From Crocinitomicaceae bacterium (GTDB lineage: Bacteria; Bacteroidota; Bacteroidia; Flavobacteriales_D; Crocinitomicaceae), in contig JAQWYK010000039.1 in assembly GCA_029254025.1 (NCBI GenBank), positions 124,001 through 188,000 of the forward strand: a stretch of DNA of 64,000 nucleotides, written 5' to 3'. The notes under the pieces are model-generated. The model searched no databases. It was not told the DNA's origin and saw nothing but the letters and a program-made list of their open reading frames with translations. Positions within the stretch are counted from its first letter, which is position 1. Each line of letters opens with the position of its first letter. The position numbers and the translations under genes are program-made. Positions 1 through 64,000 of this stretch are shown here, piece by piece.

Positions 1-146
1 CTTTAGAACAGGTTTTTGCTAAGGAGTTAGCTCAACTTGATGGAGAATCGAAAGAAACAGTAGAGAAAATTATCGATTACCTAGAAAAGAAATACATCAG
101 TCTTCCCATGAAAATGGCAAAGGATATACTATTAAACGCACAATAA
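1..146 (+). CDS. hemA: glutamyl-tRNA reductase, C-terminal end only (partial)
   Basis: An open frame runs in from the window edge (codons from base 3) and stops with TAA at 144-146, one base before the hemC start. The 47 visible residues are an amphipathic, helix-rich tail ending in a KYISLPMKMAK-type segment, like the C-terminal dimerisation helix of glutamyl-tRNA reductase. That enzyme reduces glutamyl-tRNA to glutamate-1-semialdehyde, the first committed step of C5 tetrapyrrole synthesis. The assignment rests mainly on position: hemA-hemC-hemD is the usual order in Bacteroidota. No catalytic residues are in view. Confidence 0.6.
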   Translation, partial: LEQVFAKELAQLDGESKETVEKIIDYLEKKYISLPMKMAKDILLNAQ

Positions 147-147
147 C

Positions 148-1038
148 ATGCAAAAAATTGTAATTGGTTCACGAGGTAGCGAGTTAGCGCTTTGGCAAGC
201 TTATCACGTGAAAGCGCAATTAGAAACTCTTGGCTGTGAAGTGGAGTTGAAAATTATTAAAACACAAGGAGACATCATCCAACATTTGAGTTTCGATAAA
301 ATGGAGGGGAAGGGATTCTTCACAAAAGAGATTGAGGCGGCATTGTTGGAAAAATCAATCGACTTAGCCGTTCACTCGCACAAGGACCTAGAAACGAATC
401 CTCCTAAAGGACTTGTTGTTGCTGCGGTTTCTGAAAGGGAAGATCCCGCTGATTTGTTGTTGATTCGAAAAACGAGTATTGACCCGACTCAACTATGGGG
501 ACTTAAATCCAAGGCAATATTAGGTACATCTTCAGCGCGAAGAAAGTCCCAAGTATTGCGTTATCGTCCAGATATTGAGTTGAAAGACTTACGAGGAAAT
601 GTCCCTACGCGCATCCATAAACTTCGTGACAATAATTATGATGCTATATTACTAGCTAAGGCGGGTGTTACGAGGTTAAAAATTGATTTATCAGAGTTTG
701 AAGTGGTAACGTTAAATCCGACGGAGTTTGTTCCTGCTCCTGCACAAGGTGTCTTAGGACTTCAAATTCGTGAAGAAGACGCTTCTTTAGCTAACATTTT
801 GGATCAGTTGGATGATAAAGAAACAAGAGCACGCATCGCAATCGAGCGAAAAGTATTGAATCGCTTGGATGGTGGATGCCAGCTGCCTTTAGGTGTTTTT
901 TGCCCAAACACGGAAGAAGCTTATGTCGCTTTTAGCAATGAATGGTCTGAACCAGCTTATTATAAACACTATACCCTTAAAGGAAATGATTTAGCTGATG
1001 ATATTTTGGCAGAGCTGCAGACTTTGAAACAGGCATGA
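148..1038 (+). CDS. hemC: porphobilinogen deaminase (hydroxymethylbilane synthase)
   Basis: This cytoplasmic enzyme joins four porphobilinogens into hydroxymethylbilane, which HemD then cyclises. The 296 residues match the family's usual length. The N-terminus carries the IGSRGSELALWQA motif. The middle has the conserved LGTSSARRKSQ and DLRGNVPTR segments that bind the growing chain. The cofactor cysteine is Cys244 in LDGGCQLPLG, where the dipyrromethane cofactor attaches. It starts one base after the preceding stop and overlaps hemD by four bases (ATGA), so the three genes are probably translated from one transcript. Confidence 0.97.
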   Translation: MQKIVIGSRGSELALWQAYHVKAQLETLGCEVELKIIKTQGDIIQHLSFDKMEGKGFFTKEIEAALLEKSIDLAVHSHKDLETNPPKGLVVAAVSEREDPADLLLIRKTSIDPTQLWGLKSKAILGTSSARRKSQVLRYRPDIELKDLRGNVPTRIHKLRDNNYDAILLAKAGVTRLKIDLSEFEVVTLNPTEFVPAPAQGVLGLQIREEDASLANILDQLDDKETRARIAIERKVLNRLDGGCQLPLGVFCPNTEEAYVAFSNEWSEPAYYKHYTLKGNDLADDILAELQTLKQA

Positions 1039-1691
1039 AAACGGTATTCATAAGTAGAACAGCTAATCTTAAAGGACCGCTACGTGCTTTTTGTGCTGCG
1101 AATCAGATTCAATTAATTGACCAATCGCTGCTTACGTTTAAAGGAGTTTGTCCAAACGAAAAACCGAGGGAGACTGATGTTGTCTTTTTCACCTCTCCAA
1201 GAAGTGTGCGCTTTTATTTTTCGTATTTCAAATATAAAAATGAGTTTTTAGCAACGATTGGAACATCCACTGCAAATGAGCTTCAAAAGCTTGGACTATC
1301 TGTTGATTTCACAGGAACAACTCCTTCTCATCCGGAGGTGGTTGCCCAAGAACTAAAGGTGTGGTTGGGAGAACGAACGGTACTTTTTCCACAATCACAT
1401 CGTTCTAACAGAACAATGCAAAAAGTGTTGAACCCTAATCAGTACCTTGATTTAGTAGTTTACGAAACGCATTTGGAGCCAGTAAAACTTGTTAATAAAC
1501 CTAATTATTTAGTTCTCACAAGCCCTTCGAATGCAGAGGCTTATATGCTTTCAAATAAATTGGAAAACGATCAGTTTGTGATGAGTTTCGGCACAACTAC
1601 TTCAACTTATTTGGAGGAAAATGGGGTAAAGAATCTTTGTTTAAGCGAACCAACGGAACGCGCTGTGGTTGACGCATTGAAAAAAATATAG
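1035..1691 (+). CDS. hemD: uroporphyrinogen-III synthase
   Basis: It closes hydroxymethylbilane to uroporphyrinogen III with inversion of ring D. The 218-residue protein is somewhat short for the family, and sequence conservation in HemD is always low. Visible signatures are the FFTSPRSVRFYF segment near residue 50 and the VLTSPSNAEAY segment near residue 160, which match the two alpha/beta domains. The ATG lies inside the hemC stop (ATGA overlap), and the genomic context makes the call secure. No obvious terminator follows. The next gene is convergent and ends 40 bases downstream. Confidence 0.92.
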   Translation: MKTVFISRTANLKGPLRAFCAANQIQLIDQSLLTFKGVCPNEKPRETDVVFFTSPRSVRFYFSYFKYKNEFLATIGTSTANELQKLGLSVDFTGTTPSHPEVVAQELKVWLGERTVLFPQSHRSNRTMQKVLNPNQYLDLVVYETHLEPVKLVNKPNYLVLTSPSNAEAYMLSNKLENDQFVMSFGTTTSTYLEENGVKNLCLSEPTERAVVDALKKI

Positions 1692-1731
1692 TTATTCTGC
1701 TCTAAAGAACGGAAACGCACAACAAAGATTC

Positions 1732-3009
1732 TTAATCTTCCTCTAAAACCTCTAATTCAATCACTTCTATACGGCGATCAGAAACTTCTCTAATAGTAAG
1801 GGTGTATTTTTCTAGTTGAACTACTGTTCCTGGCTCTGGAATAGATTCAGTATGATGGAGAATAAGCCCACCAAGCGTTTCATATTCTGTGGACTCTTCT
1901 AACTCCAATTCGTATTCTTCATTAAGATAGTCGATGTCTTGTCGCGCAGAAAACAAGTATTTAAACTCATTGATTTTCTCTTCAAGTAACGCGTCTTTGT
2001 CGTGTTCGTCTTCGATGTCTCCAAAAATTTCCTCAATAACATCTTCAATCGTCACGAGGCCGGATGTTCCACCAAATTCATCTACTACAACTGCAATATT
2101 TCCGTGTTGCTTTGTAAATAATTCGAGGAGTTCTTTTCCTGGAATAGTTTCAGGTACAAATGAAATTGGGATAAGTATTTCTTTGATCCGTGCGGGATTC
2201 TTAAAGAGCTCAAAACTATGAACGTAACCGATAATATTATCGATGGTATCGCGATAAATTATAATTTTCGATAGTCCAGTATCAATGAATTGTCTTTTTA
2301 GTTCTTCAATATCGTCTTCAATTGACAAAGCAACAATATCTGTCCTGGGAATCATACAATCCCGTGCCTTAATATTTGAGAAAGCCAGAGCGTTTTGAAG
2401 AATTTCCATTTCATTATCCAACTCATTCTCATCTTCCATACGCTCAGACAAATCTTTCACATAGTCGTCTAAATCGACTTTGGAAAACACTGCCTTAGAA
2501 TTGGCGATATCTACCCTGAACAATCGAAGCACTGTATTACTGAGTAGCAGCGTAAATAAAGTAAGAGGAAAAAGAATTTTATAAACAAGCCATAACGGCG
2601 CCGAAAGCAATTGTAATGCTCTGTTTGGGTTAATCTGAAACGTTGCTTTCGGGAGGAACTCGGCAGTTACTAAAATTAATAATGTCGAAAAAACAGTTTG
2701 TGATAATAAAATAAGGCCATCGCTATCAATAAATTGATTTAACCATGGCTCAACCAATTTGGCCATATAAATACCATAAACTACTAAGGCTATGTTGTTT
2801 CCAAGCAACATCGTAGCAATAAAGCGACTATCTTTTTCTACGAATTTGGACAAGATTTTCCCACTTAATAAACCTTTGTTTTTATCTAACTCAATTTTTA
2901 ATTTGTTGGAGGATACAAAAGCAATCTCTGCCCCCGAAAAGAAAGCAGATGCGACTAGCGCTGAGATAATAACCAAAATACTTGATGGTTCCATAGAAGT
3001 TCCGAACAC
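1732..3009 (-). CDS. CNNM/CorC-type membrane protein with CBS pair (hemolysin family, GldE-like)
   Basis: The 425 residues show the standard order. First comes a CNNM membrane domain with about four hydrophobic segments in residues 8-170, including the FFSGAEIAF motif. A pair of CBS domains follows at about 210-330 (MIPRTDIVAL; GLVTIEDVIEEIFGDI). A CorC_HlyC transporter-associated domain ends the protein. The family is linked to magnesium or cobalt efflux, and in gliding Bacteroidota a member is named GldE. Here the usual gldE neighbours (ssb, gldD, mutY) are absent, so I keep the family name. The start at 3009 is ATG, with a second ATG five codons in. It lies 40 bases downstream of purD on the same strand and may be co-transcribed. 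Confidence 0.85.
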   Translation of the reverse strand: MFGTSMEPSSILVIISALVASAFFSGAEIAFVSSNKLKIELDKNKGLLSGKILSKFVEKDSRFIATMLLGNNIALVVYGIYMAKLVEPWLNQFIDSDGLILLSQTVFSTLLILVTAEFLPKATFQINPNRALQLLSAPLWLVYKILFPLTLFTLLLSNTVLRLFRVDIANSKAVFSKVDLDDYVKDLSERMEDENELDNEMEILQNALAFSNIKARDCMIPRTDIVALSIEDDIEELKRQFIDTGLSKIIIYRDTIDNIIGYVHSFELFKNPARIKEILIPISFVPETIPGKELLELFTKQHGNIAVVVDEFGGTSGLVTIEDVIEEIFGDIEDEHDKDALLEEKINEFKYLFSARQDIDYLNEEYELELEESTEYETLGGLILHHTESIPEPGTVVQLEKYTLTIREVSDRRIEVIELEVLEED

Positions 3010-3049
3010 CTAATTTAATAAAATTGTGGTAGGTAGACTACACGAATAA

Positions 3050-4321
3050 TTAATTGATTAAATCAAATCCGATGTCTTTGCGGAAATATGCCCCTTCAAA
3101 TTCAAGACGAGAAATATTTTCATAGGACTTTTCTAAAGCGTCTTCAATATCCTTTCCAAAAGAAGTGACTGCCAATACGCGGCCTCCAGCAGACATCACT
3201 GCTGGTCCATCTGAACTTGTTCCCGCATGAAAAACGATACTATCTTCAACAGTATTTAGTCCGTAAATGGTTTTCCCTTTTTCGTATTTCTCAGGATATC
3301 CACCTGAAACCATCACCACGGTTACTGCAGTGCGTGGGTCAAAAACAACATCGCGCTCCGATAAGGTTTGTGTAGCAACCCCTTCGAGCAAGTCCAATAA
3401 ATCAGATTTCAAACGCGGCATAACAACTTCTGTTTCTGGATCACCCATTCGGCAGTTGAATTCGATAACAAATGGCTCTCCTTTCACGCTGATTAAACCA
3501 ATGAATAAAAACCCCCTGTAATCCATATTGTCTGCCTTCAACCCCTTCACGGTTGGAATAATGATTTGGTTGTGCACTTTGTCCATAAATCCACTCGCAG
3601 CAAAAGGAACAGGCGAAACAGCTCCCATTCCACCAGTGTTTAGTCCTTTGTCGCCCTCGCCTATGCGTTTATAGTCTTTGGCCTCAGGAAGTATCTTATA
3701 TCCGTCTCCATCTAACAAGATAAAGGCTGACATTTCTATTCCTTTTAAAAATTCTTCAATGACAACTTTGGTAGAACCAAACTTAGAATGGCTTAGCATA
3801 TCTTCAAGTTCAGCTTGGGCAGTTTTTAAATCATCGATAATTAATACTCCCTTTCCTGCTGCTAAACCATCCGCCTTTAATACGTAAGGCGCTTTCATAG
3901 TCGCCAGAAATGCTTGGCCATCTTTTATTGTTTCTTTTGTAAATGTGGCATATTTGGCAGTCGGTATGTTATGTCGGTATAAAAAATCTTTCGCAAAATC
4001 TTTACTACCTTCCAACTGTGCGGCATATTTATTTGGCCCAATTACTGCCACGCTCATAAGAGATGGGTCAGTAGCGAAAAAATCTACAATCCCATTTACC
4101 AAAGGATCTTCAGGCCCAACAATGACCATTTCAATGTTGTTTTCGATCACAAAAGTTTTAACCGATTCAAAGTCGGTTACTTGTATGTCAACGTTTTTTC
4201 CGTGCTTACGTGTTCCCGCATTACCCGGTGCGATATACAATTCTTCTAATTGACTGCTTTGTGCTAATTTCCATGCAATCGCATGTTCTCTTCCTCCTGA
4301 TCCTAACAATAAAACTTTCAT
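3050..4321 (-). CDS. purD: phosphoribosylamine--glycine ligase
   Basis: PurD ligates glycine to 5-phosphoribosylamine with ATP, the second step of purine synthesis. The 423 residues are full length. The N-terminal LLLGSGGREHAIAWKLA motif is diagnostic. The ATP-grasp domain follows, with VLKADGLAAGKGV near residue 147, the GMGAVSPVP segment near 232 and EFNCRMGDPETEVVMPR near 290. It is a single-domain PurD, not fused to PurM or PurN, as is typical in bacteria. The ATG at 4321 is preceded by a good -7 box at 4341-4348. Confidence 0.97.
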   Translation of the reverse strand: MKVLLLGSGGREHAIAWKLAQSSQLEELYIAPGNAGTRKHGKNVDIQVTDFESVKTFVIENNIEMVIVGPEDPLVNGIVDFFATDPSLMSVAVIGPNKYAAQLEGSKDFAKDFLYRHNIPTAKYATFTKETIKDGQAFLATMKAPYVLKADGLAAGKGVLIIDDLKTAQAELEDMLSHSKFGSTKVVIEEFLKGIEMSAFILLDGDGYKILPEAKDYKRIGEGDKGLNTGGMGAVSPVPFAASGFMDKVHNQIIIPTVKGLKADNMDYRGFLFIGLISVKGEPFVIEFNCRMGDPETEVVMPRLKSDLLDLLEGVATQTLSERDVVFDPRTAVTVVMVSGGYPEKYEKGKTIYGLNTVEDSIVFHAGTSSDGPAVMSAGGRVLAVTSFGKDIEDALEKSYENISRLEFEGAYFRKDIGFDLIN

Positions 4322-4340
4322 GATTGAAATTTATTCGGTC

Positions 4341-4348
4341 CAAAGTTA
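4341..4348 (-). promoter_or_regulatory. putative purD promoter -7 box
   Basis: On the minus strand this reads TAACTTTG, a full match to the Bacteroidota -7 consensus TAnnTTTG. It lies about 20 bases before the purD ATG. No clear TTG is found at the -33 spacing, so only the -7 half is supported. Confidence 0.4.
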
Positions 4349-4439
4349 AGATTTTGAACGGATGATGGTTTGGAATTTTATTAACGAATTGTTCACGACC
4401 CTTTTTTAAATTCAAACTTTAAACTTCTTTACTAATTTA

Positions 4440-4470
4440 TTGTGCGTGCTTAATAATTTTTATACTTTTA
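4440..4470 (+). promoter_or_regulatory. putative promoter of the MarR/beta-oxidation genes
   Basis: TTG at 4440-4442 is followed, after 20 bases, by TACTTTTA at 4463-4470. This matches the Bacteroidota pattern TTG-N17-23-TAnnTTTG except for the last base. Transcription would start only a few bases before the marR ATG at 4480, giving a very short or absent leader. Confidence 0.4.
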
Positions 4471-4479
4471 GCGGTGATT

Positions 4480-4935
4480 ATGAATACATCAAAAGCAGAA
4501 GAGTACATTGATTTCAACTTGCGTCATGCGTGGCACAAGATATCACGCATGTACAACCAAAAGGCAGCCGCTCACGGGATGACGATGTCTATTGGATTTA
4601 TCCTACTAATTGTAGATAAGGAAGGAACCCCAAGTACGCAGCTAGGTCCTCGTATGGGTATGGAGCCAACCAGTCTCTCCCGCACGCTGCGTACCATGGA
4701 AACAAAGGGGCTCATTTACCGTAAGATTGACGAAGATGATAAACGGAAAGTCTTAATCTATTTGACTGAGCAAGGGGTCGAAATTCGTAGGGATGTGAAA
4801 AAGGTTGTGAAAGAATTCAATGAACGTTTACTGCAAAGTATTCCTAAAAGTAAATTGAAAGTATTCTTCGAAGTCATGGAGAAAATTGATGATTCTGTGG
4901 AAGAAGAATTAACTAAAGCGTCTAAATTTTTATAA
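4480..4935 (+). CDS. MarR family transcriptional regulator
   Basis: The protein has 151 residues from the ATG at 4480; a GTG two codons upstream is possible but less likely. It shows the winged-helix MarR fold: helices at the N-terminus, a recognition helix in TSLSRTLRTMETKGL (near residue 68) and the wing segment RKIDEDDKRKVLIYLTEQG. It is encoded 9 bases ahead of the fused beta-oxidation gene on the same strand. It therefore probably senses an acyl-CoA or related ligand and represses this small operon. The ligand is inferred from context only. Confidence 0.88.
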   Translation: MNTSKAEEYIDFNLRHAWHKISRMYNQKAAAHGMTMSIGFILLIVDKEGTPSTQLGPRMGMEPTSLSRTLRTMETKGLIYRKIDEDDKRKVLIYLTEQGVEIRRDVKKVVKEFNERLLQSIPKSKLKVFFEVMEKIDDSVEEELTKASKFL

Positions 4936-4944
4936 AAAGAACAT

Positions 4945-7350
4945 ATGAATAGAACAATTAAAAAAGTAGCTGTGCTCGGTTCTGGCGTTATGGGTTCGCG
5001 GATTGCGTGTCACTTTGCCAATATCGGATGTGATGTACTGCTTTTGGATATCGTGCCGAGAGAACTAAGTGATGCGGAAAAAGCAAAAGGGTTAGATTTT
5101 GAAAATAAATTGGTGAGAAACCGTATCGTCAATGAGTCGCTGGGTTTTGCATTGAAATCGAACCCTTCCCCAATCTATAAGAAGTCATTTGCATCTCGCA
5201 TTGGAACGGGTAACTTCGAGGATGATTTAGCCAAGATTGCAGCATGTGATTGGATTATTGAGGTAGTGATTGAACGTCTCGACATCAAGCAACAAGTCTT
5301 TACGAATGTAGAGAAATTCCGTAAGCCTGGGTCGTTAATTACATCGAACACCTCGGGGATTCCTATTAACATGATGTTGGAAGGAAGGTCTGACGATTTC
5401 AAAAAGCATTTCTGTGGAACGCATTTTTTCAACCCGCCACGTTACTTGCAGCTGTTAGAAATTATACCAACACCTGAAACAGATCCAGCTGTGGTAGACT
5501 TTTTTATGGATTACGGCCGCCGTTACCTAGGAAAGAAAACAGTTTTATGCAAAGACACACCGGCATTTATTGCCAATCGTGTGGGTGTTTATTCCATTAT
5601 GTCACTTTTCCATGCCGTGAACGACTTAGGGTTAACGATTGAAGAAGTAGATAAATTAACAGGTCCAGTGCTTGGAAGACCGAAATCGGCAACGTTTAGA
5701 ACGTGCGATGTAGTTGGACTAGATACGCTTGTTCATGTGGCAAACGGGTTAAAGGCAAACTGTCCAAACGACGAAGAAAAAGCGCTGTTTGAATTGCCAG
5801 GATATATTTGTAAAATGGTAGAAAACAATTGGCTCGGGTCAAAATCGGGTCAAGGATTCTATAAAAAAGTGAAAGGAGATGGCGGAAAGAGTGAAATCCT
5901 CTCGTTAGATCTTAATACGCTTGAATACCGTCCGGGAATGCGCGCTTCATTCCCTACACTGGATATGGCAAAACCGATTGACGACTTGAAACAACGGACC
6001 AAAATGTTGGTGATGGGCCAAGACAAAGCGGGTAAATTCTACCGACAGATGTTTGGAGGTTTATTCGCATATGTGTCAAACCGAATTCCAGAGATTTCAG
6101 AAGATTTATATAAAATCGATGATGCCTTAAAAGCTGGTTTTGGTTGGGAACTAGGTCCATTCGAAACATGGGATATTCTTGGTTTTGACCAAGGGGTAAA
6201 ACTGATTGAAGAAGCGGGCAAAACTGTTGGGGCGATTGTTGGTGAGATGAAAGCAGCAGGCAAAACAACGTTCTACAGAACTGAAAAAGGAAACAAACAA
6301 TATTTTGACCGTGCATCGAACGATTACAAAACCATCCCTGGAACAGAAGATGTGGTAATGTTGGACGTTTTGCGTGCCGAGAATACAGTTTGGAAGAATG
6401 CAGACACAACTATTGTACATTTGGGTGATGGCATCTTAAATTTAGAGTTCCACACAAAGATGAATACCATTGGCGGTGGTGTGATTGAGGGAATCAACAA
6501 AGCGCTCGACTTAGCCGAAACAGAATACAAAGGATTAGTTGTATCAAACAATGGTCAACACTTTAGTGCCGGGGCGAATGTTGGAATGATTTTTATGATG
6601 GCGGTAGATCAAGATTACGATGAGTTGAACTTTGCTGTTAAGGCATTCCAAGACACGATGATGCGTGTGCGTTATTCGAATACACCTGTTGTTGTTGCGC
6701 CACATAACTTAACGCTTGGTGGTGGTTGCGAGTTAACAATGCATGCGGACAAAGTAGTGGCTCATGCTGAATCGTATATTGGTTTAGTTGAGTTTGGTGT
6801 TGGCCTTATCCCAGGAGGAGGCGGAACCAAGGAATTTGTGAAGCGCCTTTCTGAAGAACTAATTGAAGGAGACATCCGAATCAATGCTTTACGCGAGCGT
6901 TTCTTAACAGTAGGTCAGGCGAAAGTGGGGACATCGGCGCATGAAGCATTCGATTTAGGTTATCTGCGCGAGGGCCAGGATGAGGTGATTGTATCACGTG
7001 AATATCAATTGACACGTGCCAAAGCGGCTTGCTTGGAAATTGCGAATAAAGGATACACTGCACCTTTGCGTGAGAAGAACATCACAATCATGGGTCAAGA
7101 AGGTTTAGGAATTGTCTATGTAGGGGCCCACTCTATGAAGTCTGGAAAATATATTTCTGAACATGATCAACTGATTTCTGAAAAGTTAGGATTTGTCATG
7201 TGTGGAGGGGACATCTCAGAAAGAGTGCAAGTTTCCGAGCAATACCTGTTAGACCTTGAAAGAAAAGCTTTTGTTGAGTTGTGTGCAGAACGTAAAACAT
7301 TGGAACGTTTGGAAAGCATGGTGAAGAAAGGGAAGATTTTGAGAAATTAA
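4945..7350 (+). CDS. fadN: 3-hydroxyacyl-CoA dehydrogenase / enoyl-CoA hydratase fusion (FadN-like)
   Basis: This 801-residue enzyme hydrates enoyl-CoA and oxidises the resulting 3-hydroxyacyl-CoA, two steps of fatty acid beta-oxidation. The domain order is dehydrogenase first, hydratase last, as in Bacillus FadN and opposite to E. coli FadB. The NAD site is GSGVMGS at residues 12-18, and the catalytic histidine is His160 in GTHFFNPPRY. The hydratase oxyanion and acid/base region has GGGCE with Glu596 and GLVEFGVG with Glu616. That 20-residue spacing matches the two catalytic glutamates of crotonases. The thiolase partner lies 68 bases downstream. No acyl-CoA dehydrogenase is adjacent. Confidence 0.93.
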   Translation: MNRTIKKVAVLGSGVMGSRIACHFANIGCDVLLLDIVPRELSDAEKAKGLDFENKLVRNRIVNESLGFALKSNPSPIYKKSFASRIGTGNFEDDLAKIAACDWIIEVVIERLDIKQQVFTNVEKFRKPGSLITSNTSGIPINMMLEGRSDDFKKHFCGTHFFNPPRYLQLLEIIPTPETDPAVVDFFMDYGRRYLGKKTVLCKDTPAFIANRVGVYSIMSLFHAVNDLGLTIEEVDKLTGPVLGRPKSATFRTCDVVGLDTLVHVANGLKANCPNDEEKALFELPGYICKMVENNWLGSKSGQGFYKKVKGDGGKSEILSLDLNTLEYRPGMRASFPTLDMAKPIDDLKQRTKMLVMGQDKAGKFYRQMFGGLFAYVSNRIPEISEDLYKIDDALKAGFGWELGPFETWDILGFDQGVKLIEEAGKTVGAIVGEMKAAGKTTFYRTEKGNKQYFDRASNDYKTIPGTEDVVMLDVLRAENTVWKNADTTIVHLGDGILNLEFHTKMNTIGGGVIEGINKALDLAETEYKGLVVSNNGQHFSAGANVGMIFMMAVDQDYDELNFAVKAFQDTMMRVRYSNTPVVVAPHNLTLGGGCELTMHADKVVAHAESYIGLVEFGVGLIPGGGGTKEFVKRLSEELIEGDIRINALRERFLTVGQAKVGTSAHEAFDLGYLREGQDEVIVSREYQLTRAKAACLEIANKGYTAPLREKNITIMGQEGLGIVYVGAHSMKSGKYISEHDQLISEKLGFVMCGGDISERVQVSEQYLLDLERKAFVELCAERKTLERLESMVKKGKILRN

Positions 7351-7367
7351 GATAAGGTGATTATCTT
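7349..7367 (+). promoter_or_regulatory. small hairpin between fadN and fadA
   Basis: AAGATAA (7349-7355) and TTATCTT (7361-7367) can form a 7-bp stem with a 5-base loop, followed by TT. It begins inside the fadN stop codon and could stabilise the fadN 3' end or partly stop transcription before fadA. The stem is AT-rich and weak. Confidence 0.3.
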
Positions 7368-7418
7368 TTCCAGGGGAGAAACGACAACAGTTATATTAGA
7401 TAAACAAAATTAAAGAAA

Positions 7419-8594
7419 ATGAATGCATATATAGTAACAGGATACAGAACTGCGGTGGGAAAAGCGGGTCGCGGCGGGTTTAGGTTTTATCGACCAGATG
7501 ATTTGGCGGCAGATGTAATTAAACACATCATGAAAGAAGTTCCGCAGTTAGATCCGACTCGAATTGATGACATTATTGTAGGTAATGCTACTCCTGAGGC
7601 TGAGCAAGGATTAAATGTTGGTCGCATGATTTCCCTAATGGGGTTGAATACAGACAAGGTTCCCGGGGTAACCGTGAATAGATATTGTTCTTCGGGATTA
7701 GAAACAATCGCCATGGCGACTGCGAAAATTAATGCTGGAATGGCGGAGTGTATTATCGCAGGAGGTGTTGAATCAATGTCTGTGATGGCGATGGGTGGTT
7801 GGCGAATTGTGCCGAACCATAAAGTAGGAAAAGAGAATCCTACATGGTATTGGGGAATGGGGTTAACAGCAGAGGCGGTCGCGGAGCAGTTCAAAGTTTC
7901 CCGTGAAGACCAAGATGCTTTTGCTGTTAAGTCACACGAAAAGGCCTTAGCGGCTATTGCGTCTGGGCGTTTTGCAGATGACATCGTGCCGATTGAAGTT
8001 GAACATATTTATTTAGATGAAAACGAAAAACGTCAAGTAAATAAATACATCGTAGATACCGACGAAGGTCCACGCAAAGGAACTACGCTTGAAGCATTAG
8101 CGCGGTTGCGCCCTGTATTTGCGAATGGCGGCTCCGTGACTGCTGGAAATGCTTCTCAAACATCTGACGGTGCTGCTTTTACTCTAGTCATGTCGGAGCG
8201 AATGGTAAAGGAATTGGGTCTAGATCCAGTTGCTCGTTTGGCTTCATACAGTGTGGTTGGAGTTGAACCGCGAATTATGGGAATCGGTCCAGTTGATGCA
8301 ATTCCTGCGGCAATAAAGCAGGCAGGATTGAAGTTAAATGATATCAACTTGTTCGAATTAAATGAAGCATTTGCTTCCCAATCATTGGCGGTAATTCGCG
8401 AAACGGGTATTAACCCAGATATTGTGAACGTAAATGGTGGTGCAATTTCTTTGGGTCATCCACTTGGCTGCACCGGTGCCAAATTAACGGTTCAAATTAT
8501 GAACGAGTTGAAAAAACGTAATGAGAAATACGGAATTGTAACCATGTGTGTAGGAACTGGACAAGGTGCTGCAGGGGTTATTGAGCTTTTATAA
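7419..8594 (+). CDS. fadA: acetyl-CoA C-acyltransferase (3-ketoacyl-CoA thiolase)
   Basis: It cleaves 3-ketoacyl-CoA to acetyl-CoA and a shortened acyl-CoA, completing the beta-oxidation turn begun by the upstream fusion enzyme. The 391 residues have all thiolase active-site elements. These are the acyl-accepting Cys90 in NRYCSSGLE, the NEAFASQ motif near residue 308, His347 in GGAISLGHPLG and Cys377 in MCVGTGQG. The set fits a degradative thiolase working with FadN. Typical FadN-type operons also carry an acyl-CoA dehydrogenase and ligase, but here the run ends in a 290-base gap. Confidence 0.95.
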   Translation: MNAYIVTGYRTAVGKAGRGGFRFYRPDDLAADVIKHIMKEVPQLDPTRIDDIIVGNATPEAEQGLNVGRMISLMGLNTDKVPGVTVNRYCSSGLETIAMATAKINAGMAECIIAGGVESMSVMAMGGWRIVPNHKVGKENPTWYWGMGLTAEAVAEQFKVSREDQDAFAVKSHEKALAAIASGRFADDIVPIEVEHIYLDENEKRQVNKYIVDTDEGPRKGTTLEALARLRPVFANGGSVTAGNASQTSDGAAFTLVMSERMVKELGLDPVARLASYSVVGVEPRIMGIGPVDAIPAAIKQAGLKLNDINLFELNEAFASQSLAVIRETGINPDIVNVNGGAISLGHPLGCTGAKLTVQIMNELKKRNEKYGIVTMCVGTGQGAAGVIELL

Positions 8595-8610
8595 GAATAG
8601 TATTCTGTCC

Positions 8611-8679
8611 TCGGCTCCGCTCAGTAAGGGTTAACTATAGTGAAGTAAACTTTGTACACCGCTGATCAAGCGGAGCCGA
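8611..8679. repeat. imperfect palindromic element downstream of fadA
   Basis: TCGGCTCCGCTCAG at 8611-8624 is answered by CTGATCAAGCGGAGCCGA at 8662-8679. The right arm is the exact complement of the left except for a four-base insertion (TCAA). The arms resemble the GC-rich 'CTTCGACTCCGCTCAG' type of dispersed palindrome seen between genes in many Bacteroidota. The rest of the 8595-8886 gap holds no convincing gene. Other copies cannot be seen in this window. Confidence 0.5.
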
Positions 8680-8886
8680 AGTCCGATTTATTCAAACGGA
8701 TACAAAAATCGAATAGCCGTATCACTTGACCCCCGTTAATAAATCTCCTTATTGCTTGATCAAACACCAAGGGCATCGTAAATAAGCCCATAAGTAGAGT
8801 TTTTAAAAGGGAATATTTCGAAGAGGCATCCAATGGATTGCTTCAAGAAGGTTTTTAACTAGATTGAGCTTCTTATCAAGTAAGTA

Positions 8887-10227
8887 TCATTCTTCTTCGC
8901 CACCTTGCTCTTTATCTAAGTCCACGATATCTTCGATCAAAGGGACTGTTTCTGAAGCAGGCAATTCTTCTACTTTTTTTAACTTCGACAGCATCATTCG
9001 GGTACGTGTGCCCACCAGGTTGTCGAGTTCTTTATTGGCCTCATTGATTTTTTTCTGTGCCTTTTCCAATACGCCACCAAACTTTCCAAACTCCGTTTTC
9101 ACGGCGCCGAGTATTTGCCATACTTCGCTGCTGCGCTTCTGAATGGCTAACGTTTTAAAGCCCATTTGCAGACTATTTAGCATGGCGGCTAACGTAGTCG
9201 GTCCGGTTACGATAATTTTATATTCGCGTTGGAGCAAGGCTACCACTTCAGGTTGACGGACCACTTCAGCGAACAAACCCTCAATCGGAAGGAACATAAT
9301 TCCAAAATCAGTAGTGTTTGGTGGATCGATGTACTTATCACGGATATCTTTGGCAAATTTCTTAATGCTTTGAACTAAGGCGCGGTTGGCTGCGTCAATT
9401 TTGGTGGTATCTCCTTCGTCATAAGCCGTTTGTAAACGAACATAATCTTCTTGTGGAAATTTGGCATCAATAGGTAAATATACTTCTTTCCCATGGTCAT
9501 CTTTCCCTGGGAGTTTGATCGCAAACTCTACGTGATCGTTAGAATTGTGTTTGGTTTTTACGTTTGCTTGGTATTGTTCGGGCGCCATGATTTGCTCCAA
9601 GATATTCCCTAACTGAATTTCTCCTAAAACCCCGCGGGTTTTCACGTTGCTCAATACTTTTTTCAAATCCCCTACACCGTTGGCGAGACTTTGCATTTCT
9701 CCCAATCCTTTTTGCACCGCTTCTAAACGTTCGCTTACCAATTTAAATGATTGCCCCAAACGCTCTTCCAAGGTCTTGTGGAGTTTTTCATCCACTGTTT
9801 CGCGCATTTTTTCCAACTTCTCTTCGGTGGATTTCACCAACTCGTCTTGCTTAGCGGCCATGGTCTCAAATTTCTGTTTCTGCAGGTCATTGAAGTTCTT
9901 CACGTTTTCCCGGAAGGTATCGCTGAACGCCTTCAATGAGTCGGTCAACTCTTTTCGGTTTTCTTTGGCGTTATTGTTCAATCCTTCACTGATCTGCCCA
10001 AGCTTCTCCTCCAATCGTGCGGTCAGTTTTCCGAGTCCATCGGATAACTCTTCTCGGTTCTCCTTGAGCGCCACAGAGAGTTCCGTGCGATTTTCCTTGA
10101 GCTCATATTGCAATAATGAACGCGTCGCATCAATGATCGCTCCCGCGTTGGTTCTCGAGTTTTTAAGCAACAAGACAACTAGAAGCGCTAGGCTAAGTGA
10201 GGAAAGAAGAAGTGCTATGATTTCCAT
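8887..10227 (-). CDS. rmuC: DNA recombination protein RmuC
   Basis: The 446 residues have the RmuC architecture. One N-terminal membrane helix spans about residues 2-21. A long coiled coil follows at about 28-175, with repeated KENRxEL heptads. The conserved RmuC nuclease-like domain occupies about 185-390 (VKTRGVLGEIQLGNILEQI; YLPIDAKFPQEDY; IMFLPIEGLFAEV). RmuC limits inversions and other rearrangements at short inverted repeats in E. coli, and the domain resembles restriction-endonuclease folds. It is monocistronic here. The ATG at 10227 fits the start of the anchor helix. Confidence 0.94.
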   Translation of the reverse strand: MEIIALLLSSLSLALLVVLLLKNSRTNAGAIIDATRSLLQYELKENRTELSVALKENREELSDGLGKLTARLEEKLGQISEGLNNNAKENRKELTDSLKAFSDTFRENVKNFNDLQKQKFETMAAKQDELVKSTEEKLEKMRETVDEKLHKTLEERLGQSFKLVSERLEAVQKGLGEMQSLANGVGDLKKVLSNVKTRGVLGEIQLGNILEQIMAPEQYQANVKTKHNSNDHVEFAIKLPGKDDHGKEVYLPIDAKFPQEDYVRLQTAYDEGDTTKIDAANRALVQSIKKFAKDIRDKYIDPPNTTDFGIMFLPIEGLFAEVVRQPEVVALLQREYKIIVTGPTTLAAMLNSLQMGFKTLAIQKRSSEVWQILGAVKTEFGKFGGVLEKAQKKINEANKELDNLVGTRTRMMLSKLKKVEELPASETVPLIEDIVDLDKEQGGEEE

Positions 10228-10508
10228 ATCTTTGTTTTCAAGATTAAACGATGAAGCATTCCCTCAAAAATAGGGAAGATTCTTCAATGAGACTTATCAA
10301 AACTCAAAAAACCCCCAATGCTGCGTAAACATCGCTCTCGGAAATTTTTGAATATTCCTGCGAGAGGCTTTGTCTGTCAATGGCCCATCGGAAAGTCTGA
10401 AGCAAAACGAATTTAGATAGGAAGCGTACTTTGAAAATTACAGAACCCAATAACTACCGTGTCCGCAAAAAATCCATTGTGTTTTTGGACTATTTGGCTT
10501 AACGTGGG
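10228..10508. other. 281-base intergenic region without a recognised gene
   Basis: I see no tRNA, no ORF with coding character and no strong terminator. On the minus strand, TATTTTTG at 10265-10272 is a full match to the Bacteroidota -7 box and may serve rmuC, but no TTG lies at the right distance. Confidence 0.35.
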
Positions 10509-11933
10509 CTACAATTTTTGAAATACAGATTTAACCCGAACCTTATCGCTGCGTAGGGAGACAAAATAAACTCCTTCGGAAAAATTAGCAATAGATATTT
10601 TTGATGACCCTGTAAATGGACTAATAGTTAAAATGGTTCTCCCTAGGGCATCTGTAATTACACCATTTATTACTCCGCTGCCATCCCATTCTATAGTAAG
10701 AAATTCAGTTGTTGGATTCGGATAAAGGGTTAATGTGTTTTCCAAAACACTAACATCCAAAAGACATGCAGAGCGTAGGGTCTGCCACCAATTGAATATA
10801 TCAGTTAACGTCGGTATAACGCAATCATTATGATCTAGTGGCCCAATATTTATTGCAGTTACATCGTTCGCGCCATTATTATTCATTGTTGCTTCGGCTA
10901 TAAGGGCATTATTGAAAGCAACTTGTTCATCTTCCGTGCAATAATACATGCGAACGGGTCTTTCAGGAGTCCAATCGTGATTGTCATTATCGAGCATAGC
11001 TTGCCACAAAGGGTGATTATAATTTGATTGTGAATTCGTGAAGTTCTGAAGAACGGTGTCTACAATTAATGAGTCAACTTGACTGGGCAATAGGTCATTT
11101 AGTTCTCCCATACCAAGAGAATAATTGTTTCCATCAAAATAAGGAACAACAATGGTGTCGTAAGGACTATTTAATATATCGGAATAGGTGTTATATATAT
11201 TTCCATAAACACGTTGATAGGAAGCTAAAACATATACAATATAACCTGGGTTTGAGTATGCAGCGGCTAAAATTGTGTCAGCCATTGCCCCTGAAATCTC
11301 ATAGGGGCCTGAGCATGGTGCAGAAGCGAGGATGTTAAACTCATCATATAAATTGTTGTCCTGAACGTATTTGTGAGTTGCCATTGCTGCGTGGCCTCCC
11401 TGGGAGTATCCCGTTATGAATAATTCACCGTTATCTGACATTCCCAGTGAATCTTGAATAAACACTCGGGTTGCTCGAATCATATCTAAAGTTGTAGTCG
11501 CTTCAGAAGCGCCATGACAATATGGGTGAAGGTTAGGGCTGTCTCCCATTCCGAGGTAATCCGGTAAAACCATAAAAAAACCACCTCCGGCAAAAATTTT
11601 TCCAATGATGGCCTCAAAAACATCTCTTGATGGGACATCGTTTTTATTTAGACTAGTGCCGTGTTGATAAACGCCTATTGGAAAAGAATCACAGGTCAGG
11701 GGGCCTGCTGGAACACACAAAGCCCCTGAGGCAATTGTGTTAGAACCATCAATATCCGTTGTCGTGTAAACGATCTTATACGTATCTACGTCATAGTCCA
11801 CCGGGGTTCCCACAACGGCTTCCAAATCATTTGAAGTGAGTGTGTTTAAATAAGTAACAGATACTAAGTCCTGAGACCTTCCAACTTGAGATAGAAAAAC
11901 AAGGAATACGATTGAACAATAAAGTGCTTTCAT
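10509..11933 (-). CDS. secreted alpha/beta hydrolase (lipase-like) with T9SS sorting domain
   Basis: The 474 residues begin with a signal peptide of about 20 residues ending before QDL. The body is an alpha/beta hydrolase resembling secretory lipases and prolyl-type esterases. The nucleophile elbow is GYSQGGH with Ser177, a candidate acid lies in CTEDEQV, and a candidate histidine lies in GPLDHNDC. The HGTSLN motif near residue 91 would help form the oxyanion hole. The last 70 residues are a type A sorting domain (LYPNPTTEFLTIEW, ending in a basic KSVFQKL), so it is expected to be exported by the type IX system. Substrate is unknown; an ester or lipid is the likely class. Its start codon abuts the stop of the gene behind it. 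Confidence 0.82.
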   Translation of the reverse strand: MKALYCSIVFLVFLSQVGRSQDLVSVTYLNTLTSNDLEAVVGTPVDYDVDTYKIVYTTTDIDGSNTIASGALCVPAGPLTCDSFPIGVYQHGTSLNKNDVPSRDVFEAIIGKIFAGGGFFMVLPDYLGMGDSPNLHPYCHGASEATTTLDMIRATRVFIQDSLGMSDNGELFITGYSQGGHAAMATHKYVQDNNLYDEFNILASAPCSGPYEISGAMADTILAAAYSNPGYIVYVLASYQRVYGNIYNTYSDILNSPYDTIVVPYFDGNNYSLGMGELNDLLPSQVDSLIVDTVLQNFTNSQSNYNHPLWQAMLDNDNHDWTPERPVRMYYCTEDEQVAFNNALIAEATMNNNGANDVTAINIGPLDHNDCVIPTLTDIFNWWQTLRSACLLDVSVLENTLTLYPNPTTEFLTIEWDGSGVINGVITDALGRTILTISPFTGSSKISIANFSEGVYFVSLRSDKVRVKSVFQKL

Positions 11934-12425
11934 TTAATATGGAATTTTAAAACGTGAATAGAGAAAACTAAGTAACCATAATGGTCCTATTAGTAAGAAT
12001 TGAATATCCTTCAAAAAAGACGGCTTTTTACCCTCAACCTTGTGTCCGTAAAATTGAAGAATCCAACTCACCACAAAAACAAACAAACTGCATTGCGAAA
12101 TCCCGAAAGGGGCATTAATACGTATTAATAGACCATCGACATAAATAATAGAAAAGAGACAAACCAATGAAAAAATCAACATACCAATGCTCAAAGAAAA
12201 AGACAAGGAAATGTAATAAACCATTATAAATAATAGAGCAAGCATCGCCCAATTAATCTCAAAAGATTCGAAAAGTTGAGAGAATAAGTCTGGACGAGGT
12301 ATAATAGAAACTATGGCGACGATACTCCAAAAAATGAGGGGTACACAAAACCAATGAATAGTTTTGTTCAATTTGTTTTGATGGCTCTCGCCGTATTCAT
12401 TCAGTAAATCATTTAGCTCATTCAA
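11934..12425 (-). CDS. Mpo1-like (DUF962) integral membrane protein
   Basis: The 163 residues match the DUF962/YGL010w family. The N-terminal motif is GESHQNKLNKTIHWFCVP, with the spaced histidines and the H-W-x-x-x-P pattern that carries the iron ligands in yeast Mpo1. Four hydrophobic segments follow. Mpo1 is a dioxygenase in alpha-oxidation of 2-hydroxy fatty acids; the role in bacteria is not established. It lies directly upstream of the lipase-like gene with no spacing, which hints at a shared role in lipid breakdown. That link is inference. Confidence 0.75.
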   Translation of the reverse strand: MNELNDLLNEYGESHQNKLNKTIHWFCVPLIFWSIVAIVSIIPRPDLFSQLFESFEINWAMLALLFIMVYYISLSFSLSIGMLIFSLVCLFSIIYVDGLLIRINAPFGISQCSLFVFVVSWILQFYGHKVEGKKPSFLKDIQFLLIGPLWLLSFLYSRFKIPY

Positions 12426-12622
12426 AACATTTCAATTTTTCGTTAAATTAACAGAAAAAAGTGATAATCTCAAAAACATTTAAATTTTCAATTCAAACAA
12501 TAATGTCACATATAATGATAAAAAGACATTTTTTAAATCGCCACGATGAAAAACACACTTTTCTACAGATCTTCAGTAGAATTTAAATAAGGCATAATTA
12601 ATCAGTAACTATTAAAGTCAAT

Positions 12623-14098
12623 TCAATGTCTTTTAATGCTAATTTCTTTGAGTTGTTGAAATGAAACCAACCCAAATCCGATTGCTATAAATCCAAAAAA
12701 AACAGCGGATGCAAAGTCTAGGAAAAAAACACTATTGATCATTCCGACACTGAACACTAAAGATAGTAGAATTTCAATAATTACCGATATGCTTAATTTC
12801 GGAATGAAATAATTACTTTTTTTTAGCGTGGACAAATTGGACTCATTGAATTTAGGGGTTCTTTTAAAAACCGAATTGCTTGAAAAATAACCAGATAAGA
12901 CAGCTAAAAAATTGTGAAAAGAAAGACCGGATGTCATAATTAAAAAAAGTAAAAAATTCACGATGAAATTTCTTTTTGTCTTCAAGTGTTGCTCCCAACT
13001 CACATAATAGCTATATGCTAACAAAATTGTATTGACAATAAACAAAGATCCGATTATCAGTACGATATTAATAATTGAACTTTGATCTCTAAAAAGCACT
13101 AAAAACAGACTCAAAAAATAGAGAACGAATACAAAAACATATGTACTAGATGCAAATAATTGATTAATACCAAATAATTTTTGTTCCCAATTTAGATTTT
13201 TATCAATGATCAATATTTTAGCTAACTTTTTAAAACATTGAGCACCACCTTTATTCCATCGATATTGTTGAATTTTTAAAGCAGTCAAATTGGGAGGCAA
13301 TTCAGCTTCACACACCACATTTGAATCATAAATAAATTTCCAGCCCTTCATCTGAGCTCGAAAACTTAAATCTAAATCTTCTGTCAGGGTTTCATCAGAC
13401 CAGCCCCCAGCATCAGCAACACACATAGTCCTCCAAATACCTGCTGTTCCATTAAAATTGATGAAGTAATTTGAAAAATTCCTTCCATGGTGTTCAACAG
13501 AAAAATGGAAGTTAAGGGAAAGTGCTTGCACTAATGTTAAGAAATTTTCAGTGGCGTTGAGATGTCCCCATTTCGCTTGTACCATACCCACTTTTTCATT
13601 TCTGAAATGAGGTAATAACCGCAATAAAAAATCTGGTGGCGGAACAAAATCGGCATCAAAAATTACAAGATATTCTGCTTGGTAGGATGAGAATTCTTTA
13701 AGTGCACCTGCTTTATACCCATTTCTATTCAAACGCTTTTTATGCTCAATTTTAAAACCCAATGCACCGTACTCATTAATTTTTTGTTCGATTAGTAAAG
13801 TTGTTTCATCTGTAGAATCATCTAAAACTTCTATTGCGAGGAGTTCTTGAGGGTAAACAATGCCACAAACCGAATCAATTAAACGATCGATGGTGTTTTT
13901 TTCATTGTAGACTGGAAGTTGAATGAGGACTTTTGAGTAACATTGATTTAAATCAAAGGGATCTATTTTTTGTTTAATGGACAGATACCGCCGAAATCTT
14001 TTAGCAAGAATAAAGCAGGAAACAGCATAGCATAATATGAAAATTAAACACAATAGGTACAGTAAACTTAAGAGCAAAAATATAACGTCCAAATTCAA
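12623..14098 (-). CDS. processive family 2 glycosyltransferase (cellulose-synthase-like)
   Basis: The 491 residues have one N-terminal membrane helix (about 5-30), a cytoplasmic GT-A domain and about four C-terminal membrane helices. All hallmarks of processive beta-glycosyltransferases are visible: VLDDSTD at 91-97, the DAD metal site at 148-150, TEDLDLS at 239-245 and the QQYRW motif at 277-281. It is shorter than BcsA and lacks a PilZ domain, so it resembles the CslA/mannan-synthase-like group. The polymer it makes cannot be told from sequence. It stands alone, and the gene is AT-richer than its neighbours. Confidence 0.85.
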   Translation of the reverse strand: MNLDVIFLLLSLLYLLCLIFILCYAVSCFILAKRFRRYLSIKQKIDPFDLNQCYSKVLIQLPVYNEKNTIDRLIDSVCGIVYPQELLAIEVLDDSTDETTLLIEQKINEYGALGFKIEHKKRLNRNGYKAGALKEFSSYQAEYLVIFDADFVPPPDFLLRLLPHFRNEKVGMVQAKWGHLNATENFLTLVQALSLNFHFSVEHHGRNFSNYFINFNGTAGIWRTMCVADAGGWSDETLTEDLDLSFRAQMKGWKFIYDSNVVCEAELPPNLTALKIQQYRWNKGGAQCFKKLAKILIIDKNLNWEQKLFGINQLFASSTYVFVFVLYFLSLFLVLFRDQSSIINIVLIIGSLFIVNTILLAYSYYVSWEQHLKTKRNFIVNFLLFLIMTSGLSFHNFLAVLSGYFSSNSVFKRTPKFNESNLSTLKKSNYFIPKLSISVIIEILLSLVFSVGMINSVFFLDFASAVFFGFIAIGFGLVSFQQLKEISIKRH

Positions 14099-14151
14099 TT
14101 AATTAATGATCATTATTTTAGTCGACGATTTTTGTTGTTTAGTCGAAATAA

Positions 14152-14292
14152 ATTAAAGTTACGAAGTTAATTACAACACTGATACTAAGTTATCTATTTT
14201 TTGGAGCCCTATTTTCCCAAGAGCTAAATTTATTTTCTGAAGAAATTCCATTTTTAGAGGCAAATGAAAACTTAACAATGGTTGCAATATGA
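14152..14292 (+). pseudogene. decayed start of a secreted protein (signal peptide remnant)
   Basis: Codons from 14152 to the TGA at 14290-14292 read a 46-residue peptide with a clear signal peptide: a KVTK basic start, a hydrophobic core LITTLILSYLFFGAL and the cleavage-like end FSQ, then ELNLFSEEIPFL. The first codon is ATT where ATG would be expected, so the start appears mutated, and the frame stops after 46 codons. It looks like the 5' end of an exported-protein gene that has degenerated. The remaining sequence up to 14426 shows no further recognisable frame. Confidence 0.45.
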
Positions 14293-14426
14293 GTCTTGTC
14301 TTTACGAACTAGTTTCGGAAAAAATAAAACCAATTTTCAATCCTAATATCTTATGCTCGAAACATTCCATTTTCATTAAAACCGGGTTCGTTTATACAAA
14401 ACAAGTTCAAAAAAGTAAGTGTATAA

Positions 14427-14456
14427 AATAACAAACCCCCTGTAAACAGGAGGTTT
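14427..14456 (-). terminator. terminator behind the tRNA
   Basis: Read on the minus strand, AAACCTCC and GGGGGTTT form a stem around TGTTTACA, followed by GTTATTTT. It begins five bases after the tRNA 3' end and fits an intrinsic terminator. Confidence 0.7.
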
Positions 14457-14460
14457 ATTG

Positions 14461-14534
14461 TGGTCCCACTTGGGCTCGAACCAAGGACTTGCTGATTATG
14501 AGTCAGCTACTCTAACCAACTGAGTTATAGGACC
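14461..14534 (-). tRNA. tRNA with CAU anticodon (elongator Met or lysidine-type Ile2)
   Basis: The minus strand folds as a 74-base cloverleaf. The acceptor is GGTCCTA/TGGGACC (one G-U pair) with discriminator A, the D-arm carries ACTCAGTTGGTTAGAGT, and the anticodon stem GCTGA/TCAGC holds loop CTCATAA. The T-arm has GGTTCGAGCCC. The anticodon is CAU. The missing initiator features (no GGG/CCC anticodon stem) rule out fMet. I cannot separate elongator Met from Ile2 by eye. CCA is not encoded; the bases after the discriminator are CAA. Confidence 0.93.
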
Positions 14535-14756
14535 TGTATGTTTTTAATGAACAAGCGCTCTTCAAAAACAGTCCGCAAATGTAAGTGGTTCGGATGGAAT
14601 TTGCAAGTGTTCTTTCAGAGAAGTTGTTTTTTAAACGATCAATCGAAGTTGCCTGAGTGCCTTGGCGCATAATTGTGAATAAACGGAAGATCTTATTTGT
14701 CCCAATGTATCGAAGGTAACATCGGACGTAATTCTCTGTTATTCCAATTTTGGTAT

Positions 14757-14764
14757 TAACTTTA
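14757..14764 (+). promoter_or_regulatory. putative -7 box just before the kinase start
   Basis: TAACTTTA matches TAnnTTTG in all but the last base and ends five bases before the ATG at 14770. Transcription would begin at or next to the start codon. Confidence 0.3.
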
Positions 14765-14769
14765 CGTAC

Positions 14770-16326
14770 ATGAAGCTCTATTCCAACAAACAGAAATGGA
14801 AAATTATTCTCCTCGGCGCTGCCTTGCTGCTGGTGGGAGCGTCCTTATATGTTTCGAATGAGATAGTAGCCAAGGTCGCACTGCGTGAGCGGGAACGTGT
14901 CACCCAATGGGCAGATGCTATAAAGAAACGTGCGGAATTGGTGCGGCTAACGAATAGCTCTTTTGATCAATTGCGGCAAAAAGAACTGGAAGAAATGGAG
15001 CTGTGGATTGCAGCAACAAAAGAGATTTCTAAGCCTTCACCGCTAAACTTGCAGCAATCGTACGACCTGCCGCTTGCGATTATCAATAGAAATACAGATA
15101 TTCCTGTGGTTTTATTAGATCAAGACTTGCAGGTTTCAGGATATATTAACCTCGAAATTGATACCGTTGATATACGTACTGCGTTCCCGGAATTGTCAAA
15201 AGACAGCCTGAGAACGATTTTTGAGGACAGTCTGGTGAAGCTCGCCGAGGACTGGGAGCAAATCAATCCATCGTTTACGATGGAAATTTATGAAGGACTA
15301 TTTATGACGTATTATTATAATGACTCGCGCGATATTTTGCGGTTAGAACAGGAACGCGACTCATTAATCCGTGCCTTCAATGCAGAATTGATAGAGAATG
15401 TTGATTTGGTGCCTGTTTTGTTGATGGACAGTACGAGAACTGCGGTTATTGCTTCCAACCTGCCCGTCGAGCAACTCGACGCGCTGCAACTGATGGCTAC
15501 AAGAGATGATCTGCTCGCTCAGAACGAGCCCATTGAAATAAGTTTCGGCCCTAAAGACTTAAATTACGTGCTCTATGCGAATAGTCCAGAGCTTAAACAA
15601 CTTCAATATTTTCCATACATTCAATTCTTAATTATTGGGTTGTTTATATTTATTGGCTATATTATTTTCAGTACGTTCCGCAAGGCAGAACAAAACCAAG
15701 TTTGGGCGGGAATGGCTAAGGAAACCGCACACCAGCTTGGTACACCAATCTCGTCATTGATGGCTTGGATAGAATTGCTTTCAGGTATGGAGATCGACGA
15801 GAGTATCACCAAAGAGATGAATAAAGACATTGAGCGGTTGACCAAGGTTACGGATCGATTTTCGAAAATAGGTGCAGGAACCAGCTTGGAAGAGAATGAC
15901 ATTGTTGCCACAACGAAGAATATGTTGTCTTATTTGCGCACGCGTGTATCATCAAAAGTAGATATCACCTTTGAGGCGGATGCGTCTTCAATTGTAGTCA
16001 TGCACAATCCTCCACTTTTTGAATGGGTCATAGAAAACATTTGTAAAAATGCTATTGATGCAATGGAAGGCGAGGGAAAACTGTCTGTGGTCATCTCATC
16101 GAAACCGGGAAAGGTGTTTATTGACATCACAGATACGGGTAAAGGAATGACCCCTCGTCAACAGCGCGAGGTATTTAAGCCTGGTTTTACCACGAAAAAG
16201 CGGGGTTGGGGTCTTGGGTTAACCCTTGTTAAGCGTATTATCACCGAATACCATAAAGGTCAAATCATGGTCGTGCATTCGGAAGTGGGTGTAGGTACAA
16301 CCTTTCGAATCACCCTGTCTGTGTAA
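14770..16326 (+). CDS. membrane sensor histidine kinase (orphan)
   Basis: The 518 residues have a membrane helix at about 12-32, an extracytoplasmic sensor region of about 250 residues, and a second helix at about 280-302. The kinase core follows. The H-box is ETAHQLGTPISSL with His321, the N-box ENICKNAIDAM covers 422-432, and DTGKGM plus WGLGLTLVKRI give the G1 and G2 boxes. It autophosphorylates and passes phosphate to a response regulator, but none is encoded nearby. The sensor region matches no domain I recognise and contains a coiled-coil start (residues 35-60). No HAMP domain is evident. Confidence 0.9.
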   Translation: MKLYSNKQKWKIILLGAALLLVGASLYVSNEIVAKVALRERERVTQWADAIKKRAELVRLTNSSFDQLRQKELEEMELWIAATKEISKPSPLNLQQSYDLPLAIINRNTDIPVVLLDQDLQVSGYINLEIDTVDIRTAFPELSKDSLRTIFEDSLVKLAEDWEQINPSFTMEIYEGLFMTYYYNDSRDILRLEQERDSLIRAFNAELIENVDLVPVLLMDSTRTAVIASNLPVEQLDALQLMATRDDLLAQNEPIEISFGPKDLNYVLYANSPELKQLQYFPYIQFLIIGLFIFIGYIIFSTFRKAEQNQVWAGMAKETAHQLGTPISSLMAWIELLSGMEIDESITKEMNKDIERLTKVTDRFSKIGAGTSLEENDIVATTKNMLSYLRTRVSSKVDITFEADASSIVVMHNPPLFEWVIENICKNAIDAMEGEGKLSVVISSKPGKVFIDITDTGKGMTPRQQREVFKPGFTTKKRGWGLGLTLVKRIITEYHKGQIMVVHSEVGVGTTFRITLSV

Positions 16327-16456
16327 ATTTTACACAATTTTACAACACCCTTATTTAGAGTGATGTATCGCCTCAGCTTCTTTAAATAAAGTCTTTTAAA
16401 AGACAAAAAAACACCCTTTAGATCTTTCCTTAAACTTTTTATACCCTTTCGTGTTC

Positions 16457-16464
16457 TATTTTTG
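16457..16464 (+). promoter_or_regulatory. putative -7 box of the fasciclin gene
   Basis: TATTTTTG is a full match to TAnnTTTG, 31 bases before the ATG at 16496. No TTG lies at the -33 spacing. Confidence 0.35.
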
Positions 16465-16495
16465 TTCAACTAATTTTACATATAATTAAACAAAA

Positions 16496-17631
16496 ATGAA
16501 AAGAAAACTTACTTTTAACCTAAAAACAGCAGCCGTCGGTTTGATGCTGTTACTAAATTCGAGCTCGTTTGCTCAAACAGTGTATGATGTAATCTCCGGG
16601 AGTGCCAACCACACTTCATTGACCGCAGCAATTAATGCGGCAGGTTTAGACGGTGCATTGCAAGACATTAATGCAACATATACCGTGTTTGCGCCGGACA
16701 ATGCTGCGTTTGACGATTTCGCAGCGCAGTTGGGGGTCACAGTAGCAGATTTGTTGTTGCTGCCAGAAGCTGATTTACAAGATGTTTTATTGTACCATGT
16801 ATTGGACGTAGAAGTTGGTTCAGATGCTGTAACCAATGGTGCAACAGTTACCCCTTTAAACCCTGCAAATACACTGAAGTTGACGGAACAGCTGTTTTCG
16901 CAAATCAAGCTCAAGTGAACGCCGCTGATTTACAAGGTACAAATGGTATTGTTCACTCGGTTAATGCAGTAGTATTGCCAAATGAGACAGTAGCAGACAT
17001 TGCAATTGACAGCCCAGATCACACGACATTGGTAGCAGCGGTAGTTGAAGCACGTTTATTACCAGCATTAACAAATCCATTTGCTGGGTTAACAGTATTC
17101 GCTCCAACAGATGCAGCTTTTACTACTTTCTTAACAGGAGCAGGAATTACGGCAGCAGATTTATTGGCTTCACCAGATTTGGTAAACATCTTATTGTACC
17201 ACGTATTGGGCTCAGTTGTTGAGTCAGGGGATTTAACTAACGGTTCAGTAACAACATTGAGTGGTGGTTCAGTAAATGTTGATTTATCAATGGGAGTGAT
17301 GATTAATTATGCAACTGTGACTGGTGCAGACAACTTAGCGTTCAATGGAGTTGTTCACGTTATTGATGCGGTATTAATTGATGCTACAGCATCATTGGAA
17401 GACATTGATAACTTAACAATTATAATGTATCCTAACCCAGCAACTGATTTCATTACAATTGACAGCAATGAAAACGGTAACTATACAATTGTTGATGTTA
17501 TGGGTGCTGTTGTTGCTGAAGGAACTGTAGACAACAATAAAGTAAATGTTTCTTCATTGAATAACGGAACTTACTTTGTGAACTTCACAACAGAAACTAG
17601 AGTTTACCAAGGACGTTTTGTAAAAAACTAA
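16496..17631 (+). pseudogene. secreted two-domain fasciclin (FAS1) protein, interrupted by a frameshift
   Basis: The first frame (16496-16918) gives a signal peptide of about 22 residues ending SFAQ and most of a FAS1 domain (YTVFAPDNAAFDDF; LLYHVL). It then drifts into nonsense and stops. The other frame resumes within it: from about 16885 it reads GTAVFANQAQVNAADLQGTNG, the natural end of the same FAS1 domain. It continues with a second FAS1 domain (LTVFAPTDAAFTTF) and a type A T9SS sorting domain (YPNPATDFITI). The shift equals loss of one base between about 16870 and 16885. Intact it would be a cell-surface adhesion-type protein. Either a true mutation or a sequence error is possible. If translation restarted at 17,000 or so, the product would lack a signal peptide. 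Confidence 0.85.
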
Positions 17632-17682
17632 ACGCCCTGAAAAGTAAGAACTACTTAAAGTGGTTTATTTTCATGACGTAGC

Positions 17683-17715
17683 AAAAAGCCCTGATAGATT
17701 TCTATCGGGGCTTTT
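17683..17715. terminator. bidirectional intrinsic terminator
   Basis: AAAAAGCCCTGATAG (17683-17697) and CTATCGGGGCTTTTT (17702-17715) pair around ATTT, with a T-run on each strand. It serves the fasciclin gene on the plus strand. It also reaches the stop codon of the converging small membrane protein gene. Confidence 0.85.
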
Positions 17716-18080
17716 TATTTGATGAAGGCGACGTACGCCAAAAGCAATCCTAAACCATAAGCGAGCATATCCCAATAATCTGCTGTATACCGAGGATTGA
17801 TAGGAGGGAGTATACCTTCAAAAACGATCACGATCAGTCCCCAAAGGGAAACGAGCATTATCCAATCTGCTCGGAGTGAGGGGTTGTTCAAAATGAGTCG
17901 TACGGAAACCATGATGAGGTGCAGCAAGATTGGAAAAGCCAATACGTCTCCTAGGTAATTCCGCAGTAAGGGAATAGACCATCCTTGTGCTACTAACACG
18001 AACTGCCCAAAATAAAGTCCTACAAACAGTAAAAACCAACTATTAGCGAGTTGTCGCACTATGTTTATGCAGAGACCCAT
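17715..18080 (-). CDS. small VanZ-like integral membrane protein of unknown function
   Basis: From the ATG at 18080 it has 121 residues with about four hydrophobic helices. A C-terminal motif of the form Y-T-A-D-Y-W-D-M-L-A-Y-G-L-G is shared by short membrane proteins common in flavobacteria. Automatic annotation often labels these 'magnesium citrate secondary transporter', which I do not trust. I chose the 18080 start because the gene then overlaps the upstream zinc-ribbon gene by 16 bases, as in coupled genes. An in-frame start 15 codons further upstream would add an unlikely cysteine-rich leader. Function unknown. Confidence 0.6.
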   Translation of the reverse strand: MGLCINIVRQLANSWFLLFVGLYFGQFVLVAQGWSIPLLRNYLGDVLAFPILLHLIMVSVRLILNNPSLRADWIMLVSLWGLIVIVFEGILPPINPRYTADYWDMLAYGLGLLLAYVAFIK

Positions 18081-18346
18081 GCGGCTAACCAAAGAAAAAA
18101 CCCTGAAACAATGACAAACAACCAATACACAGGACGAATAATGTAGAGCACTGTTTTACGCCAAACAGGGTATTCTGGTTTAATCTCAAACAAAATATGT
18201 TCTTTCGCTTCGATGGGAAGCTTGCCTAACTTTTTGAGCCGTTCATATTCTTTTTTCCGGAGATCCAATAATTCATCACATGCCGAGCAAGTTGATGATG
18301 ATCCATCATTCCAAGTGCCGCATGAAGAACATTTTTTTTTGATCAT
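18065..18346 (-). CDS. zinc-ribbon plus membrane-helix small protein
   Basis: The 93 residues start with KKKCSSCGTWNDGSSSTCSAC, a CxxC...CxxC pair that would bind one zinc. A charged linker (LRKKEYERLKKLGKLP) follows, then a C-terminal hydrophobic region of about 30 residues (VLYIIRPVYWLFVIVSGFFL) that likely spans the membrane. Such proteins are common small cytoplasmic-side anchors of unknown role. It overlaps the next gene by 16 bases and probably forms a two-gene unit with it. Confidence 0.65.
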   Translation of the reverse strand: MIKKKCSSCGTWNDGSSSTCSACDELLDLRKKEYERLKKLGKLPIEAKEHILFEIKPEYPVWRKTVLYIIRPVYWLFVIVSGFFLWLAAWVSA

Positions 18347-18462
18347 TTTATTAGTTAGAAAGTGGTTTTGGTTATGGAAAAAAGGTGTCTTTTCATTTTT
18401 TTGTAGAAGCGTAAAAACCTAAAATTTAAACTTATCACGCTTTTGACTTTCAGACTTTCGAC

Positions 18463-19788
18463 TCAAATCATTCCCCGCGATTTAAACTCAAGGTATTTAT
18501 TGATTGTTTGTACATTCAAATCCTCCGGTTTAGTTAGCACCGTATGGATTCCGTTTCGGTTGAGTTCAATAGCGATTCGTCGCTTAACGTTGATAATGTC
18601 TTCCGCAACAGCGCTTACATAAACATCCCGTAATGTGGAGGGTTTGTCCACGACCACTTCTTGTAATTTGGTGTTTTCGAAGAAAACGACCACAAGTAGG
18701 TGATTGCGCGCTATGCGTTTTAACAACGGAAGTGCTCTGCGCATTCCAAGTTCGGTATCGAAATTAGTATACAACATAATCAACGAACGGTTTCTTATGT
18801 TTTGACGAATTGTTTGAAACAACAACCCGAAATCCGCTTCCTTGAAATGTGTTTTTTGATTGTAAAGTAACTCCATCACTTTTTGAAGGTGGTTGGCGCC
18901 GCTGTTGGCTGCTAGTTTACTCCCGACTTTATCAGAATAGGTAAAAACGCCCACTTTATCTCCTTTGCGCAAGGCGATATTGGTAAATACAAGCGTAGAA
19001 TTAATTGCGTAATCTAACAACGTCATCTCTTCAAAATCATGCTCCATTGCCCGTGATTTATCAATGATGGAATAGATGTTCTGCGAGCGTTCTTCTTGAT
19101 ATTGATTCACCATGAGTTCGTTTTTACGCGAAGTTGCTTTCCAATTTAAGGTACGGATATCGTCGCCTTGAACATAATTTTTAATTTGTTCAAATTCATT
19201 ATTGTGACCAAGCCTTCGAATCTTCTTTATTCCTTTTTGTTGAGTTTGCTGATGAAACACGTAAAACTCATACTTTTTCATTTGGGCAACTGACGGATAA
19301 ACCGTGACGGTTTCTGATGCATAAAGAATTACTTTTCGTTTCACTAACGAAATAGCGGAGCGCAACAAAATGTGTAGATCGCCCCATTTAAAAGCGCCTC
19401 GTTTTTTGGGTGTAAAGATATAAGAGAACTCCACTTCTTTTTTGGGTCTAAGTAGGGATGTGAAGTTGAGGTCTCGAGCTTGCATGGCTAAAGGCGGTTC
19501 ATCAAAAACTTCCAAAAAATAAGGCTGAGGAGACCGGTTAACTAACCGCAAAACGACCGTGTGTTCATCGCCCAAATCCATCCGAGAACTCAATTGACGT
19601 TCTCCAATAATCGGTTTGCTCACGGCAAATACCACCAAGATGTCAACAAGTGTAAGAATGGCCAACGAAACGAGTGCGATTTGACCTACGGCCAATAATA
19701 GTGGAAAAGTAAATGCCCCCACGAATACCAAGGCAATCGCAGCCAGCACGACGAAAAATAAGCGCGTTATGTAGATAGAACGAAACAC
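18463..19788 (-). CDS. DUF58 domain protein (BAT/MoxR operon)
   Basis: The 441 residues have two hydrophobic helices at the N-terminus (about 8-55), a beta-rich stretch, then the DUF58 region at about 205-290. That region has the signature DIRTLNWKATSRKNELMVNQ and a von Willebrand-like fold (IYSIIDKSRAM; LIMLYTNFD). DUF58 proteins accompany MoxR ATPases and probably form chaperone-like complexes at the membrane. The start is GTG, sharing its G with the MoxR TAG stop (TAGTG), so translation is almost certainly coupled. It is the last gene of the operon. Confidence 0.88.
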   Translation of the reverse strand: MFRSIYITRLFFVVLAAIALVFVGAFTFPLLLAVGQIALVSLAILTLVDILVVFAVSKPIIGERQLSSRMDLGDEHTVVLRLVNRSPQPYFLEVFDEPPLAMQARDLNFTSLLRPKKEVEFSYIFTPKKRGAFKWGDLHILLRSAISLVKRKVILYASETVTVYPSVAQMKKYEFYVFHQQTQQKGIKKIRRLGHNNEFEQIKNYVQGDDIRTLNWKATSRKNELMVNQYQEERSQNIYSIIDKSRAMEHDFEEMTLLDYAINSTLVFTNIALRKGDKVGVFTYSDKVGSKLAANSGANHLQKVMELLYNQKTHFKEADFGLLFQTIRQNIRNRSLIMLYTNFDTELGMRRALPLLKRIARNHLLVVVFFENTKLQEVVVDKPSTLRDVYVSAVAEDIINVKRRIAIELNRNGIHTVLTKPEDLNVQTINKYLEFKSRGMI

Positions 19789-20888
19789 TAGCGAGGAACT
19801 TCTATGGTTTGAATAATTTCTTCAATTACTTCACGGGTAGTTATTCCTTCCATCTCTGCTTCTGGCGTAAGGATAAGACGATGATTCATGACGTGCGGAG
19901 CAACAAATTGGATATCGTCAGGTGTTACGAAATCTCGACCTCTGATAGCGGCAATCGCTTTTGCACTTCTCAAAATAGCGAGAGAAGCACGCGGAGAAGC
20001 ACCTAAGAATAGTTTACCATGTTGACGCGTTTTATCCGCAATTTTCGCAATATAATCCACTAAGTGATCCTCAATTACCAACTTTTCTACCATCGCTTGA
20101 ATTTTTGCGATATCCGTAGCTTTTAGCACAGGGACGACCTCATCCAAGGATGGTGTCTTAATATTGTTTTTGTATCGTTGAAGAATACTAACTTCTTCTT
20201 CCAGCGTTGGATAGTCCAATACTATTTTGAATAAAAAACGATCGAGTTGTGCTTCGGGTAAACTATATGTACCTTCTTGCTCAACAGGGTTTTGAGTAGC
20301 CACAACCAAAAAAGGTGATTCCATGGAGTATACGTTCCCATCGTATGTGATTTGTCGTTCTTCCATGACCTCAAATAATGCTGCTTGCGTTTTCGCTGGC
20401 GCACGATTGATTTCGTCTATCAGTACGATATTCGAGAATACAGGTCCTTGCTTAAACGAAAACGTGGCGTCCTTCATGTTGAATACTGTGGTACCAATCA
20501 CATCCGAGGGCATTAAGTCGGGTGTAAACTGAATCCGTGAGAATTCAACTTCAATTACTTTGGCTAACACTTTTGAAGAAAGTGTTTTCGCTACTCCTGG
20601 GACTCCTTCCAAGAGAATGTGCCCGGAGGAAAAAATTCCTGTCATCAGGAGTTCTACCATTTCATTTTGACCGATGATATATTTTGCCATTTGTGCCCGG
20701 ATGTCATTGACGCGCTGCGACAACCAGATTAAGTCTTCATTTGACCTTTCGAACCCAAAGTGTCGCGTTTCTGGTGCTGGAGCCCCATATTTTTGATGAT
20801 TTTCCGAAGCGCCCGTTTGTTGCATTCCTTCTCCAGGTTGTGGCGTTTTAGCGCTCTCGTTTTCGGGGTTGTTTTGATGTTCTTCCAT
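19788..20888 (-). CDS. moxR: MoxR family AAA+ ATPase
   Basis: The 366 residues carry a proline- and glutamine-rich N-terminal tail of about 45 residues, then the AAA+ module. Walker A is GVPGVAKT at 95-102, Walker B is VLIDEI at 155-160 with the MoxR-type NRAPAKTQAALFEVMEERQ after it, and sensor 1 is VVATQNPVEQEGTYSLPEAQ. MoxR proteins act as chaperones for cofactor insertion or assembly of partner complexes, often with DUF58 and vWA proteins encoded next to them. That is the arrangement here. It lies one base downstream of the DUF4350 gene. Confidence 0.93.
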   Translation of the reverse strand: MEEHQNNPENESAKTPQPGEGMQQTGASENHQKYGAPAPETRHFGFERSNEDLIWLSQRVNDIRAQMAKYIIGQNEMVELLMTGIFSSGHILLEGVPGVAKTLSSKVLAKVIEVEFSRIQFTPDLMPSDVIGTTVFNMKDATFSFKQGPVFSNIVLIDEINRAPAKTQAALFEVMEERQITYDGNVYSMESPFLVVATQNPVEQEGTYSLPEAQLDRFLFKIVLDYPTLEEEVSILQRYKNNIKTPSLDEVVPVLKATDIAKIQAMVEKLVIEDHLVDYIAKIADKTRQHGKLFLGASPRASLAILRSAKAIAAIRGRDFVTPDDIQFVAPHVMNHRLILTPEAEMEGITTREVIEEIIQTIEVPR

Positions 20889-20889
20889 G

Positions 20890-22554
20890 TTAATTTCTAT
20901 TAAATGAGTAGACTAAATCTAATAAATTCTCTTTTTGTTTACGTTGTACTTGGTTTAACCGAATAGGCATCTGGGCGCCTTGTTTCCTAACAATAGATAA
21001 TTTATTGCTTTCTAGCACAACTTTTTGAATTTCATCTCGCTTAATTTGCTGGCATTTCCCAAAAAGAGGCGAATAGACAAAAGTCGTTGAATTAATGGAG
21101 TAAATGGGGCGGCTCAATATCCTTGCGCCGACAAGAATACAGAAGATTCCAATTGGCCAAAATATAATTCCAACGCCCATTGCATAAGCCAATAATACAA
21201 ATGACTTCGCCAGCGCGATGATTCCGTAGACAACCGCAGCAAGACCGGGCATAGTAGGACGGTAAACTGCTACATACTTATCGAATTGTGGTTGCTTGTA
21301 TATGTTCCAAATACCCGAAATTATGTAGAAATCACGCAGCTGTTGATGCATTGAAAAGAGGGCTTGCTTATTCAACTTCTCTTTGGACTCTAAGGCCCGA
21401 ACGAGTATGGCTACCTTATTGATATCTACCTTGCTTTTTTCTGCTAAAACGGTGATTGTTTTATCGGAAAGTCGCTTGGATAGGTCAATAAAGAAATGCT
21501 CTTGCACTGCCGTATAAAAATTTCGGAGTAGCAATTTACGCATGCGACTCTGATTGTTTTCAGCAAAATATAGTCCAGCAATTGTGTCGACATAGGTCAT
21601 TCCAGCATTCGTTGTTTCCTTATAAATTGGAATTACAGGCCGTTCGCGCTTGCTTCTAAAGAGGAAGAATAAGGCCAACCCAATGACTAAAGTGAAGAAC
21701 GCCCAACGCAATGATGCGAAATCGAATATGCGAGACAATAAAGAATTTGTTTCACCTGTTGGCTCGTCGAGGGAATAGTCATAAGGTTCAAAATCGGCAT
21801 ACGCCAACCATTGGATGGTTGATGCTGAGAGTGGTTCAATAACCTCTTTCATATAGTCTTTTCCTTGAGCGCGTAGCAGTTGAAAATTTTGAAATGCCAA
21901 CACATTGGTATGAAAGTAAATAGTTCCTTGGCCGTATGGATAAGTGACATAATTTGCTTTTGTCTGAATGGAGGATAGTACCTTTGACTTTTGTGGAATG
22001 GCAGGTAATACTTTCCAAAGGGCGGATAGCGTATCCTGCTCATATATAAAATACATGCTATAATCATCGGTTGATGTTTTGAAGAATACGCTGTCCGCCG
22101 CGTAAAAAGATAATGTAGTTCGATTAAATAAGTGGTTGAGGAAGTGGTCGGAAAACCGGTTGGCTGAGATAAACAGCTCATTTCCCCCAGAAATGGATTG
22201 AAATAAGGCATTAGATTCCGTCTCTGTAATGGCAAAGTGGTCTCCAACAAACATAAATAATTGATCATCTAATAGTAAGATGGAGTCCATTAAAGTATAA
22301 TCGTAGATTTCATTAAAGCCATTGAATTTTCCGCTAGTGATTAGGAGCTCTTCAAATACATATAGTCCGTAGGGGTCTTTATTGCGAAGTCGAGGTTTTC
22401 CAACCCACTTTGAGGAGGCATATCCTGGCTCAGGATTGTTCGCAGCGCCTTTGGAAATAGGGGTTGAAACACCATCACTCTTCAGGAGAAACACCATCAG
22501 TGCGGCGAGCACAACAATGGATAAGACCAGGTATATGAGTTTCCTTCTATCCAT
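20890..22554 (-). CDS. DUF4350 domain membrane protein
   Basis: The 554 residues have an N-terminal membrane helix (about 7-25). An extracytoplasmic DUF4350-like domain of about 250 residues follows (YGLYVFEELL; YPYGQGTIYFHTN). A helix at about 283-300, a cytoplasmic region and a hydrophobic pair near 440-480 come next. The C-terminal 60 residues look like a bacterial PH-type strand region (STTFVYSPLFGKCQQIKRDEI). DUF4350 is found in Bacteroidota MoxR operons. Its biochemical role is unknown. It overlaps DUF4129 by eight bases. Confidence 0.75.
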   Translation of the reverse strand: MDRRKLIYLVLSIVVLAALMVFLLKSDGVSTPISKGAANNPEPGYASSKWVGKPRLRNKDPYGLYVFEELLITSGKFNGFNEIYDYTLMDSILLLDDQLFMFVGDHFAITETESNALFQSISGGNELFISANRFSDHFLNHLFNRTTLSFYAADSVFFKTSTDDYSMYFIYEQDTLSALWKVLPAIPQKSKVLSSIQTKANYVTYPYGQGTIYFHTNVLAFQNFQLLRAQGKDYMKEVIEPLSASTIQWLAYADFEPYDYSLDEPTGETNSLLSRIFDFASLRWAFFTLVIGLALFFLFRSKRERPVIPIYKETTNAGMTYVDTIAGLYFAENNQSRMRKLLLRNFYTAVQEHFFIDLSKRLSDKTITVLAEKSKVDINKVAILVRALESKEKLNKQALFSMHQQLRDFYIISGIWNIYKQPQFDKYVAVYRPTMPGLAAVVYGIIALAKSFVLLAYAMGVGIIFWPIGIFCILVGARILSRPIYSINSTTFVYSPLFGKCQQIKRDEIQKVVLESNKLSIVRKQGAQMPIRLNQVQRKQKENLLDLVYSFNRN

Positions 22555-23413
22555 TCTTTAATTCCTGGTAAAAAAGGTTCATGTGTGGTGCGACTTCCTG
22601 GTACTCTTCTTGAGTGATTGCATAGTCACCATACCACACTAATTCAAATATGCGAATGCTTTTTTCTAATTCAGCGCGTTCTTTTCTTCCCTCCATTTCG
22701 AGAAGGTAGTGGAGGTTGGTTTTCTTCTTTTCCCATTGAATCCATTGCTTTTCAATTAATTCCTTTAAGATCAAAGTATAATAAATACGGATACAATTGC
22801 GGTAGTCATTTCTGGATAACGCCTCATTGAGTTTCTGGGTCAATTCATCCAACTCAACCTCTGTTGGGTCCCAATCTTCGAAGTCATGTAGTGACTTTTT
22901 CCCAACGCCGTCGGTGTCTTTGTTTCGTACGAGTACCAAATAAATGAGGAAGGACAATAGTAAAATAGCAAATATAATGAGGAAGGTCTTCCAGAAATCC
23001 GTATTGAATGTGCTCGGATCATAGTCGGGTCCATCCCAATCCGGCGCGTCAATTTCCGGTGGTGTCACGTCTGGACGGTCGATGTCTTCCAGGTGTATAC
23101 CTTCTCCTTTTCGTATACGTTCACGAACACCGCTGTTTCCGGTTCCTGTGGGAAAACGTTGTGCTCGAGAGGCCTCAATATCTTCGGAAGAAATGTCCTC
23201 ATAATACTCGACGTTTTCGGGAGAATAACTGCCTTGGTCAAAATAAGGAGGGTCAATGTAGTTCCCTTCGGGGCCTTTTGGTCTTCTTGATTGTTCGTAG
23301 TTAATCCGTTCCTGAAGTTGATTCCAGCGTTGATCGATCGCCTCTACTTGCGCATTAAGACTCGTTGAAAACACCATGAAAAGGGCGATATGAATGAGTC
23401 GATTAATCTTCAT
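22547..23413 (-). CDS. DUF4129 domain protein with signal peptide
   Basis: I place the start at the ATG at 23413, giving 288 residues. This start overlaps the SpoIIM-fusion stop by 11 bases and leads directly into a signal peptide ending FSTSLNAQ. An upstream in-frame start would put a polar tail before it. A proline- and aspartate-rich linker follows, then one membrane helix (about 140-162) and a C-terminal DUF4129 domain (LNEALSRNDYRNCIRIYYTLIL; FELVWYGDYAIT). The domain resembles a helical bundle also found fused to transglutaminase-like proteins. It is part of the MoxR operon. Confidence 0.78.
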   Translation of the reverse strand: MKINRLIHIALFMVFSTSLNAQVEAIDQRWNQLQERINYEQSRRPKGPEGNYIDPPYFDQGSYSPENVEYYEDISSEDIEASRAQRFPTGTGNSGVRERIRKGEGIHLEDIDRPDVTPPEIDAPDWDGPDYDPSTFNTDFWKTFLIIFAILLLSFLIYLVLVRNKDTDGVGKKSLHDFEDWDPTEVELDELTQKLNEALSRNDYRNCIRIYYTLILKELIEKQWIQWEKKKTNLHYLLEMEGRKERAELEKSIRIFELVWYGDYAITQEEYQEVAPHMNLFYQELKNG

Positions 23414-25325
23414 AGTCGTACTGTGTTTCCTGCACCCTACTTCGTTTTCCGAACTTTTCAAATTCTTTTTTGAGTCCAACGACTTCAATTTCCTCTTCTA
23501 CGCTATGAAATAAAAATCCTGAAGCAATAAAGATCAGCGGAAGCAGCAAGACGAATGCCAGCAGATAAACAACCTGTCTAATGACGTTGGCGACAACTAC
23601 ATAATACGATGTCTCTTCGGCTAAAAATTGTTTTACGAAGTCGGTTAAGAGATCGAGAAGGTCATTCATGAGAGGAGCTCCTCCATCGCTGATTGAAAAT
23701 ATAAATGCAATTGGTTGTACAGCAATAAAAATAAAAAGGGTAAAAAATAAAACGACCCCAAAGTTCTTTCCCCAGTTACGTGAACTCAATTTGAATCCAG
23801 CTCCTATTTTCCGGTTTCCTTTATAAAGTGCAGCAGCTGCAGGCAAAAGTATGAATAGAGGAAGCAATAGAAGAGCAGGTATTTGTATGTAAAAAGGAAG
23901 TAATACAAAAATTGCATAGAGATAGCTGACACCAAGAAGAAGGAGTATCCCTCTTTTTCGTAAAAAGGAAAAGTAGGTGTTCCAATAAAACTCTTCTCCA
24001 ATGGTGTGAAAGGAGTAAAATACCGCGCTTGCAATCAGTGTGATAGGGATTACCCAAACGATTGTAATAATTACATCAATAGGTGGTTCGAAAAAGTCAG
24101 AGTACACATTTCCGAAGAGAACTGAAAATTGTCCATACCAATCAAAGAAATGTTCTTCTTGTAATACTTCGAAATGGTGAAAGAATTGAATACTTCCAAT
24201 GACTAGAATAATTGGCGCGGCCAAAGAAAAAATGATGTGCGCCATTTTGGAGAAATATGTTCGGTAAAACTGAAATGTATCTCCAATTACTTCGATTCCA
24301 GAACGTACAATATCCAACGCAAACTCTTTTTTCGGGATATAGTTGGGCAACTCTTTTTCGTGCAACAATTCTGGATATTTTCGAGCAACGTAAATAGGGC
24401 ATACAACATAGTAGAAAATAACGATCGCGAAGGAGAACAGAATGATCAACCATTTGGACCAGTCCGGTAACAATTGATAGTTTCGGGTAACAAAGCTCTC
24501 CAGTGTTCCGGCAATAATAAAGATTGGAATCAATGAAAGGAGTATTCGAATACCACGCATGGCATTCATTTGAAAAGACTGTAAGCGGGAATAGGAACCT
24601 GGAAAAAGTAATCCGTGGCCGAGCGTAAATCCAGCTCCTGAAGCGATAACAATTGCTGAGATTTCAAACGCTCCATGAATCCAAATCGTTAAGAAGGAGG
24701 TAAGCAGTACCCCTTTCAACTTAAAGAAATATTGAAAGGCACCCACCATGATGGCGTTTTGAAAAAGAATAATGTGTGTTCCAATGGAGAATAGTATTCC
24801 AGCGAAAAAACATTTCAATGCTACGCCAATGTTATTCAGTGTAATGGAAAAAAACATAGAGGTTTGTGACTCATTTCCATATATTCCCAGGGGGTTTCCT
24901 TGTAAAATATTTTGTTCGGTAGTGGTGATGTAACTACTTCCTAGAATCATCTCCGCAAAGTCCGGGTCGAAATAAGACGAAATCACGCCAATTCCGGCCC
25001 AAAGAAGAAACATTACTAGGGCGAAAAGAAGATTTTTTCGAGCTTTATAAATTTCCATCGGAATATGCGTTGTCCAAGCTTGTAACAGAGACTTAAACGG
25101 CTCTCTTTTTTGTTTATAGAGCTTTGCATGAATGCTCTGCGCTATTCCGTTTAAATAAGCTCGAACTGTCCGTTTTTCATAAAACGTTTTTGCGTAGCTC
25201 AAGTCGTTACTGATTTCAGAGTACAAATGTCCCAACTCTTCAGGGTCCATAGCACTGGAGTTGCGCATTTTTTCAAACCTTGCCCATTTCTCTTTGTTTT
25301 GTGCTATGAAGGTAGTTTCTTTCAT
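23403..25325 (-). CDS. SpoIIM-family membrane protein fused to a second multi-helix membrane domain
   Basis: The 640 residues fall into two halves. Residues 1 to about 330 are a stage II sporulation protein M (SpoIIM/DUF95) type membrane protein, with a soluble helical start (EELGHLYSEISNDLSYAKTF) and the conserved IHGAFEISAIVIASGAGF segment. Residues from about 335 hold a further six or so membrane helices. They resemble the separate multi-helix protein that usually follows SpoIIM in related operons. It opens the MoxR operon on the minus strand and is divergent from the RDD gene. SpoIIM here is unrelated to sporulation as such; a role in membrane complex assembly is inferred. Confidence 0.8.
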   Translation of the reverse strand: MKETTFIAQNKEKWARFEKMRNSSAMDPEELGHLYSEISNDLSYAKTFYEKRTVRAYLNGIAQSIHAKLYKQKREPFKSLLQAWTTHIPMEIYKARKNLLFALVMFLLWAGIGVISSYFDPDFAEMILGSSYITTTEQNILQGNPLGIYGNESQTSMFFSITLNNIGVALKCFFAGILFSIGTHIILFQNAIMVGAFQYFFKLKGVLLTSFLTIWIHGAFEISAIVIASGAGFTLGHGLLFPGSYSRLQSFQMNAMRGIRILLSLIPIFIIAGTLESFVTRNYQLLPDWSKWLIILFSFAIVIFYYVVCPIYVARKYPELLHEKELPNYIPKKEFALDIVRSGIEVIGDTFQFYRTYFSKMAHIIFSLAAPIILVIGSIQFFHHFEVLQEEHFFDWYGQFSVLFGNVYSDFFEPPIDVIITIVWVIPITLIASAVFYSFHTIGEEFYWNTYFSFLRKRGILLLLGVSYLYAIFVLLPFYIQIPALLLLPLFILLPAAAALYKGNRKIGAGFKLSSRNWGKNFGVVLFFTLFIFIAVQPIAFIFSISDGGAPLMNDLLDLLTDFVKQFLAEETSYYVVVANVIRQVVYLLAFVLLLPLIFIASGFLFHSVEEEIEVVGLKKEFEKFGKRSRVQETQYDYED

Positions 25326-25442
25326 CCCGTACGACGTTAAAGGTATCTTTTTTTAGTAAAATGGACGATTGACAAGCATTAAATTATGTGAAGCGGGAAC
25401 TACTTACCAATCAGCTCCCGAAATAAGAACTTGATCACTTGT

Positions 25443-25470
25443 TTGAAAGCCCAAAATTTAATTACTTTTG
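25443..25470 (+). promoter_or_regulatory. promoter of the RDD gene
   Basis: TTG at 25443-25445, a 17-base spacer and TACTTTTG at 25463-25470 fully match the Bacteroidota consensus TTG-N17-23-TAnnTTTG. The start codon is 21 bases further on. This is the best promoter match in the window. Confidence 0.6.
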
Positions 25471-25491
25471 AGAGTACGTAACGTGTAAGGT

Positions 25492-26292
25492 GTGAAAACA
25501 ATAACGGTAAAAACAGACCAAAATATTGAGATTGAGCTCGAATTAGCTTCTCTCGCTCAGCGCCTGGCAGCAGTGGTGTTGGATGTGGTGGTATTGGTGG
25601 TGTATTTTGGCTTAATGTCGTTTATCATTGCTATGGTTTTCATTAATTCGTATAATTTCTATGATATGGAAGGGAATTCGTACGATTTTTGGATGGCTAT
25701 GTTTTACGTGATTGTCTATCTTCCTTTTCTATTATATACACCTTTGATGGAGTATCTAACGAAGGGACAAACAATTGGAAAGCTGGCATTAGGTATTCGT
25801 GTTGTTCAGGCGACAGGGGATAACGCTACCTTTAAGGATTATTTCACACGTTGGTTGTTTCGTCCGGTAGAGTTCTATATTCTCAATTTCTTCGGGATTG
25901 GGTTCTTCATAGCGTTGTTCAATATTTTTGTAGATGGGCTGTTTGTCCTAATTTCAAACCGATCTCAGCGGATTGGTGGATTCATGTCGAATACGATTGT
26001 GGTTCGAAAGCATCCGCTTAGAGACTATTCCATACAAGACGTTTTGAGCATTAAGACAAATGAAAACCATGTAGCCACCTATCCTGGGGTAACCAAATTC
26101 ACGGATGAGGATATGATGTTGATCAAACGGACGATTGGCCGAGTAGAGAAATACCAAAATGAAGAAACGAAGGTCTTTGCTGTAGCGCTAGCTGACAAAA
26201 CAGCCGTTGAGTTGGGTCTACAGGAAACACCACGAAAGAAACTCACGTTTTTAAAAACCGTTTTAGACGATTACGTGGTCTTAACACGATAG
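25492..26292 (+). CDS. RDD family membrane protein
   Basis: The 266 residues start at GTG and have the RDD fold: a soluble start, helices at about 30-60 and 75-95, the G-Q-T-I-G-K-L-A-L-G-I-R motif near 100 and a third helix near 130-150. A C-terminal soluble tail of about 100 residues follows. RDD proteins have been linked to sodium/proton exchange, though most are uncharacterised. It is divergent from the SpoIIM/MoxR operon, and that pairing recurs in Bacteroidota, which suggests the RDD protein works with the MoxR system. Confidence 0.88.
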   Translation: MKTITVKTDQNIEIELELASLAQRLAAVVLDVVVLVVYFGLMSFIIAMVFINSYNFYDMEGNSYDFWMAMFYVIVYLPFLLYTPLMEYLTKGQTIGKLALGIRVVQATGDNATFKDYFTRWLFRPVEFYILNFFGIGFFIALFNIFVDGLFVLISNRSQRIGGFMSNTIVVRKHPLRDYSIQDVLSIKTNENHVATYPGVTKFTDEDMMLIKRTIGRVEKYQNEETKVFAVALADKTAVELGLQETPRKKLTFLKTVLDDYVVLTR

Positions 26293-26313
26293 TCGTAAAC
26301 ACAGAGTAATTAA

Positions 26314-26985
26314 ATGAGCACATTATATATTATTCCTACCCCCATAGGTAACTTGGAGGATATTACGCTCCGCGCGCTCCGCCTGTTAAAAGAGGTCGAT
26401 TTTATCTTAGCTGAAGACACACGCACAACTAAGAAGTTATTAAATCATTATGAGATTCAAAATCAACTGATAGCCAATCATATACATAATGAACATAAGG
26501 CGTTACAAGGACATATAGATCGAATTAAAGCTGCTCGAGCGGTTGCCTTAGTAAGCGACGCGGGTACTCCTGCGATATCCGACCCTGGGTTTTTATTGGT
26601 GCGGGAGTGTTATATACAAGGCATTGACGTCGTATGTTTGCCCGGTGCCACAGCGATAATTCCAGCAATTGTAGGGAGCGGATTTCCTGTGGCTAGTTTC
26701 GTTTTCGAAGGGTTTCTACCTCACAAAAAAGGAAGACAGACAAAGTGGAAACAATTGGCTGATGAGCAACGAACAATTGTTTTATATGAATCGCCACACC
26801 GCATTGTAAAATGTTTAAAAGAAATTCAGGAATTTTTAGGTGAGTTACGTCAGGTGTGTGTTGCCCGAGAACTTTCTAAAATCCATGAGGAATTTTTAAG
26901 GGGAACAGCCGGTGAAATCATAGCTCATTTTGATAAGCATCCACCAAAGGGAGAAATTGTAGTTGTTATTGACGCTAATAAATAA
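26314..26985 (+). CDS. rsmI: 16S rRNA (cytidine1402-2'-O)-methyltransferase
   Basis: RsmI methylates the ribose of C1402 in the 16S rRNA decoding centre using SAM. The 223 residues match the tetrapyrrole-methylase fold. Signatures are PTPIGNLEDITLRALR at the start, EDTRTTKKLL near residue 35, LVSDAGTPAISDPG near 80, and YESPHRIVK near 157. It is 21 bases downstream of the RDD gene and 6 bases ahead of the MDR enzyme, so the three may share a transcript. The family's extra C-terminal domain (about 50 residues in E. coli) is absent, as in other Bacteroidota. Confidence 0.95.
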   Translation: MSTLYIIPTPIGNLEDITLRALRLLKEVDFILAEDTRTTKKLLNHYEIQNQLIANHIHNEHKALQGHIDRIKAARAVALVSDAGTPAISDPGFLLVRECYIQGIDVVCLPGATAIIPAIVGSGFPVASFVFEGFLPHKKGRQTKWKQLADEQRTIVLYESPHRIVKCLKEIQEFLGELRQVCVARELSKIHEEFLRGTAGEIIAHFDKHPPKGEIVVVIDANK

Positions 26986-26991
26986 ATAAAC

Positions 26992-28038
26992 ATGAAGACA
27001 GAAGCATTTCAGTTAGTGAAGCAAGGTGATGCGTTCAACTCATTTCAATTGGCTGTCATCGAACTTCATAATCCTGCAGAAGATGAGGTACAAATATCGG
27101 TTGAGAGTTTTGGATTGAATTATGCCGATGTTATGGCTCGAAGAGGTTTATATCGAGAGGCCCCTCCATTGCCAGCAGTGATTGGGTATGAAGTGGTAGG
27201 AACAATCACGAAGACTGGAAAAAATGTAGATACCTATTGGTTTGGTAAACGTGTAGTTGCGTTTACACGGTTTGGGGGCTATGCACGAGCGGTGAATACA
27301 AACATTCTCGCTGTTGCTGACATTGGTGAAATGGACGCAGGAGAGGCTTTGTGCTTGGCTACTCAATACGTGACGGCTTATTACATGTCCCGCTATTTAC
27401 TGAACATCCACGAGGGAGAAAAAGTATTAGTCCACGCTGCGGCAGGAGGAGTAGGAACGGCATTGATTCAATTGCTTAAAGCGAATAAAGCCTATGTAAT
27501 TGCCAAAACCGGTAGTGATGCTAAAATAGATTACCTGAAGGAGTTAGGATCGGATTTTGTCGTGAACTATAGAACTAGTGATTATAGTTCTTCCATTCTA
27601 GAACATATCGAAAATGATCGAATAGATGTATCGTTCAATCCTGTTGCAGGAAGCACGTTTAAGACAGATTGGAAACTTACGGGTTCTGGTGGAAGAGTCA
27701 TGTTATTTGGAGGGAGCGAACGTTCAGGAAAGAAATGGGGGATATTATCTAACTTGAATTTCGTTCGAAAAATGGGGATTATCATTCCAATAGGTTTAAT
27801 GATGCGTTCAAAGAATATATTGGGGGTAAATATGTTGAAAGTAGCGGATAAGAAACCTATGGTTTTACATCGGTGTTTAAATGCTGTTGTAGCACTAGCA
27901 AAGAACAATGAAATATCTCCTAAGGTTGGAGCTTGTTTTTCTTCTGATGAATTAGCCCATGCGCATCATTTATTAGAGTCGGGAGAATCTACAGGAAAAG
28001 TAATGGTAACGTGGAACGCGTTAGACAACATAAGATAA
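26992..28038 (+). CDS. zinc-independent MDR oxidoreductase (quinone reductase/VAT-1-like)
   Basis: The 348 residues belong to the medium-chain dehydrogenase/reductase superfamily. They show a GroES-like start with the NYADVMARRG motif near residue 43 and a Rossmann site AAGGVGTALIQLL from 149. The structural-zinc cysteine cluster of alcohol dehydrogenases is missing, as in quinone oxidoreductases and the VAT-1 group. It likely reduces quinones or other electrophilic carbonyls with NADPH. The true substrate is not deducible. It ends at a strong bidirectional terminator. Confidence 0.82.
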   Translation: MKTEAFQLVKQGDAFNSFQLAVIELHNPAEDEVQISVESFGLNYADVMARRGLYREAPPLPAVIGYEVVGTITKTGKNVDTYWFGKRVVAFTRFGGYARAVNTNILAVADIGEMDAGEALCLATQYVTAYYMSRYLLNIHEGEKVLVHAAAGGVGTALIQLLKANKAYVIAKTGSDAKIDYLKELGSDFVVNYRTSDYSSSILEHIENDRIDVSFNPVAGSTFKTDWKLTGSGGRVMLFGGSERSGKKWGILSNLNFVRKMGIIIPIGLMMRSKNILGVNMLKVADKKPMVLHRCLNAVVALAKNNEISPKVGACFSSDELAHAHHLLESGESTGKVMVTWNALDNIR

Positions 28039-28052
28039 AAACATACAGAAAC

Positions 28053-28085
28053 AAAAAAGGGGGTGAATTATTCACCCCCTTTTTT
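28053..28085. terminator. strong bidirectional terminator
   Basis: AAAAAAGGGGGTGAA (28053-28067) and TTCACCCCCTTTTT (28071-28085) form a GC-rich stem around TTA with T-runs on both strands. It separates the convergent MDR and T9SS-cargo genes. Confidence 0.92.
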
Positions 28086-28102
28086 GTTAACTAATATAAA
28101 GC

Positions 28103-29926
28103 TTATTTGCTTACAACAATTTTACGCGTAACTGTTGCGTCATTAGTTGAGATTGTAAAGTGGTAAATACCATTAGCTAATGCAGCAGCATCAACATTGA
28201 TTTGGTTTGACCCAGCTTGTACATTGTTTTCTGTTACAGACATTACCGTTTGTCCAGCAGCATCTACTAACTTGTAAGATACATCACTTGCATTTTGCAA
28301 TGTGTATTCAACAGTAGTTGAAGTTGCCGTTGGGTTAGGGTAAGTAGAAACATTCAACTCATTTGCAGCAGTTTCAGACAAAGAAACTGTTGGGTCAAAG
28401 TTCATACGTACATGAGGAGTTGTAGTAGAGTAGTACCAGATATCTGCATTGGTATCATATGCAAACGTTGTTTGTGGTTCAGAAGAACCAGCAGTACCAA
28501 TCGCTAAACCTGGCTCAAAAGAACCAACAACTACTAAGTAAGTAGTGTATGGAGCAGCAGCAGTTAACATAAGTGGAGCACTGAAAGGCAATACTAATTC
28601 TGTACCTGGATCACCAGCCTCTACGATGTATGGATCAGTTTCACCAAAGAATACGAAATCTCCTGTAGACAAGTCATAAACTTTACCAACGATTTCCATT
28701 CCAACAGGACTTGTAGTCGCTAAACGAACATTGATAGCTGTCAAATCAGCGGTTGTGAAGATATCATAGAGGTTACCGAGTTCGAAAGGATCTGTCCCTC
28801 CAAAGTTGTATGAACCAGATGGAGTTCCGTTGTCACGAGCATAGATGTTTTGACCTACTTCGAAATCGTAACCAGCAGCGTTGATATCGTTGTTCGCAGG
28901 AACATCATCTGTTGCATCAGCAGCATAAGCAAACTCAAAAGAGTAAGTTCCAACTCCTGAAGGAGTAAATGGACCTGCAATTAATGTAGCAGTGTCTAAT
29001 GATGCAAGCGCTGCAGGAGTAGAAGTAGATGAAAAACCAGACCCTCCAGTTTCATTAGCCGTTAATGTAACACCAGTTTGAGTTTGTGATCCTTTATTGA
29101 AAGCCACGATAGAAAAATCAATTGGTGCAATTTGCGCTACAGGAATTTGGTGGTAGTATAACCCTTCAGATCCGTAGTACAATCCTGACAACTCGATATC
29201 ATTATCAGATAATGTTCTTAAAGCGATATCATCAATTTGCCATCCATAAGTAATCCAAGCGGGAAGAGTTTGGTTAGTTGGGAACGCAGACGTCCATCCA
29301 AAACGAAACCAAATGTCGCCAGGGTTTGCACTCAAGTATGGAGTTAAATTCACTTGGATAAAGTCTGGGTTTGGATATGCAGAACCTCCTGAAGCAGATA
29401 ATACTTCTTTTCCTGAGTTGTCATATACACGTACGAAGTTCGTTCCATCAGTACTGATTTCTACGTATTGGTCGTCGTTAAAACGTGCTCCGTTTTGGTA
29501 AAACTCAAGGTTTACGAATTCGTTACCACCCAATGCAGTGATGTTTACAGGAGCGGCAGACGTCATTGTGTAAACCACGTTAATTTCTTCTGAACTGTTA
29601 GGCGTAGCACCGTTGTTCAGCTCTGCGTAACCATTTGCTCCAGTAGGAGAAGCGATTGGATCATTGTACCACCCACTGTTCACAGCATCGATGTTCCATC
29701 CGTAAGCAGCGCCGGTAATACCGTTGTTGTCGATTGTCCAACCCGCAGCAGAAGCGAAATCATCCGACCAAATTACTACACCTAAGGCTTTTTCACCTGG
29801 GGCTTGAGTTGTTGCGTTAACAGGCTTTGCCTTGCTAACGGCAGAATTTAAAGCTGGTTGTTTTACCTGCCCAAATGCTAAAGTCCCAAGACCAAGGGCT
29901 AAAGCGCTTAAATAAATTTTTTTCAT
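28103..29926 (-). CDS. large secreted T9SS cargo protein
   Basis: The 607 residues start with a signal peptide (about 1-19, ending LAFGQ). The region from about 50 to 240 resembles a choice-of-anchor/MAM-like jelly-roll domain, with GITGAAYGWNID and a paired IDDIALRTLSD. A CARDB-like beta-sandwich follows at about 245-350 (FSIVAFNKGSQTQTGVTL). The C-terminal 80 residues form a type A sorting domain (VSTYPNPTATSTTVEY ... TRKIVVSK). It should be exported by T9SS and held on the surface or released. No catalytic motif is visible, so a structural or binding role is likely. GC-rich codons and high Thr/Ala content suggest strong expression. Confidence 0.8.
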   Translation of the reverse strand: MKKIYLSALALGLGTLAFGQVKQPALNSAVSKAKPVNATTQAPGEKALGVVIWSDDFASAAGWTIDNNGITGAAYGWNIDAVNSGWYNDPIASPTGANGYAELNNGATPNSSEEINVVYTMTSAAPVNITALGGNEFVNLEFYQNGARFNDDQYVEISTDGTNFVRVYDNSGKEVLSASGGSAYPNPDFIQVNLTPYLSANPGDIWFRFGWTSAFPTNQTLPAWITYGWQIDDIALRTLSDNDIELSGLYYGSEGLYYHQIPVAQIAPIDFSIVAFNKGSQTQTGVTLTANETGGSGFSSTSTPAALASLDTATLIAGPFTPSGVGTYSFEFAYAADATDDVPANNDINAAGYDFEVGQNIYARDNGTPSGSYNFGGTDPFELGNLYDIFTTADLTAINVRLATTSPVGMEIVGKVYDLSTGDFVFFGETDPYIVEAGDPGTELVLPFSAPLMLTAAAPYTTYLVVVGSFEPGLAIGTAGSSEPQTTFAYDTNADIWYYSTTTPHVRMNFDPTVSLSETAANELNVSTYPNPTATSTTVEYTLQNASDVSYKLVDAAGQTVMSVTENNVQAGSNQINVDAAALANGIYHFTISTNDATVTRKIVVSK

Positions 29927-29948
29927 AGCTTAATTAATTATTTGTTAA

Positions 29949-29956
29949 CAAATATA
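29949..29956 (-). promoter_or_regulatory. putative -7 box of the T9SS cargo gene
   Basis: The minus strand reads TATATTTG, a full match to TAnnTTTG, 22 bases before the ATG at 29926. The -33 TTG is not clear. Confidence 0.4.
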
Positions 29957-30120
29957 AACAATCCTTGGATAACGAAAAGTTATTCCAGAACTATCCTGTT
30001 ACTTTTAAAAGATTCTTTATTTAATTGTGAGGAACGTAAGGCAATCACAAATGGTTGGCATGGAGATAGATTAAAAAATCTTTTGTATTCTTATCATCGA
30101 AAAATCAAATCAGTTCGTCT

Positions 30121-32922
30121 ATGAAATATGTATTTTCTTGTTTCCTGATAGTTTCAATTTCATTCGTCTTTGGGCAGAAAAAAACAATCGATCAGACTGT
30201 TTACAGTCAATGGAAGTCTATTGCGAAAGCAACTCCTTCTGCCCATGGAAACTTTGTACATTATGAGTTGAATCCTCATCGAGGAGATGGATTTTTGTAT
30301 ATCTATGATCGACTGGAAAGCGAACTGGATTCGATTCCACGTGGAAAAAGAGGTGAAGTAAGTCCTTCGGAGGACGTTTTTGTGTTTTTGATAGACCCCG
30401 GCTATGATACTTTACGAACGCTAGAGCTGGAGAAGGTGAAGAAAGATAAATGGGTTAAAGATTCTTTGGGTATTTTATATTTATCGAACGATAGTCTGGT
30501 TAAAATTCCCAAAATAAAGTCATTCACATTGTCGAAAAGCGGCAGTTGGTTAGCATATTTGTCGCATGAGAACGGTAAAGAAGCAAGTGTTTCGAAAAAC
30601 GCAAAGAAGTGCTTATTCAAGAAGAAAAAACCGATTATTTCCCCTGTAAAATCAGATGGTACACTGCTAACGTTGTTGAATACGTCTGAAGGGAGTACAC
30701 GAGAGTTTAAAAACGTAGCCGAATATTCATTTGATGAAACCGGAGAATTCTTGATGTTTACAACAATATTCAAGCGGAAGCAAGGAGACAGCGTGCTTTT
30801 ACACACTTTGGACATGAAGAACCAGCAACAGAATACCTCACCGTCTTTTTATGCTTTTGGAAAATATAGCTTTTACGAAAAGGGGACTAAAATGGTGTTT
30901 TTAGCCTCTCAAGATACAAGTAAAAATAAGTTATATGACCTTTATTTATGGGATTTAACAACAGATTCTCCACAGCTTTATGTGGACACGAATCGTGCAG
31001 ATTTACCAGAGGGTTTATCAGCAAGTAACTTTACTACGCCCTATTTTTCGCAAAACGGAAAACGACTATTTCTCGGATTAAAAGAACCGCCGAAACAAGA
31101 GGAAAAGGATAGCTTATTAGATTCTGAAAAAGCAAAACTTGACATCTGGCATTATGAGGATCATCAGCTGCAGCCCCAGCAGTTGCTAGGACGAAGACGC
31201 GAAGAAAATAAGACGTTTTTGGCGGCGATCAATCTTATGACCAATGTTTTGGTAGTACTTGAAGACGATACGCTTTCTGTTTCGATGTTAAATAAGGGAA
31301 ATTCAAATTACGCGCAAGGAACCAGCAAAATACGTTACGAGAAAACATACAATTGGAATTATCCATGGCCGAGAGATTATTATCGTGTCGATGTGGCCTC
31401 TGGAAAAACAGAGTTAATCAAGGAGAAAGTGGGTTACGCAGATGGATTATCTCCCTTGGGGAATTATTTCGTGTATTATGATAACTCAACGAAAAGCTTT
31501 CGTTTGATAGATTTAAAAACTGGTCAAGAGCATTGTATTACTTGTTTTACAGAAAACAAAGAGGTGTGGGAAGAAGACGTGAATGGAATGCCGCACGATC
31601 CGACTCCTATTCGTCCGGCAGGCTATACACAACACGAAAAGTTATTTATTTTACATTCAGAATTTGATGTATGGGAGTATGATTTGGAAGCAAAGAACCT
31701 TAAATGTTTAACTGTAGGTCGTGGCAAATATATGAATACAGAACTTCGCATGGTTAGTTGGGACGGTGATAGTGTTTTTGTTGATAAGGAAAGAACCTAC
31801 ATTAAAGGGTTTGACAAAGGAACAAAAGATGAGCGTATTTATCATTTAGAGCAGAATGAACGGATGAATGATCTGACCCAATTGTTGGATATCCCGCATA
31901 AATTATTGAACATTAAGCAATCTGAAGATGGATCAACTGTGATGTATCAAAAAATGAACGTAACGGATTACCCTGATGTGTATGTAACCACTCCAACATT
32001 CGAATCTGAGCAAAAGATATCTTCAGCAAACCCCCAACAATCAGAATACCGCTGGCCGACGGTAGAATTGATCTCATGGAAGTCATACGCAGGAAAGGAC
32101 TTGGAGGGACTTGTGTATAAACCAGATGATTTTGACCCGAATAAAGACTATCCAATGATCGTTTATTTTTATGAATTGTATGCCGACCGTAAAAATGTTC
32201 ACTACATACCAAAGCCTACGGCCTCAATTATTTATGCAACAGAATACACGTCTGCAGGTTACATTGTGTTTATGCCAGACATCCGATATGATGCCGGATA
32301 TCCAGCACGTGGGGCATACGATTGTATAATGAGTGGTACGGATGAGGTACTAAAAAAGTATCCTAACATCGACTCTACGAGAATGGGATTGCAAGGTCAA
32401 TCATGGGGAGGATATCAAACTGCTCAATTGATTACCATGACGACAAGGTATAAGGCCGCAATGGCGGGGGCTCCGGTGAGTAATATGTTTTCGGCTTATG
32501 GAGGGATTCGATGGGGAAGTGGTTTAAATCGGCAGTTTCAATACGAGAAGTCGCAAAGTAGAATTGGTAAAACCATCTGGGAAGCACCGGAGCTTTATGT
32601 AGAAAACTCGCCGTTATTCCACCTACCAAATGTCCAAACGCCATTGCTTATAATGCACAACGATGGGGATGGTGCGGTACCGTGGTATCAGGGAATAGAG
32701 TTATTCGTAGGAATGAAGCGTTTGGGTAAACCAGTTTGGATGCTAAATTACAATGGGGATGATCACAACTTAATGAAGGATGCTAATCGCCGTGACTTAA
32801 GCATACGAATGCGGCAATTTTTCGATCATTATTTATTAAATGAGCCGGCTCCTATTTGGTTAAAAGAAGGATTGCCGGCAGTTGAAAAGGGAATTAATTA
32901 CCGATTGGAGCTTTCTGAGTAG
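30121..32922 (+). CDS. secreted S9 family serine peptidase (prolyl-oligopeptidase type)
   Basis: The 933 residues start with a signal peptide (about 1-18, FVFGQ). Residues 50 to about 640 form the beta-propeller part typical of dipeptidyl-peptidase-like S9 enzymes. The C-terminal alpha/beta hydrolase domain carries the triad Ser761 in GQSWGGYQ, Asp850 in HNDGDGAVP and His882 in NGDDHNL. It probably acts in the periplasm on proline-containing peptides. There is no T9SS sorting domain. It stands alone, facing away from the T9SS cargo gene. Confidence 0.9.
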   Translation: MKYVFSCFLIVSISFVFGQKKTIDQTVYSQWKSIAKATPSAHGNFVHYELNPHRGDGFLYIYDRLESELDSIPRGKRGEVSPSEDVFVFLIDPGYDTLRTLELEKVKKDKWVKDSLGILYLSNDSLVKIPKIKSFTLSKSGSWLAYLSHENGKEASVSKNAKKCLFKKKKPIISPVKSDGTLLTLLNTSEGSTREFKNVAEYSFDETGEFLMFTTIFKRKQGDSVLLHTLDMKNQQQNTSPSFYAFGKYSFYEKGTKMVFLASQDTSKNKLYDLYLWDLTTDSPQLYVDTNRADLPEGLSASNFTTPYFSQNGKRLFLGLKEPPKQEEKDSLLDSEKAKLDIWHYEDHQLQPQQLLGRRREENKTFLAAINLMTNVLVVLEDDTLSVSMLNKGNSNYAQGTSKIRYEKTYNWNYPWPRDYYRVDVASGKTELIKEKVGYADGLSPLGNYFVYYDNSTKSFRLIDLKTGQEHCITCFTENKEVWEEDVNGMPHDPTPIRPAGYTQHEKLFILHSEFDVWEYDLEAKNLKCLTVGRGKYMNTELRMVSWDGDSVFVDKERTYIKGFDKGTKDERIYHLEQNERMNDLTQLLDIPHKLLNIKQSEDGSTVMYQKMNVTDYPDVYVTTPTFESEQKISSANPQQSEYRWPTVELISWKSYAGKDLEGLVYKPDDFDPNKDYPMIVYFYELYADRKNVHYIPKPTASIIYATEYTSAGYIVFMPDIRYDAGYPARGAYDCIMSGTDEVLKKYPNIDSTRMGLQGQSWGGYQTAQLITMTTRYKAAMAGAPVSNMFSAYGGIRWGSGLNRQFQYEKSQSRIGKTIWEAPELYVENSPLFHLPNVQTPLLIMHNDGDGAVPWYQGIELFVGMKRLGKPVWMLNYNGDDHNLMKDANRRDLSIRMRQFFDHYLLNEPAPIWLKEGLPAVEKGINYRLELSE

Positions 32923-32951
32923 CCGATGGTTTAAGAATAGAATCATTCAAC

Positions 32952-32959
32952 TATCTTTG
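32952..32959 (+). promoter_or_regulatory. putative -7 box of metG
   Basis: TATCTTTG is a full match to TAnnTTTG, 21 bases before the ATG at 32981. The -33 region shows only a partial match (GGTTTAAG). Confidence 0.45.
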
Positions 32960-32980
32960 TGGGATTAAAAGTTGATATTC

Positions 32981-35041
32981 ATGACGAAAGCTCGCTATAC
33001 AGTTACAGCCGCACTTCCTTATTCGAATGGACCTCTGCATTTGGGTCACGTTGCAGGCGTTTATCTTCCTGCTGATATCTTTGTTCGCTTTTTGCGATTA
33101 AAAGGACATGATGTCGCGTTTATTTGCGGTAGCGATGAGCATGGTGCTGCGATTACTTTGCGCGCAAAAAAAGAGGCGATTACTCCGCAGGAGATTGTCG
33201 ATAAGTATCACTCCGTTTTGGCGGACTCCTTCAAAAAATTCAACATCAAATTCGATATCTTTCATAGAACCTCTTCGGAGCTGCACAAGAAAACCGCCCA
33301 AGAGTTTTTCACCAAATTGAATGCTGAAGGAAAATTAACACAACTCAAAAGTGAGCAGTTTTATGACGAAGAGTTCGACCAGTTTTTAGCGGATCGATAT
33401 ATTACGGGTGAGTGCCCAAATTGTCACTATGCCTCAGCTTACGGCGACCAGTGTGAGAAATGTGGATCTTCCTTGAGTCCAGCAGACTTAATAAATCCGT
33501 TATCAACGTTGAGTGGTAAGCCCCCAAAAATGCGGGATACTTCACATTGGTATTTGCCGATGGAAAAGCATGAAGGCTGGTTAAGACCATGGATTAAAGA
33601 AGGTGTTTTAGATGGGAAGCAACAACACGACCCAAAGAAATGGAGAAATCAGGTTGTGGGACAGTGCATGAGTTGGATCGATGGCGGGCTCAAACCGCGT
33701 GCGATGACAAGAGACCTAGATTGGGGAGTTCCAGTTCCGATAGACGGCGCAGATGGAAAGGTGCTATATGTATGGCTGGATGCACCGATTGGATATATTT
33801 CAGCAACGAAACAATGGGCGCTCGATAATAATAAAAATTGGGAAGACTATTGGAAGGGTGACAGCAAACTCGTTCATTTTATCGGTAAGGATAACATTGT
33901 TTTCCACGCAATTATTTTTCCCATTATTTTGAAAGAACACGGGGGCTTCATACTTCCAGACAATGTGCCAGCATCGGAGTTTTTAAACTTGGAGGGGGAT
34001 AAGTTTTCTACTTCTCGTAATTGGGCGGTATGGCTGCATAAGTACTTGGAGCGTTACCCTGCAAAAATTGACGAACTGAAATATACATTAACGGCAATCG
34101 CTCCTGAGAGTAAGGACAGTGAGTTTACATGGGTAGAATACCAAAACAGAGTGAATAATGAGCTCGCAGATGTGTTGGGTAATTTTGTAAACAGAGCATT
34201 TGTGTTGACGCATAAATATTATGAAGGAATAATTCCTGAGCACGGCGCGTTTACGACGGAAGATCTTTTGGTACTAGATACGATGAAAGCATTTCCTGGG
34301 AAGATAGAACATCTATTGTACAACTATAAGATTCGTGAAGCACAGAGTGAGGCGATGAATTTGGCCCGTCTAGGAAATAAGTACTTAGCCGATATGGAGC
34401 CGTGGAAGTTGCAAAAGACGAATCCAGACCGTGTTAAAACCATAATGTATGTGGCATTGCAAATAACGGGAGGATTAAGTGTATTATTGGAGCCCTTCTT
34501 ACCAGATACAGCGCGAAAGTTAAGAAAGTTTTTAGCAATGAATGGTTGTGATTGGGAAAGCCTAACTGTTGATTCTCTGATAAAACCTGGAACAAAGATC
34601 AATTCTCCGACTATTTTATTTGAGAAGATTGATGACGAAATGGTTCAGCATGAGCAGGAATTACTTTTTGCCACAAAAGAGTCGTCTGAAGCCCAAACAG
34701 TCGCTCCTCAAAAGGAAATCATTGATTTTGATGACTTTACAAAGATGGATATTCGTATAGGAACTATTCTTCATGCAGACAAAGTGAAAAAGGCAGACAA
34801 ACTGTTGCAGCTTATTGTAGATACAGGTGTTGATCAACGGACTATTATTTCAGGAATCGCAGAACACTATGCCCCAGAAGACATCATTGGTAAACGGGTA
34901 GCGGTGTTACTGAATCTCGCACCACGCAAAATTCGCGGTGTAGAATCTCAAGGGATGATTTTAATGGCGGAGAACCGTGAGGGTAAATTATGCTTTGTGT
35001 CTCCTGAGTCAGCAATAGAACCAGGAAGCACCGTGCGTTAG
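32981..35041 (+). CDS. metG: methionine--tRNA ligase
   Basis: The start is the ATG at 32981, giving 686 residues; an in-frame TTG three codons upstream is not needed. The class I HIGH motif appears as HLGH at 20-23, within PYSNGPLHLGH. The zinc knuckle has Cys145, Cys148, Cys158 and Cys161, and KMSKS appears as KFSTS at 341-345. The protein ends with a Trbp111-like OB-fold tRNA-binding domain from about 585 (MDIRIGTILHADKV). The enzyme charges both initiator and elongator tRNA-Met. It is monocistronic and closed by a strong terminator. Confidence 0.97.
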   Translation: MTKARYTVTAALPYSNGPLHLGHVAGVYLPADIFVRFLRLKGHDVAFICGSDEHGAAITLRAKKEAITPQEIVDKYHSVLADSFKKFNIKFDIFHRTSSELHKKTAQEFFTKLNAEGKLTQLKSEQFYDEEFDQFLADRYITGECPNCHYASAYGDQCEKCGSSLSPADLINPLSTLSGKPPKMRDTSHWYLPMEKHEGWLRPWIKEGVLDGKQQHDPKKWRNQVVGQCMSWIDGGLKPRAMTRDLDWGVPVPIDGADGKVLYVWLDAPIGYISATKQWALDNNKNWEDYWKGDSKLVHFIGKDNIVFHAIIFPIILKEHGGFILPDNVPASEFLNLEGDKFSTSRNWAVWLHKYLERYPAKIDELKYTLTAIAPESKDSEFTWVEYQNRVNNELADVLGNFVNRAFVLTHKYYEGIIPEHGAFTTEDLLVLDTMKAFPGKIEHLLYNYKIREAQSEAMNLARLGNKYLADMEPWKLQKTNPDRVKTIMYVALQITGGLSVLLEPFLPDTARKLRKFLAMNGCDWESLTVDSLIKPGTKINSPTILFEKIDDEMVQHEQELLFATKESSEAQTVAPQKEIIDFDDFTKMDIRIGTILHADKVKKADKLLQLIVDTGVDQRTIISGIAEHYAPEDIIGKRVAVLLNLAPRKIRGVESQGMILMAENREGKLCFVSPESAIEPGSTVR

Positions 35042-35064
35042 ACACCGTGCAGAAAGTATTGAAT

Positions 35065-35101
35065 AAAAAAGCCCCGAACATAAATACTTTCGGGGCTTTT
35101 T
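35065..35101. terminator. bidirectional terminator between metG and accC
   Basis: AAAAAAGCCCCGAA (35065-35078) pairs with TTTCGGGGCTTTTT (35088-35101) around CATAAATAC. T-runs on both strands fit the convergent metG and accC genes. Confidence 0.88.
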
Positions 35102-35107
35102 ATTGGA

Positions 35108-36442
35108 TTAAAAGTCAAAGCTATCCATGAATTTAGTGGTGAAGTTTCCGTTATTGAAATCTTCATTTATCATTAATTTTCTATGGAAAGGAATGGTGCT
35201 TTTCACACCTTCAATAATATATTCATCCAGCGCACGACGCATTTTAAGAATGGCTTCTTCACGTGTTTGTGCTACAGTAATAAGTTTCGCAATCATGGAA
35301 TCATAGTGTGGAGGGATGGCATATCCAGCGTACACATGAGTGTCAATACGTAATCCGTGGCCACCTGGCTCGTGGTATTCTGTAATTTTTCCTGGTGATG
35401 GTCGGAAATCATTGTACGGGTCTTCCGCATTGATACGACACTGGATGGCGTGCATTGTTGGGAAGTAATCCTTACCACTAATTTTTTTACCAGCAGCAAT
35501 GAAGATTTGTTCCTTGATAAGGTCGTAGTTGATTACTTCTTCTGTAATCGTGTGTTCTACCTGGATACGCGTGTTCATTTCCATGAAATAGAAATCACGG
35601 TTTTTATCCACTAAGAATTCTACAGTTCCAACTCCTTCATACTTCACAGCAGCAGCCGCTTTTTTAGCTGCTTCTCCCATATTTTTACGAAGAGCGTCTG
35701 TCATGAAAGGGGATGGCGTTTCTTCTACCAGTTTTTGATGACGTCGTTGAATGGAGCAATCGCGCTCGGAAAGGTGACATACTGTTCCGAATTGATCACC
35801 AGCAATTTGAATTTCAATGTGACGTGGCTCTTCAATGTATTTTTCCATATAAATACCATCATTTCCAAATGCTGCCGCCGCTTCTTGTTTAGCAGAATCC
35901 CAGTTCTTTTGCATGTCTTCTTCTTTCCAAACAATGCGCATCCCTTTTCCACCACCACCAGCGGTTGCTTTGATGATAACCGGATATTTGATTTTCGCAG
36001 CTTGAGCTTTTGCATCAGGAATATCCTTAATAAGTCCTTTTGAACCAGGTATACAAGGTACCCCTGCCGCAATCATTGTCGCTTTTGCGGTCGCTTTATC
36101 TCCCATTCCATCAATTTGCTCTGGGGTAGCCCCAATGAACTTGATGTTGTGTTCTTGACATACTTTTGAGAATTTAGCATTCTCGGATAAGAACCCATAA
36201 CCTGGGTGTATAGCGTCAGCATTAGTGATTTCTGCCGCAGCAATTATATTTGGTATTTGCAAGTACGACTTGGAACTGGGTGGTGGACCAATACATACAG
36301 CCTCATCGGCGAATCGAACATGTAAACTGTCTTTATCTGCTGTACTATAAACAGCGACGGTTTTAATGCCCATTTCCTTACATGTTCTAATAACACGCAA
36401 AGCTATTTCGCCCCTATTGGCAATCAATATTTTTTTGAACAT
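35108..36442 (-). CDS. accC: acetyl-CoA carboxylase, biotin carboxylase subunit
   Basis: AccC carboxylates biotin on AccB with ATP and bicarbonate, the first half of malonyl-CoA synthesis. The 444 residues match the family. The start [20 protein letters not shown] is diagnostic. The ATP-grasp glycine-rich loop [13 protein letters not shown] lies near residue 160, and the metal and active-site segment [15 protein letters not shown] near 287 carries the conserved Arg and Glu. It is the last gene of the yceD-rpmF-plsX-fabH-accBC run. AccA and AccD are not in this window. Confidence 0.98.
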
Positions 36443-36476
36443 GCCTGTTGGGTTAATTTGTTAGACGTTTAATTAC

Positions 36477-36962
36477 TTAAGCTGGTTCAACCAAAAATAA
36501 TGGTTGATCATATTCTACTGGAGAAGCATCATCTACTAACACTTTTACAATTTTACCAGCTACTTCTGATTCGATTTCGTTGAACAATTTCATTGCCTCG
36601 ATAATACATACTGTATCTCCTGGCTTAATAGTATCACCTACTTCAAAGAAAGCAGGTTTGTCCGGAGAAGGTGAACGGTAAAAAGTACCAATCATTGGAG
36701 ATTTCACAGTGATGTAGTTGTCACTAGCTTCTGGTGCAGGCGCTGGCGCAGCTTCTGCTGGTGCAGGAGTAGGCGCGGCCTGTTGAACCTGAGGCATTTG
36801 CTGCATCATTGGCTGTTGAACATAAATCGTTTGTTCCTCTTTTTTGGCTTTTTTGTTTTCTGTTTTAATCGTAATCTTAAAATCTTTTTCTTCGATTTCA
36901 ACTTCAGTTACTCCTGATTTTGATACGAACTTTATAAGATCTTGAATTTCATTTAGATTCAT
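36477..36962 (-). CDS. accB: acetyl-CoA carboxylase, biotin carboxyl carrier protein
   Basis: The 161 residues have a helical N-terminus. A proline/alanine/glutamine linker follows (about 48-80, AAPTPAPAEAAPAPAPEAS). The biotinyl domain ends the protein and has the acceptor lysine Lys125 in IEAMKLFNEI. The thumb-like insert typical of acetyl-CoA carboxylase BCCP is present (FYRSPSPDKPAFFEVGD). It is 34 bases upstream of accC on the same strand and certainly works with it. Confidence 0.97.
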   Translation of the reverse strand: MNLNEIQDLIKFVSKSGVTEVEIEEKDFKITIKTENKKAKKEEQTIYVQQPMMQQMPQVQQAAPTPAPAEAAPAPAPEASDNYITVKSPMIGTFYRSPSPDKPAFFEVGDTIKPGDTVCIIEAMKLFNEIESEVAGKIVKVLVDDASPVEYDQPLFLVEPA

Positions 36963-36999
36963 AATTATGAAATTTTGTTGAGGGTAAATATACTAAAGT

Positions 37000-37989
37000 T
37001 TATGAATTATACGCCCACTTCAAATAGATGGCTCCCCAAGTGAAGCCTCCTCCAAAAGCTGAGAGAATGATGTTGTCTCCTTTTTTCAATTGTTTTTCCC
37101 AATCCCAAAGGCAAAGAGGCAGGGTTCCGGCTGTTGTATTGCCGTATTTTTGAATATTAATCATCACCTTTTCTTTTGTAAGCCCCATGCGGTTGGCGGT
37201 TGCATCAATAATTCTTAAGTTCGCTTGGTGAGGAACGAGCCAATTCACATCATCACTCGATAGGTTATTCTTTGCCATAATGGCTGCGGATACGTCTGCC
37301 ATGTTGGTAACAGCAAATTTGAATACAGCCTGGCCTTCTTGATGCACATAGTGCATTCTTTTTTCCACTGTTTCGTGTGTCGGAGGGTTTAAACTTCCTC
37401 CTGCTGGTTGAACCAAATATTTACGTCCACTACCGTCACTATGAAGAATAGAGTCAATAACTCCGAGGCCCTCAGTGTTTGGCTCTAATAAAACAGCCCC
37501 CCCCCCATCACCAAATATAACGCACGTTGCTCGGTCTTCGTAATCTATGATTGAGCTCATCTTATCAGCCCCAATAACAATCACTTTTTTGTACTTGCCG
37601 GTTTCGATGAATTGAGACCCTGTAGTCAGTGCATATAAAAACCCTGAACATGCAGCATTCACATCAAAGCTCCAAGCATTTTTCATCCCCGTTTTATCGG
37701 AAATAATATTTGCTGTGGAAGGAAATGGATGATCTGGGGTTACAGTACCACAAATGACCAGGTCGATTTCCAACGGATCAACACCTTTTTTTTCTAGTAA
37801 TTGCTGAACAGCAGCAGCCCCCATATCAGAGGTGGCCCCGTTTTCTAGAATATGACGTTCTTTTATTCCTGTGCGCGTAGTTATCCACTCGTCCGTAGTG
37901 TCGATTATTTTTTCTAAATCGAAATTTGTCATTACTTTTTCGGGTACGTAACCTTGAACACCTGTAATTGCTGCAGTAATTTTCGTCAT
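37000..37989 (-). CDS. fabH: 3-oxoacyl-ACP synthase III
   Basis: FabH starts fatty acid chains by condensing an acyl-CoA primer with malonyl-ACP. The 329 residues show the catalytic triad: Cys114 in [10 protein letters not shown], His254 in VPHQANLRI and Asn284 in [12 protein letters not shown]. The C-terminal GGGFTWG motif is also present. In Bacteroidota this enzyme commonly accepts branched primers, matching their iso-fatty acids; the sequence alone does not prove this. It is one base downstream of plsX and 37 bases ahead of accB. Confidence 0.97.
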
Positions 37990-37990
37990 A

Positions 37991-38929
37991 TTATTTAAAT
38001 GCTTCTTTAATTTTTTTTGTCAACTCTGAACTTGCAACATCATATGCATGAATCAGCATGTTTTTAACGGCAATGTCATTTGAGATTCCATGTCCAATGA
38101 TGACATCAGAGTTCACACCAAGAATGGGTGTTCCTCCGTAGTTCTCATAATTGAACCGGTCGAAATATTCATCATGGATTCCTCGCTTTTTCATGAGAGT
38201 ATATAGCCCTTCAGCTTCTTTTAAGACTACGTTACCGGTAAACCCGTCGCAAACCACTACATCCGCCTTGCCGGTAAAGATATCTCTTCCCTCAATGTTT
38301 CCAATGAAGTTAAAATCATCTGAGCCATCCATAAGTTTATAGGTAGATTGCGTCAATAAGTTCCCCTTCGACTCTTCTTCCCCTATGTTTAACAATGCTA
38401 CCTTTGGAGCCTCAATTTGCAACACGTTTTTTGCATACAAAGAACCTAAAATGGCAAATTGGTAAAGTACATCGGGCTTACAGTCTGCATTTGAACCAAC
38501 GTCAAGGATAAGTGAACTTCCCCCGTCTATATTTGGTAGCAAAGAAGTGATACATGGCCGGATAACTCCTGGAATGGAATTAACTTTATAAATGGACCCC
38601 ACCAGCATAGCGCCCGTGTTTCCGGTGCTAGCGAAGGATTGAATTTGTTTATTGGCTAATAACTGAAAGCCTACAGAAATAGAACTCTGCGGTTTTTGAG
38701 GAATTGCACGAGTCGGGTGATCGTGCATGGTGATGATATCTGGGGCATGAACGATGTCGAAAAGCTCCGGATTAACTTCCTCTTGGGCAAGCGTTTCAAG
38801 AATTTCTTCTTCGCGTCCAATTAATGCGAGCCTTACATCAGAAGGAAGCTCCTTTTGAGCAAGAATTGCTCCTAGCACGTTCGCACTAGGAGCAAAATCT
38901 CCGCCACTAATATCTATAGCTATTCTCAT
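37991..38929 (-). CDS. plsX: phosphate acyltransferase PlsX
   Basis: PlsX makes acyl-phosphate from acyl-ACP for PlsY, starting phospholipid synthesis. The 312 residues have the N-terminal [20 protein letters not shown] motif. The [13 protein letters not shown] segment near residue 72, the [14 protein letters not shown] segment near 138 and the C-terminal [14 protein letters not shown] segment near 229 follow. It lies between rpmF and fabH, the classic rpmF-plsX-fabH order. Confidence 0.97.
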
Positions 38930-38967
38930 TAGGAGTGAAAAATTATTAATTCACTACTACGGAATGA

Positions 38968-39159
38968 TTAAACCGCAACTTCTTTTTCTGCGATAACCTG
39001 CCCTTTGTAATACAATTTTCCTTCATGCCAGTGCGCACGGTGGAATAAATGTGGTTGCCCCGTAGTAGGACAAGTTGCGATATTTCCTGCAACCGCCTTC
39101 ACGTGAGTTCTTCTTTTATCACGTCTTGTTGTCGACGTTCTTCTCTTAGGATGTGCCAT
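38968..39159 (-). CDS. rpmF: 50S ribosomal protein L32
   Basis: The 63 residues start with the [19 protein letters not shown] segment that defines L32. The zinc-binding cysteine quartet is absent: only one cysteine is present ([11 protein letters not shown]), so this is the zinc-free C-minus form common in Bacteroidota. It sits between yceD and plsX, giving the conserved coupling of ribosome and lipid genes. Confidence 0.97.
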
Positions 39160-39181
39160 TTGTACTTATTTTAATCTAAAT

Positions 39182-39706
39182 TTAATTCAATTTTTTTAAA
39201 GCTTCCCAACGCGGATCGATGTCGTCATCGTTTTCCTCGTCAGATTCATCTTCATAGTAACCAGAATATTCGTCGAGTAAGTCAAGCATTTCTTCATTAC
39301 ACTCATCCTCTGGATGAACCGTGCGTGAAGGTAAGGCAACCACCATTAATTCATAAAAAATGGGCGCTAAATGCAGTTGATACTCACTTGGCAATAAAAC
39401 AATGAGGTTTTCGTCTTCACTTGCCTCAGTGTCAAACTTAAAAATAAGTTGACTCGAGGATTTTACTTTAACCAGCAGCGGATCATTGCATCGGTCACAG
39501 GATTTTTCAACCCAGCCTTCAAATGTAATGTCAGCCACCATCATTGTCTCTCGTTTTTCAAGAAGCATTGTGACGTAAACACCTCCTTCTTCAATTAACG
39601 AATATTCTAACTCTTCAAAGAACGGTTTCGTAATTTGAAATTCAAACTCGTGTTTTCCGAGTTTTAATCCCTCATACGGAACAGTAAAATCTTTTATCGA
39701 ACGCAT
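39182..39706 (-). CDS. yceD: DUF177 (YceD) protein
   Basis: From the ATG at 39706 the protein has 174 residues. A TTG three codons upstream is in frame, but MRSIKDF is the usual family start. It carries the DUF177 motif, with a KSCDRCNDPLLVKV segment near residue 70 and a very acidic tail (DESDEENDDDID). YceD-type proteins are linked to 23S rRNA accumulation and almost always sit directly upstream of rpmF, as here. A good promoter lies just upstream. Confidence 0.9.
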   Translation of the reverse strand: MRSIKDFTVPYEGLKLGKHEFEFQITKPFFEELEYSLIEEGGVYVTMLLEKRETMMVADITFEGWVEKSCDRCNDPLLVKVKSSSQLIFKFDTEASEDENLIVLLPSEYQLHLAPIFYELMVVALPSRTVHPEDECNEEMLDLLDEYSGYYEDESDEENDDDIDPRWEALKKLN

Positions 39707-39725
39707 AGTGTTCAAAAATGGGATG

Positions 39726-39753
39726 CAAAGTTATAAAAATAAATAGTAACCAC
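39726..39753 (-). promoter_or_regulatory. putative promoter of the yceD-rpmF-plsX-fabH-accBC operon
   Basis: On the minus strand TAACTTTG (39726-39733) fully matches the -7 box. Seventeen bases upstream stands GTG (39751-39753), one base off the TTG -33 element. The yceD ATG is 20 bases downstream. Confidence 0.5.
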
Positions 39754-39799
39754 CACTTTTTTTTAACTTCAATTATAATTTAGGAGTGGTTAGTTCTCC

Positions 39800-40906
39800 T
39801 TAACGCTCTCTTTCTCCCGAATCGGCCCGTCTTTCCGACATGTTTTGTAGTGGGTTTGCTGTAATTTCTTTCACAAATTGACGCATTCGGTAGATGTCCA
39901 TGGCTAGGTATATCGCACTGCGTATCGATTGTTCTGAAGCAATGCCTTTCCCAGCAATATCGAATGCGGTACCGTGGTCAGGAGAAGTCCGCACAATCGG
40001 CAGCCCCGCCGTATAGTTAACACCATCTTCGAATGCTATCGTTTTGAATCCGGTAAGGCCTTGATCGTGGTACATGGAGAGAATACCATCAAATTCTGCA
40101 ATCATTCGAGACCCAAAAAAGCCATCTGCCGGATATGGTCCAAATGTTAATACACCGTCTTTATTAGCAAGTTGAATGGCAGGAATAATTACGTCTGATT
40201 CTTCTGTACCTAATTTTCCATGCTCTCCAGCGTGTGGATTAAGTCCGAGTACGGCAATGCGCGGCTTAATAATGCCAAAGTCTTTCCTTAAACTTGCGTC
40301 AAACTGATTAAGCTTTGCAATGATTTTATCTTTCGTTATGGCCGCAGCCACTTCGTTAAGAGGGATGTGGCTGGTAACCAGCGCAACACGGAGATTTCCA
40401 GCAACCATCATCATCAGCGCGTCATCAACTCCAGACATGTCTGCTAAGTATTCTGTGTGACCCGGGAACTCAAATCCAGCCTGTTGAATCGTGTCTTTGG
40501 ATATCGGTGCGGTAACGAGCACATCAATTTTACCGCTGGCTAAATCTTTTGTAGCCGCTTCGAGTGATTTTAATGCATAAGTTCCTCCATTAGCGTTGGC
40601 CTCACCAAGTTTAATGTCGACTATTTCTTGCCATACTGCTACGATGTTCACTTTGCCTTGTTGTGCTTTCGAAGCATCCTCAATACGATGGTAGTTGAAC
40701 TCTTCATCGTTGATTGTTTTTTTGTGGAAAGCGATGGTTTTCGTCGATCCATAAATAATCGGGGTGCACTCTGCCAACATGTTTACATCGGAAAACGCTT
40801 TAATGATTATTTCTGGACCAATTCCATTAATATCACCCATCGAAATCCCTACACGTATAGGTTCTCTCTCCGATTTTACAATCTCTCTATGTTTACGTCT
40901 ATCCAT
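39800..40906 (-). CDS. pdxA: 4-hydroxythreonine-4-phosphate dehydrogenase
   Basis: PdxA oxidises 4-phosphohydroxy-L-threonine in the DXP-dependent pathway to pyridoxal phosphate. The 368 residues carry the family marks: VGISMGDINGIGPEI near residue 18, the metal ligand region FPGHTEYLADMSG near 147, GLNPHAGEHGKLG near 223 and SMYHDQGLTGFKT near 292. The N-terminus is about 15 residues longer and the C-terminus about 12 longer than typical, both polar and probably disordered. A TAATTTTG box (40960-40967, minus strand) may serve as its promoter. Confidence 0.95.
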   Translation of the reverse strand: MDRRKHREIVKSEREPIRVGISMGDINGIGPEIIIKAFSDVNMLAECTPIIYGSTKTIAFHKKTINDEEFNYHRIEDASKAQQGKVNIVAVWQEIVDIKLGEANANGGTYALKSLEAATKDLASGKIDVLVTAPISKDTIQQAGFEFPGHTEYLADMSGVDDALMMMVAGNLRVALVTSHIPLNEVAAAITKDKIIAKLNQFDASLRKDFGIIKPRIAVLGLNPHAGEHGKLGTEESDVIIPAIQLANKDGVLTFGPYPADGFFGSRMIAEFDGILSMYHDQGLTGFKTIAFEDGVNYTAGLPIVRTSPDHGTAFDIAGKGIASEQSIRSAIYLAMDIYRMRQFVKEITANPLQNMSERRADSGERER

Positions 40907-41026
40907 TTTTCTTAAATTTGCTCATTCCTATAAATACAATCCCTAGTTTTCGAGCATTACAAAATTAATAAGATAACTGAAAAGATAGAAACAAAAAATT
41001 CTAGCTACTATTGATTGAAGAATTCA

Positions 41027-41034
41027 TAAATTTG
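41027..41034 (+). promoter_or_regulatory. -7 box directly before the DUF4286 start
   Basis: TAAATTTG is a full match to TAnnTTTG and ends four bases before the ATG at 41039. No properly spaced TTG is visible. If used, the mRNA would be leaderless or nearly so. Confidence 0.4.
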
Positions 41035-41038
41035 TGGT

Positions 41039-41356
41039 ATGATTCTTTACAACGTTACTGTTTCAATTGACCCTGTTGTTCAAGATGAATGGCTCAACTG
41101 GATGCGGACTACACACATTCCGGAAGTTATGGCAACGGGCCATTTTAAAGAAAGTCGCTTGTCTCGTGTGCACGGGGAAGAAGAAGGAGGATTGACATTT
41201 GCAATTACTTACCTTTGTTATTCTCAAGCAAAATATGATGAATATCAAAGGGAGCACGCCCCTCGACTTCAACAAGACCACTCAGAAAGATTCGCTGGTA
41301 AATTCGCTGCGTTTAGAACGCTACTTTCGGTTATTGAGGAATTCAATCACGAATGA
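41039..41356 (+). CDS. DUF4286 family protein
   Basis: The 105 residues form a small ferredoxin-like-fold protein of the DUF4286 family. It starts MILYNVTVSIDPVVQDEWL and has the conserved WMRTTHIPEVMATGHF segment. Function is unknown. It overlaps rsmA by four bases (ATGA), an arrangement that recurs in Flavobacteriales and points to a link with ribosome maturation or stress; that is inference. Confidence 0.85.
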   Translation: MILYNVTVSIDPVVQDEWLNWMRTTHIPEVMATGHFKESRLSRVHGEEEGGLTFAITYLCYSQAKYDEYQREHAPRLQQDHSERFAGKFAAFRTLLSVIEEFNHE

Positions 41357-42129
41357 GTGTAAGAGCAAAGAAGCACCTCGGCCAGCACTTTTTAACGGAT
41401 AAAAATATCTGCAAGAAAATCGCGGATCGGTACCTGGGGTATGAAGGGTGTACAAAAGTCCTAGAAATTGGTCCTGGAATGGGTGCACTGACTGAATTTT
41501 TGCTACAACGTGAGGAGCTAGACATTCACGTGATGGAAATAGACAGAGATTCTGTCGCATATTTGAAAGAGCACTTTTCAGGATTGAAGAATAAAATTTA
41601 TGCTACTGATTTTCTCAAGACGGATTTGACCGCACTGATGGGTAAAGGTAGCTTCGGAGTTGTTGGAAATTTTCCGTATAATATTTCTTCCCAAATTCTG
41701 TTCAAATGCATTGAATATCGAAATCAAATCCCTGAAATAATGGGGATGTTTCAAAAAGAAGTGGGGGTGCGTGTAGCCGAGAAACCCGGCTCGAAAGCGT
41801 ACGGAATTTTAAGTGTGTTGTTGCAAACGTATTACGACATTGAATATTGTTTTACGGTAGATGAACAGGTGTTTAACCCTCCGCCAAAAGTGAAGTCCGG
41901 AGTTATTCGTTGTACTCGAAATGAGCGGACATCTTTGCCGTGTGATGAAACGTTTTTCATCCAAGTAGTTAAGGCAACGTTTAATCAGCGTCGAAAAACA
42001 ATTCGCAACGGGTTAAAGGGTCTTGTTGATGTAGCTCAGCTTAACCATCCATTTTTTGAGTTACGTGCAGAAAGACTATCGGTAGATGATTTTATTGAGC
42101 TAACGTGCTATTTAGAGAAGGAGAAATAA
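41353..42129 (+). CDS. rsmA: 16S rRNA (adenine1518-N6/adenine1519-N6)-dimethyltransferase
   Basis: RsmA (KsgA) dimethylates two adenines in helix 45 of 16S rRNA. The 258 residues show the SAM site VLEIGPGMGALTEFLL near residue 37, the catalytic NFPYNISSQIL segment near 111 (the NLPY motif as NFPY), and the C-terminal RRKTIRNGLKG motif. The starting motif KKHLGQHFLTDKNI is typical. The gene starts in the DUF4286 stop codon. Confidence 0.97.
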   Translation: MSVRAKKHLGQHFLTDKNICKKIADRYLGYEGCTKVLEIGPGMGALTEFLLQREELDIHVMEIDRDSVAYLKEHFSGLKNKIYATDFLKTDLTALMGKGSFGVVGNFPYNISSQILFKCIEYRNQIPEIMGMFQKEVGVRVAEKPGSKAYGILSVLLQTYYDIEYCFTVDEQVFNPPPKVKSGVIRCTRNERTSLPCDETFFIQVVKATFNQRRKTIRNGLKGLVDVAQLNHPFFELRAERLSVDDFIELTCYLEKEK

Positions 42130-42261
42130 TTCGATATTTACCGTTTTTTTGATAGAAGTTGTGTTTCTTTTTATTTAACAATTTACACATTTAATGTGAG
42201 TAGAATGCAATCAAGGGCGTATTGGCACATTAAAATAATTTCCCTTCCAACATTTCTTTCG

Positions 42262-42269
42262 TAACTTTG
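42262..42269 (+). promoter_or_regulatory. putative -7 box of mgtE
   Basis: TAACTTTG fully matches TAnnTTTG, 16 bases before the ATG at 42286. No clear TTG is present upstream. Confidence 0.4.
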
Positions 42270-42285
42270 CCGAAAACTTTTCCTC

Positions 42286-43635
42286 ATGCGGTATGAATTA
42301 ACCAAAGAGTTCTTGGAAGAAATTCGCGAGGCGATTGCGTTAAGCAATACTGCATATATCGACCAACGAGTAATTTTACTGCACGCGGCTGACATCGCAG
42401 AGATCATTGATGAGTTAGAGTTAGAGGAAGCGAAGTTCATTTATTCATATCTTGACGAAGATCAGCAGGCGGATGTGCTTCTAGAATTGGAAGAAGACGT
42501 TCGGGAACGTTTTGTAGAATCCCTCACCGCTAAAGAAATTGCAAATCAACTAGAGAATCTCGATTCAGATGATGCGGCAGATATTTTAGGTGAATTATCG
42601 CTCGCTCGCCAATTAGAGATTATTGGGGAGATGGATGAAGAGGATGCCGCTTCGATTGTCGACCTCTTAAACTATGATGAGGACTCCGCTGGGGGATTGA
42701 TGCAAAAAGAATTCATCAAGGCACGTGAAGATTGGCCGGTGAATCGTTGCGTAATTGAGCTCCGTCGCCAAGCGGAAGAGGTGGAAAAGGTTTACACAAT
42801 TTATGTAGTGGACAGCCAAGACCATTTAGTGGGTGTTTTATCCTTAAAATCGTTGTTGTTTTCGAGTCCAAAGACCAGAATTCGAGATTTATGTCAAGAA
42901 GAGAATATCATTTCCGTAACCACTAGCATGGCGGGTGAAGAGGTAGCGCGTATCATGGACAAGTATGACTTGGTTTCTATTCCTGTAGTAGACTTACAAA
43001 AAAAATTAGTAGGGAGAATTACCATCGATGATATAGTTGATGTCATCCGTGAAGAGGCAGAAAAGGACTTTCAAATGGCCTCAGGTATTTCCGAAAGTGT
43101 GGAAGCCGGAGCAAGCATTTGGCGCCTATCTCGCGCCAGACTGCCGTGGTTGTTCATCGGTATGTTTGGGGGGATTTTGGGGGCACAAGTCATTGGAAAT
43201 TTTGAATTACAAATAGGACAAATCCCAGCGCTTGCATTTTTTATTCCTCTGGTGGCAGCAATGGGGGGAAATGTCGGTGTTCAATCGAGCGCGGTAGTTG
43301 TGCAATCGTTAGCAAACGGCTCGAATCAATTCAGTAGTATCCTCGCCCGAGTTAAAAAGGAAGCGCTATTAGGTTTGTTGAACGCATTCATATGTAGTGT
43401 AGTTATATTTATAATAACATGGCTTTTAGAAACTCCGTTACTCGGATTAACTGTTTCTTTAGCGTTATTTACAGTCATCATTATTGCGGCCATTTTGGGC
43501 ACCCTTATTCCTTTAGTATTGGATAAATATGGGGTGGATCCAGCCCTAGCAACCGGCCCTTTTATTACTACAATGAATGATGTTGTGGGTTTGTTTATTT
43601 ACTTTTCAATGGGAATGCTCATTTTCGGAATATAA
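42286..43635 (+). CDS. mgtE: magnesium transporter MgtE
   Basis: The 449 residues have the MgtE order: an acidic, helical N domain (about 1-125), two CBS domains (about 130-255; FVKDxxx-type IDDIVDVIREE at the end), a plug helix and five membrane helices from about 285 to the end. The AMGGNVGVQSS segment near residue 325 and the FITTMNDVVGLFIYF segment near 430 line the pore and its magnesium site. It mediates gated magnesium uptake in the inner membrane. No M-box-like leader is seen. Confidence 0.95.
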   Translation: MRYELTKEFLEEIREAIALSNTAYIDQRVILLHAADIAEIIDELELEEAKFIYSYLDEDQQADVLLELEEDVRERFVESLTAKEIANQLENLDSDDAADILGELSLARQLEIIGEMDEEDAASIVDLLNYDEDSAGGLMQKEFIKAREDWPVNRCVIELRRQAEEVEKVYTIYVVDSQDHLVGVLSLKSLLFSSPKTRIRDLCQEENIISVTTSMAGEEVARIMDKYDLVSIPVVDLQKKLVGRITIDDIVDVIREEAEKDFQMASGISESVEAGASIWRLSRARLPWLFIGMFGGILGAQVIGNFELQIGQIPALAFFIPLVAAMGGNVGVQSSAVVVQSLANGSNQFSSILARVKKEALLGLLNAFICSVVIFIITWLLETPLLGLTVSLALFTVIIIAAILGTLIPLVLDKYGVDPALATGPFITTMNDVVGLFIYFSMGMLIFGI

Positions 43636-43814
43636 TTTCTCATTCTGATTTCTCTTCCTTTAGATTCAACATCAACTTTCTCAATCTTAAGCTGATTCTT
43701 TGAATTGCCATCATCTTTTCCATAACCCATTGTTTAAAATTTCGTGAATCCTTTTCCCTAAGAGGGATAAGTATGCTGAACTTTGTTGTTGGAGTACACT
43801 TAAAACGAACAAAG

Positions 43815-44780
43815 ATGAAAACACTGTTTTTTTTTACATTGATAGCGATATTGGCCGCGGCTTGTGTTCCTGCTAAGAAATACAACGAATTGCTGGAAAA
43901 AGAAAAAATGTGCTCAGAGGAATTAGTCAAATACAAGTCTTCATCATTAGATTTTGAAGCAAAGGCAAGGACCCTAGAGGCCCGTGTGGAAACTATGAAT
44001 AAGGAACTCACAGCGTTAAAAAAGGACACGCTCGACATGGGCCACGAATATCGTTCACTACAAGCAGAATGTTCTAAAATCAAAAGTTCTTGCGATGCTT
44101 TGGAAGATCAGTTGGATAAAATTAAGAACAGAGATGCACGAGAGGTTGCACGTATGCAGGCAGATTTGGAAGCTCAAATTATTGAAAACCAGCGTAAAGA
44201 AGATGCATTGATGGCACTAGAAAAAGAATTATTGAACAAACAACGCTTGTTGGAGGACCGTGAGGCGCGTGTTCGCGAGCTCGAAGAGTTGATTGCTCGT
44301 AAAGATCAAACAGTCAAGGAATTAAAACAAAGAATCGCTCAATCGTTGCGAGGATTTGTGGATAAAGGTCTAACAGTTGAAGAGCGCGATGGAAAAATTT
44401 ACGTAAGTTTAGAGGCGAAGCTTCTATTTGCCTCAGGCAGCACGGTTGTAGAGCCGGAGGGGAGATCAGCCGTGGTTCAGTTAGCTAAAGCGATTGAGGG
44501 AGAAACTGACCTAGAAATTATCGTCGAAGGACATACCGATACGGATGCTTTAAATAGTAAGTCTCATCCAAAAGACAACTGGGAGTTATCTGTATTGAGA
44601 GCGACTTCGGTTGTTAATATCATGACCGCTAATAGTTCCATTAACCCAATGATTTTGACAGCTGCTGGACGTTCAGAATACCATCCGATAGATGAATTTG
44701 ACAAGTCTAAAAATCGAAGAATAGAGGTGATAATCGCGCCAAATTTGGACGAATTGTTTAAGATAATTTCCAATCAGTAA
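43815..44780 (+). CDS. OmpA family lipoprotein with coiled coil
   Basis: I choose the ATG at 43815 (321 residues), which leads into a lipoprotein signal with lipobox LAAAC (Cys17). An upstream in-frame start lacks one. Residues 25-185 are a long coiled coil rich in Glu, Lys and Arg. The C-terminal OmpA-like peptidoglycan-binding domain follows (VEGHTDTDALN near residue 235; KSKNRRIEVIIAP near the end). It probably links outer membrane or periplasmic structures to peptidoglycan. It is monocistronic. Confidence 0.88.
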   Translation: MKTLFFFTLIAILAAACVPAKKYNELLEKEKMCSEELVKYKSSSLDFEAKARTLEARVETMNKELTALKKDTLDMGHEYRSLQAECSKIKSSCDALEDQLDKIKNRDAREVARMQADLEAQIIENQRKEDALMALEKELLNKQRLLEDREARVRELEELIARKDQTVKELKQRIAQSLRGFVDKGLTVEERDGKIYVSLEAKLLFASGSTVVEPEGRSAVVQLAKAIEGETDLEIIVEGHTDTDALNSKSHPKDNWELSVLRATSVVNIMTANSSINPMILTAAGRSEYHPIDEFDKSKNRRIEVIIAPNLDELFKIISNQ

Positions 44781-44897
44781 TTTGGTTTGTAGTTTGCTTT
44801 TAGGGATCCAATCATTGCATTTCTGCGAATAACAAAAGCAAAAACGCCACCAATCGAAGTCGAAGGTATCGTTTTCCTTGTCTTATAAATAAATAAT

Positions 44898-46169
44898 CTA
44901 TTTAATCCATTCAAATCCTGTATATGGAACTAAGCACGCTGGAATTTTAATCCCTTCTGGTGTTTGGTGATTCTCCAGCAACGCCGCAACTATTCTTGGT
45001 AATGCCAAAGCACTTCCATTTAAAGTGTGGCACAACTGGGTTTTCCTGCTTTCAGTCTTGAATCGTAGCTTGAGTCTGTTTGCTTGGAATGTTTCAAAGA
45101 GTGAAACGGAACTCACTTCTAGCCAACGTTCTTGAGCAGCAGAGTAAACTTCGAAATCATAGGTAATCGCTGAGGTGAATCCCATATCCCCACCGCATAA
45201 GCGTAAAATACGGTAATGAAGCCCCAAACTTTCGAGTAGGTTTTTTACATGTTGAACCATTTCGTCCAATGCCGCTATGGAATTTTTTGGATGTTCCACA
45301 CGTACTATTTCCACTTTATCAAATTGGTGTAGCCGGTTAAGACCACGTACATCTTTACCATAAGAACCGGCCTCTCTTCTGAAACACGGTGTATAGCCGG
45401 TAATTTTTATCGAAAAATCTTCGTTCGGCAAAATCACATCTCGATACATGTTGGTGAGCGGTACTTCAGCAGTTGGAATTAAATAGAGATTGTCTACCGT
45501 AGCGTGGTACATTTGTCCTTCTTTATCAGGCAACTGACCTGTTCCAATCCCCGAATCTTCGTTCACTAAAAGTGGTGGCATGAACTCTTCATACCCCGCT
45601 TTTTCAGCTTCATTTAAGAAATAATTGATCAGTGCGCGCTGTAATTTGGCCCCTTTTCCGGTATAAAATGGGAATCCCGCACCAGTAACTTTTACACCCA
45701 TTTCAAAATCGATCAAGTTGTATTTATCGGCCAACTCCCAATGTGGCAATGCTTCTCCGGTAAAAGTGACCTTGAATCCGACCTCTTCTACGACTTCATT
45801 GTCTGCTTCTGATTTTCCTGCTGGCACAATTGAGATTGGTACGTTGGGTACTTGGTATAAAAAATCGGTAATCTTATGTTCCCATTCAGCAACGGATTCG
45901 CGCAGCACCTGCTCTTTTTCTTTTAATACGGTTGTTCGTTCTTTTGCTTTATTTGCTTCAGCAACTTTGCCTTGCTTGAAAAGTAAACCGATTTCTTTGG
46001 AAATTTGATTGCTTTCAGCCTGAATAGATTCAAGCTCTGTTTTCACGACTCTCCATTGTTCATCAGCAGCGATGATCGCTTCGATTTCTTTAGAATAATC
46101 TACGGCACGCTTTTTAAGACCTTCAATAATAGCATCTTTTTCAGCGCGAATACGTGTAATTTCCAACAT
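44898..46169 (-). CDS. serS: serine--tRNA ligase
   Basis: The 423 residues give a complete class II synthetase. The N-terminal long coiled coil (about 20-105) binds the tRNA-Ser variable arm. Motif 2 is visible as CFRREAGSYGKDVRGLNRLH near 262, and motif 3 as LNGSALALPRIVAALLENH near 382. The ATG at 46169 gives MLEITRIRAEKDAI, the usual family start. It is convergent with the OmpA lipoprotein gene, with no clear terminator between them. Confidence 0.97.
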   Translation of the reverse strand: MLEITRIRAEKDAIIEGLKKRAVDYSKEIEAIIAADEQWRVVKTELESIQAESNQISKEIGLLFKQGKVAEANKAKERTTVLKEKEQVLRESVAEWEHKITDFLYQVPNVPISIVPAGKSEADNEVVEEVGFKVTFTGEALPHWELADKYNLIDFEMGVKVTGAGFPFYTGKGAKLQRALINYFLNEAEKAGYEEFMPPLLVNEDSGIGTGQLPDKEGQMYHATVDNLYLIPTAEVPLTNMYRDVILPNEDFSIKITGYTPCFRREAGSYGKDVRGLNRLHQFDKVEIVRVEHPKNSIAALDEMVQHVKNLLESLGLHYRILRLCGGDMGFTSAITYDFEVYSAAQERWLEVSSVSLFETFQANRLKLRFKTESRKTQLCHTLNGSALALPRIVAALLENHQTPEGIKIPACLVPYTGFEWIK

Positions 46170-46327
46170 AACATGAATTTTCCAGCAAAAATAAAACTAT
46201 TCAGACATAGACGAATTGAAAAGTAGACATTATCTTTATTTTTATTTATCGCAAAAAGTTGCAGGGTTCAAAACGAAGTGGTAAGTATTTTGGGAGGCTA
46301 TCTTGTGAATTTTATGGCGGCAAGGAA

Positions 46328-46355
46328 GGACCAAATTTAATTTGGGCCTTTTTTT
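46328..46355 (+). terminator. terminator-like hairpin without an upstream gene
   Basis: GGACCAAATT and AATTTGGGCC pair with one mismatch, followed by TTTTTTT at 46349-46355. It points along the plus strand, but the nearest plus gene upstream ends at 44780 with serS opposite in between. It may close a small RNA made in 46170-46350, or be a relic. Confidence 0.55.
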
Positions 46356-46412
46356 ATTCCTTTTTTGGGAAGGAGTCATGAGTTCATAATTTTACGCAGT
46401 TGTAAATCCTAT

Positions 46413-46420
46413 TATCTTTG
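46413..46420 (+). promoter_or_regulatory. putative -7 box of the glycosyltransferase pair
   Basis: TATCTTTG is a full match to TAnnTTTG, 23 bases before the ATG at 46444. The TTG present is only 10 bases upstream, too close for a -33 element. Confidence 0.4.
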
Positions 46421-46443
46421 TACACTCAATACACGATGAAACA

Positions 46444-47205
46444 ATGCATAAACTATCTGCAACGATCATTACATTAAATGAGGAGCGAAATATTGGTCGA
46501 TGTATTGATGCATTGATGCCTGTTGCAGATGAAATTGTTGTGCTCGATTCTTTTTCAACGGATAGAACAGTCGAAATTTGTCGGGCTAAAGGCGTGCGAG
46601 TTGAACAGCGAGTTTGGGAAGGATATTCAGCATCTAAGAATTTTCTAAACGGCTTGGCATCTCACTCGTATATTTTCTCAGTAGATGCAGACGAAGCCCC
46701 CGATGATGAATTGATAAGCGCCATAGTATACGAAAAGGAACGAGGATTTAAAGGCGTTTACTCCATAAATCGGCTTACCAATTACTGTGGAAAATGGATT
46801 AAACATTCTGGTTGGTATCCAGATTTAAAGACACGCATTTTTCCTAAAGAATGTTCTGTCTGGGAGGGAGAATACGTGCATGAAGAATTAGTCGTTACAG
46901 GTAATCCAACGCCTCAATTATTGAAAGGACATTTATTGCACTATTCATACTACAGTTTTACAGAACATAGCGCCCGCGCCGATAGGTATTCCTTGCTTAC
47001 TGCGCAAAAATTTCATGCACAAGGAAAGCGCGCTGGTATTCTCAAGCCATACATAAGTGCCTTTGGACGTTTTGTCTCAATGTTCATCATTAAAAAGGGG
47101 TTTTTAGATGGTAAAATGGGATTTAAAATTGCCTACATATCTGCTCAGTCAAATATTTTAAAGTACAAAGAATTAATCCGATTGAATCGTGAGCAAAACA
47201 ATTGA
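46444..47205 (+). CDS. WaaE/KdtX-type family 2 glycosyltransferase (LPS core)
   Basis: The 253 residues match the beta-glycosyltransferases of the WaaE/KdtX type. They show LSATIITLNEERNIGRCIDAL at the start, VVLDSFSTDRTVEI near 32, SVDADEAPDDEL near 79 (the DxD-like site) and SKNFLNGLA near 61. Such enzymes add glucose to inner-core heptose in LPS. The next gene is a GT9 heptosyltransferase-type enzyme that overlaps it by 17 bases, which supports a role in lipopolysaccharide or glycolipid core assembly. The exact sugar is unknown. Confidence 0.85.
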   Translation: MHKLSATIITLNEERNIGRCIDALMPVADEIVVLDSFSTDRTVEICRAKGVRVEQRVWEGYSASKNFLNGLASHSYIFSVDADEAPDDELISAIVYEKERGFKGVYSINRLTNYCGKWIKHSGWYPDLKTRIFPKECSVWEGEYVHEELVVTGNPTPQLLKGHLLHYSYYSFTEHSARADRYSLLTAQKFHAQGKRAGILKPYISAFGRFVSMFIIKKGFLDGKMGFKIAYISAQSNILKYKELIRLNREQNN

Positions 47206-48184
47206 TTTGAATAATAAAACCGTTGTAATTAGTAGAACGGACAGTATAGGAGATGTGATGTTAACCCTCCCTATTTGCGCTTGGATTAATGAGAGCTTCC
47301 CTTCAAGCAAACTTATTTTCTTATGTCGGAACTATACACTCCCAATAGTAGAGTGCTTTCCAATGGTCGATGAAATTCACAGTTATGATGAACTCGAACT
47401 GTTACCCGTTCAAGGTCGAGTTGAAGCCATTAGAGCTTGGAAAGCGGATGTATTTATTCATGTATTCCCTCATAAAGAAATTGCGAAGATTGCTAAAAAG
47501 GCCAAAGTAAAACATAGAATTGGCACGTCGCATCGCTCCTTCCATTTATTGACATGCGATATTCGACTCAATTTTACCCGTAAAAAAGCGGATGAACATG
47601 AGGCGCAACTGAATTTTGAACTACTAAAACCGTTTGGTTTAGAATCGTTACCTTCTTTACATGTGGTCAAACAGAAAATGAGATGCTTTCAAGTAAGGCA
47701 TAAGTTAGAAGAGCCTCAAAACAGTCTTTTAGCTTCGAATAAAAAGAAAATTTTATTACATCCAAAATCGCAAGGAAGTGCTGTTGAATGGCCGATTGAG
47801 AATTATGTGTCCTTAGCGCTTCAACTTGTGGAATTAGGTCATAAAGTATTTTTTACAGGGACAGAAATAGAAGGGAAGTCTTTTAAGGAAGTGATTCCTA
47901 AGCATGAGGATATTATTGATGTAACTGGTCGATTTACCTTACGTGAATTCATTGCATTTATAGATAACGTTGATGGTTTGGTGGCATGCAGCACGGGGCC
48001 ATTACACATCGCTTCTGCATTGAATAAACGAGCTGTAGGCCTTTACATCAATAAACGACCAATGCATCCTGGAAGGTGGGGTGCCTTAGGAGAGAATACG
48101 AGTAATTTGTTCGCTGACACGAAAGAACCAAACGAGACAGATATTTCCTTGATTGAGGTAGGACGGGTAGTCGAAATGCTTTAA
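47189..48184 (+). CDS. family 9 glycosyltransferase (heptosyltransferase-like)
   Basis: The 331 residues have the GT-B fold of ADP-heptose:LPS heptosyltransferases. The start VVISRTDSIGDVMLTLPIC is the acceptor-domain signature. The C-terminal domain has LLHPKSQGSAVEWPIENY near 188, FTGTEIEG near 226 and STGPLHIASALNKRAVGLY near 268. It overlaps the preceding glycosyltransferase by 17 bases. True heptose transfer is uncertain, because many Bacteroidota GT9 enzymes use other sugars. Confidence 0.88.
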   Translation: MSKTIDLNNKTVVISRTDSIGDVMLTLPICAWINESFPSSKLIFLCRNYTLPIVECFPMVDEIHSYDELELLPVQGRVEAIRAWKADVFIHVFPHKEIAKIAKKAKVKHRIGTSHRSFHLLTCDIRLNFTRKKADEHEAQLNFELLKPFGLESLPSLHVVKQKMRCFQVRHKLEEPQNSLLASNKKKILLHPKSQGSAVEWPIENYVSLALQLVELGHKVFFTGTEIEGKSFKEVIPKHEDIIDVTGRFTLREFIAFIDNVDGLVACSTGPLHIASALNKRAVGLYINKRPMHPGRWGALGENTSNLFADTKEPNETDISLIEVGRVVEML

Positions 48185-48233
48185 GCCCTGTAACCATCTC
48201 ATTCGATAGATCTTATATCGTAAAATAAGGCTT

Positions 48234-49091
48234 ATGAAACGAGTAGGATTATTTGTAATGGCGCTGTTTATTTTAGCTGCGCGCCCACAGAACAATGAAC
48301 GTATATCAATTAAAAATGCTATAAAAAATGGACTGATTCAGGTGGAGGCTACTTCGCTAGGGGGACATAGTGGTGAGGTAATAGATGTTGCTGTTATTCC
48401 ACTAGCTAAAAAGCCATTTATCTTATTTATTCCAGCGGGAACTCACTTTATCCCAGGTGATGAGGGAGACCAAAATATTTTTGTGGTGAATGATCAAGAA
48501 GAAATGATTGCTTCATCTACTAGGAGAATAAAGGTCGAGGGATTTTGTTCTGAATCAAGTGATCGATCCCCCAGTATTGGGTCCGGATTTAAAATCATTC
48601 ATTCTGAGGAACAGAAACTAATTAAGTTGGCAGAATATATGAGAAGCAAAAACTTCTCGACTGATGTAACGCAATCCGCGGTGTGGGCGGTTTCAGATCA
48701 CAAACCGATATCGCACATATATCAAGAGGGCAACCAGGAACAAGTGAATGAGTTAAGAACGTTTATTAGTGCGCTTACAGGACAACCTAACGTATGGTAT
48801 TCTACTGAGCGCAACGTAGAAATTCGTGAAGACAGAACTATAGCCGCTACCCCGGTGAAAGTTTCTGGCGACATTGATTATCATGTTACACGTCCAGGTA
48901 AAATGAATGCGGCAGTTTATAAGGAGGATGGAACAAAATTATTTTCGCTTGGTGAGGGAATGCAACTTCCAAGATCGGGGGATTATTCGTTCTTTTTCAA
49001 TTTAACAGTGAAAGGGTGGAAAAATGGAATTTACCAAGTGAAGGTATTTATCGATGAGGAACCTATTCACGCGCAAGCGTTTGAAGTTTAG
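48234..49091 (+). CDS. exported protein of unknown function (QSAVWAVSD motif)
   Basis: The 285 residues begin with a hydrophobic stretch (about 4-18) that looks like a signal peptide. The first half is beta-rich and has a single cysteine in a VEGFCSESSDRSPS segment. A helical region follows, with LIKLAEYMRSKNF and the motif QSAVWAVSD near residue 147; this pairing recurs in uncharacterised secreted Bacteroidota proteins. The C-terminal 80 residues (about 205-285) look like a separate beta domain (TATPVKVSGDIDYHVTRPG). No lipobox and no T9SS sorting domain are visible. I do not recognise a function. It lies 49 bases downstream of the heptosyltransferase-like gene. Confidence 0.7.
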   Translation: MKRVGLFVMALFILAARPQNNERISIKNAIKNGLIQVEATSLGGHSGEVIDVAVIPLAKKPFILFIPAGTHFIPGDEGDQNIFVVNDQEEMIASSTRRIKVEGFCSESSDRSPSIGSGFKIIHSEEQKLIKLAEYMRSKNFSTDVTQSAVWAVSDHKPISHIYQEGNQEQVNELRTFISALTGQPNVWYSTERNVEIREDRTIAATPVKVSGDIDYHVTRPGKMNAAVYKEDGTKLFSLGEGMQLPRSGDYSFFFNLTVKGWKNGIYQVKVFIDEEPIHAQAFEV

Positions 49092-49093
49092 AC

Positions 49094-49114
49094 AAAAAAA
49101 AGACCGGAGCAGTC
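49094..49114 (-). terminator. terminator at the pyrC fragment end
   Basis: On the minus strand GACTG-CTC-CGGTC (49102-49114) can form a short hairpin followed by eight T (49094-49101). It would end transcripts coming from the PLP-enzyme gene and the pyrC fragment. The stem is only five pairs with one G-U. Confidence 0.5.
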
Positions 49115-49302
49115 AACCAGACTTGACCATCAATTACCCCAGGAAGAAGGTGTTTTCCAGTGCCGTCAACCTCTTGGAAATTGGGTGATAAGTCTATGCT
49201 GCCTATTTTCTCGATTCGTTCACCATCAATAAGTACATCTGTTTGCATGCACTTCCTTTCATTGACGATAGTAGCGTTTTTTATGAGAATTGGTTGATTC
49301 AT
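49094..49302 (-). pseudogene. pyrC: 5' fragment of dihydroorotase
   Basis: From the ATG at 49302, the first 57 or so residues are the normal start of a Bacteroidota dihydroorotase: an ILIKNATIVNE segment, a DVLIDGERIEKIG segment and GKHLLPGVIDGQV. The intact enzyme would continue with the metal-ligand HxR motif and about 360 more residues. Here the match breaks off right after the DGQV position and runs into unrelated codons and a terminator (frame open to 49063). The catalytic domain is wholly missing, so it cannot be an active dihydroorotase. It follows the PLP-enzyme gene by 25 bases on the same strand. Confidence 0.75.
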
Positions 49303-49327
49303 TTTCTTTGGGAATATGTATTTGAAA

Positions 49328-51172
49328 TTATAAGGTTGCAACGAATTCTGCAAAGACCTCTTTGTGTTTTTGTAAATCCATGTCATGCGATAATGCGACG
49401 CGAACGATGTAATCTTTATCACCCTCCTTCGTTGTTCCTTGCGTCGAAGTGGCTGGGATGGTCCAGTAACAACCCTTTAATTGACCGTAGCTAACGCAGT
49501 ACTTACTTTCGTTAGGGATTCGGGTAATCATTAAGTCAATGAGCCGTTGGTTCAGTTGTCGCTTGTAGGCTTCTTGATCTTCCGGATTGTCTCCCTTGGT
49601 GGGTAGGTCCAATGAGAAAACAGAAGGAGTAAACCCCTGCTGCGCTAACTCGTCAGATACAAAATTGATTTTAGCATTGGGTAATGTTTCCATTATATAA
49701 TGAACAAAAGAACGGGTGTTAACATATGCTTTTTGTATGCGCGCATTCATAGAAGGCATTTGTCCTGCGAGAAATTCCACTTGTAGGTCTGTGGCTTCGT
49801 TGTCGCACAAAAACAAGTGTTTTTCAATGTTGTTCATTAGATGTTCAGCCTCAGCATTTGCTGAGCAATATCCTGCAGTACATTTTCCACCACTTGGGAA
49901 TTTAGAACCACTGACGTACGAGATAATTTGAATACCTGATAGTGGACTTGTTGGAGGTAAAAATTGAACATTTGGACAAAAAGTTTGGTCTAGAATAAAA
50001 ACAGGATCTATGGCTTGTATCCCTGTTGAAGTGTATCTTTTTCTAGCTAGTACAGAATGTAAATCATTAAGGTTGGGAACTTCTACCCTTGGGTTCGTAG
50101 GTATTTCTGCAATAATGTAGGGAATGCCGTCCTCGAGAGCCACGCGGTCTAATACTAGGTCAATGCTTTGTACCATATTATGTTGCCCGTCTACGGGTAA
50201 GTCCAGAATCTCTACGTTTGCAATGCATTCTGCTACACGTCGAGCTTGGTCATTTGTGCCTCCATAACAATTCGGGGGCACGATAATTTTTATAGGTTTA
50301 CCAGGTCGATGTTGCATGGCCTCATCGATTAGTCCCATCATAATTGCATATTGTATTGATAATCCAGAAGAACCAATGACTGCTTTTGTGTGTGCTCCTG
50401 TTATTTCATGTATCAACCCGAGAACGGTTTCTTTAAGTATACTCGTCGTTTCTTTAAATTCGGGGAGCGAGGTGTTATTTACAAGTTGCTCTAGGGCTTT
50501 CAAGCAATTGGCGGGCGTCATTGCAATTGTTTCTCTTCTCCTCACATGCTGAATCTCAGAAATGTAGGCAGCATAATCAGTTTTATTAACGGTAAGTATG
50601 CTTCCCAAGGATTCATATAATGCAACGTGAAAATCAACTTCAGGAGCACGGTCGATAGCACCCATTTCTGGGGGTGAAGAAACAAATACCGTAGTTCCAT
50701 CAAATGAAGGAAGTTTATGTGAATCACTAATTTCAACAACCTCAAAACGGTAGCCGTATACTTTCCGTATTGTTTCTGCGTCGAAACAGCTCGGTAAAGT
50801 TTTATTGTAAGCAATTCGTGTATTACGTTTAGAGATTAAGTTTTTGCGCAAGATCGCAAGTATAGGAGTCGTTTTCGAAGAGAAACTGATAACATGTTCT
50901 GATGGAAGGTCATTATCTTTAGCAATTGCCCATTCTAAAACGGTAGAGAGAGGATGACCTAAACGAATATAATCATAAGCTGTAGGTAACTCTAAAAGTT
51001 GTTCACTTGTAAAGCGGCCTGTTTTATATAGACCATCAAGACTTAAGACAAACTCAGTTTTCGCTTTTTTTTCATTATATATATCTAGTCTGTGTGTTGT
51101 GAGTGTTAACCAATCATTGGGTAATTGATTTATTACTGTGCGCACAAATTCTAATGGATTTTTTTCTTTCAT
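49328..51172 (-). CDS. Cys/Met-metabolism-type PLP enzyme with large N-terminal extension
   Basis: The 614 residues are far longer than the roughly 390-430 usual in the cystathionine synthase/lyase family. Residues from about 225 match that family: NCYGGT at 301-306, IPTNPRVEVPNL from 357, DQTFCP at 395-400 (the DNTF motif) and the PLP lysine Lys424 in VSGSKFPSGGK. Residues 1-220 are not recognised but show a pattern (ISFSSKTTPILAILRKNL; TTVFVSSP) resembling a degenerate copy of a PLP large domain. Substrate unknown: C-S lyase, gamma-lyase or synthase are all possible. It lies 90 bases from the photolyase run on the same strand. Confidence 0.75.
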   Translation of the reverse strand: MKEKNPLEFVRTVINQLPNDWLTLTTHRLDIYNEKKAKTEFVLSLDGLYKTGRFTSEQLLELPTAYDYIRLGHPLSTVLEWAIAKDNDLPSEHVISFSSKTTPILAILRKNLISKRNTRIAYNKTLPSCFDAETIRKVYGYRFEVVEISDSHKLPSFDGTTVFVSSPPEMGAIDRAPEVDFHVALYESLGSILTVNKTDYAAYISEIQHVRRRETIAMTPANCLKALEQLVNNTSLPEFKETTSILKETVLGLIHEITGAHTKAVIGSSGLSIQYAIMMGLIDEAMQHRPGKPIKIIVPPNCYGGTNDQARRVAECIANVEILDLPVDGQHNMVQSIDLVLDRVALEDGIPYIIAEIPTNPRVEVPNLNDLHSVLARKRYTSTGIQAIDPVFILDQTFCPNVQFLPPTSPLSGIQIISYVSGSKFPSGGKCTAGYCSANAEAEHLMNNIEKHLFLCDNEATDLQVEFLAGQMPSMNARIQKAYVNTRSFVHYIMETLPNAKINFVSDELAQQGFTPSVFSLDLPTKGDNPEDQEAYKRQLNQRLIDLMITRIPNESKYCVSYGQLKGCYWTIPATSTQGTTKEGDKDYIVRVALSHDMDLQKHKEVFAEFVATL

Positions 51173-51262
51173 CGTTCTCGAGCTTCTAATGGTCTGCGAA
51201 GATAGTAGAATTGAAGTTGTTTTTAAAGTTGTGTTAGGACTTTGTTGAACTAACTAGATAGT

Positions 51263-52759
51263 TTAAAATTGTCCAGCGCTTTTTTCGTAGAGCATCTGCC
51301 GATCGATGAACTCTGAAGCCTTTCTAAGGTGTTCTTCTAGTTTTTCGGATGACATTCTTGTCAAATGAAAGGTCATTGGTGTTGTCCGTGGGTTAGCTTT
51401 GAAAAACTCTTGATGTTTATACACAAATCTCCAATATAAGGCATCCCAAAGTCCTGTCCATTCATTTTCTTTTTTTGCGCCCATTTTTATAAGGTAATTA
51501 GAAGAGCTAATGTAAGGCTTGGTGGACATTATTCCGCCATCAGCGTGAAGACTCATTCCATACACATTTGGAACCATAACCCAGTCATATGCGTCGATAT
51601 AATATTGCATGAAATAATTATAGACCGCATCAGGGTGGATTTCAGCGAGTGTGAAAAAATTACCGAGCACCATGAGCCGCTCAATATGATGGGCATAACC
51701 ACATTTTTCAACTTTTTGCTGTACTTCTCGAAGTGGCTTTAGCTGGTTGAGGAGCTCACCGGATAATTGATAATTTGAGTTCCATTGATTCGAGGTGCGT
51801 TGTCGAGTTCCATGACGTTCATAGATGGCTCGAATAAATTCTCTCCACCCTATGATTTGACGAATAAAACCTTCTAGACTTGATAATCGAATTGTATTTT
51901 CAGCGCAATAGGCAAGCGCTTCAGTCACTACAAATTTGGGAGTCAGTAAGCCACAATTAATGGATGACGAAAGCATGCTGTGGTTCAGAAAAGGCTGCGT
52001 GGAGGAGAGAGCGTCTTGATACGGCCCAAAGTCGTTGAAGCGGTATTCAAAAAAATTGTACATCAAGCGTTCAGCCTCATCAAAGGTAACAGGGTACAGA
52101 AATGGCTGGACGGCTCCTGGGTGATCTGAAAAGCACTCTTGCACATAGGCAATGGCTTTTTTAACGTATTGGTTCTCTTCAGGAAAACTTGGAATGGGTG
52201 CTGAATAGTTTTTGGGAAGGGATTTTCTGTTTTCCTGATCAAAACTCCATGAACTACCGATTGGTTTACCATTTTCGACGAGAATACCATGGAGTATGCG
52301 TTGTTTTTTATAGAAATCACCCAAGCGATAATGGTTTTTTAATTTACCCAAGTGATCTTCGTTCGTGCTGACGTCATTCATAAAAGCAGGAGTTGTATAT
52401 TCAACTACTTTTAAGTTGTTGGAGGAAGCTGCCCTCTGAATCCGCTTTGAAAGGAGGAAGTCTACGGGTTCACAGAGGTGTACTTCCTCAACAGATTCGT
52501 CGCCCAAATCGCGTTTGAAAAAAGTCTCAAGCGTACCGTAATCGCGGTGGTCGATGTATGTGACGCGATAGCCTTGGTGTACCAGAAAGTCTGCATAGAA
52601 TTTCATGCTTGCCCTGTGCAACACCAGCTTCATTTTGTGAAATTTTTGATAACTGAAGAATAAGTCGTCTTCAACAAGAAAAACACGTCGGTGTTTGTCC
52701 AAGCAAGGGTTGTCTTGAAACAACTGGTTTGGGAATATGATGCTTACTGTGGGGGTCAT
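51263..52759 (-). CDS. PhrB/DPRP-type photolyase homologue lacking the Fe-S cysteines
   Basis: From the ATG at 52759 it has 498 residues (a TTG two codons upstream is in frame). It matches the deoxyribodipyrimidine-photolyase-related group, whose PhrB member repairs (6-4) photoproducts and binds FAD plus a ribolumazine antenna. Visible signatures are CGYAHHIERLMVLGNF from 353, YIDAYDWVMVPNVYGMSLHADGG from 387 and STKPYISSSNY from 412. The family's cluster ligands (a CxxC pair and a CP motif between KM and LYW) are replaced by GAKKENEWTGLWD at 427-439, with no cysteine. It is the last of three photolyase-family genes in a row, four to six bases after the DASH gene. Confidence 0.88.
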   Translation of the reverse strand: MTPTVSIIFPNQLFQDNPCLDKHRRVFLVEDDLFFSYQKFHKMKLVLHRASMKFYADFLVHQGYRVTYIDHRDYGTLETFFKRDLGDESVEEVHLCEPVDFLLSKRIQRAASSNNLKVVEYTTPAFMNDVSTNEDHLGKLKNHYRLGDFYKKQRILHGILVENGKPIGSSWSFDQENRKSLPKNYSAPIPSFPEENQYVKKAIAYVQECFSDHPGAVQPFLYPVTFDEAERLMYNFFEYRFNDFGPYQDALSSTQPFLNHSMLSSSINCGLLTPKFVVTEALAYCAENTIRLSSLEGFIRQIIGWREFIRAIYERHGTRQRTSNQWNSNYQLSGELLNQLKPLREVQQKVEKCGYAHHIERLMVLGNFFTLAEIHPDAVYNYFMQYYIDAYDWVMVPNVYGMSLHADGGIMSTKPYISSSNYLIKMGAKKENEWTGLWDALYWRFVYKHQEFFKANPRTTPMTFHLTRMSSEKLEEHLRKASEFIDRQMLYEKSAGQF

Positions 52760-52765
52760 AATCAA

Positions 52766-54037
52766 CTAATTTATTCGTTCAACCTCCCATTGTTTACTAT
52801 AAGCTCCCTTTGGGTCGTAATGTTGGGACTGAAAGTGGGTGTCGAAGACAGATTTTCCTTTAGGGTTGAACCCTAATCCAGCGATGTACATCCAATTTCC
52901 TTGGTTGGAATAAACATCATAATCCAATAGGTGATGTTCAAACCAAGCCGCTCCCCAACGCCAGTCCAACCCCAGCTCATGTACCAAATAGCTAGCGGTA
53001 TTTTGCCTTCCGCGGTTGGATATATATCCCGTATGGAATAGTTCTCGCATGTTCGCATCAATAAAGCTATTTCCCGTTTCACCCGATGCCCATTTATGGA
53101 ATAACGCCTTATCCATTTTTCCGGGAGATGGAGCATTTGTTAATCCTGAAGCACGAAAGAGTTTGTCTTGGTAGTATTTACCGGCATGCCTAAAATAGTC
53201 TCGCCAGAGTAATTCAAAGACGAACCAATTTGTTCCTTCATTTGCTCCATTTTGTTGTTCGTATTGATATAATTCAGCGTATACATTGGAAACAGATAAG
53301 GCTCCAGTGGATAGCCAAGGACTCATTTTTGAAGAGTAATCTGTTCCGAGGAGTCCGTTTCTTGTTCGTTTGTAGTGATCGATTTTTCGTGTTTGACTAA
53401 GATAATGCTGCAGTCGCGTATGTGCGGCTAATTCACCACCATTAAAGGGAAACACGGTTTTTGGGTGAAGGGATACACAATTTGGTCGTATTGTTTGAAA
53501 TACTTCAGTAGAGGCGGGAAGTGAATTAATGATTTCAGGGTATCTTTGAACATTTGGAAGTAGCTTCTCCACTTTTTTCCTAAATCCAGAAAAGCTTTTT
53601 GGAAATTCATGGAAGGAGAACATCTTGGGATGTACTAGGAAATTTCCGTGATAAGTGAACACTCGATTTTTTGGGATTTTCTGCAGAATACGAGTCTGAA
53701 CTGTTCGTTCTTCAGTTGCGTATTCCTGTTGGAAGCTGAGAGTGGCATTGTATTTAGCGACCAATTCAGGTAACACTTCTTCAGGTTTCCCATAAAGAAC
53801 TAGTAAATCGCTCCCTAACTTTCTATATGTAGTTTGTAATGCAGATAACTGGGATCTTAGAAAAGCTGCACGATGAATACCCGTTTTTCGAAACCCCCAT
53901 GGGAGTTGCGCAAACAAGCTTGGGTCTATAAGATACACACCAAAATGGTGTTGGACGTTCAGTTCACTGATGAATGGCTGATCACTCACCCTAAGATCAT
54001 TTCTGAACCAATGAATATGTGTGGTGCTAGTTGACAT
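52766..54037 (-). CDS. cryptochrome DASH
   Basis: From the ATG at 54037 (423 residues); a longer in-frame start would run far into the upstream gene. The DASH marks are visible: HWFRNDLRVSDQP at the start, YATEERTVQTRI near 127, PKSFSGFRKKVEK near 168, LLWRDYFRHAGKYYQDKLF near 283, and NMRELFHTGYISNRGRQNTASY near 330. GNWMYIAGLGFNPKGKSVF near 385 completes the set. DASH proteins bind FAD and a folate antenna and repair CPDs mainly in single-stranded DNA, or act as light sensors. It overlaps the upstream photolyase by 11 bases and leads the PhrB-like gene by under 10 bases. Confidence 0.93.
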   Translation of the reverse strand: MSTSTTHIHWFRNDLRVSDQPFISELNVQHHFGVYLIDPSLFAQLPWGFRKTGIHRAAFLRSQLSALQTTYRKLGSDLLVLYGKPEEVLPELVAKYNATLSFQQEYATEERTVQTRILQKIPKNRVFTYHGNFLVHPKMFSFHEFPKSFSGFRKKVEKLLPNVQRYPEIINSLPASTEVFQTIRPNCVSLHPKTVFPFNGGELAAHTRLQHYLSQTRKIDHYKRTRNGLLGTDYSSKMSPWLSTGALSVSNVYAELYQYEQQNGANEGTNWFVFELLWRDYFRHAGKYYQDKLFRASGLTNAPSPGKMDKALFHKWASGETGNSFIDANMRELFHTGYISNRGRQNTASYLVHELGLDWRWGAAWFEHHLLDYDVYSNQGNWMYIAGLGFNPKGKSVFDTHFQSQHYDPKGAYSKQWEVERIN

Positions 54038-55466
54038 GAGTTTGGCGTATTTGTTCTGCAAACCGACGAGATTCGGACGATTTTTTGATGCGATGGATTG
54101 TCTCCGTGGCAAATCTACCACTGGCCTCAACATCACAAATGGCCTCAGGGTAATGTTGTCCAAGGTGAAAATCCTCCATGATGCATTCAATTGGAGTCAT
54201 TTTCCAAGGTTCTCGAGCAAAAATAGCAGGTAATCGGGCTAATTCAGGCACCCATTTTTTTATGAACTCAGCATCTGGATCATGGTCTTCAGCTTGTTTG
54301 ATGGGATTGTAAATACGTAAGGTGTGGTAACCAACAGTTCCCGCTTGCATTTGAATCTGCGGGAAATGAATTCCGGGTTCAAAATCCAAAAACTGTTTGG
54401 ATAAGTGATCTGCAGCTGGCTGCCAAGGTTGTTGCAAATTGTGGGTCCAGAACGAGACAAGCATAGCGCGCATTCGAAAGTTCAAATAACCGGTTGTATT
54501 TACACAGCGCATACACGCGTCAATAAGTGGGATTCCAGTTTGACCTGCTGTCCAAGCCTCCAAATAATGGTCATTTACGGTTGTTCTTATGATGTTATAT
54601 GCTGGGTTTTGATTTTTAAACTCCATGTCACATTCTGACTCAAATTTTTGGATAAAATGGCAGTGCCAATGTAGACGAGACATAAAGTTTTGGAGGCTTC
54701 GATTTCGAGGTAACTCACGCATCCGGAGAGCTGTTGATTGAGTAACCTCTCTAATTGAAAGGACACCCCATGCAAGATAGGGCGATAAACGACTACAGTA
54801 GGAACGACTCGTCAGCGGCTTGGATATGTTCTTACTATAATTTGTATATCGCTTAGATAAAAAACTGCGTAACAGCTTTTCTCCGTTTAACCTTCCACCT
54901 CGCTGTATGGAGTCATCTTCCTCAGAAATCGCTAAAGAGGGGTTAAACGAATTAATTAGTTTATTGCTTGTTTTTTGGAAGGTAAGCTCTGAAATTGGCA
55001 CATGTATAAGGGGGGAATTCATAAATCGTTCCCAATCTTTATTCCATCCGTTTCTGTTTCTCCTTCCACGAGTGATGGCATTTTGAGGGTATTCAGCCCA
55101 GGAAAGACCTTGTTTTTTTATCCAAACTCTAACCGCTTTGTCCCGGACGAATGTAGTGTGAATTCCTATTTCAAGGTGAGAGAATAACCGAAAGGCTCCG
55201 TGCTCCTCATATAGCATTTGTAATATGCTTCTTATCTCTCCTTGGAGGACACTGATTTCTGCATTATAAGGAAGAAGTTTTTGCTGCATCTCTGCAATAC
55301 TTTCAAGCATAAATTTCCAATGACGATTTGAATAGTGTTCAGAATTGATTAATTCCGGTTCTATGACAAATAGCAGTATGGTTGGCCGACCATTGTTGAT
55401 GGCCTCCCTCAAGGGGGCATGGTCTGAGAGTCTCAAATCCCTTTTAAACCAAACTACATTTTTCAT
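54027..55466 (-). CDS. class I-type cryptochrome/photolyase family protein
   Basis: From the ATG at 55466 it has 479 residues. The N-terminal antenna domain starts with VVWFKRDLRLSDHAPL, the standard photolyase motif. The FAD domain has SYCSRLSPYLAWGVLSIREV near 225 (the phosphate-binding loop), LHWHCHFIQKFE near 267, AWTAGQTGIPLIDACMR near 305 and NFRMRAMLVSFWTHNL near 330. It belongs to the wider class I photolyase/cryptochrome family but is clearly not DASH. Whether it repairs CPD or signals cannot be told. It opens the three-gene light-repair run. Its start is 100 bases from the divergent remnant gene. Confidence 0.88.
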   Translation of the reverse strand: MKNVVWFKRDLRLSDHAPLREAINNGRPTILLFVIEPELINSEHYSNRHWKFMLESIAEMQQKLLPYNAEISVLQGEIRSILQMLYEEHGAFRLFSHLEIGIHTTFVRDKAVRVWIKKQGLSWAEYPQNAITRGRRNRNGWNKDWERFMNSPLIHVPISELTFQKTSNKLINSFNPSLAISEEDDSIQRGGRLNGEKLLRSFLSKRYTNYSKNISKPLTSRSYCSRLSPYLAWGVLSIREVTQSTALRMRELPRNRSLQNFMSRLHWHCHFIQKFESECDMEFKNQNPAYNIIRTTVNDHYLEAWTAGQTGIPLIDACMRCVNTTGYLNFRMRAMLVSFWTHNLQQPWQPAADHLSKQFLDFEPGIHFPQIQMQAGTVGYHTLRIYNPIKQAEDHDPDAEFIKKWVPELARLPAIFAREPWKMTPIECIMEDFHLGQHYPEAICDVEASGRFATETIHRIKKSSESRRFAEQIRQTHVN

Positions 55467-55566
55467 AGTGCTTAAACAGTTGGCATCTAATATTGTGCTT
55501 GAGGGGAATGTCATCCATGCGATGATTTGGAAATTTTATTACTTTTAATCATGAATTCAATTGGAC

Positions 55567-56045
55567 ATGAAACACACCTTAGAGCAATTTATTAAGCATA
55601 TTGCTTTAGCCATCGTTATTGCATCTGGATTAATTATGTCGTACATAATGTACGAGCTATCACTTACCAAGGAATCAATCGGGACATCTCTGGTGAACAA
55701 GGTAGTCGACCATACGCACCATGAGCTCAAAGACTTCTTTGTTCCAGTGCAAAATCTGTTAGTAACAGCAGCGGTACAAACAAAGATTCAAGGTTATCAC
55801 ATGATGGATACCTCCGACTTTGATCAACTATTTATTCTTGTCATTCAATATTTCCCTCACTTATCCTCTATGGGTATTGCTGATGATCAGGGGTATGAAT
55901 ACGACATCATTAAGGATTCCTTGGAAGGCCGTGGGTTGATCAGAATTGTGGATATTGAAGAAAAAGGATGATAGAACGTTTTGAAAATTGGAAAGGAGAC
56001 AATGAACAAGTTGACGACATATGTTTAATTGGCGTCTCTATTTAG
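55567..56045 (+). pseudogene. remnant of a membrane sensor SpoIIE-type serine phosphatase (internal deletion)
   Basis: Two pieces of one gene type adjoin. The first frame, ATG 55567 to TGA 55971 (134 residues), gives a membrane helix (about 12-32) and the start of a Cache-like extracytoplasmic sensor (FFVPVQNLLVTAA; SSMGIADDQGYEYD). In another frame, 55968-56045 encodes MIERFENWKGDNEQVDDICL followed by IGVSI and a stop. That matches the C-terminal end of SpoIIE/PP2C-type phosphatases (WKG..EQVDDI). The rest of the sensor, any HAMP, and nearly the whole phosphatase domain are missing. The fragment could not act as a phosphatase; a small membrane sensor protein might still be made. Confidence 0.65.
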
Positions 56046-56087
56046 TATATTCGCACCAATAATGATTACTTGCTGAATTGAAAAATT

Positions 56088-56744
56088 ATGGCTTTAGATA
56101 AAAACGGAATCGCAAAGCGAATTGCACAGGAACTACAAGATGGATGGTATGTAAACCTAGGAATTGGTATTCCTACGTTGGTTGCTAATCATATTCCAGA
56201 TGGAATTGAAGTAGAGTTCCAATCAGAAAATGGAATTTTAGGAATGGGACCATTTCCTTTTGAAGGAGAAGAAGATGCCGATTTGATTAACGCCGGAAAA
56301 CAAACCATTACTGCACTTCCAGGAGCGGTCTTTTTCGATTCTGCTATGTCGTTTGCTATGATTCGAGGACAACACGTGCAACTAACAGTGCTCGGCGCAA
56401 TGGAAGTTGCTCAAAATGGAGATATCGCAAATTGGAAGATTCCTGGTAAAATGGTTAAAGGGATGGGCGGTGCGATGGACTTAGTAGCGTCTGCCGAAAA
56501 CATCATTGTTGCGATGATGCATGCCAATAAAAAGGGAGAATCGAAAATCTTAAAGACATGTTCGCTACCACTAACAGGTGTAGGTTGCGTTAAAAAAGTA
56601 GTAACCGATTTGGCCGTTTTGGAAATAAAAGATAACTCCTTTCATTTAATCGAAAGGGCTCCAGGTGTAACGGTAGAAGAAATTATTGCCTTGACAGAAG
56701 GTGACCTCGTCGTACCTGCGGTTGTGCCTGAAATGAATATCTAG
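56088..56744 (+). CDS. scoB: 3-oxoacid CoA-transferase subunit B
   Basis: The 218 residues match the beta subunit of succinyl-CoA:3-ketoacid CoA-transferase. They show VNLGIGIPTLVANHIPDG near residue 22 and the active-site glutamate Glu47 in the SENG motif, with GGAMDLV and the GVGCVKKVVTDLAV segment later. The enzyme moves CoA from succinyl-CoA to acetoacetate and needs subunit A (ScoA). ScoA normally lies directly upstream, but here the upstream neighbour is the phosphatase remnant. It is two bases from the next glycosyltransferase gene. TATATTCG at 56046-56053 is a partial -7 box. Confidence 0.93.
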   Translation: MALDKNGIAKRIAQELQDGWYVNLGIGIPTLVANHIPDGIEVEFQSENGILGMGPFPFEGEEDADLINAGKQTITALPGAVFFDSAMSFAMIRGQHVQLTVLGAMEVAQNGDIANWKIPGKMVKGMGGAMDLVASAENIIVAMMHANKKGESKILKTCSLPLTGVGCVKKVVTDLAVLEIKDNSFHLIERAPGVTVEEIIALTEGDLVVPAVVPEMNI

Positions 56745-56746
56745 CC

Positions 56747-57463
56747 ATGTTTAAAAAATTATCGATACTTATTCCCGCATACAATGAAGGACCAACTATA
56801 CACGTAATCCTGGAAAAAGTGAGTGAGCTCGTGCTTGATCATGGAATCCAAAAGGAGATTATTATTGTGAATGATTGTTCCACTGACAACACCGTAGAAA
56901 GAGTAAACGCGTTCATGCAAGCTCATCCTGAACTTTATATTCAATTGTTTTCACAAGAGAAGAACAAAGGAAAAGGAGCTGCCATTAATCGCGCTATTCA
57001 AGAATGTTCTGGAGATTATTTAATTGTGCAAGACGCCGATCTAGAGTATGACCCAGAAGAATATAATTTATTGATTAAGCCGGTTTACAAGGATAATGCA
57101 GACGTTGTTTACGGTTCTCGTTTTATGGGCCACCATCCTCACCGTATTTTGTTTTATTGGCATTCTCTAGGAAACAAGTTTTTGACGAATCTAAGTAACA
57201 TGATGACCAATCTGAACTTGACGGATATGGAAACATGTTATAAACTTATCCGAACGTCAATTGCGAAAAAAATAAATATTAAGGAAAATCGTTTTGGTAT
57301 AGAGCCAGAAATTACGGCTAAGTTGGCAAAAGTAAAAGGGATTCGAATCTATGAAGTAGGAATTTCTTATTATGGTAGAACGTATGAGGAAGGAAAAAAA
57401 ATCGGGTGGAAGGATGGTTTTCGCGCAATATGGTGCATCTTCAAATATAAGTTCACCCATTAA
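56747..57463 (+). CDS. family 2 glycosyltransferase (polyprenyl-phosphate mannose synthase-like)
   Basis: The 238 residues are a soluble GT-A enzyme of the DPM1/polyprenol-monophosphomannose type. They show LSILIPAYNEGPTIHVILEK at the start, IIVNDCSTDNTVE near 40, QDADLEYDPEEY near 95 (metal site DAD) and YGSRFMG near 121. The segment GIEPEITAKLAK near 180 is typical of this group. It has no membrane helix, unlike the GtrB type. It probably charges a lipid carrier with one sugar for periplasmic glycosylation. It is two bases downstream of scoB, likely co-transcribed. Confidence 0.88.
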   Translation: MFKKLSILIPAYNEGPTIHVILEKVSELVLDHGIQKEIIIVNDCSTDNTVERVNAFMQAHPELYIQLFSQEKNKGKGAAINRAIQECSGDYLIVQDADLEYDPEEYNLLIKPVYKDNADVVYGSRFMGHHPHRILFYWHSLGNKFLTNLSNMMTNLNLTDMETCYKLIRTSIAKKINIKENRFGIEPEITAKLAKVKGIRIYEVGISYYGRTYEEGKKIGWKDGFRAIWCIFKYKFTH

Positions 57464-57467
57464 AAGA

Positions 57468-58499
57468 TTACTTTCTACGTTTTTTAAACAGCGCGTGGTA
57501 CAAGTTTCGGTAAGCAAGAGAGAATTCGAGTGAACCACCGCTGTGTGTATTCCGTAAAGGGGAAGTTGTAAAGTCGTAGGACACTCCAAACTGAAAACCT
57601 TTTAATTCTAACATAAATGCTGGAGCTACAGCGTCTCCGAATCGCGCATACAGTCCAAAGCCAACATAAGCATCTTGCTTGAAGGTGGTTATTTTGCCGC
57701 CAGTGTTCATCCGATAGCGCATCATCAGCCCGAGTAACGATTGATAGTGGGGCCCTTGTATAAACTGAACAAAGTTTCCATCAATTGTCCATTGTGAACC
57801 CGCTAAGTCCTTTAAGATCCCCGCATGAATTACAAATTTTCGGAGTAATGACTCATTGACTAACCCAAAGTATTTTATGTCGGGCTGATTGGCGTGATAG
57901 ACTGCAGCACCTAATTGGAAGCGAAATTTCTCGTCATGCCCAAATTTGGTTTGCTTGTTATCGTATTGGTAGTTGATTCCAGCAGAAATGTTGAAGTACG
58001 TGTCCGATTGTAAGCGATTCGCTTCTAATGAAGGTAAATCTTGATTAAACTCACTACCGGTCCATTGGTTTTCGAAATATAATGCAGACATGTTACCTCC
58101 TCGGTTTCCGATTCCTCCTTGAATTCCGGTAGATAATTGGTGTCCATTCCCCACTGGGAGTATTCCTGAAACACTTAATTGTCCTTGTCGCGTTCCAAAT
58201 TTAGCATCTCCCCCTACATCATTCCATAAGAAAATGCCTACTCCTAAATGAGCTTTGTCATTTGCTCTGGGTTTAAAGAGGTTGATGTCTGCGCCAACTG
58301 CAGTCGTCATAAACTGGGTATTTGATCCTAGCCATTGGTTGCGATGATTGATAATCACACGTTCCCATCCTTCATACACCCCTGTAATCGCAGGGTTGAT
58401 CCAAAGGGGTGTTTGTGCAGACTGGGTAAAATGAATGTCTTGCCCGATAGAAAAGGAACTGTAAACAAATGCAACGAGAAGAAGAAAATGGTGTTTCAT
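57468..58499 (-). CDS. PorP/SprF family type IX secretion membrane protein
   Basis: The 343 residues have a signal peptide (about 1-19, FSIGQ) and an outer-membrane beta-barrel pattern with the PorP/SprF start DIHFTQSAQTPLWINPAITG. Several alternating glycine/aromatic strands follow, and the C-terminus has FQFGVSYDFTTSPL and a final SLAYRNLYHALFKKRRK. SprF is required for export of the adhesin SprB in Flavobacterium johnsoniae, and such genes lie next to cargo with type B sorting domains. Here the partner CotH/CHU_C gene is two bases upstream, so the pair is a dedicated export unit. Confidence 0.88.
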   Translation of the reverse strand: MKHHFLLLVAFVYSSFSIGQDIHFTQSAQTPLWINPAITGVYEGWERVIINHRNQWLGSNTQFMTTAVGADINLFKPRANDKAHLGVGIFLWNDVGGDAKFGTRQGQLSVSGILPVGNGHQLSTGIQGGIGNRGGNMSALYFENQWTGSEFNQDLPSLEANRLQSDTYFNISAGINYQYDNKQTKFGHDEKFRFQLGAAVYHANQPDIKYFGLVNESLLRKFVIHAGILKDLAGSQWTIDGNFVQFIQGPHYQSLLGLMMRYRMNTGGKITTFKQDAYVGFGLYARFGDAVAPAFMLELKGFQFGVSYDFTTSPLRNTHSGGSLEFSLAYRNLYHALFKKRRK

Positions 58500-58501
58500 G
58501 A

Positions 58502-61003
58502 TTACCGAATTAAAGTGATGTTGCCTGATTTAATATCTTTCAGTCCGTTTAGGTAAGTGATGTCAATAGCATAAGCAAAAACACCTGTGTTTAGGGGCTT
58601 ATTGTTAAATGTTCCATCCCATTTCATTTCTGGATCGCTACTTTGTAATACCAAATTTCCCCAGCGGTCATAAATGGTAAGTGTGAAAGTAAGTACGTCT
58701 TCTCCAACGAAAGGTTTTAAGAAGTCGTTGTTCCCATCGGCATTGGGAGAAAATGCATTTGGAAGATGCACAGAATTGCTTGCATATCCGACTTCAAGTG
58801 GTTGAAATACAGCCACCACGCGATCGTTCCCTTGAAGGTCAATGGCATTGGTGTCATTTTCGATAGGAGCAAGTAAAGGCCCTAAATCATATTCCCAATG
58901 ATCGAATTCGAATCCTAAGTTCGCACTTGCCTTTAAAAGTGTTTCAATGTTTCCAAAATAAGAGGATGTCCACGGGTATGTTGGCGCCCAAATGGAGTTG
59001 ACCATCACCTCTCCTGCTCCTGGAGGCTCTACATCAATAATTAAATCATAGGGTCCAACTAGGTCGTAGCAATCCACAAGACCGATATTGATTTGTTGAC
59101 ACCGTTCTAAGATAAAATCACGCAGTTCCTGAACAGCAGTTGCGTAACCCGCCTCCGTACCGCCCCAAAGAGCAATTTGTCGGGGCATTTCTGAAGCGAA
59201 GGTGTTGAGCATAGAGTCCAACAACGGAATCGAGTAATCACAAGAGAAATACGTATTATTTAAATCAATGTATCGTGTTACATAATATTGGTTGACAATA
59301 GGCTGCTCATCAATTAATTTGATCAATATGTCTGTGTGACCTTGCCCTCCTGGATTCGGTAAGTTCTCAGCATTACAAGGGTCTGCGTTAGGAGATTCGT
59401 CTGGAATACTCGTATAGTTAACGTAGTGCCCAAAGGAGGCATCCATATCCCAAAGCGTATACCGCCATTTTTTCTTCGTTTCAGCAGGGTTTCGTCCCCG
59501 CCACCAAGCGGTATTCCAGTTTAACCAGTCTTTGGAGACGATGTATGAGTTCAACATAAAATAATCTGCTAATGACCTCCAATTGTATAAACTATCTACA
59601 TAGTTGAAGTTCGCCGGGTCACCCATATTGTTGGTCATGATAAAATTGCGCAAATCATCCCAAGCAATTTGTGCTTCTCCTTGTCCGTATTCTTCCCAAG
59701 TTGCTCCCCAAGTTTTTAGGAACTGTAAACCCGTTTGGTTGTTTCCAAAATATTCACTTTGATTGTAATAATGTTCCGTGAATTGATGGTCGTCATATTT
59801 TTCTCGAATTTCGTATACTCCGTGATAAACTCCATTAAGATACAATACACATGGACGCCATGTTCTTTCGTCTAGCAAAAGGTCAGCTTTTTGTGAAAGT
59901 GTTTGGACAAAAGCATCTCTGATGTATGCACCATTTGCGAAAGGGTAATTATCATTGGCTCCAGGTTTTAATATCAGCCGCTTGAAACGTGTTCGCGCTT
60001 CATTAGGAAAAATTTGATGACGAATCGCATTTCCATCACCGAATTCGTCGCGTGCAATATAGTCGAAGCCACGCTGATCATATGCCCAAGAGTCATTACC
60101 ATGCTTATTGAAAGAGCCATAGGCTGCATCAATGAAGGATCCGTCTTCTTCAAAGAGTTCGAAGGAGCCATTGGGTTCAAATGCTCCACCATTTCCATTT
60201 ACTAAAAGGTCCGTTAAACCTGCTCCTGCAACGGAGACAACAGGAACCGTATGAGATTCATCAATGAAGTAAGTGTGCGTAGTAATATGACTTTCTATTG
60301 TTGCTCCGAAATTTTTGGCGCGTAAAACGGTTGTATTTGTTATGTTGATTGGACCTGAATAAAGCGTGGAACCCGCTGTTGGTTCATCCCCGTTTAAGGT
60401 GTATCGAACAGTGCCACCAGACGGCACTGCTATCTCAACGGATTGAGGTCCCGTGTAGAACCCTGGTGCAAGCGAAAAAGTACACGAAGGCATATAAAAG
60501 TCCTGTGCTCCTGTATTTTGTGCATTTGGTGTCGGAGTTGTGAAGAGTTTCCAATCTGAAGCACCATCAGTGGAACGTCCGATGGAATGTCCTTCTCGGG
60601 TAATTTTATTTGCTAAGTGAACGCTGTCCGCAAATACCCCTGAGGGACCGCTTAACATAACAACTTCCCCTATTGTTTGTGTAAGTTTGAAGTTGGTGTG
60701 TAGTTCATTTCCAACCTGCGTATTCCTTCCAGAACAATGCACCATGACTCTTTCTCCAGGATTGACTGTAAGTGTTCCGATTTGGTACTTTGTAATGTTA
60801 TTTGGGTTGTCTGTAAGATAGAACCCTGTTAGATCAACAGCCGCCCCGCCAACATTTAATAATTCAATCCAATCTTCATTTTCTCCAAAAGAGTTAGCGT
60901 AGGTTCCTCTATTCGAGCAGGAAACTTCATTAATAACAACTTGAGAGAAAGAAGAGAATACCCCCGTGAAAAAGAACGCAAGTAAAAATATAACCTTTAT
61001 CAT
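58502..61003 (-). CDS. secreted CotH-kinase-family protein with lamin-tail domain and type B T9SS domain
   Basis: The 833 residues have a signal peptide (about 1-19). A lamin-tail domain follows at about 22-120 (INEVSCSNRGTY; DWIELLNVGG). Next is a chitobiase/beta-hexosaminidase C-terminal domain near 170-240 (VRYTLNGDEPTAGSTLYSG), then a CotH-type domain at about 250-560 (RFKRLILKPGANDN; GVYHGVYEIREKY; WRYTLWDMDASFGHY). The protein ends with the gliding-motility C-terminal domain (LPNAFSPNADGNNDFLKP; WDGTFNNKPLNTGVF), the T9SS type B signal. CotH in spore formers is a protein kinase; whether this one is active is unknown. PorP/SprF is encoded next to it. Confidence 0.85.
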   Translation of the reverse strand: MIKVIFLLAFFFTGVFSSFSQVVINEVSCSNRGTYANSFGENEDWIELLNVGGAAVDLTGFYLTDNPNNITKYQIGTLTVNPGERVMVHCSGRNTQVGNELHTNFKLTQTIGEVVMLSGPSGVFADSVHLANKITREGHSIGRSTDGASDWKLFTTPTPNAQNTGAQDFYMPSCTFSLAPGFYTGPQSVEIAVPSGGTVRYTLNGDEPTAGSTLYSGPINITNTTVLRAKNFGATIESHITTHTYFIDESHTVPVVSVAGAGLTDLLVNGNGGAFEPNGSFELFEEDGSFIDAAYGSFNKHGNDSWAYDQRGFDYIARDEFGDGNAIRHQIFPNEARTRFKRLILKPGANDNYPFANGAYIRDAFVQTLSQKADLLLDERTWRPCVLYLNGVYHGVYEIREKYDDHQFTEHYYNQSEYFGNNQTGLQFLKTWGATWEEYGQGEAQIAWDDLRNFIMTNNMGDPANFNYVDSLYNWRSLADYFMLNSYIVSKDWLNWNTAWWRGRNPAETKKKWRYTLWDMDASFGHYVNYTSIPDESPNADPCNAENLPNPGGQGHTDILIKLIDEQPIVNQYYVTRYIDLNNTYFSCDYSIPLLDSMLNTFASEMPRQIALWGGTEAGYATAVQELRDFILERCQQINIGLVDCYDLVGPYDLIIDVEPPGAGEVMVNSIWAPTYPWTSSYFGNIETLLKASANLGFEFDHWEYDLGPLLAPIENDTNAIDLQGNDRVVAVFQPLEVGYASNSVHLPNAFSPNADGNNDFLKPFVGEDVLTFTLTIYDRWGNLVLQSSDPEMKWDGTFNNKPLNTGVFAYAIDITYLNGLKDIKSGNITLIR

Positions 61004-61135
61004 CTGTTTTAATATTAACTGATATATTAAGTAATACTAAGTAAATTTCAATAGAAGACCTAAAAATAGCTCTTAAAGTTGCAATATGCGGAGTTAATTT
61101 TCGTAATATTACAGTAATATAAGATTAAATATGAT

Positions 61136-61531
61136 ATGATGAAAACAGGAATTATTGTACTCCTGATAGGTGTATTTTTTCTAGGCACTGCTTGCAAAAA
61201 AGTAGAAGGACAGGGAGGTACTTCTGCAATCTCTGGGCGCATTTATGTGGAAGAATATGATGCTTTTGGCACAATTGTTCAAGAGTATTATGCCGCTGAT
61301 GAACGCGTATTTATTTTGTATGGATCAGATGACGATATATACGATGATGACTTCAGAACGAGTTTCGATGGGTCTTTTCAATTCGATTTCTTAACCAAAG
61401 GAAACTATCGCATATTTGCTTATGAAGATTGCGCTACGTGTCCTTCAGGAGAAGCTCCTGTTATAAAAGAGGTTGTAATCAACGAAAATAAATCAACAAT
61501 TGTGCTTCCAGACATCGTTATTCGTAAATAA
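61136..61531 (+). CDS. small lipoprotein of unknown function
   Basis: The 131 residues (ATG 61136, with a second ATG at the next codon) carry a lipoprotein signal with lipobox LGTAC at the cysteine near residue 20. The mature part is a small beta-sandwich, likely a carboxypeptidase-regulatory-like fold: SGRIYVEEYD, then FDGSFQFDFLTKGNYRIFAYEDC. A C-x-x-C pair (CATC) near residue 102 may bind metal or form a disulfide. It directly precedes the DUF2490 gene with no spacing, so the two are co-expressed. Function unknown. Confidence 0.7.
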   Translation: MMKTGIIVLLIGVFFLGTACKKVEGQGGTSAISGRIYVEEYDAFGTIVQEYYAADERVFILYGSDDDIYDDDFRTSFDGSFQFDFLTKGNYRIFAYEDCATCPSGEAPVIKEVVINENKSTIVLPDIVIRK

Positions 61532-62239
61532 GTGAAACTGCTGATTTCCATTTGTTTGTTGTGTAGCTTCTCAGTAATGGGACAAAACCGGCTATGGTGT
61601 TCTTCGGGTATTCAAACAAATGTGCTGGACAAAAAAGTACGTTTGGGGGCATCTTTATCCGCACGAATGTACAGTAATATGCGTTGGGACAAATTTTTTC
61701 CTGAGGTTTCGGCGCGTTATAATTTGTCTGACTACTTTAAGCCGAGTGTTGATTATCGATATGTGATCAACCAGCAGCGAAACGGACACGAAATTACAAC
61801 TGGTCATCGCATCAACATAAATTTTAATACTCAGTACGAAGTAAATCGATTCGATTTAAAAATGAGGGTGCGCTTTCAGTATAAATTTAATACGGTAGCG
61901 ATTGGGACGACAGATAATATTTATGACGCTGATTTTGACAACGCAATTCGACTGAAGCCAGCCTTAAAATACAATATTGAAGGAAGCAAGGTTGACCCAC
62001 TTTTAGAAAGTGAGTGGTATTACAACACAGCTAACTCTCCGTCGGGTAAACAATTCACTAAATATCGATTCGGAATAGGTGTTGAAATTAAACTTCCGAA
62101 CGAACACAGTTTAACATTGAAGTATCGCTACGATTATGAGTTCAATATCGTTGATCCTCAGCGCTTCCATATTCTAAGCCTGGAGCATGAATACAATTAC
62201 AAACCTGAGCGAACCAAAGGAAAAAAATCACGTATCTAG
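61532..62239 (+). CDS. DUF2490 outer-membrane beta-barrel protein
   Basis: The 235 residues start at GTG (directly after the stop of the lipoprotein gene) and have a signal peptide ending SVMGQ. The mature part alternates hydrophobic and polar residues in about ten strands (RLGASLSARMYSN; EITTGHRININFNTQYEV; HSLTLKYRYDYEFN), the DUF2490 pattern. These are small outer-membrane barrels without a known substrate. The last 12 bases overlap the end of gldH, which is encoded on the other strand. Confidence 0.8.
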   Translation: MKLLISICLLCSFSVMGQNRLWCSSGIQTNVLDKKVRLGASLSARMYSNMRWDKFFPEVSARYNLSDYFKPSVDYRYVINQQRNGHEITTGHRININFNTQYEVNRFDLKMRVRFQYKFNTVAIGTTDNIYDADFDNAIRLKPALKYNIEGSKVDPLLESEWYYNTANSPSGKQFTKYRFGIGVEIKLPNEHSLTLKYRYDYEFNIVDPQRFHILSLEHEYNYKPERTKGKKSRI

Positions 62240-62716
62240 GGGCTCCCCTTTGTGTGTGACAACACGTAAACCTATATCAAGCACGTCAGAGATGACATTT
62301 TGTTGCGTTGCCTGCTCAAGTGTAAACGTATATTTTCCTTTAAACGGAAATGCTTGAGTGCGATAGATTAATTTACTTTCAACTATAGTTCCCGAAGCTT
62401 TACCTATCCACGAGCCGTCAGGACGTGCAATGTTGATTCGTTGTGCCACTTTAGATGTTATTCCGTCGGGTGCCTCTGAATAAATATAAATCCATAAATT
62501 GCTGTAACCATAATCGGTTGTAGTGCGCAACGTGATTTCGAAATCGAAAGGAAGCAACGTATCTTCTACCTCAACTTCGAAAACAACTTGTTCCCCTTGT
62601 TCCCATGTGTTCCCATCAAAGACCTCTACTTGATCAAACAACGTATCGTTAGAACAAGCTGAAATCAGTGCGGTGAACACTCCAAGAAGCAGGAAGAAGC
62701 TATTCTTTTTTATCAT
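62228..62716 (-). CDS. gldH: gliding motility lipoprotein GldH
   Basis: From the ATG at 62716 it has 162 residues; ATG 62728, four codons upstream, is an alternative. The lipobox is ALISAC. The mature part matches GldH: FEVEVEDTLLPFDFEITLRT near 45 and YSNLWIYIYSEAPDG near 70, with WIGKASGTIVES later. GldH is an essential gliding and type IX-associated lipoprotein in Flavobacterium, and it lies next to the PSP1/ricT gene there too. The start lies inside the low-complexity tail coding region of PSP1 (see the finding on the in-frame stop). The 3' end overlaps DUF2490 by 12 bases. Confidence 0.88.
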   Translation of the reverse strand: MIKKNSFFLLLGVFTALISACSNDTLFDQVEVFDGNTWEQGEQVVFEVEVEDTLLPFDFEITLRTTTDYGYSNLWIYIYSEAPDGITSKVAQRINIARPDGSWIGKASGTIVESKLIYRTQAFPFKGKYTFTLEQATQQNVISDVLDIGLRVVTHKGEPLDT

Positions 62717-62837
62717 TGTTATTTGCATTGTTAGGATTTCTCGGCTTTCTTCGTTTATTCCTGTTTCTATTATTTGGCTTGGGTGTGTGCACTTCTCCTT
62801 CTGCCTTGGGCTGATTTGCTTGAGGCTTTTTTTCAAC

Positions 62838-63998
62838 TTAAGGTTTATTATTTTGATTTTGAGGTCGTGGTTTCTTTTTCTTTTTTCGCTTCTTTTTGAA
62901 AACATCATCAAAGCGACTCAGGTCGTCTTGTCCTACTACATTTGTGTAATCATCCACTTTGGGAACCACAATTTCTTCTTTGAAATCTTTCAAATCAATT
63001 GGATTTTCTTTGGCCTTATTCATTTTAATAACCTCAGCAACTCTTTCAGGAGTTAATGCGATCATACCAGACGCTCCAGGCTCATCAGACTCGTAGATGT
63101 ACCACATTAGACGTTTGAAAACGTCTGTTTTAATGTGAAAAGCGGAGCCTTTCTTGGTATAGAGCTTTATGTTTGTAGAGGGGAATCCTTTTACCGCTTC
63201 TAAATACATATCTAATTCGAAATTCAAACAGCATTTCAACTTACCACATTGACCAGCAAGTTTTTGCGGATTTAAAGACAGTTGCTGATAGCGAGCTGCG
63301 CTGGTCGAAACTGAACGAAAATCGGTTAACCATGTAGAGCAGCATAACTCTCTTCCACATGATCCTATTCCTCCAAGTCGTGAAGATTCCTGACGGGCAC
63401 CAATTTGTCTCATTTCTATACGAACCCTGAAGGTGTCCGCCATATCTTTAATTAATTGACGGAAGTCAACGCGTCCATCAGCTGTGTAATAAAAAGTAGC
63501 TTTCGATCCATCACCTTGAAACTCAACATCCGAGATTTTCATCTCCAAGTTCAAGCGTATCGCCATTTCTCTTGATTGGTGCATGGTTTCATATTCTTTA
63601 CCACGCGCTGCAACCCACTTATCCACGTCTTCTTGTGTAGCTATTCGCAAAATTTGTCGCGCTTCATGTGGCTTGAAATTCGCCGCTTTCTTTTGCACCT
63701 GTATTCTGGCTAATTCCCCAACTATTGAAACCACCCCGACATCATATCCAGGTGAGCTTTCTACAACAACTACGTCCCCAACATTTAACGAAAGTCCTTT
63801 TATATTGCGATAAAATGCCTTTCTACTGTTTTTAAAACGTATTTCAAGTATATCAAATTGACTTTTTCCAGAAGGAAGCTGCATATTAGCTAACCAATCG
63901 AAAACGCCAAGTTTGTCACATCCGCCAGAACTACAGGTTCCGTTATTCTTGCAACCGCGTGGCGTTCCACCACCGGTGCTACAACTAGAACATCCCAT
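62838..63998 (-). CDS. ricT: PSP1 domain protein (RicT-like)
   Basis: The 386 residues begin with a cysteine-rich segment (GCSSCSTGGGTPRGCKNNG and further cysteines within 27 residues). The PSP1/RicT domain follows, with GDVVVVESSPGYDVGVV near residue 71, SCGRELCCSTWL near 215 and GQCGKLKCCLNFELDMY near 248. RicT forms a complex with RicA and RicF that binds Fe-S clusters and steers RNase Y in Bacillus. The family's role in Bacteroidota is open. The protein ends with a lysine-rich tail (KKKRKKKKKPRPQNQNNKP) where an in-frame TAA cuts it short. The start at 63998 gives the usual MGCSSC start. Confidence 0.93.
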   Translation of the reverse strand: MGCSSCSTGGGTPRGCKNNGTCSSGGCDKLGVFDWLANMQLPSGKSQFDILEIRFKNSRKAFYRNIKGLSLNVGDVVVVESSPGYDVGVVSIVGELARIQVQKKAANFKPHEARQILRIATQEDVDKWVAARGKEYETMHQSREMAIRLNLEMKISDVEFQGDGSKATFYYTADGRVDFRQLIKDMADTFRVRIEMRQIGARQESSRLGGIGSCGRELCCSTWLTDFRSVSTSAARYQQLSLNPQKLAGQCGKLKCCLNFELDMYLEAVKGFPSTNIKLYTKKGSAFHIKTDVFKRLMWYIYESDEPGASGMIALTPERVAEVIKMNKAKENPIDLKDFKEEIVVPKVDDYTNVVGQDDLSRFDDVFKKKRKKKKKPRPQNQNNKP

Positions 63999-64000
63999 AG

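Follow-up and report, generated by a model that had tools for sequence, protein, structure and literature searches.

What function is served by three distantly related photolyase/cryptochrome genes that lie head to tail on the minus strand of a Crocinitomicaceae genome? In photoreactivation, an enzyme uses the energy of absorbed light to reverse UV damage to DNA directly. Our analysis of the window (the whole 64,000-nucleotide stretch of DNA that was studied) indicates that the trio is probably a light-driven DNA repair operon, i.e., a single transcription and translation unit for photoreactivation. The row begins with G1, a 479-residue member of an uncharacterized photolyase/cryptochrome subfamily (positions 55466–54027), continues with a 423-residue DASH-family cryptochrome/photolyase (54037–52766), and ends with DPRP-B, a 498-residue homologue of the PhrB-type (6-4) photolyases (52759–51263). 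All three are encoded on the minus strand and start with ATG.

The genes are packed very closely. The stop region of G1 overlaps the DASH start by 11 bp (54027–54037, minus strand), and a 6-bp gap separates the DASH stop from the DPRP ATG (52760–52765, minus strand), in agreement with the first-pass annotation, which had described three head-to-tail genes with a short overlap and gap. It had also regarded them as three distant branches of the family rather than a tandem duplication, and this is correct, since the three proteins match different family models. An alternative TTG start for DPRP is possible immediately past the DASH stop. Scans for promoters (17 versus 17.6 in shuffled sequences) and terminators (7 versus 6.1) gave no excess. 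Given this layout, the three genes form one probably co-transcribed row.

The genes on either side do not appear to belong to it. On the plus strand lies the remnant of a gene for a membrane sensor or SpoIIE-type phosphatase (55561–56042), consisting of an open reading frame at 55561–55971 and a C-terminal scrap at 55959–56042. A congener has an intact 636-residue gene with a SpoIIE domain at this place, of which the window keeps only residues 1–134 and 609–636. The proposal of a divergent membrane sensor remnant was thus well founded, and the remnant is a neighbor located outside the operon. On the other side, 90 bp downstream of the trio, a gene for a 614-residue PLP-type protein (49328–51172, minus strand) has a weak match to Cys_Met_Meta_PP, below the cut-off. 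It had been counted as part of the unit, but no PLP gene is found behind the trio in the related loci L044, L045, and L083; as it is not conserved with the trio, we rejected it as an operon member. The only further PLP match came from the window's own genome (L172). Two additional suggestions, a role in sensing and control by light, found no support: the adjoining sensor gene is a remnant, and a search for a B12-binding regulator returned four PF02310 matches in the genome, in reading frames of 718–1128 residues, none of them the size of LitR/CarH, leaving no candidate for LitR control.

The assignment of DPRP-B to the PhrB/DPRP type holds (168.3 bits to PF04244, cut-off 22), with the qualification that the four iron–sulfur cysteines are missing. 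The predicted structure (mean pLDDT 87.7) has its best PDB matches among PhrB, CryB, and Cc(6-4)PL, and superimposes on PhrB (4dja) with a Z score of 43.0 over 484 residues at 2.0 Å. None of the [4Fe-4S] ligands of PhrB (C350, C438, C441, and C454) is present; by alignment, the position of C350 is taken by Pro342, encoded at 51734–51736 on the minus strand. This absence is characteristic of a separate clade. Among DPRP proteins of at least 430 residues (98 distinct sequences out of 100), the four cysteines are all absent in the 55 members of the DPRP-B clade and all present in the 43 members of the other clade (DPRP-A), with no mixed cases. Repair by PhrB is reported to need H366 and Y424 (PMC4619345), and both of these (6-4) catalytic residues are kept in 98/98 DPRP proteins. 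PhrB residues H366, R369, L370, M410, Y424, and Y430 are likewise kept in every one of the 55 DPRP-B proteins, and H358, R361, and Y416 of the window protein correspond to H366, R369, and Y424. We therefore propose that DPRP-B would repair (6-4) photoproducts using FADH−, without an iron–sulfur cluster. Counting against the repair reading, two residues of the PhrB electron path are changed in the window protein, W342 to Leu or a gap (by alignment) and W390, which is kept in 49/55 DPRP-B proteins, to Tyr; judging from the sequence, these changes may bear on its route of photoreduction. The function of the [4Fe-4S] cluster in prokaryotic (6-4) photolyases has been described as yet unknown (PMC12082625), and cysteine mutants of PhrB were either not expressed or insoluble (PMC4619345). 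A natural clade lacking the cluster, found in 43 of the 247 genomes of the class, offers a direct handle on what the cluster is for.

The middle gene had been identified as a cryptochrome DASH, which its match to TIGR02765 bears out (422.8 bits, cut-off 317.05). Its best PDB match is 1np7 (E 1.2e-100), and it keeps the Glu, Asn, and Trp residues at the positions of E274, N341, N378, and W382 of E. coli photolyase. DASH enzymes act on CPDs in single-stranded DNA, and the window protein would do the same there or in DNA loops. In most DPRP-B genomes, DASH is replaced by a protein of ~365 residues, absent from the window, with the FAD domain in its N-terminal part; from this domain order and the literature, we take it to be a NewPHL-like protein. 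Its structure model, built from four sequences, is poor (mean pLDDT 48.5). When the profile of its C-terminal part was matched to photolyase α/β domains, the result was weak, at best 32% probability, to DASH, in what is a low-power test: G1 scores 99.8% against class I N-domains but only 1.9% against the fold-related N-domain of DPRP-B, so that the method is weak for distant pairs.

Exactly one of DASH and the NewPHL-like protein occurs in 91 of the 97 DPRP genomes. DASH is present in 50/54 DPRP-A genomes, and the 43 DPRP-B genomes divide into 26 with the NewPHL-like protein, 14 with DASH, none with both, and three with neither. These counts use 97 of 104 matching genomes, leaving out G281 (ambiguous and partial) and G098, G164, G166, G182, G202, and G266 (fragments or weak matches); 78 of the 80 DASH genomes are above the family cut-off, and the class-level association values ignore shared ancestry. 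The pairing of DPRP with either protein suggests that lesions in single-stranded DNA can be dealt with in two ways, one substituting for the other.

G1 matches PF00875 and PF03441 and, like its two neighbors, presumably binds FAD, but falls below the cut-off of all five NCBIfam models that it matches, the best being those for DASH, plant-type cryptochromes, and class I-like proteins. It had been called class I-type, a designation ruled out by its active-site residues and by a separate class I gene elsewhere in the genome (L001; FAD domain at G000:C36 71273-71722). G1 reaches 132 bits to TIGR03556 and 126 bits to NF007955, compared to 378 and 324 bits for the class I gene, although the respective cut-offs of 884.6 and 506 are so strict that this control gene also falls short. 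At the positions of E. coli E274, N341, M345, N378, W382, and W384, the window protein has R264, F330, A334, H367, I371, and M373. Glu274, Asn341, and Asn378 are absent from all 122 G1 proteins compared, and all 122 have His at the Asn378 position, which faces the flavin N5 (His367 in the window, codon 54366–54368, minus strand, by alignment of G1 proteins). Of the Trp triad W306-W359-W382, W359 alone is kept. Because of these replacements, ordinary CPD or (6-4) repair by known chemistry is not expected. A bifunctional enzyme resembling PhrSph98 was also considered and rejected, as PhrSph98 is class II-like, described as needing E310, N384, M388, W314, and other residues (PMC9649867), while G1 scores only 48.8 bits to the class II-type model phr2 and prefers the models named above. 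G1 is under purifying selection (dN 0.029, dS 0.293 between two congeners).

Could G1 be a photoreceptor instead? Signaling cryptochromes often lack the catalytic residues of CPD photolyases, as G1 does, and the row would then couple light sensing with repair. The N5-facing residue, now His, is reported to tune flavin redox chemistry in other subfamilies (PMC12083526), and the congener has a divergent sensor/phosphatase gene alongside, which would fit a signaling role. In the genome of the window, however, that sensor is only a remnant, and the window G1 has no signaling domain attached. The domain that is found fused to G1, in two Deinococcus plasmid proteins, is a uracil-DNA glycosylase (UDG; Pfam check), and G1 tracks a repair family, DPRP, in 59/63 genomes. 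We accordingly consider a photoreceptor improbable and favor a function of G1 in repair.

The association with DPRP is strong, with 59 of the 63 G1 genomes having DPRP where 24.7 would be expected among the 247 genomes. Against a joint unit, the two genes are within 3 kb of each other in just 22 of these 59 genomes, and among 80 named G1 loci, 31 lack any other family member in the fetched stretch, 18 of these with full 8-kb flanks. One explanation would be that G1 assists DPRP, forming a complex or handing over flavin or electrons, with no lesion of its own. This would agree with its co-occurrence with either DPRP type, with the direct overlap of G1 and DPRP genes in several relatives (e.g., by 4 or 11 bp), and with the presence of a flavin reductase (PF01613) in 15 of 41 stretches from relatives. 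Against it stand the four G1 genomes lacking DPRP, several Vibrio and Pseudoalteromonas loci where G1 has no DPRP within 8 kb, and Deinococcus, where G1 is fused to UDG instead; an accessory role is rather unlikely in our view. In the repair reading that we prefer, G1 would act on DNA alongside DPRP, most likely on a class of lesions or products outside the reach of the genome's class I enzyme, with uracil- or cytosine-containing photoproducts as one candidate. The notion that the unit serves several lesion types is plausible. A more specific and tentative idea is that G1 represents a new class of light-driven repair flavoprotein whose target photoproducts finally yield uracil in DNA (cytosine dimers after deamination, or derivatives of these), with the invariant His facing N5 and Arg, Phe, and Ala in the pocket. 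G1 would then be fused to UDG in Deinococcus and travel with (6-4) photolyases because of these targets. In any case, the fusion points toward a repair role that can be tested. A search among phages returned ten records, with 25–29% identity for the eight listed.

Is the row itself more than a coincidence? The trio could have been standard across the group, but it occurs within 6 kb in only 7/247 genomes of the class, five times on one strand, and with the window alone in the order G1-DASH-DPRP. A search of related genomes recovered the same order in the relatives L044 and L045 and in Flavobacteriales UBA2104 (L083), and G1-DASH, reaching the contig end, in L043 of the same genus; this conservation exceeds chance. 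Besides G1-DASH-B, the orders DASH-B-G1, G1-A-DASH, and DASH-A-G1 are met, and Algibacter luteus and Psychroserpens jangbogonensis have DASH-DPRP-A-G1. Such variability, together with the rarity of the tight trio, might suggest an ordinary genomic island, in which independently useful photolyases were gathered by chance or shared mobility without any coupling. The identity of DASH to its congener also falls sharply where G1 meets DASH, a pattern expected from recombination. Yet the co-occurrence of G1 with DPRP and of DASH with DPRP-A is far above expectation, and short gene overlaps (1 to about 30 bp, with automatic start choice) recur between differing pairs. An uncoupled island is rather unlikely, and a single photoreactivation unit remains our preferred interpretation.

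Some elements of the locus have published precedents: photolyase clusters in Flavobacteriia, a (6-4) photolyase without iron–sulfur cluster, and an operon of two overlapping photolyase genes. The usual company of G1 and DPRP, the exactly-one rule for DASH and the NewPHL-like protein, and the G1-UDG fusion are apparently new. G1 shares the two-domain architecture of class I CPD photolyases (E. coli Phr, 1dnp, and the L001 protein) and keeps R342, R344, D372, W277, and W359, but has Arg, Phe, Ala, and His for E274, N341, M345, and N378, and no Trp at W306 or W382. For the N5-facing position, a 2025 paper lists only Asn, Asp, water, or Cys (PMC12083526), against which G1 stands out as a branch of the family with His. 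The window DASH is unremarkable relative to TIGR02765 and 1np7, ending near the end of the model. The NewPHLs are described as "short", inverted photolyases for single-stranded DNA (PMC13274461); the ~365-residue protein of the relatives has the same inverted domain order, a likeness drawn from this description rather than from a reference sequence. With PhrB and CryB (FeS-BCP, PF04244), DPRP-B shares the full-length fold, the His-His-x-x-Arg motif, and Tyr424/Tyr430 at ~30% identity, but it lacks the four cluster cysteines, is shortened by about ten residues in the region of two of these, and, in the window, differs at W342 and W390. PromaPL/Phr2 of Prochlorococcus and marine Synechococcus, described as a (6-4) photolyase lacking the Fe-S cluster (PMC9426592), resembles it in this respect; it is cyanobacterial, and is likened to DPRP-B by description, not by sequence. 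A cluster of photolyase and photolyase-related genes is reported to be enriched in proteorhodopsin-bearing Flavobacteriia (PMC5932025), a group near the relatives of the window, whose own genome carries a rhodopsin; the passages on that cluster name no subfamilies and mention no missing cysteines. A parallel in gene arrangement is described for Synechococcus sp. PCC 7335, where co-transcribed photolyase-family genes likewise overlap by 11 nt (PMC9649867). That operon has only two genes, one for a photolyase and the other for a bifunctional enzyme of class II-like type.

Three genes of the photolyase/cryptochrome family form a row on the minus strand of the window, as the first-pass annotation had described: that for the 479-residue protein G1 (55466..54027), that for a cryptochrome DASH (54037..52766), which overlaps G1 by 11 bp, and, after a gap of 6 bp, that for DPRP-B (52759..51263), a homologue of PhrB-type (6-4) photolyases that lacks the four [4Fe-4S] cysteines present in DPRP-A. 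In profile searches, DASH lies above the NCBIfam cut-off for DASH and DPRP-B above that of Pfam PF04244, while G1 passes the cut-offs of Pfam's two general photolyase domains and stays below the cut-off in each of the five NCBIfam models matched. G1 had been called a class I photolyase. The genome has a separate, fourth photolyase gene, however, which lies on the same contig at a distance of ~105 kb, adjoins a flavin reductase gene, and has the PDB matches, profile scores, and residues of class I; this shows that the class I gene is another one than G1. The nearest named relatives suggest that the organism is a member of the Bacteroidota.

The active site of G1 was compared by alignment, using E. 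coli photolyase numbering (1dnp). G1 has R264 for E274, F330 for N341, A334 for M345, and H367 for N378, as well as T295 for W306, I371 for W382, and M373 for W384. Among 122 distinct G1 proteins of 400–800 residues (the window's included, labelled by best BLAST match), R264, F330, H367, and M373 never vary and A334 is conserved in 118, with Trp found at the W382 position in none and at the W306 position in four; R342, R344, and D372 are present without exception. Asn378 is kept, in this alignment, by 21 of 21 class I proteins and by 41 of 42 distinct DASH proteins, the remaining one being unreadable there. PMC12083526 names only Asp (plant cryptochromes), water (prokaryotic (6-4) photolyases), and Cys (some animal cryptochromes) as replacements of this Asn, and the His of G1 would extend this set. 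A tree was built from 25 sampled G1 proteins together with class I, DASH, and plasmid-borne sequences; in it, the 35 members that have both His and Arg group as one clade (support 0.996). A haloarchaeal relative (L218:2935-4515, on a Halomicrobium mukohataei plasmid) has the R, F, A pocket common to G1 and retains the Asn and Trp; the His is therefore specific to G1 proper, and this relative is possibly an intermediate. Comparison of the window's genome with its congener shows purifying selection on G1 (dN 0.029, dS 0.293).

On two Deinococcus plasmids, a G1 homologue and a uracil-DNA glycosylase (UDG) domain form one protein, of 774 residues in Deinococcus sp. KNUC1210 (L193:3956-6280) and 757 in D. 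proteolyticus (L204:2986-5259), both annotated solely as uracil-DNA glycosylase; five further Deinococcus G1 matches, known from annotation alone, overlie the same annotation. In Salinivibrio and Tritonibacter (L194, L196), a DUF2256 gene follows or overlaps G1.

At the positions of PhrB C350, C438, C441, and C454, the window's DPRP-B has P, a gap, A, and G in a pairwise alignment, and P, K, a gap, and G in a multiple alignment. All four cysteines occur in 43 of 98 distinct DPRP proteins and none in the other 55, with no mixed cases; all four are also found in a further four plasmid-borne proteins (two cyanobacterial, one haloarchaeal, and one from Novosphingobium). The FastTree tree splits the family exactly along this line (support 1.0, branch 0.68), with Bacteroidota, Alpha- and Gammaproteobacteria, a cyanobacterium, Streptomyces, and Haladaptatus on the side with cysteines, and Bacteroidota, two Bacteriovoracaceae, and one unclassified bacterium (L145) as named members of the other. 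Since this tree is unrooted, loss of the cysteines and primitive absence are indistinguishable. H366, R369, L370, M410, Y424, and Y430 (PhrB numbering) are present in all 98 proteins. The AlphaFold model of DPRP-B (mean pLDDT 87.7, pTM 0.90, weak at residues 401–420) superimposes on PhrB (4dja) with Z 43.0 and 2.0 Å over 484 residues at 29% identity.

In stretches taken from the window's genome and those of its relatives (59 in all), the trio occurs together on one stretch in eight, three of which (window counted) have DPRP-B in the window's order and five DPRP-A; nine further genomes, one with an interrupted DPRP gene, combine G1 and DPRP-B with a NewPHL-like gene, encoding a ~365-residue protein with its FAD domain in the N-terminal part, and in one congener the row ends at the contig end after DASH. 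Among the best 80 of 586 named G1 loci by score, an uneven sample with flanks of up to 8 kb per side, 21 have both DASH and DPRP nearby (20 DPRP-A, one DPRP-B), and 31, including 13 incomplete stretches, have no other family member near G1. Of 247 genomes with a completeness of at least 90% drawn from the class, G1 is found in 63, DASH in 80, DPRP-A in 54, and DPRP-B in 43. G1, DASH, and DPRP are all present in 39, but within 6 kb in only seven (G000, the window's own, G116, G230, G269, G280, G285, and G291). Five of the seven have them on one strand, and only the window's genome has the order G1-DASH-DPRP.

Across the same 247 genomes, G1 accompanies DPRP in 59 (24.7 expected). The two DPRP types never share a genome (9.4 expected). 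DASH is present in 50 of 54 DPRP-A genomes, and in 14 of 43 DPRP-B genomes, without excess over the 13.9 expected. The NewPHL-like gene occurs in 31 genomes, 26 times alongside DPRP-B and three times alongside DPRP-A, and together with DASH in one (10.0 expected). The 43 DPRP-B genomes comprise 26 with NewPHL-like, 14 with DASH, none with both, and three with neither; for both DPRP types (n = 97), exactly one partner is present in 91, both in one, and neither in five. Fisher p values, which ignore shared ancestry, range from 2e-26 to 5e-5 for the G1-DPRP, DASH-DPRP-A, and NewPHL-like-DPRP-B associations and the two exclusions. A pure ancestry effect is argued against by the mixed families, as seven (f17, f23, f27, f44, f50, f60, and f63) each contain both DPRP types, and f1 contains DPRP-B with DASH (the window) as well as DPRP-B with NewPHL-like. 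Emmerich is said to have described in 2020 that NewPHL takes the place of DASH in bacteria. NewPHL-like genes lie near G1 and DPRP-B at L059, L060, L061, L063, L066, L067, L111, L128, L145, and other loci. One relative's genome, G013, has two photolyase genes with near-equal class I-like PF03441 scores on different contigs (C28:161713-162165 and C5:75927-76379), and a search of it gave no DPRP match.

Of the surroundings, the divergent sensor gene is indeed a remnant, as had been proposed. The congener's copy (L043:6662-8572) is intact and encodes 636 residues with a SpoIIE phosphatase domain; the window (55561-56042) keeps residues 1–134 and 609–636 in different frames, an internal deletion of ~474 codons. 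The downstream PLP gene, which had been linked to the trio, is not conserved with it. The photolyase clusters of relatives repeatedly have TIGR03643 (DUF2805), flavin reductase, and SDR genes around them. Searches of the window's own genome gave one microbial rhodopsin (G000:C8:36025-36687) and, for B12-binding proteins, none the size of LitR. Against L043, DNA identity (54070-53351) drops at the gene border from 85–99% in G1 to ~72–78% in DASH, with one 93% patch (53830-53711) inside the latter; the first 240 DASH codons give dN 0.155 and dS 0.648. This pattern is mosaic, as recombination would leave.

The best reading of the row is a repair operon whose general kind is known but two of whose members are unusual. 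G1 and its UDG fusion appear in no title or abstract opening of the open-licence literature searched, which is weak evidence of absence. Published work describes a cluster of photolyase genes that is enriched in Flavobacteriia with rhodopsin (PMC5932025) and an operon of two photolyases with an 11-nt overlap (PMC9649867). DPRP without cluster cysteines is likewise already in print: the cysteines are absent from several orthologues (PMC12082625), and PromaPL, the Phr2 of Prochlorococcus, is presented in PMC9426592 as a (6-4) photolyase without the cluster. What still appears new after these searches is the G1 subfamily, the G1-UDG fusion, the G1-DPRP tie, and the clean division of DPRP into two clades by its cysteines.
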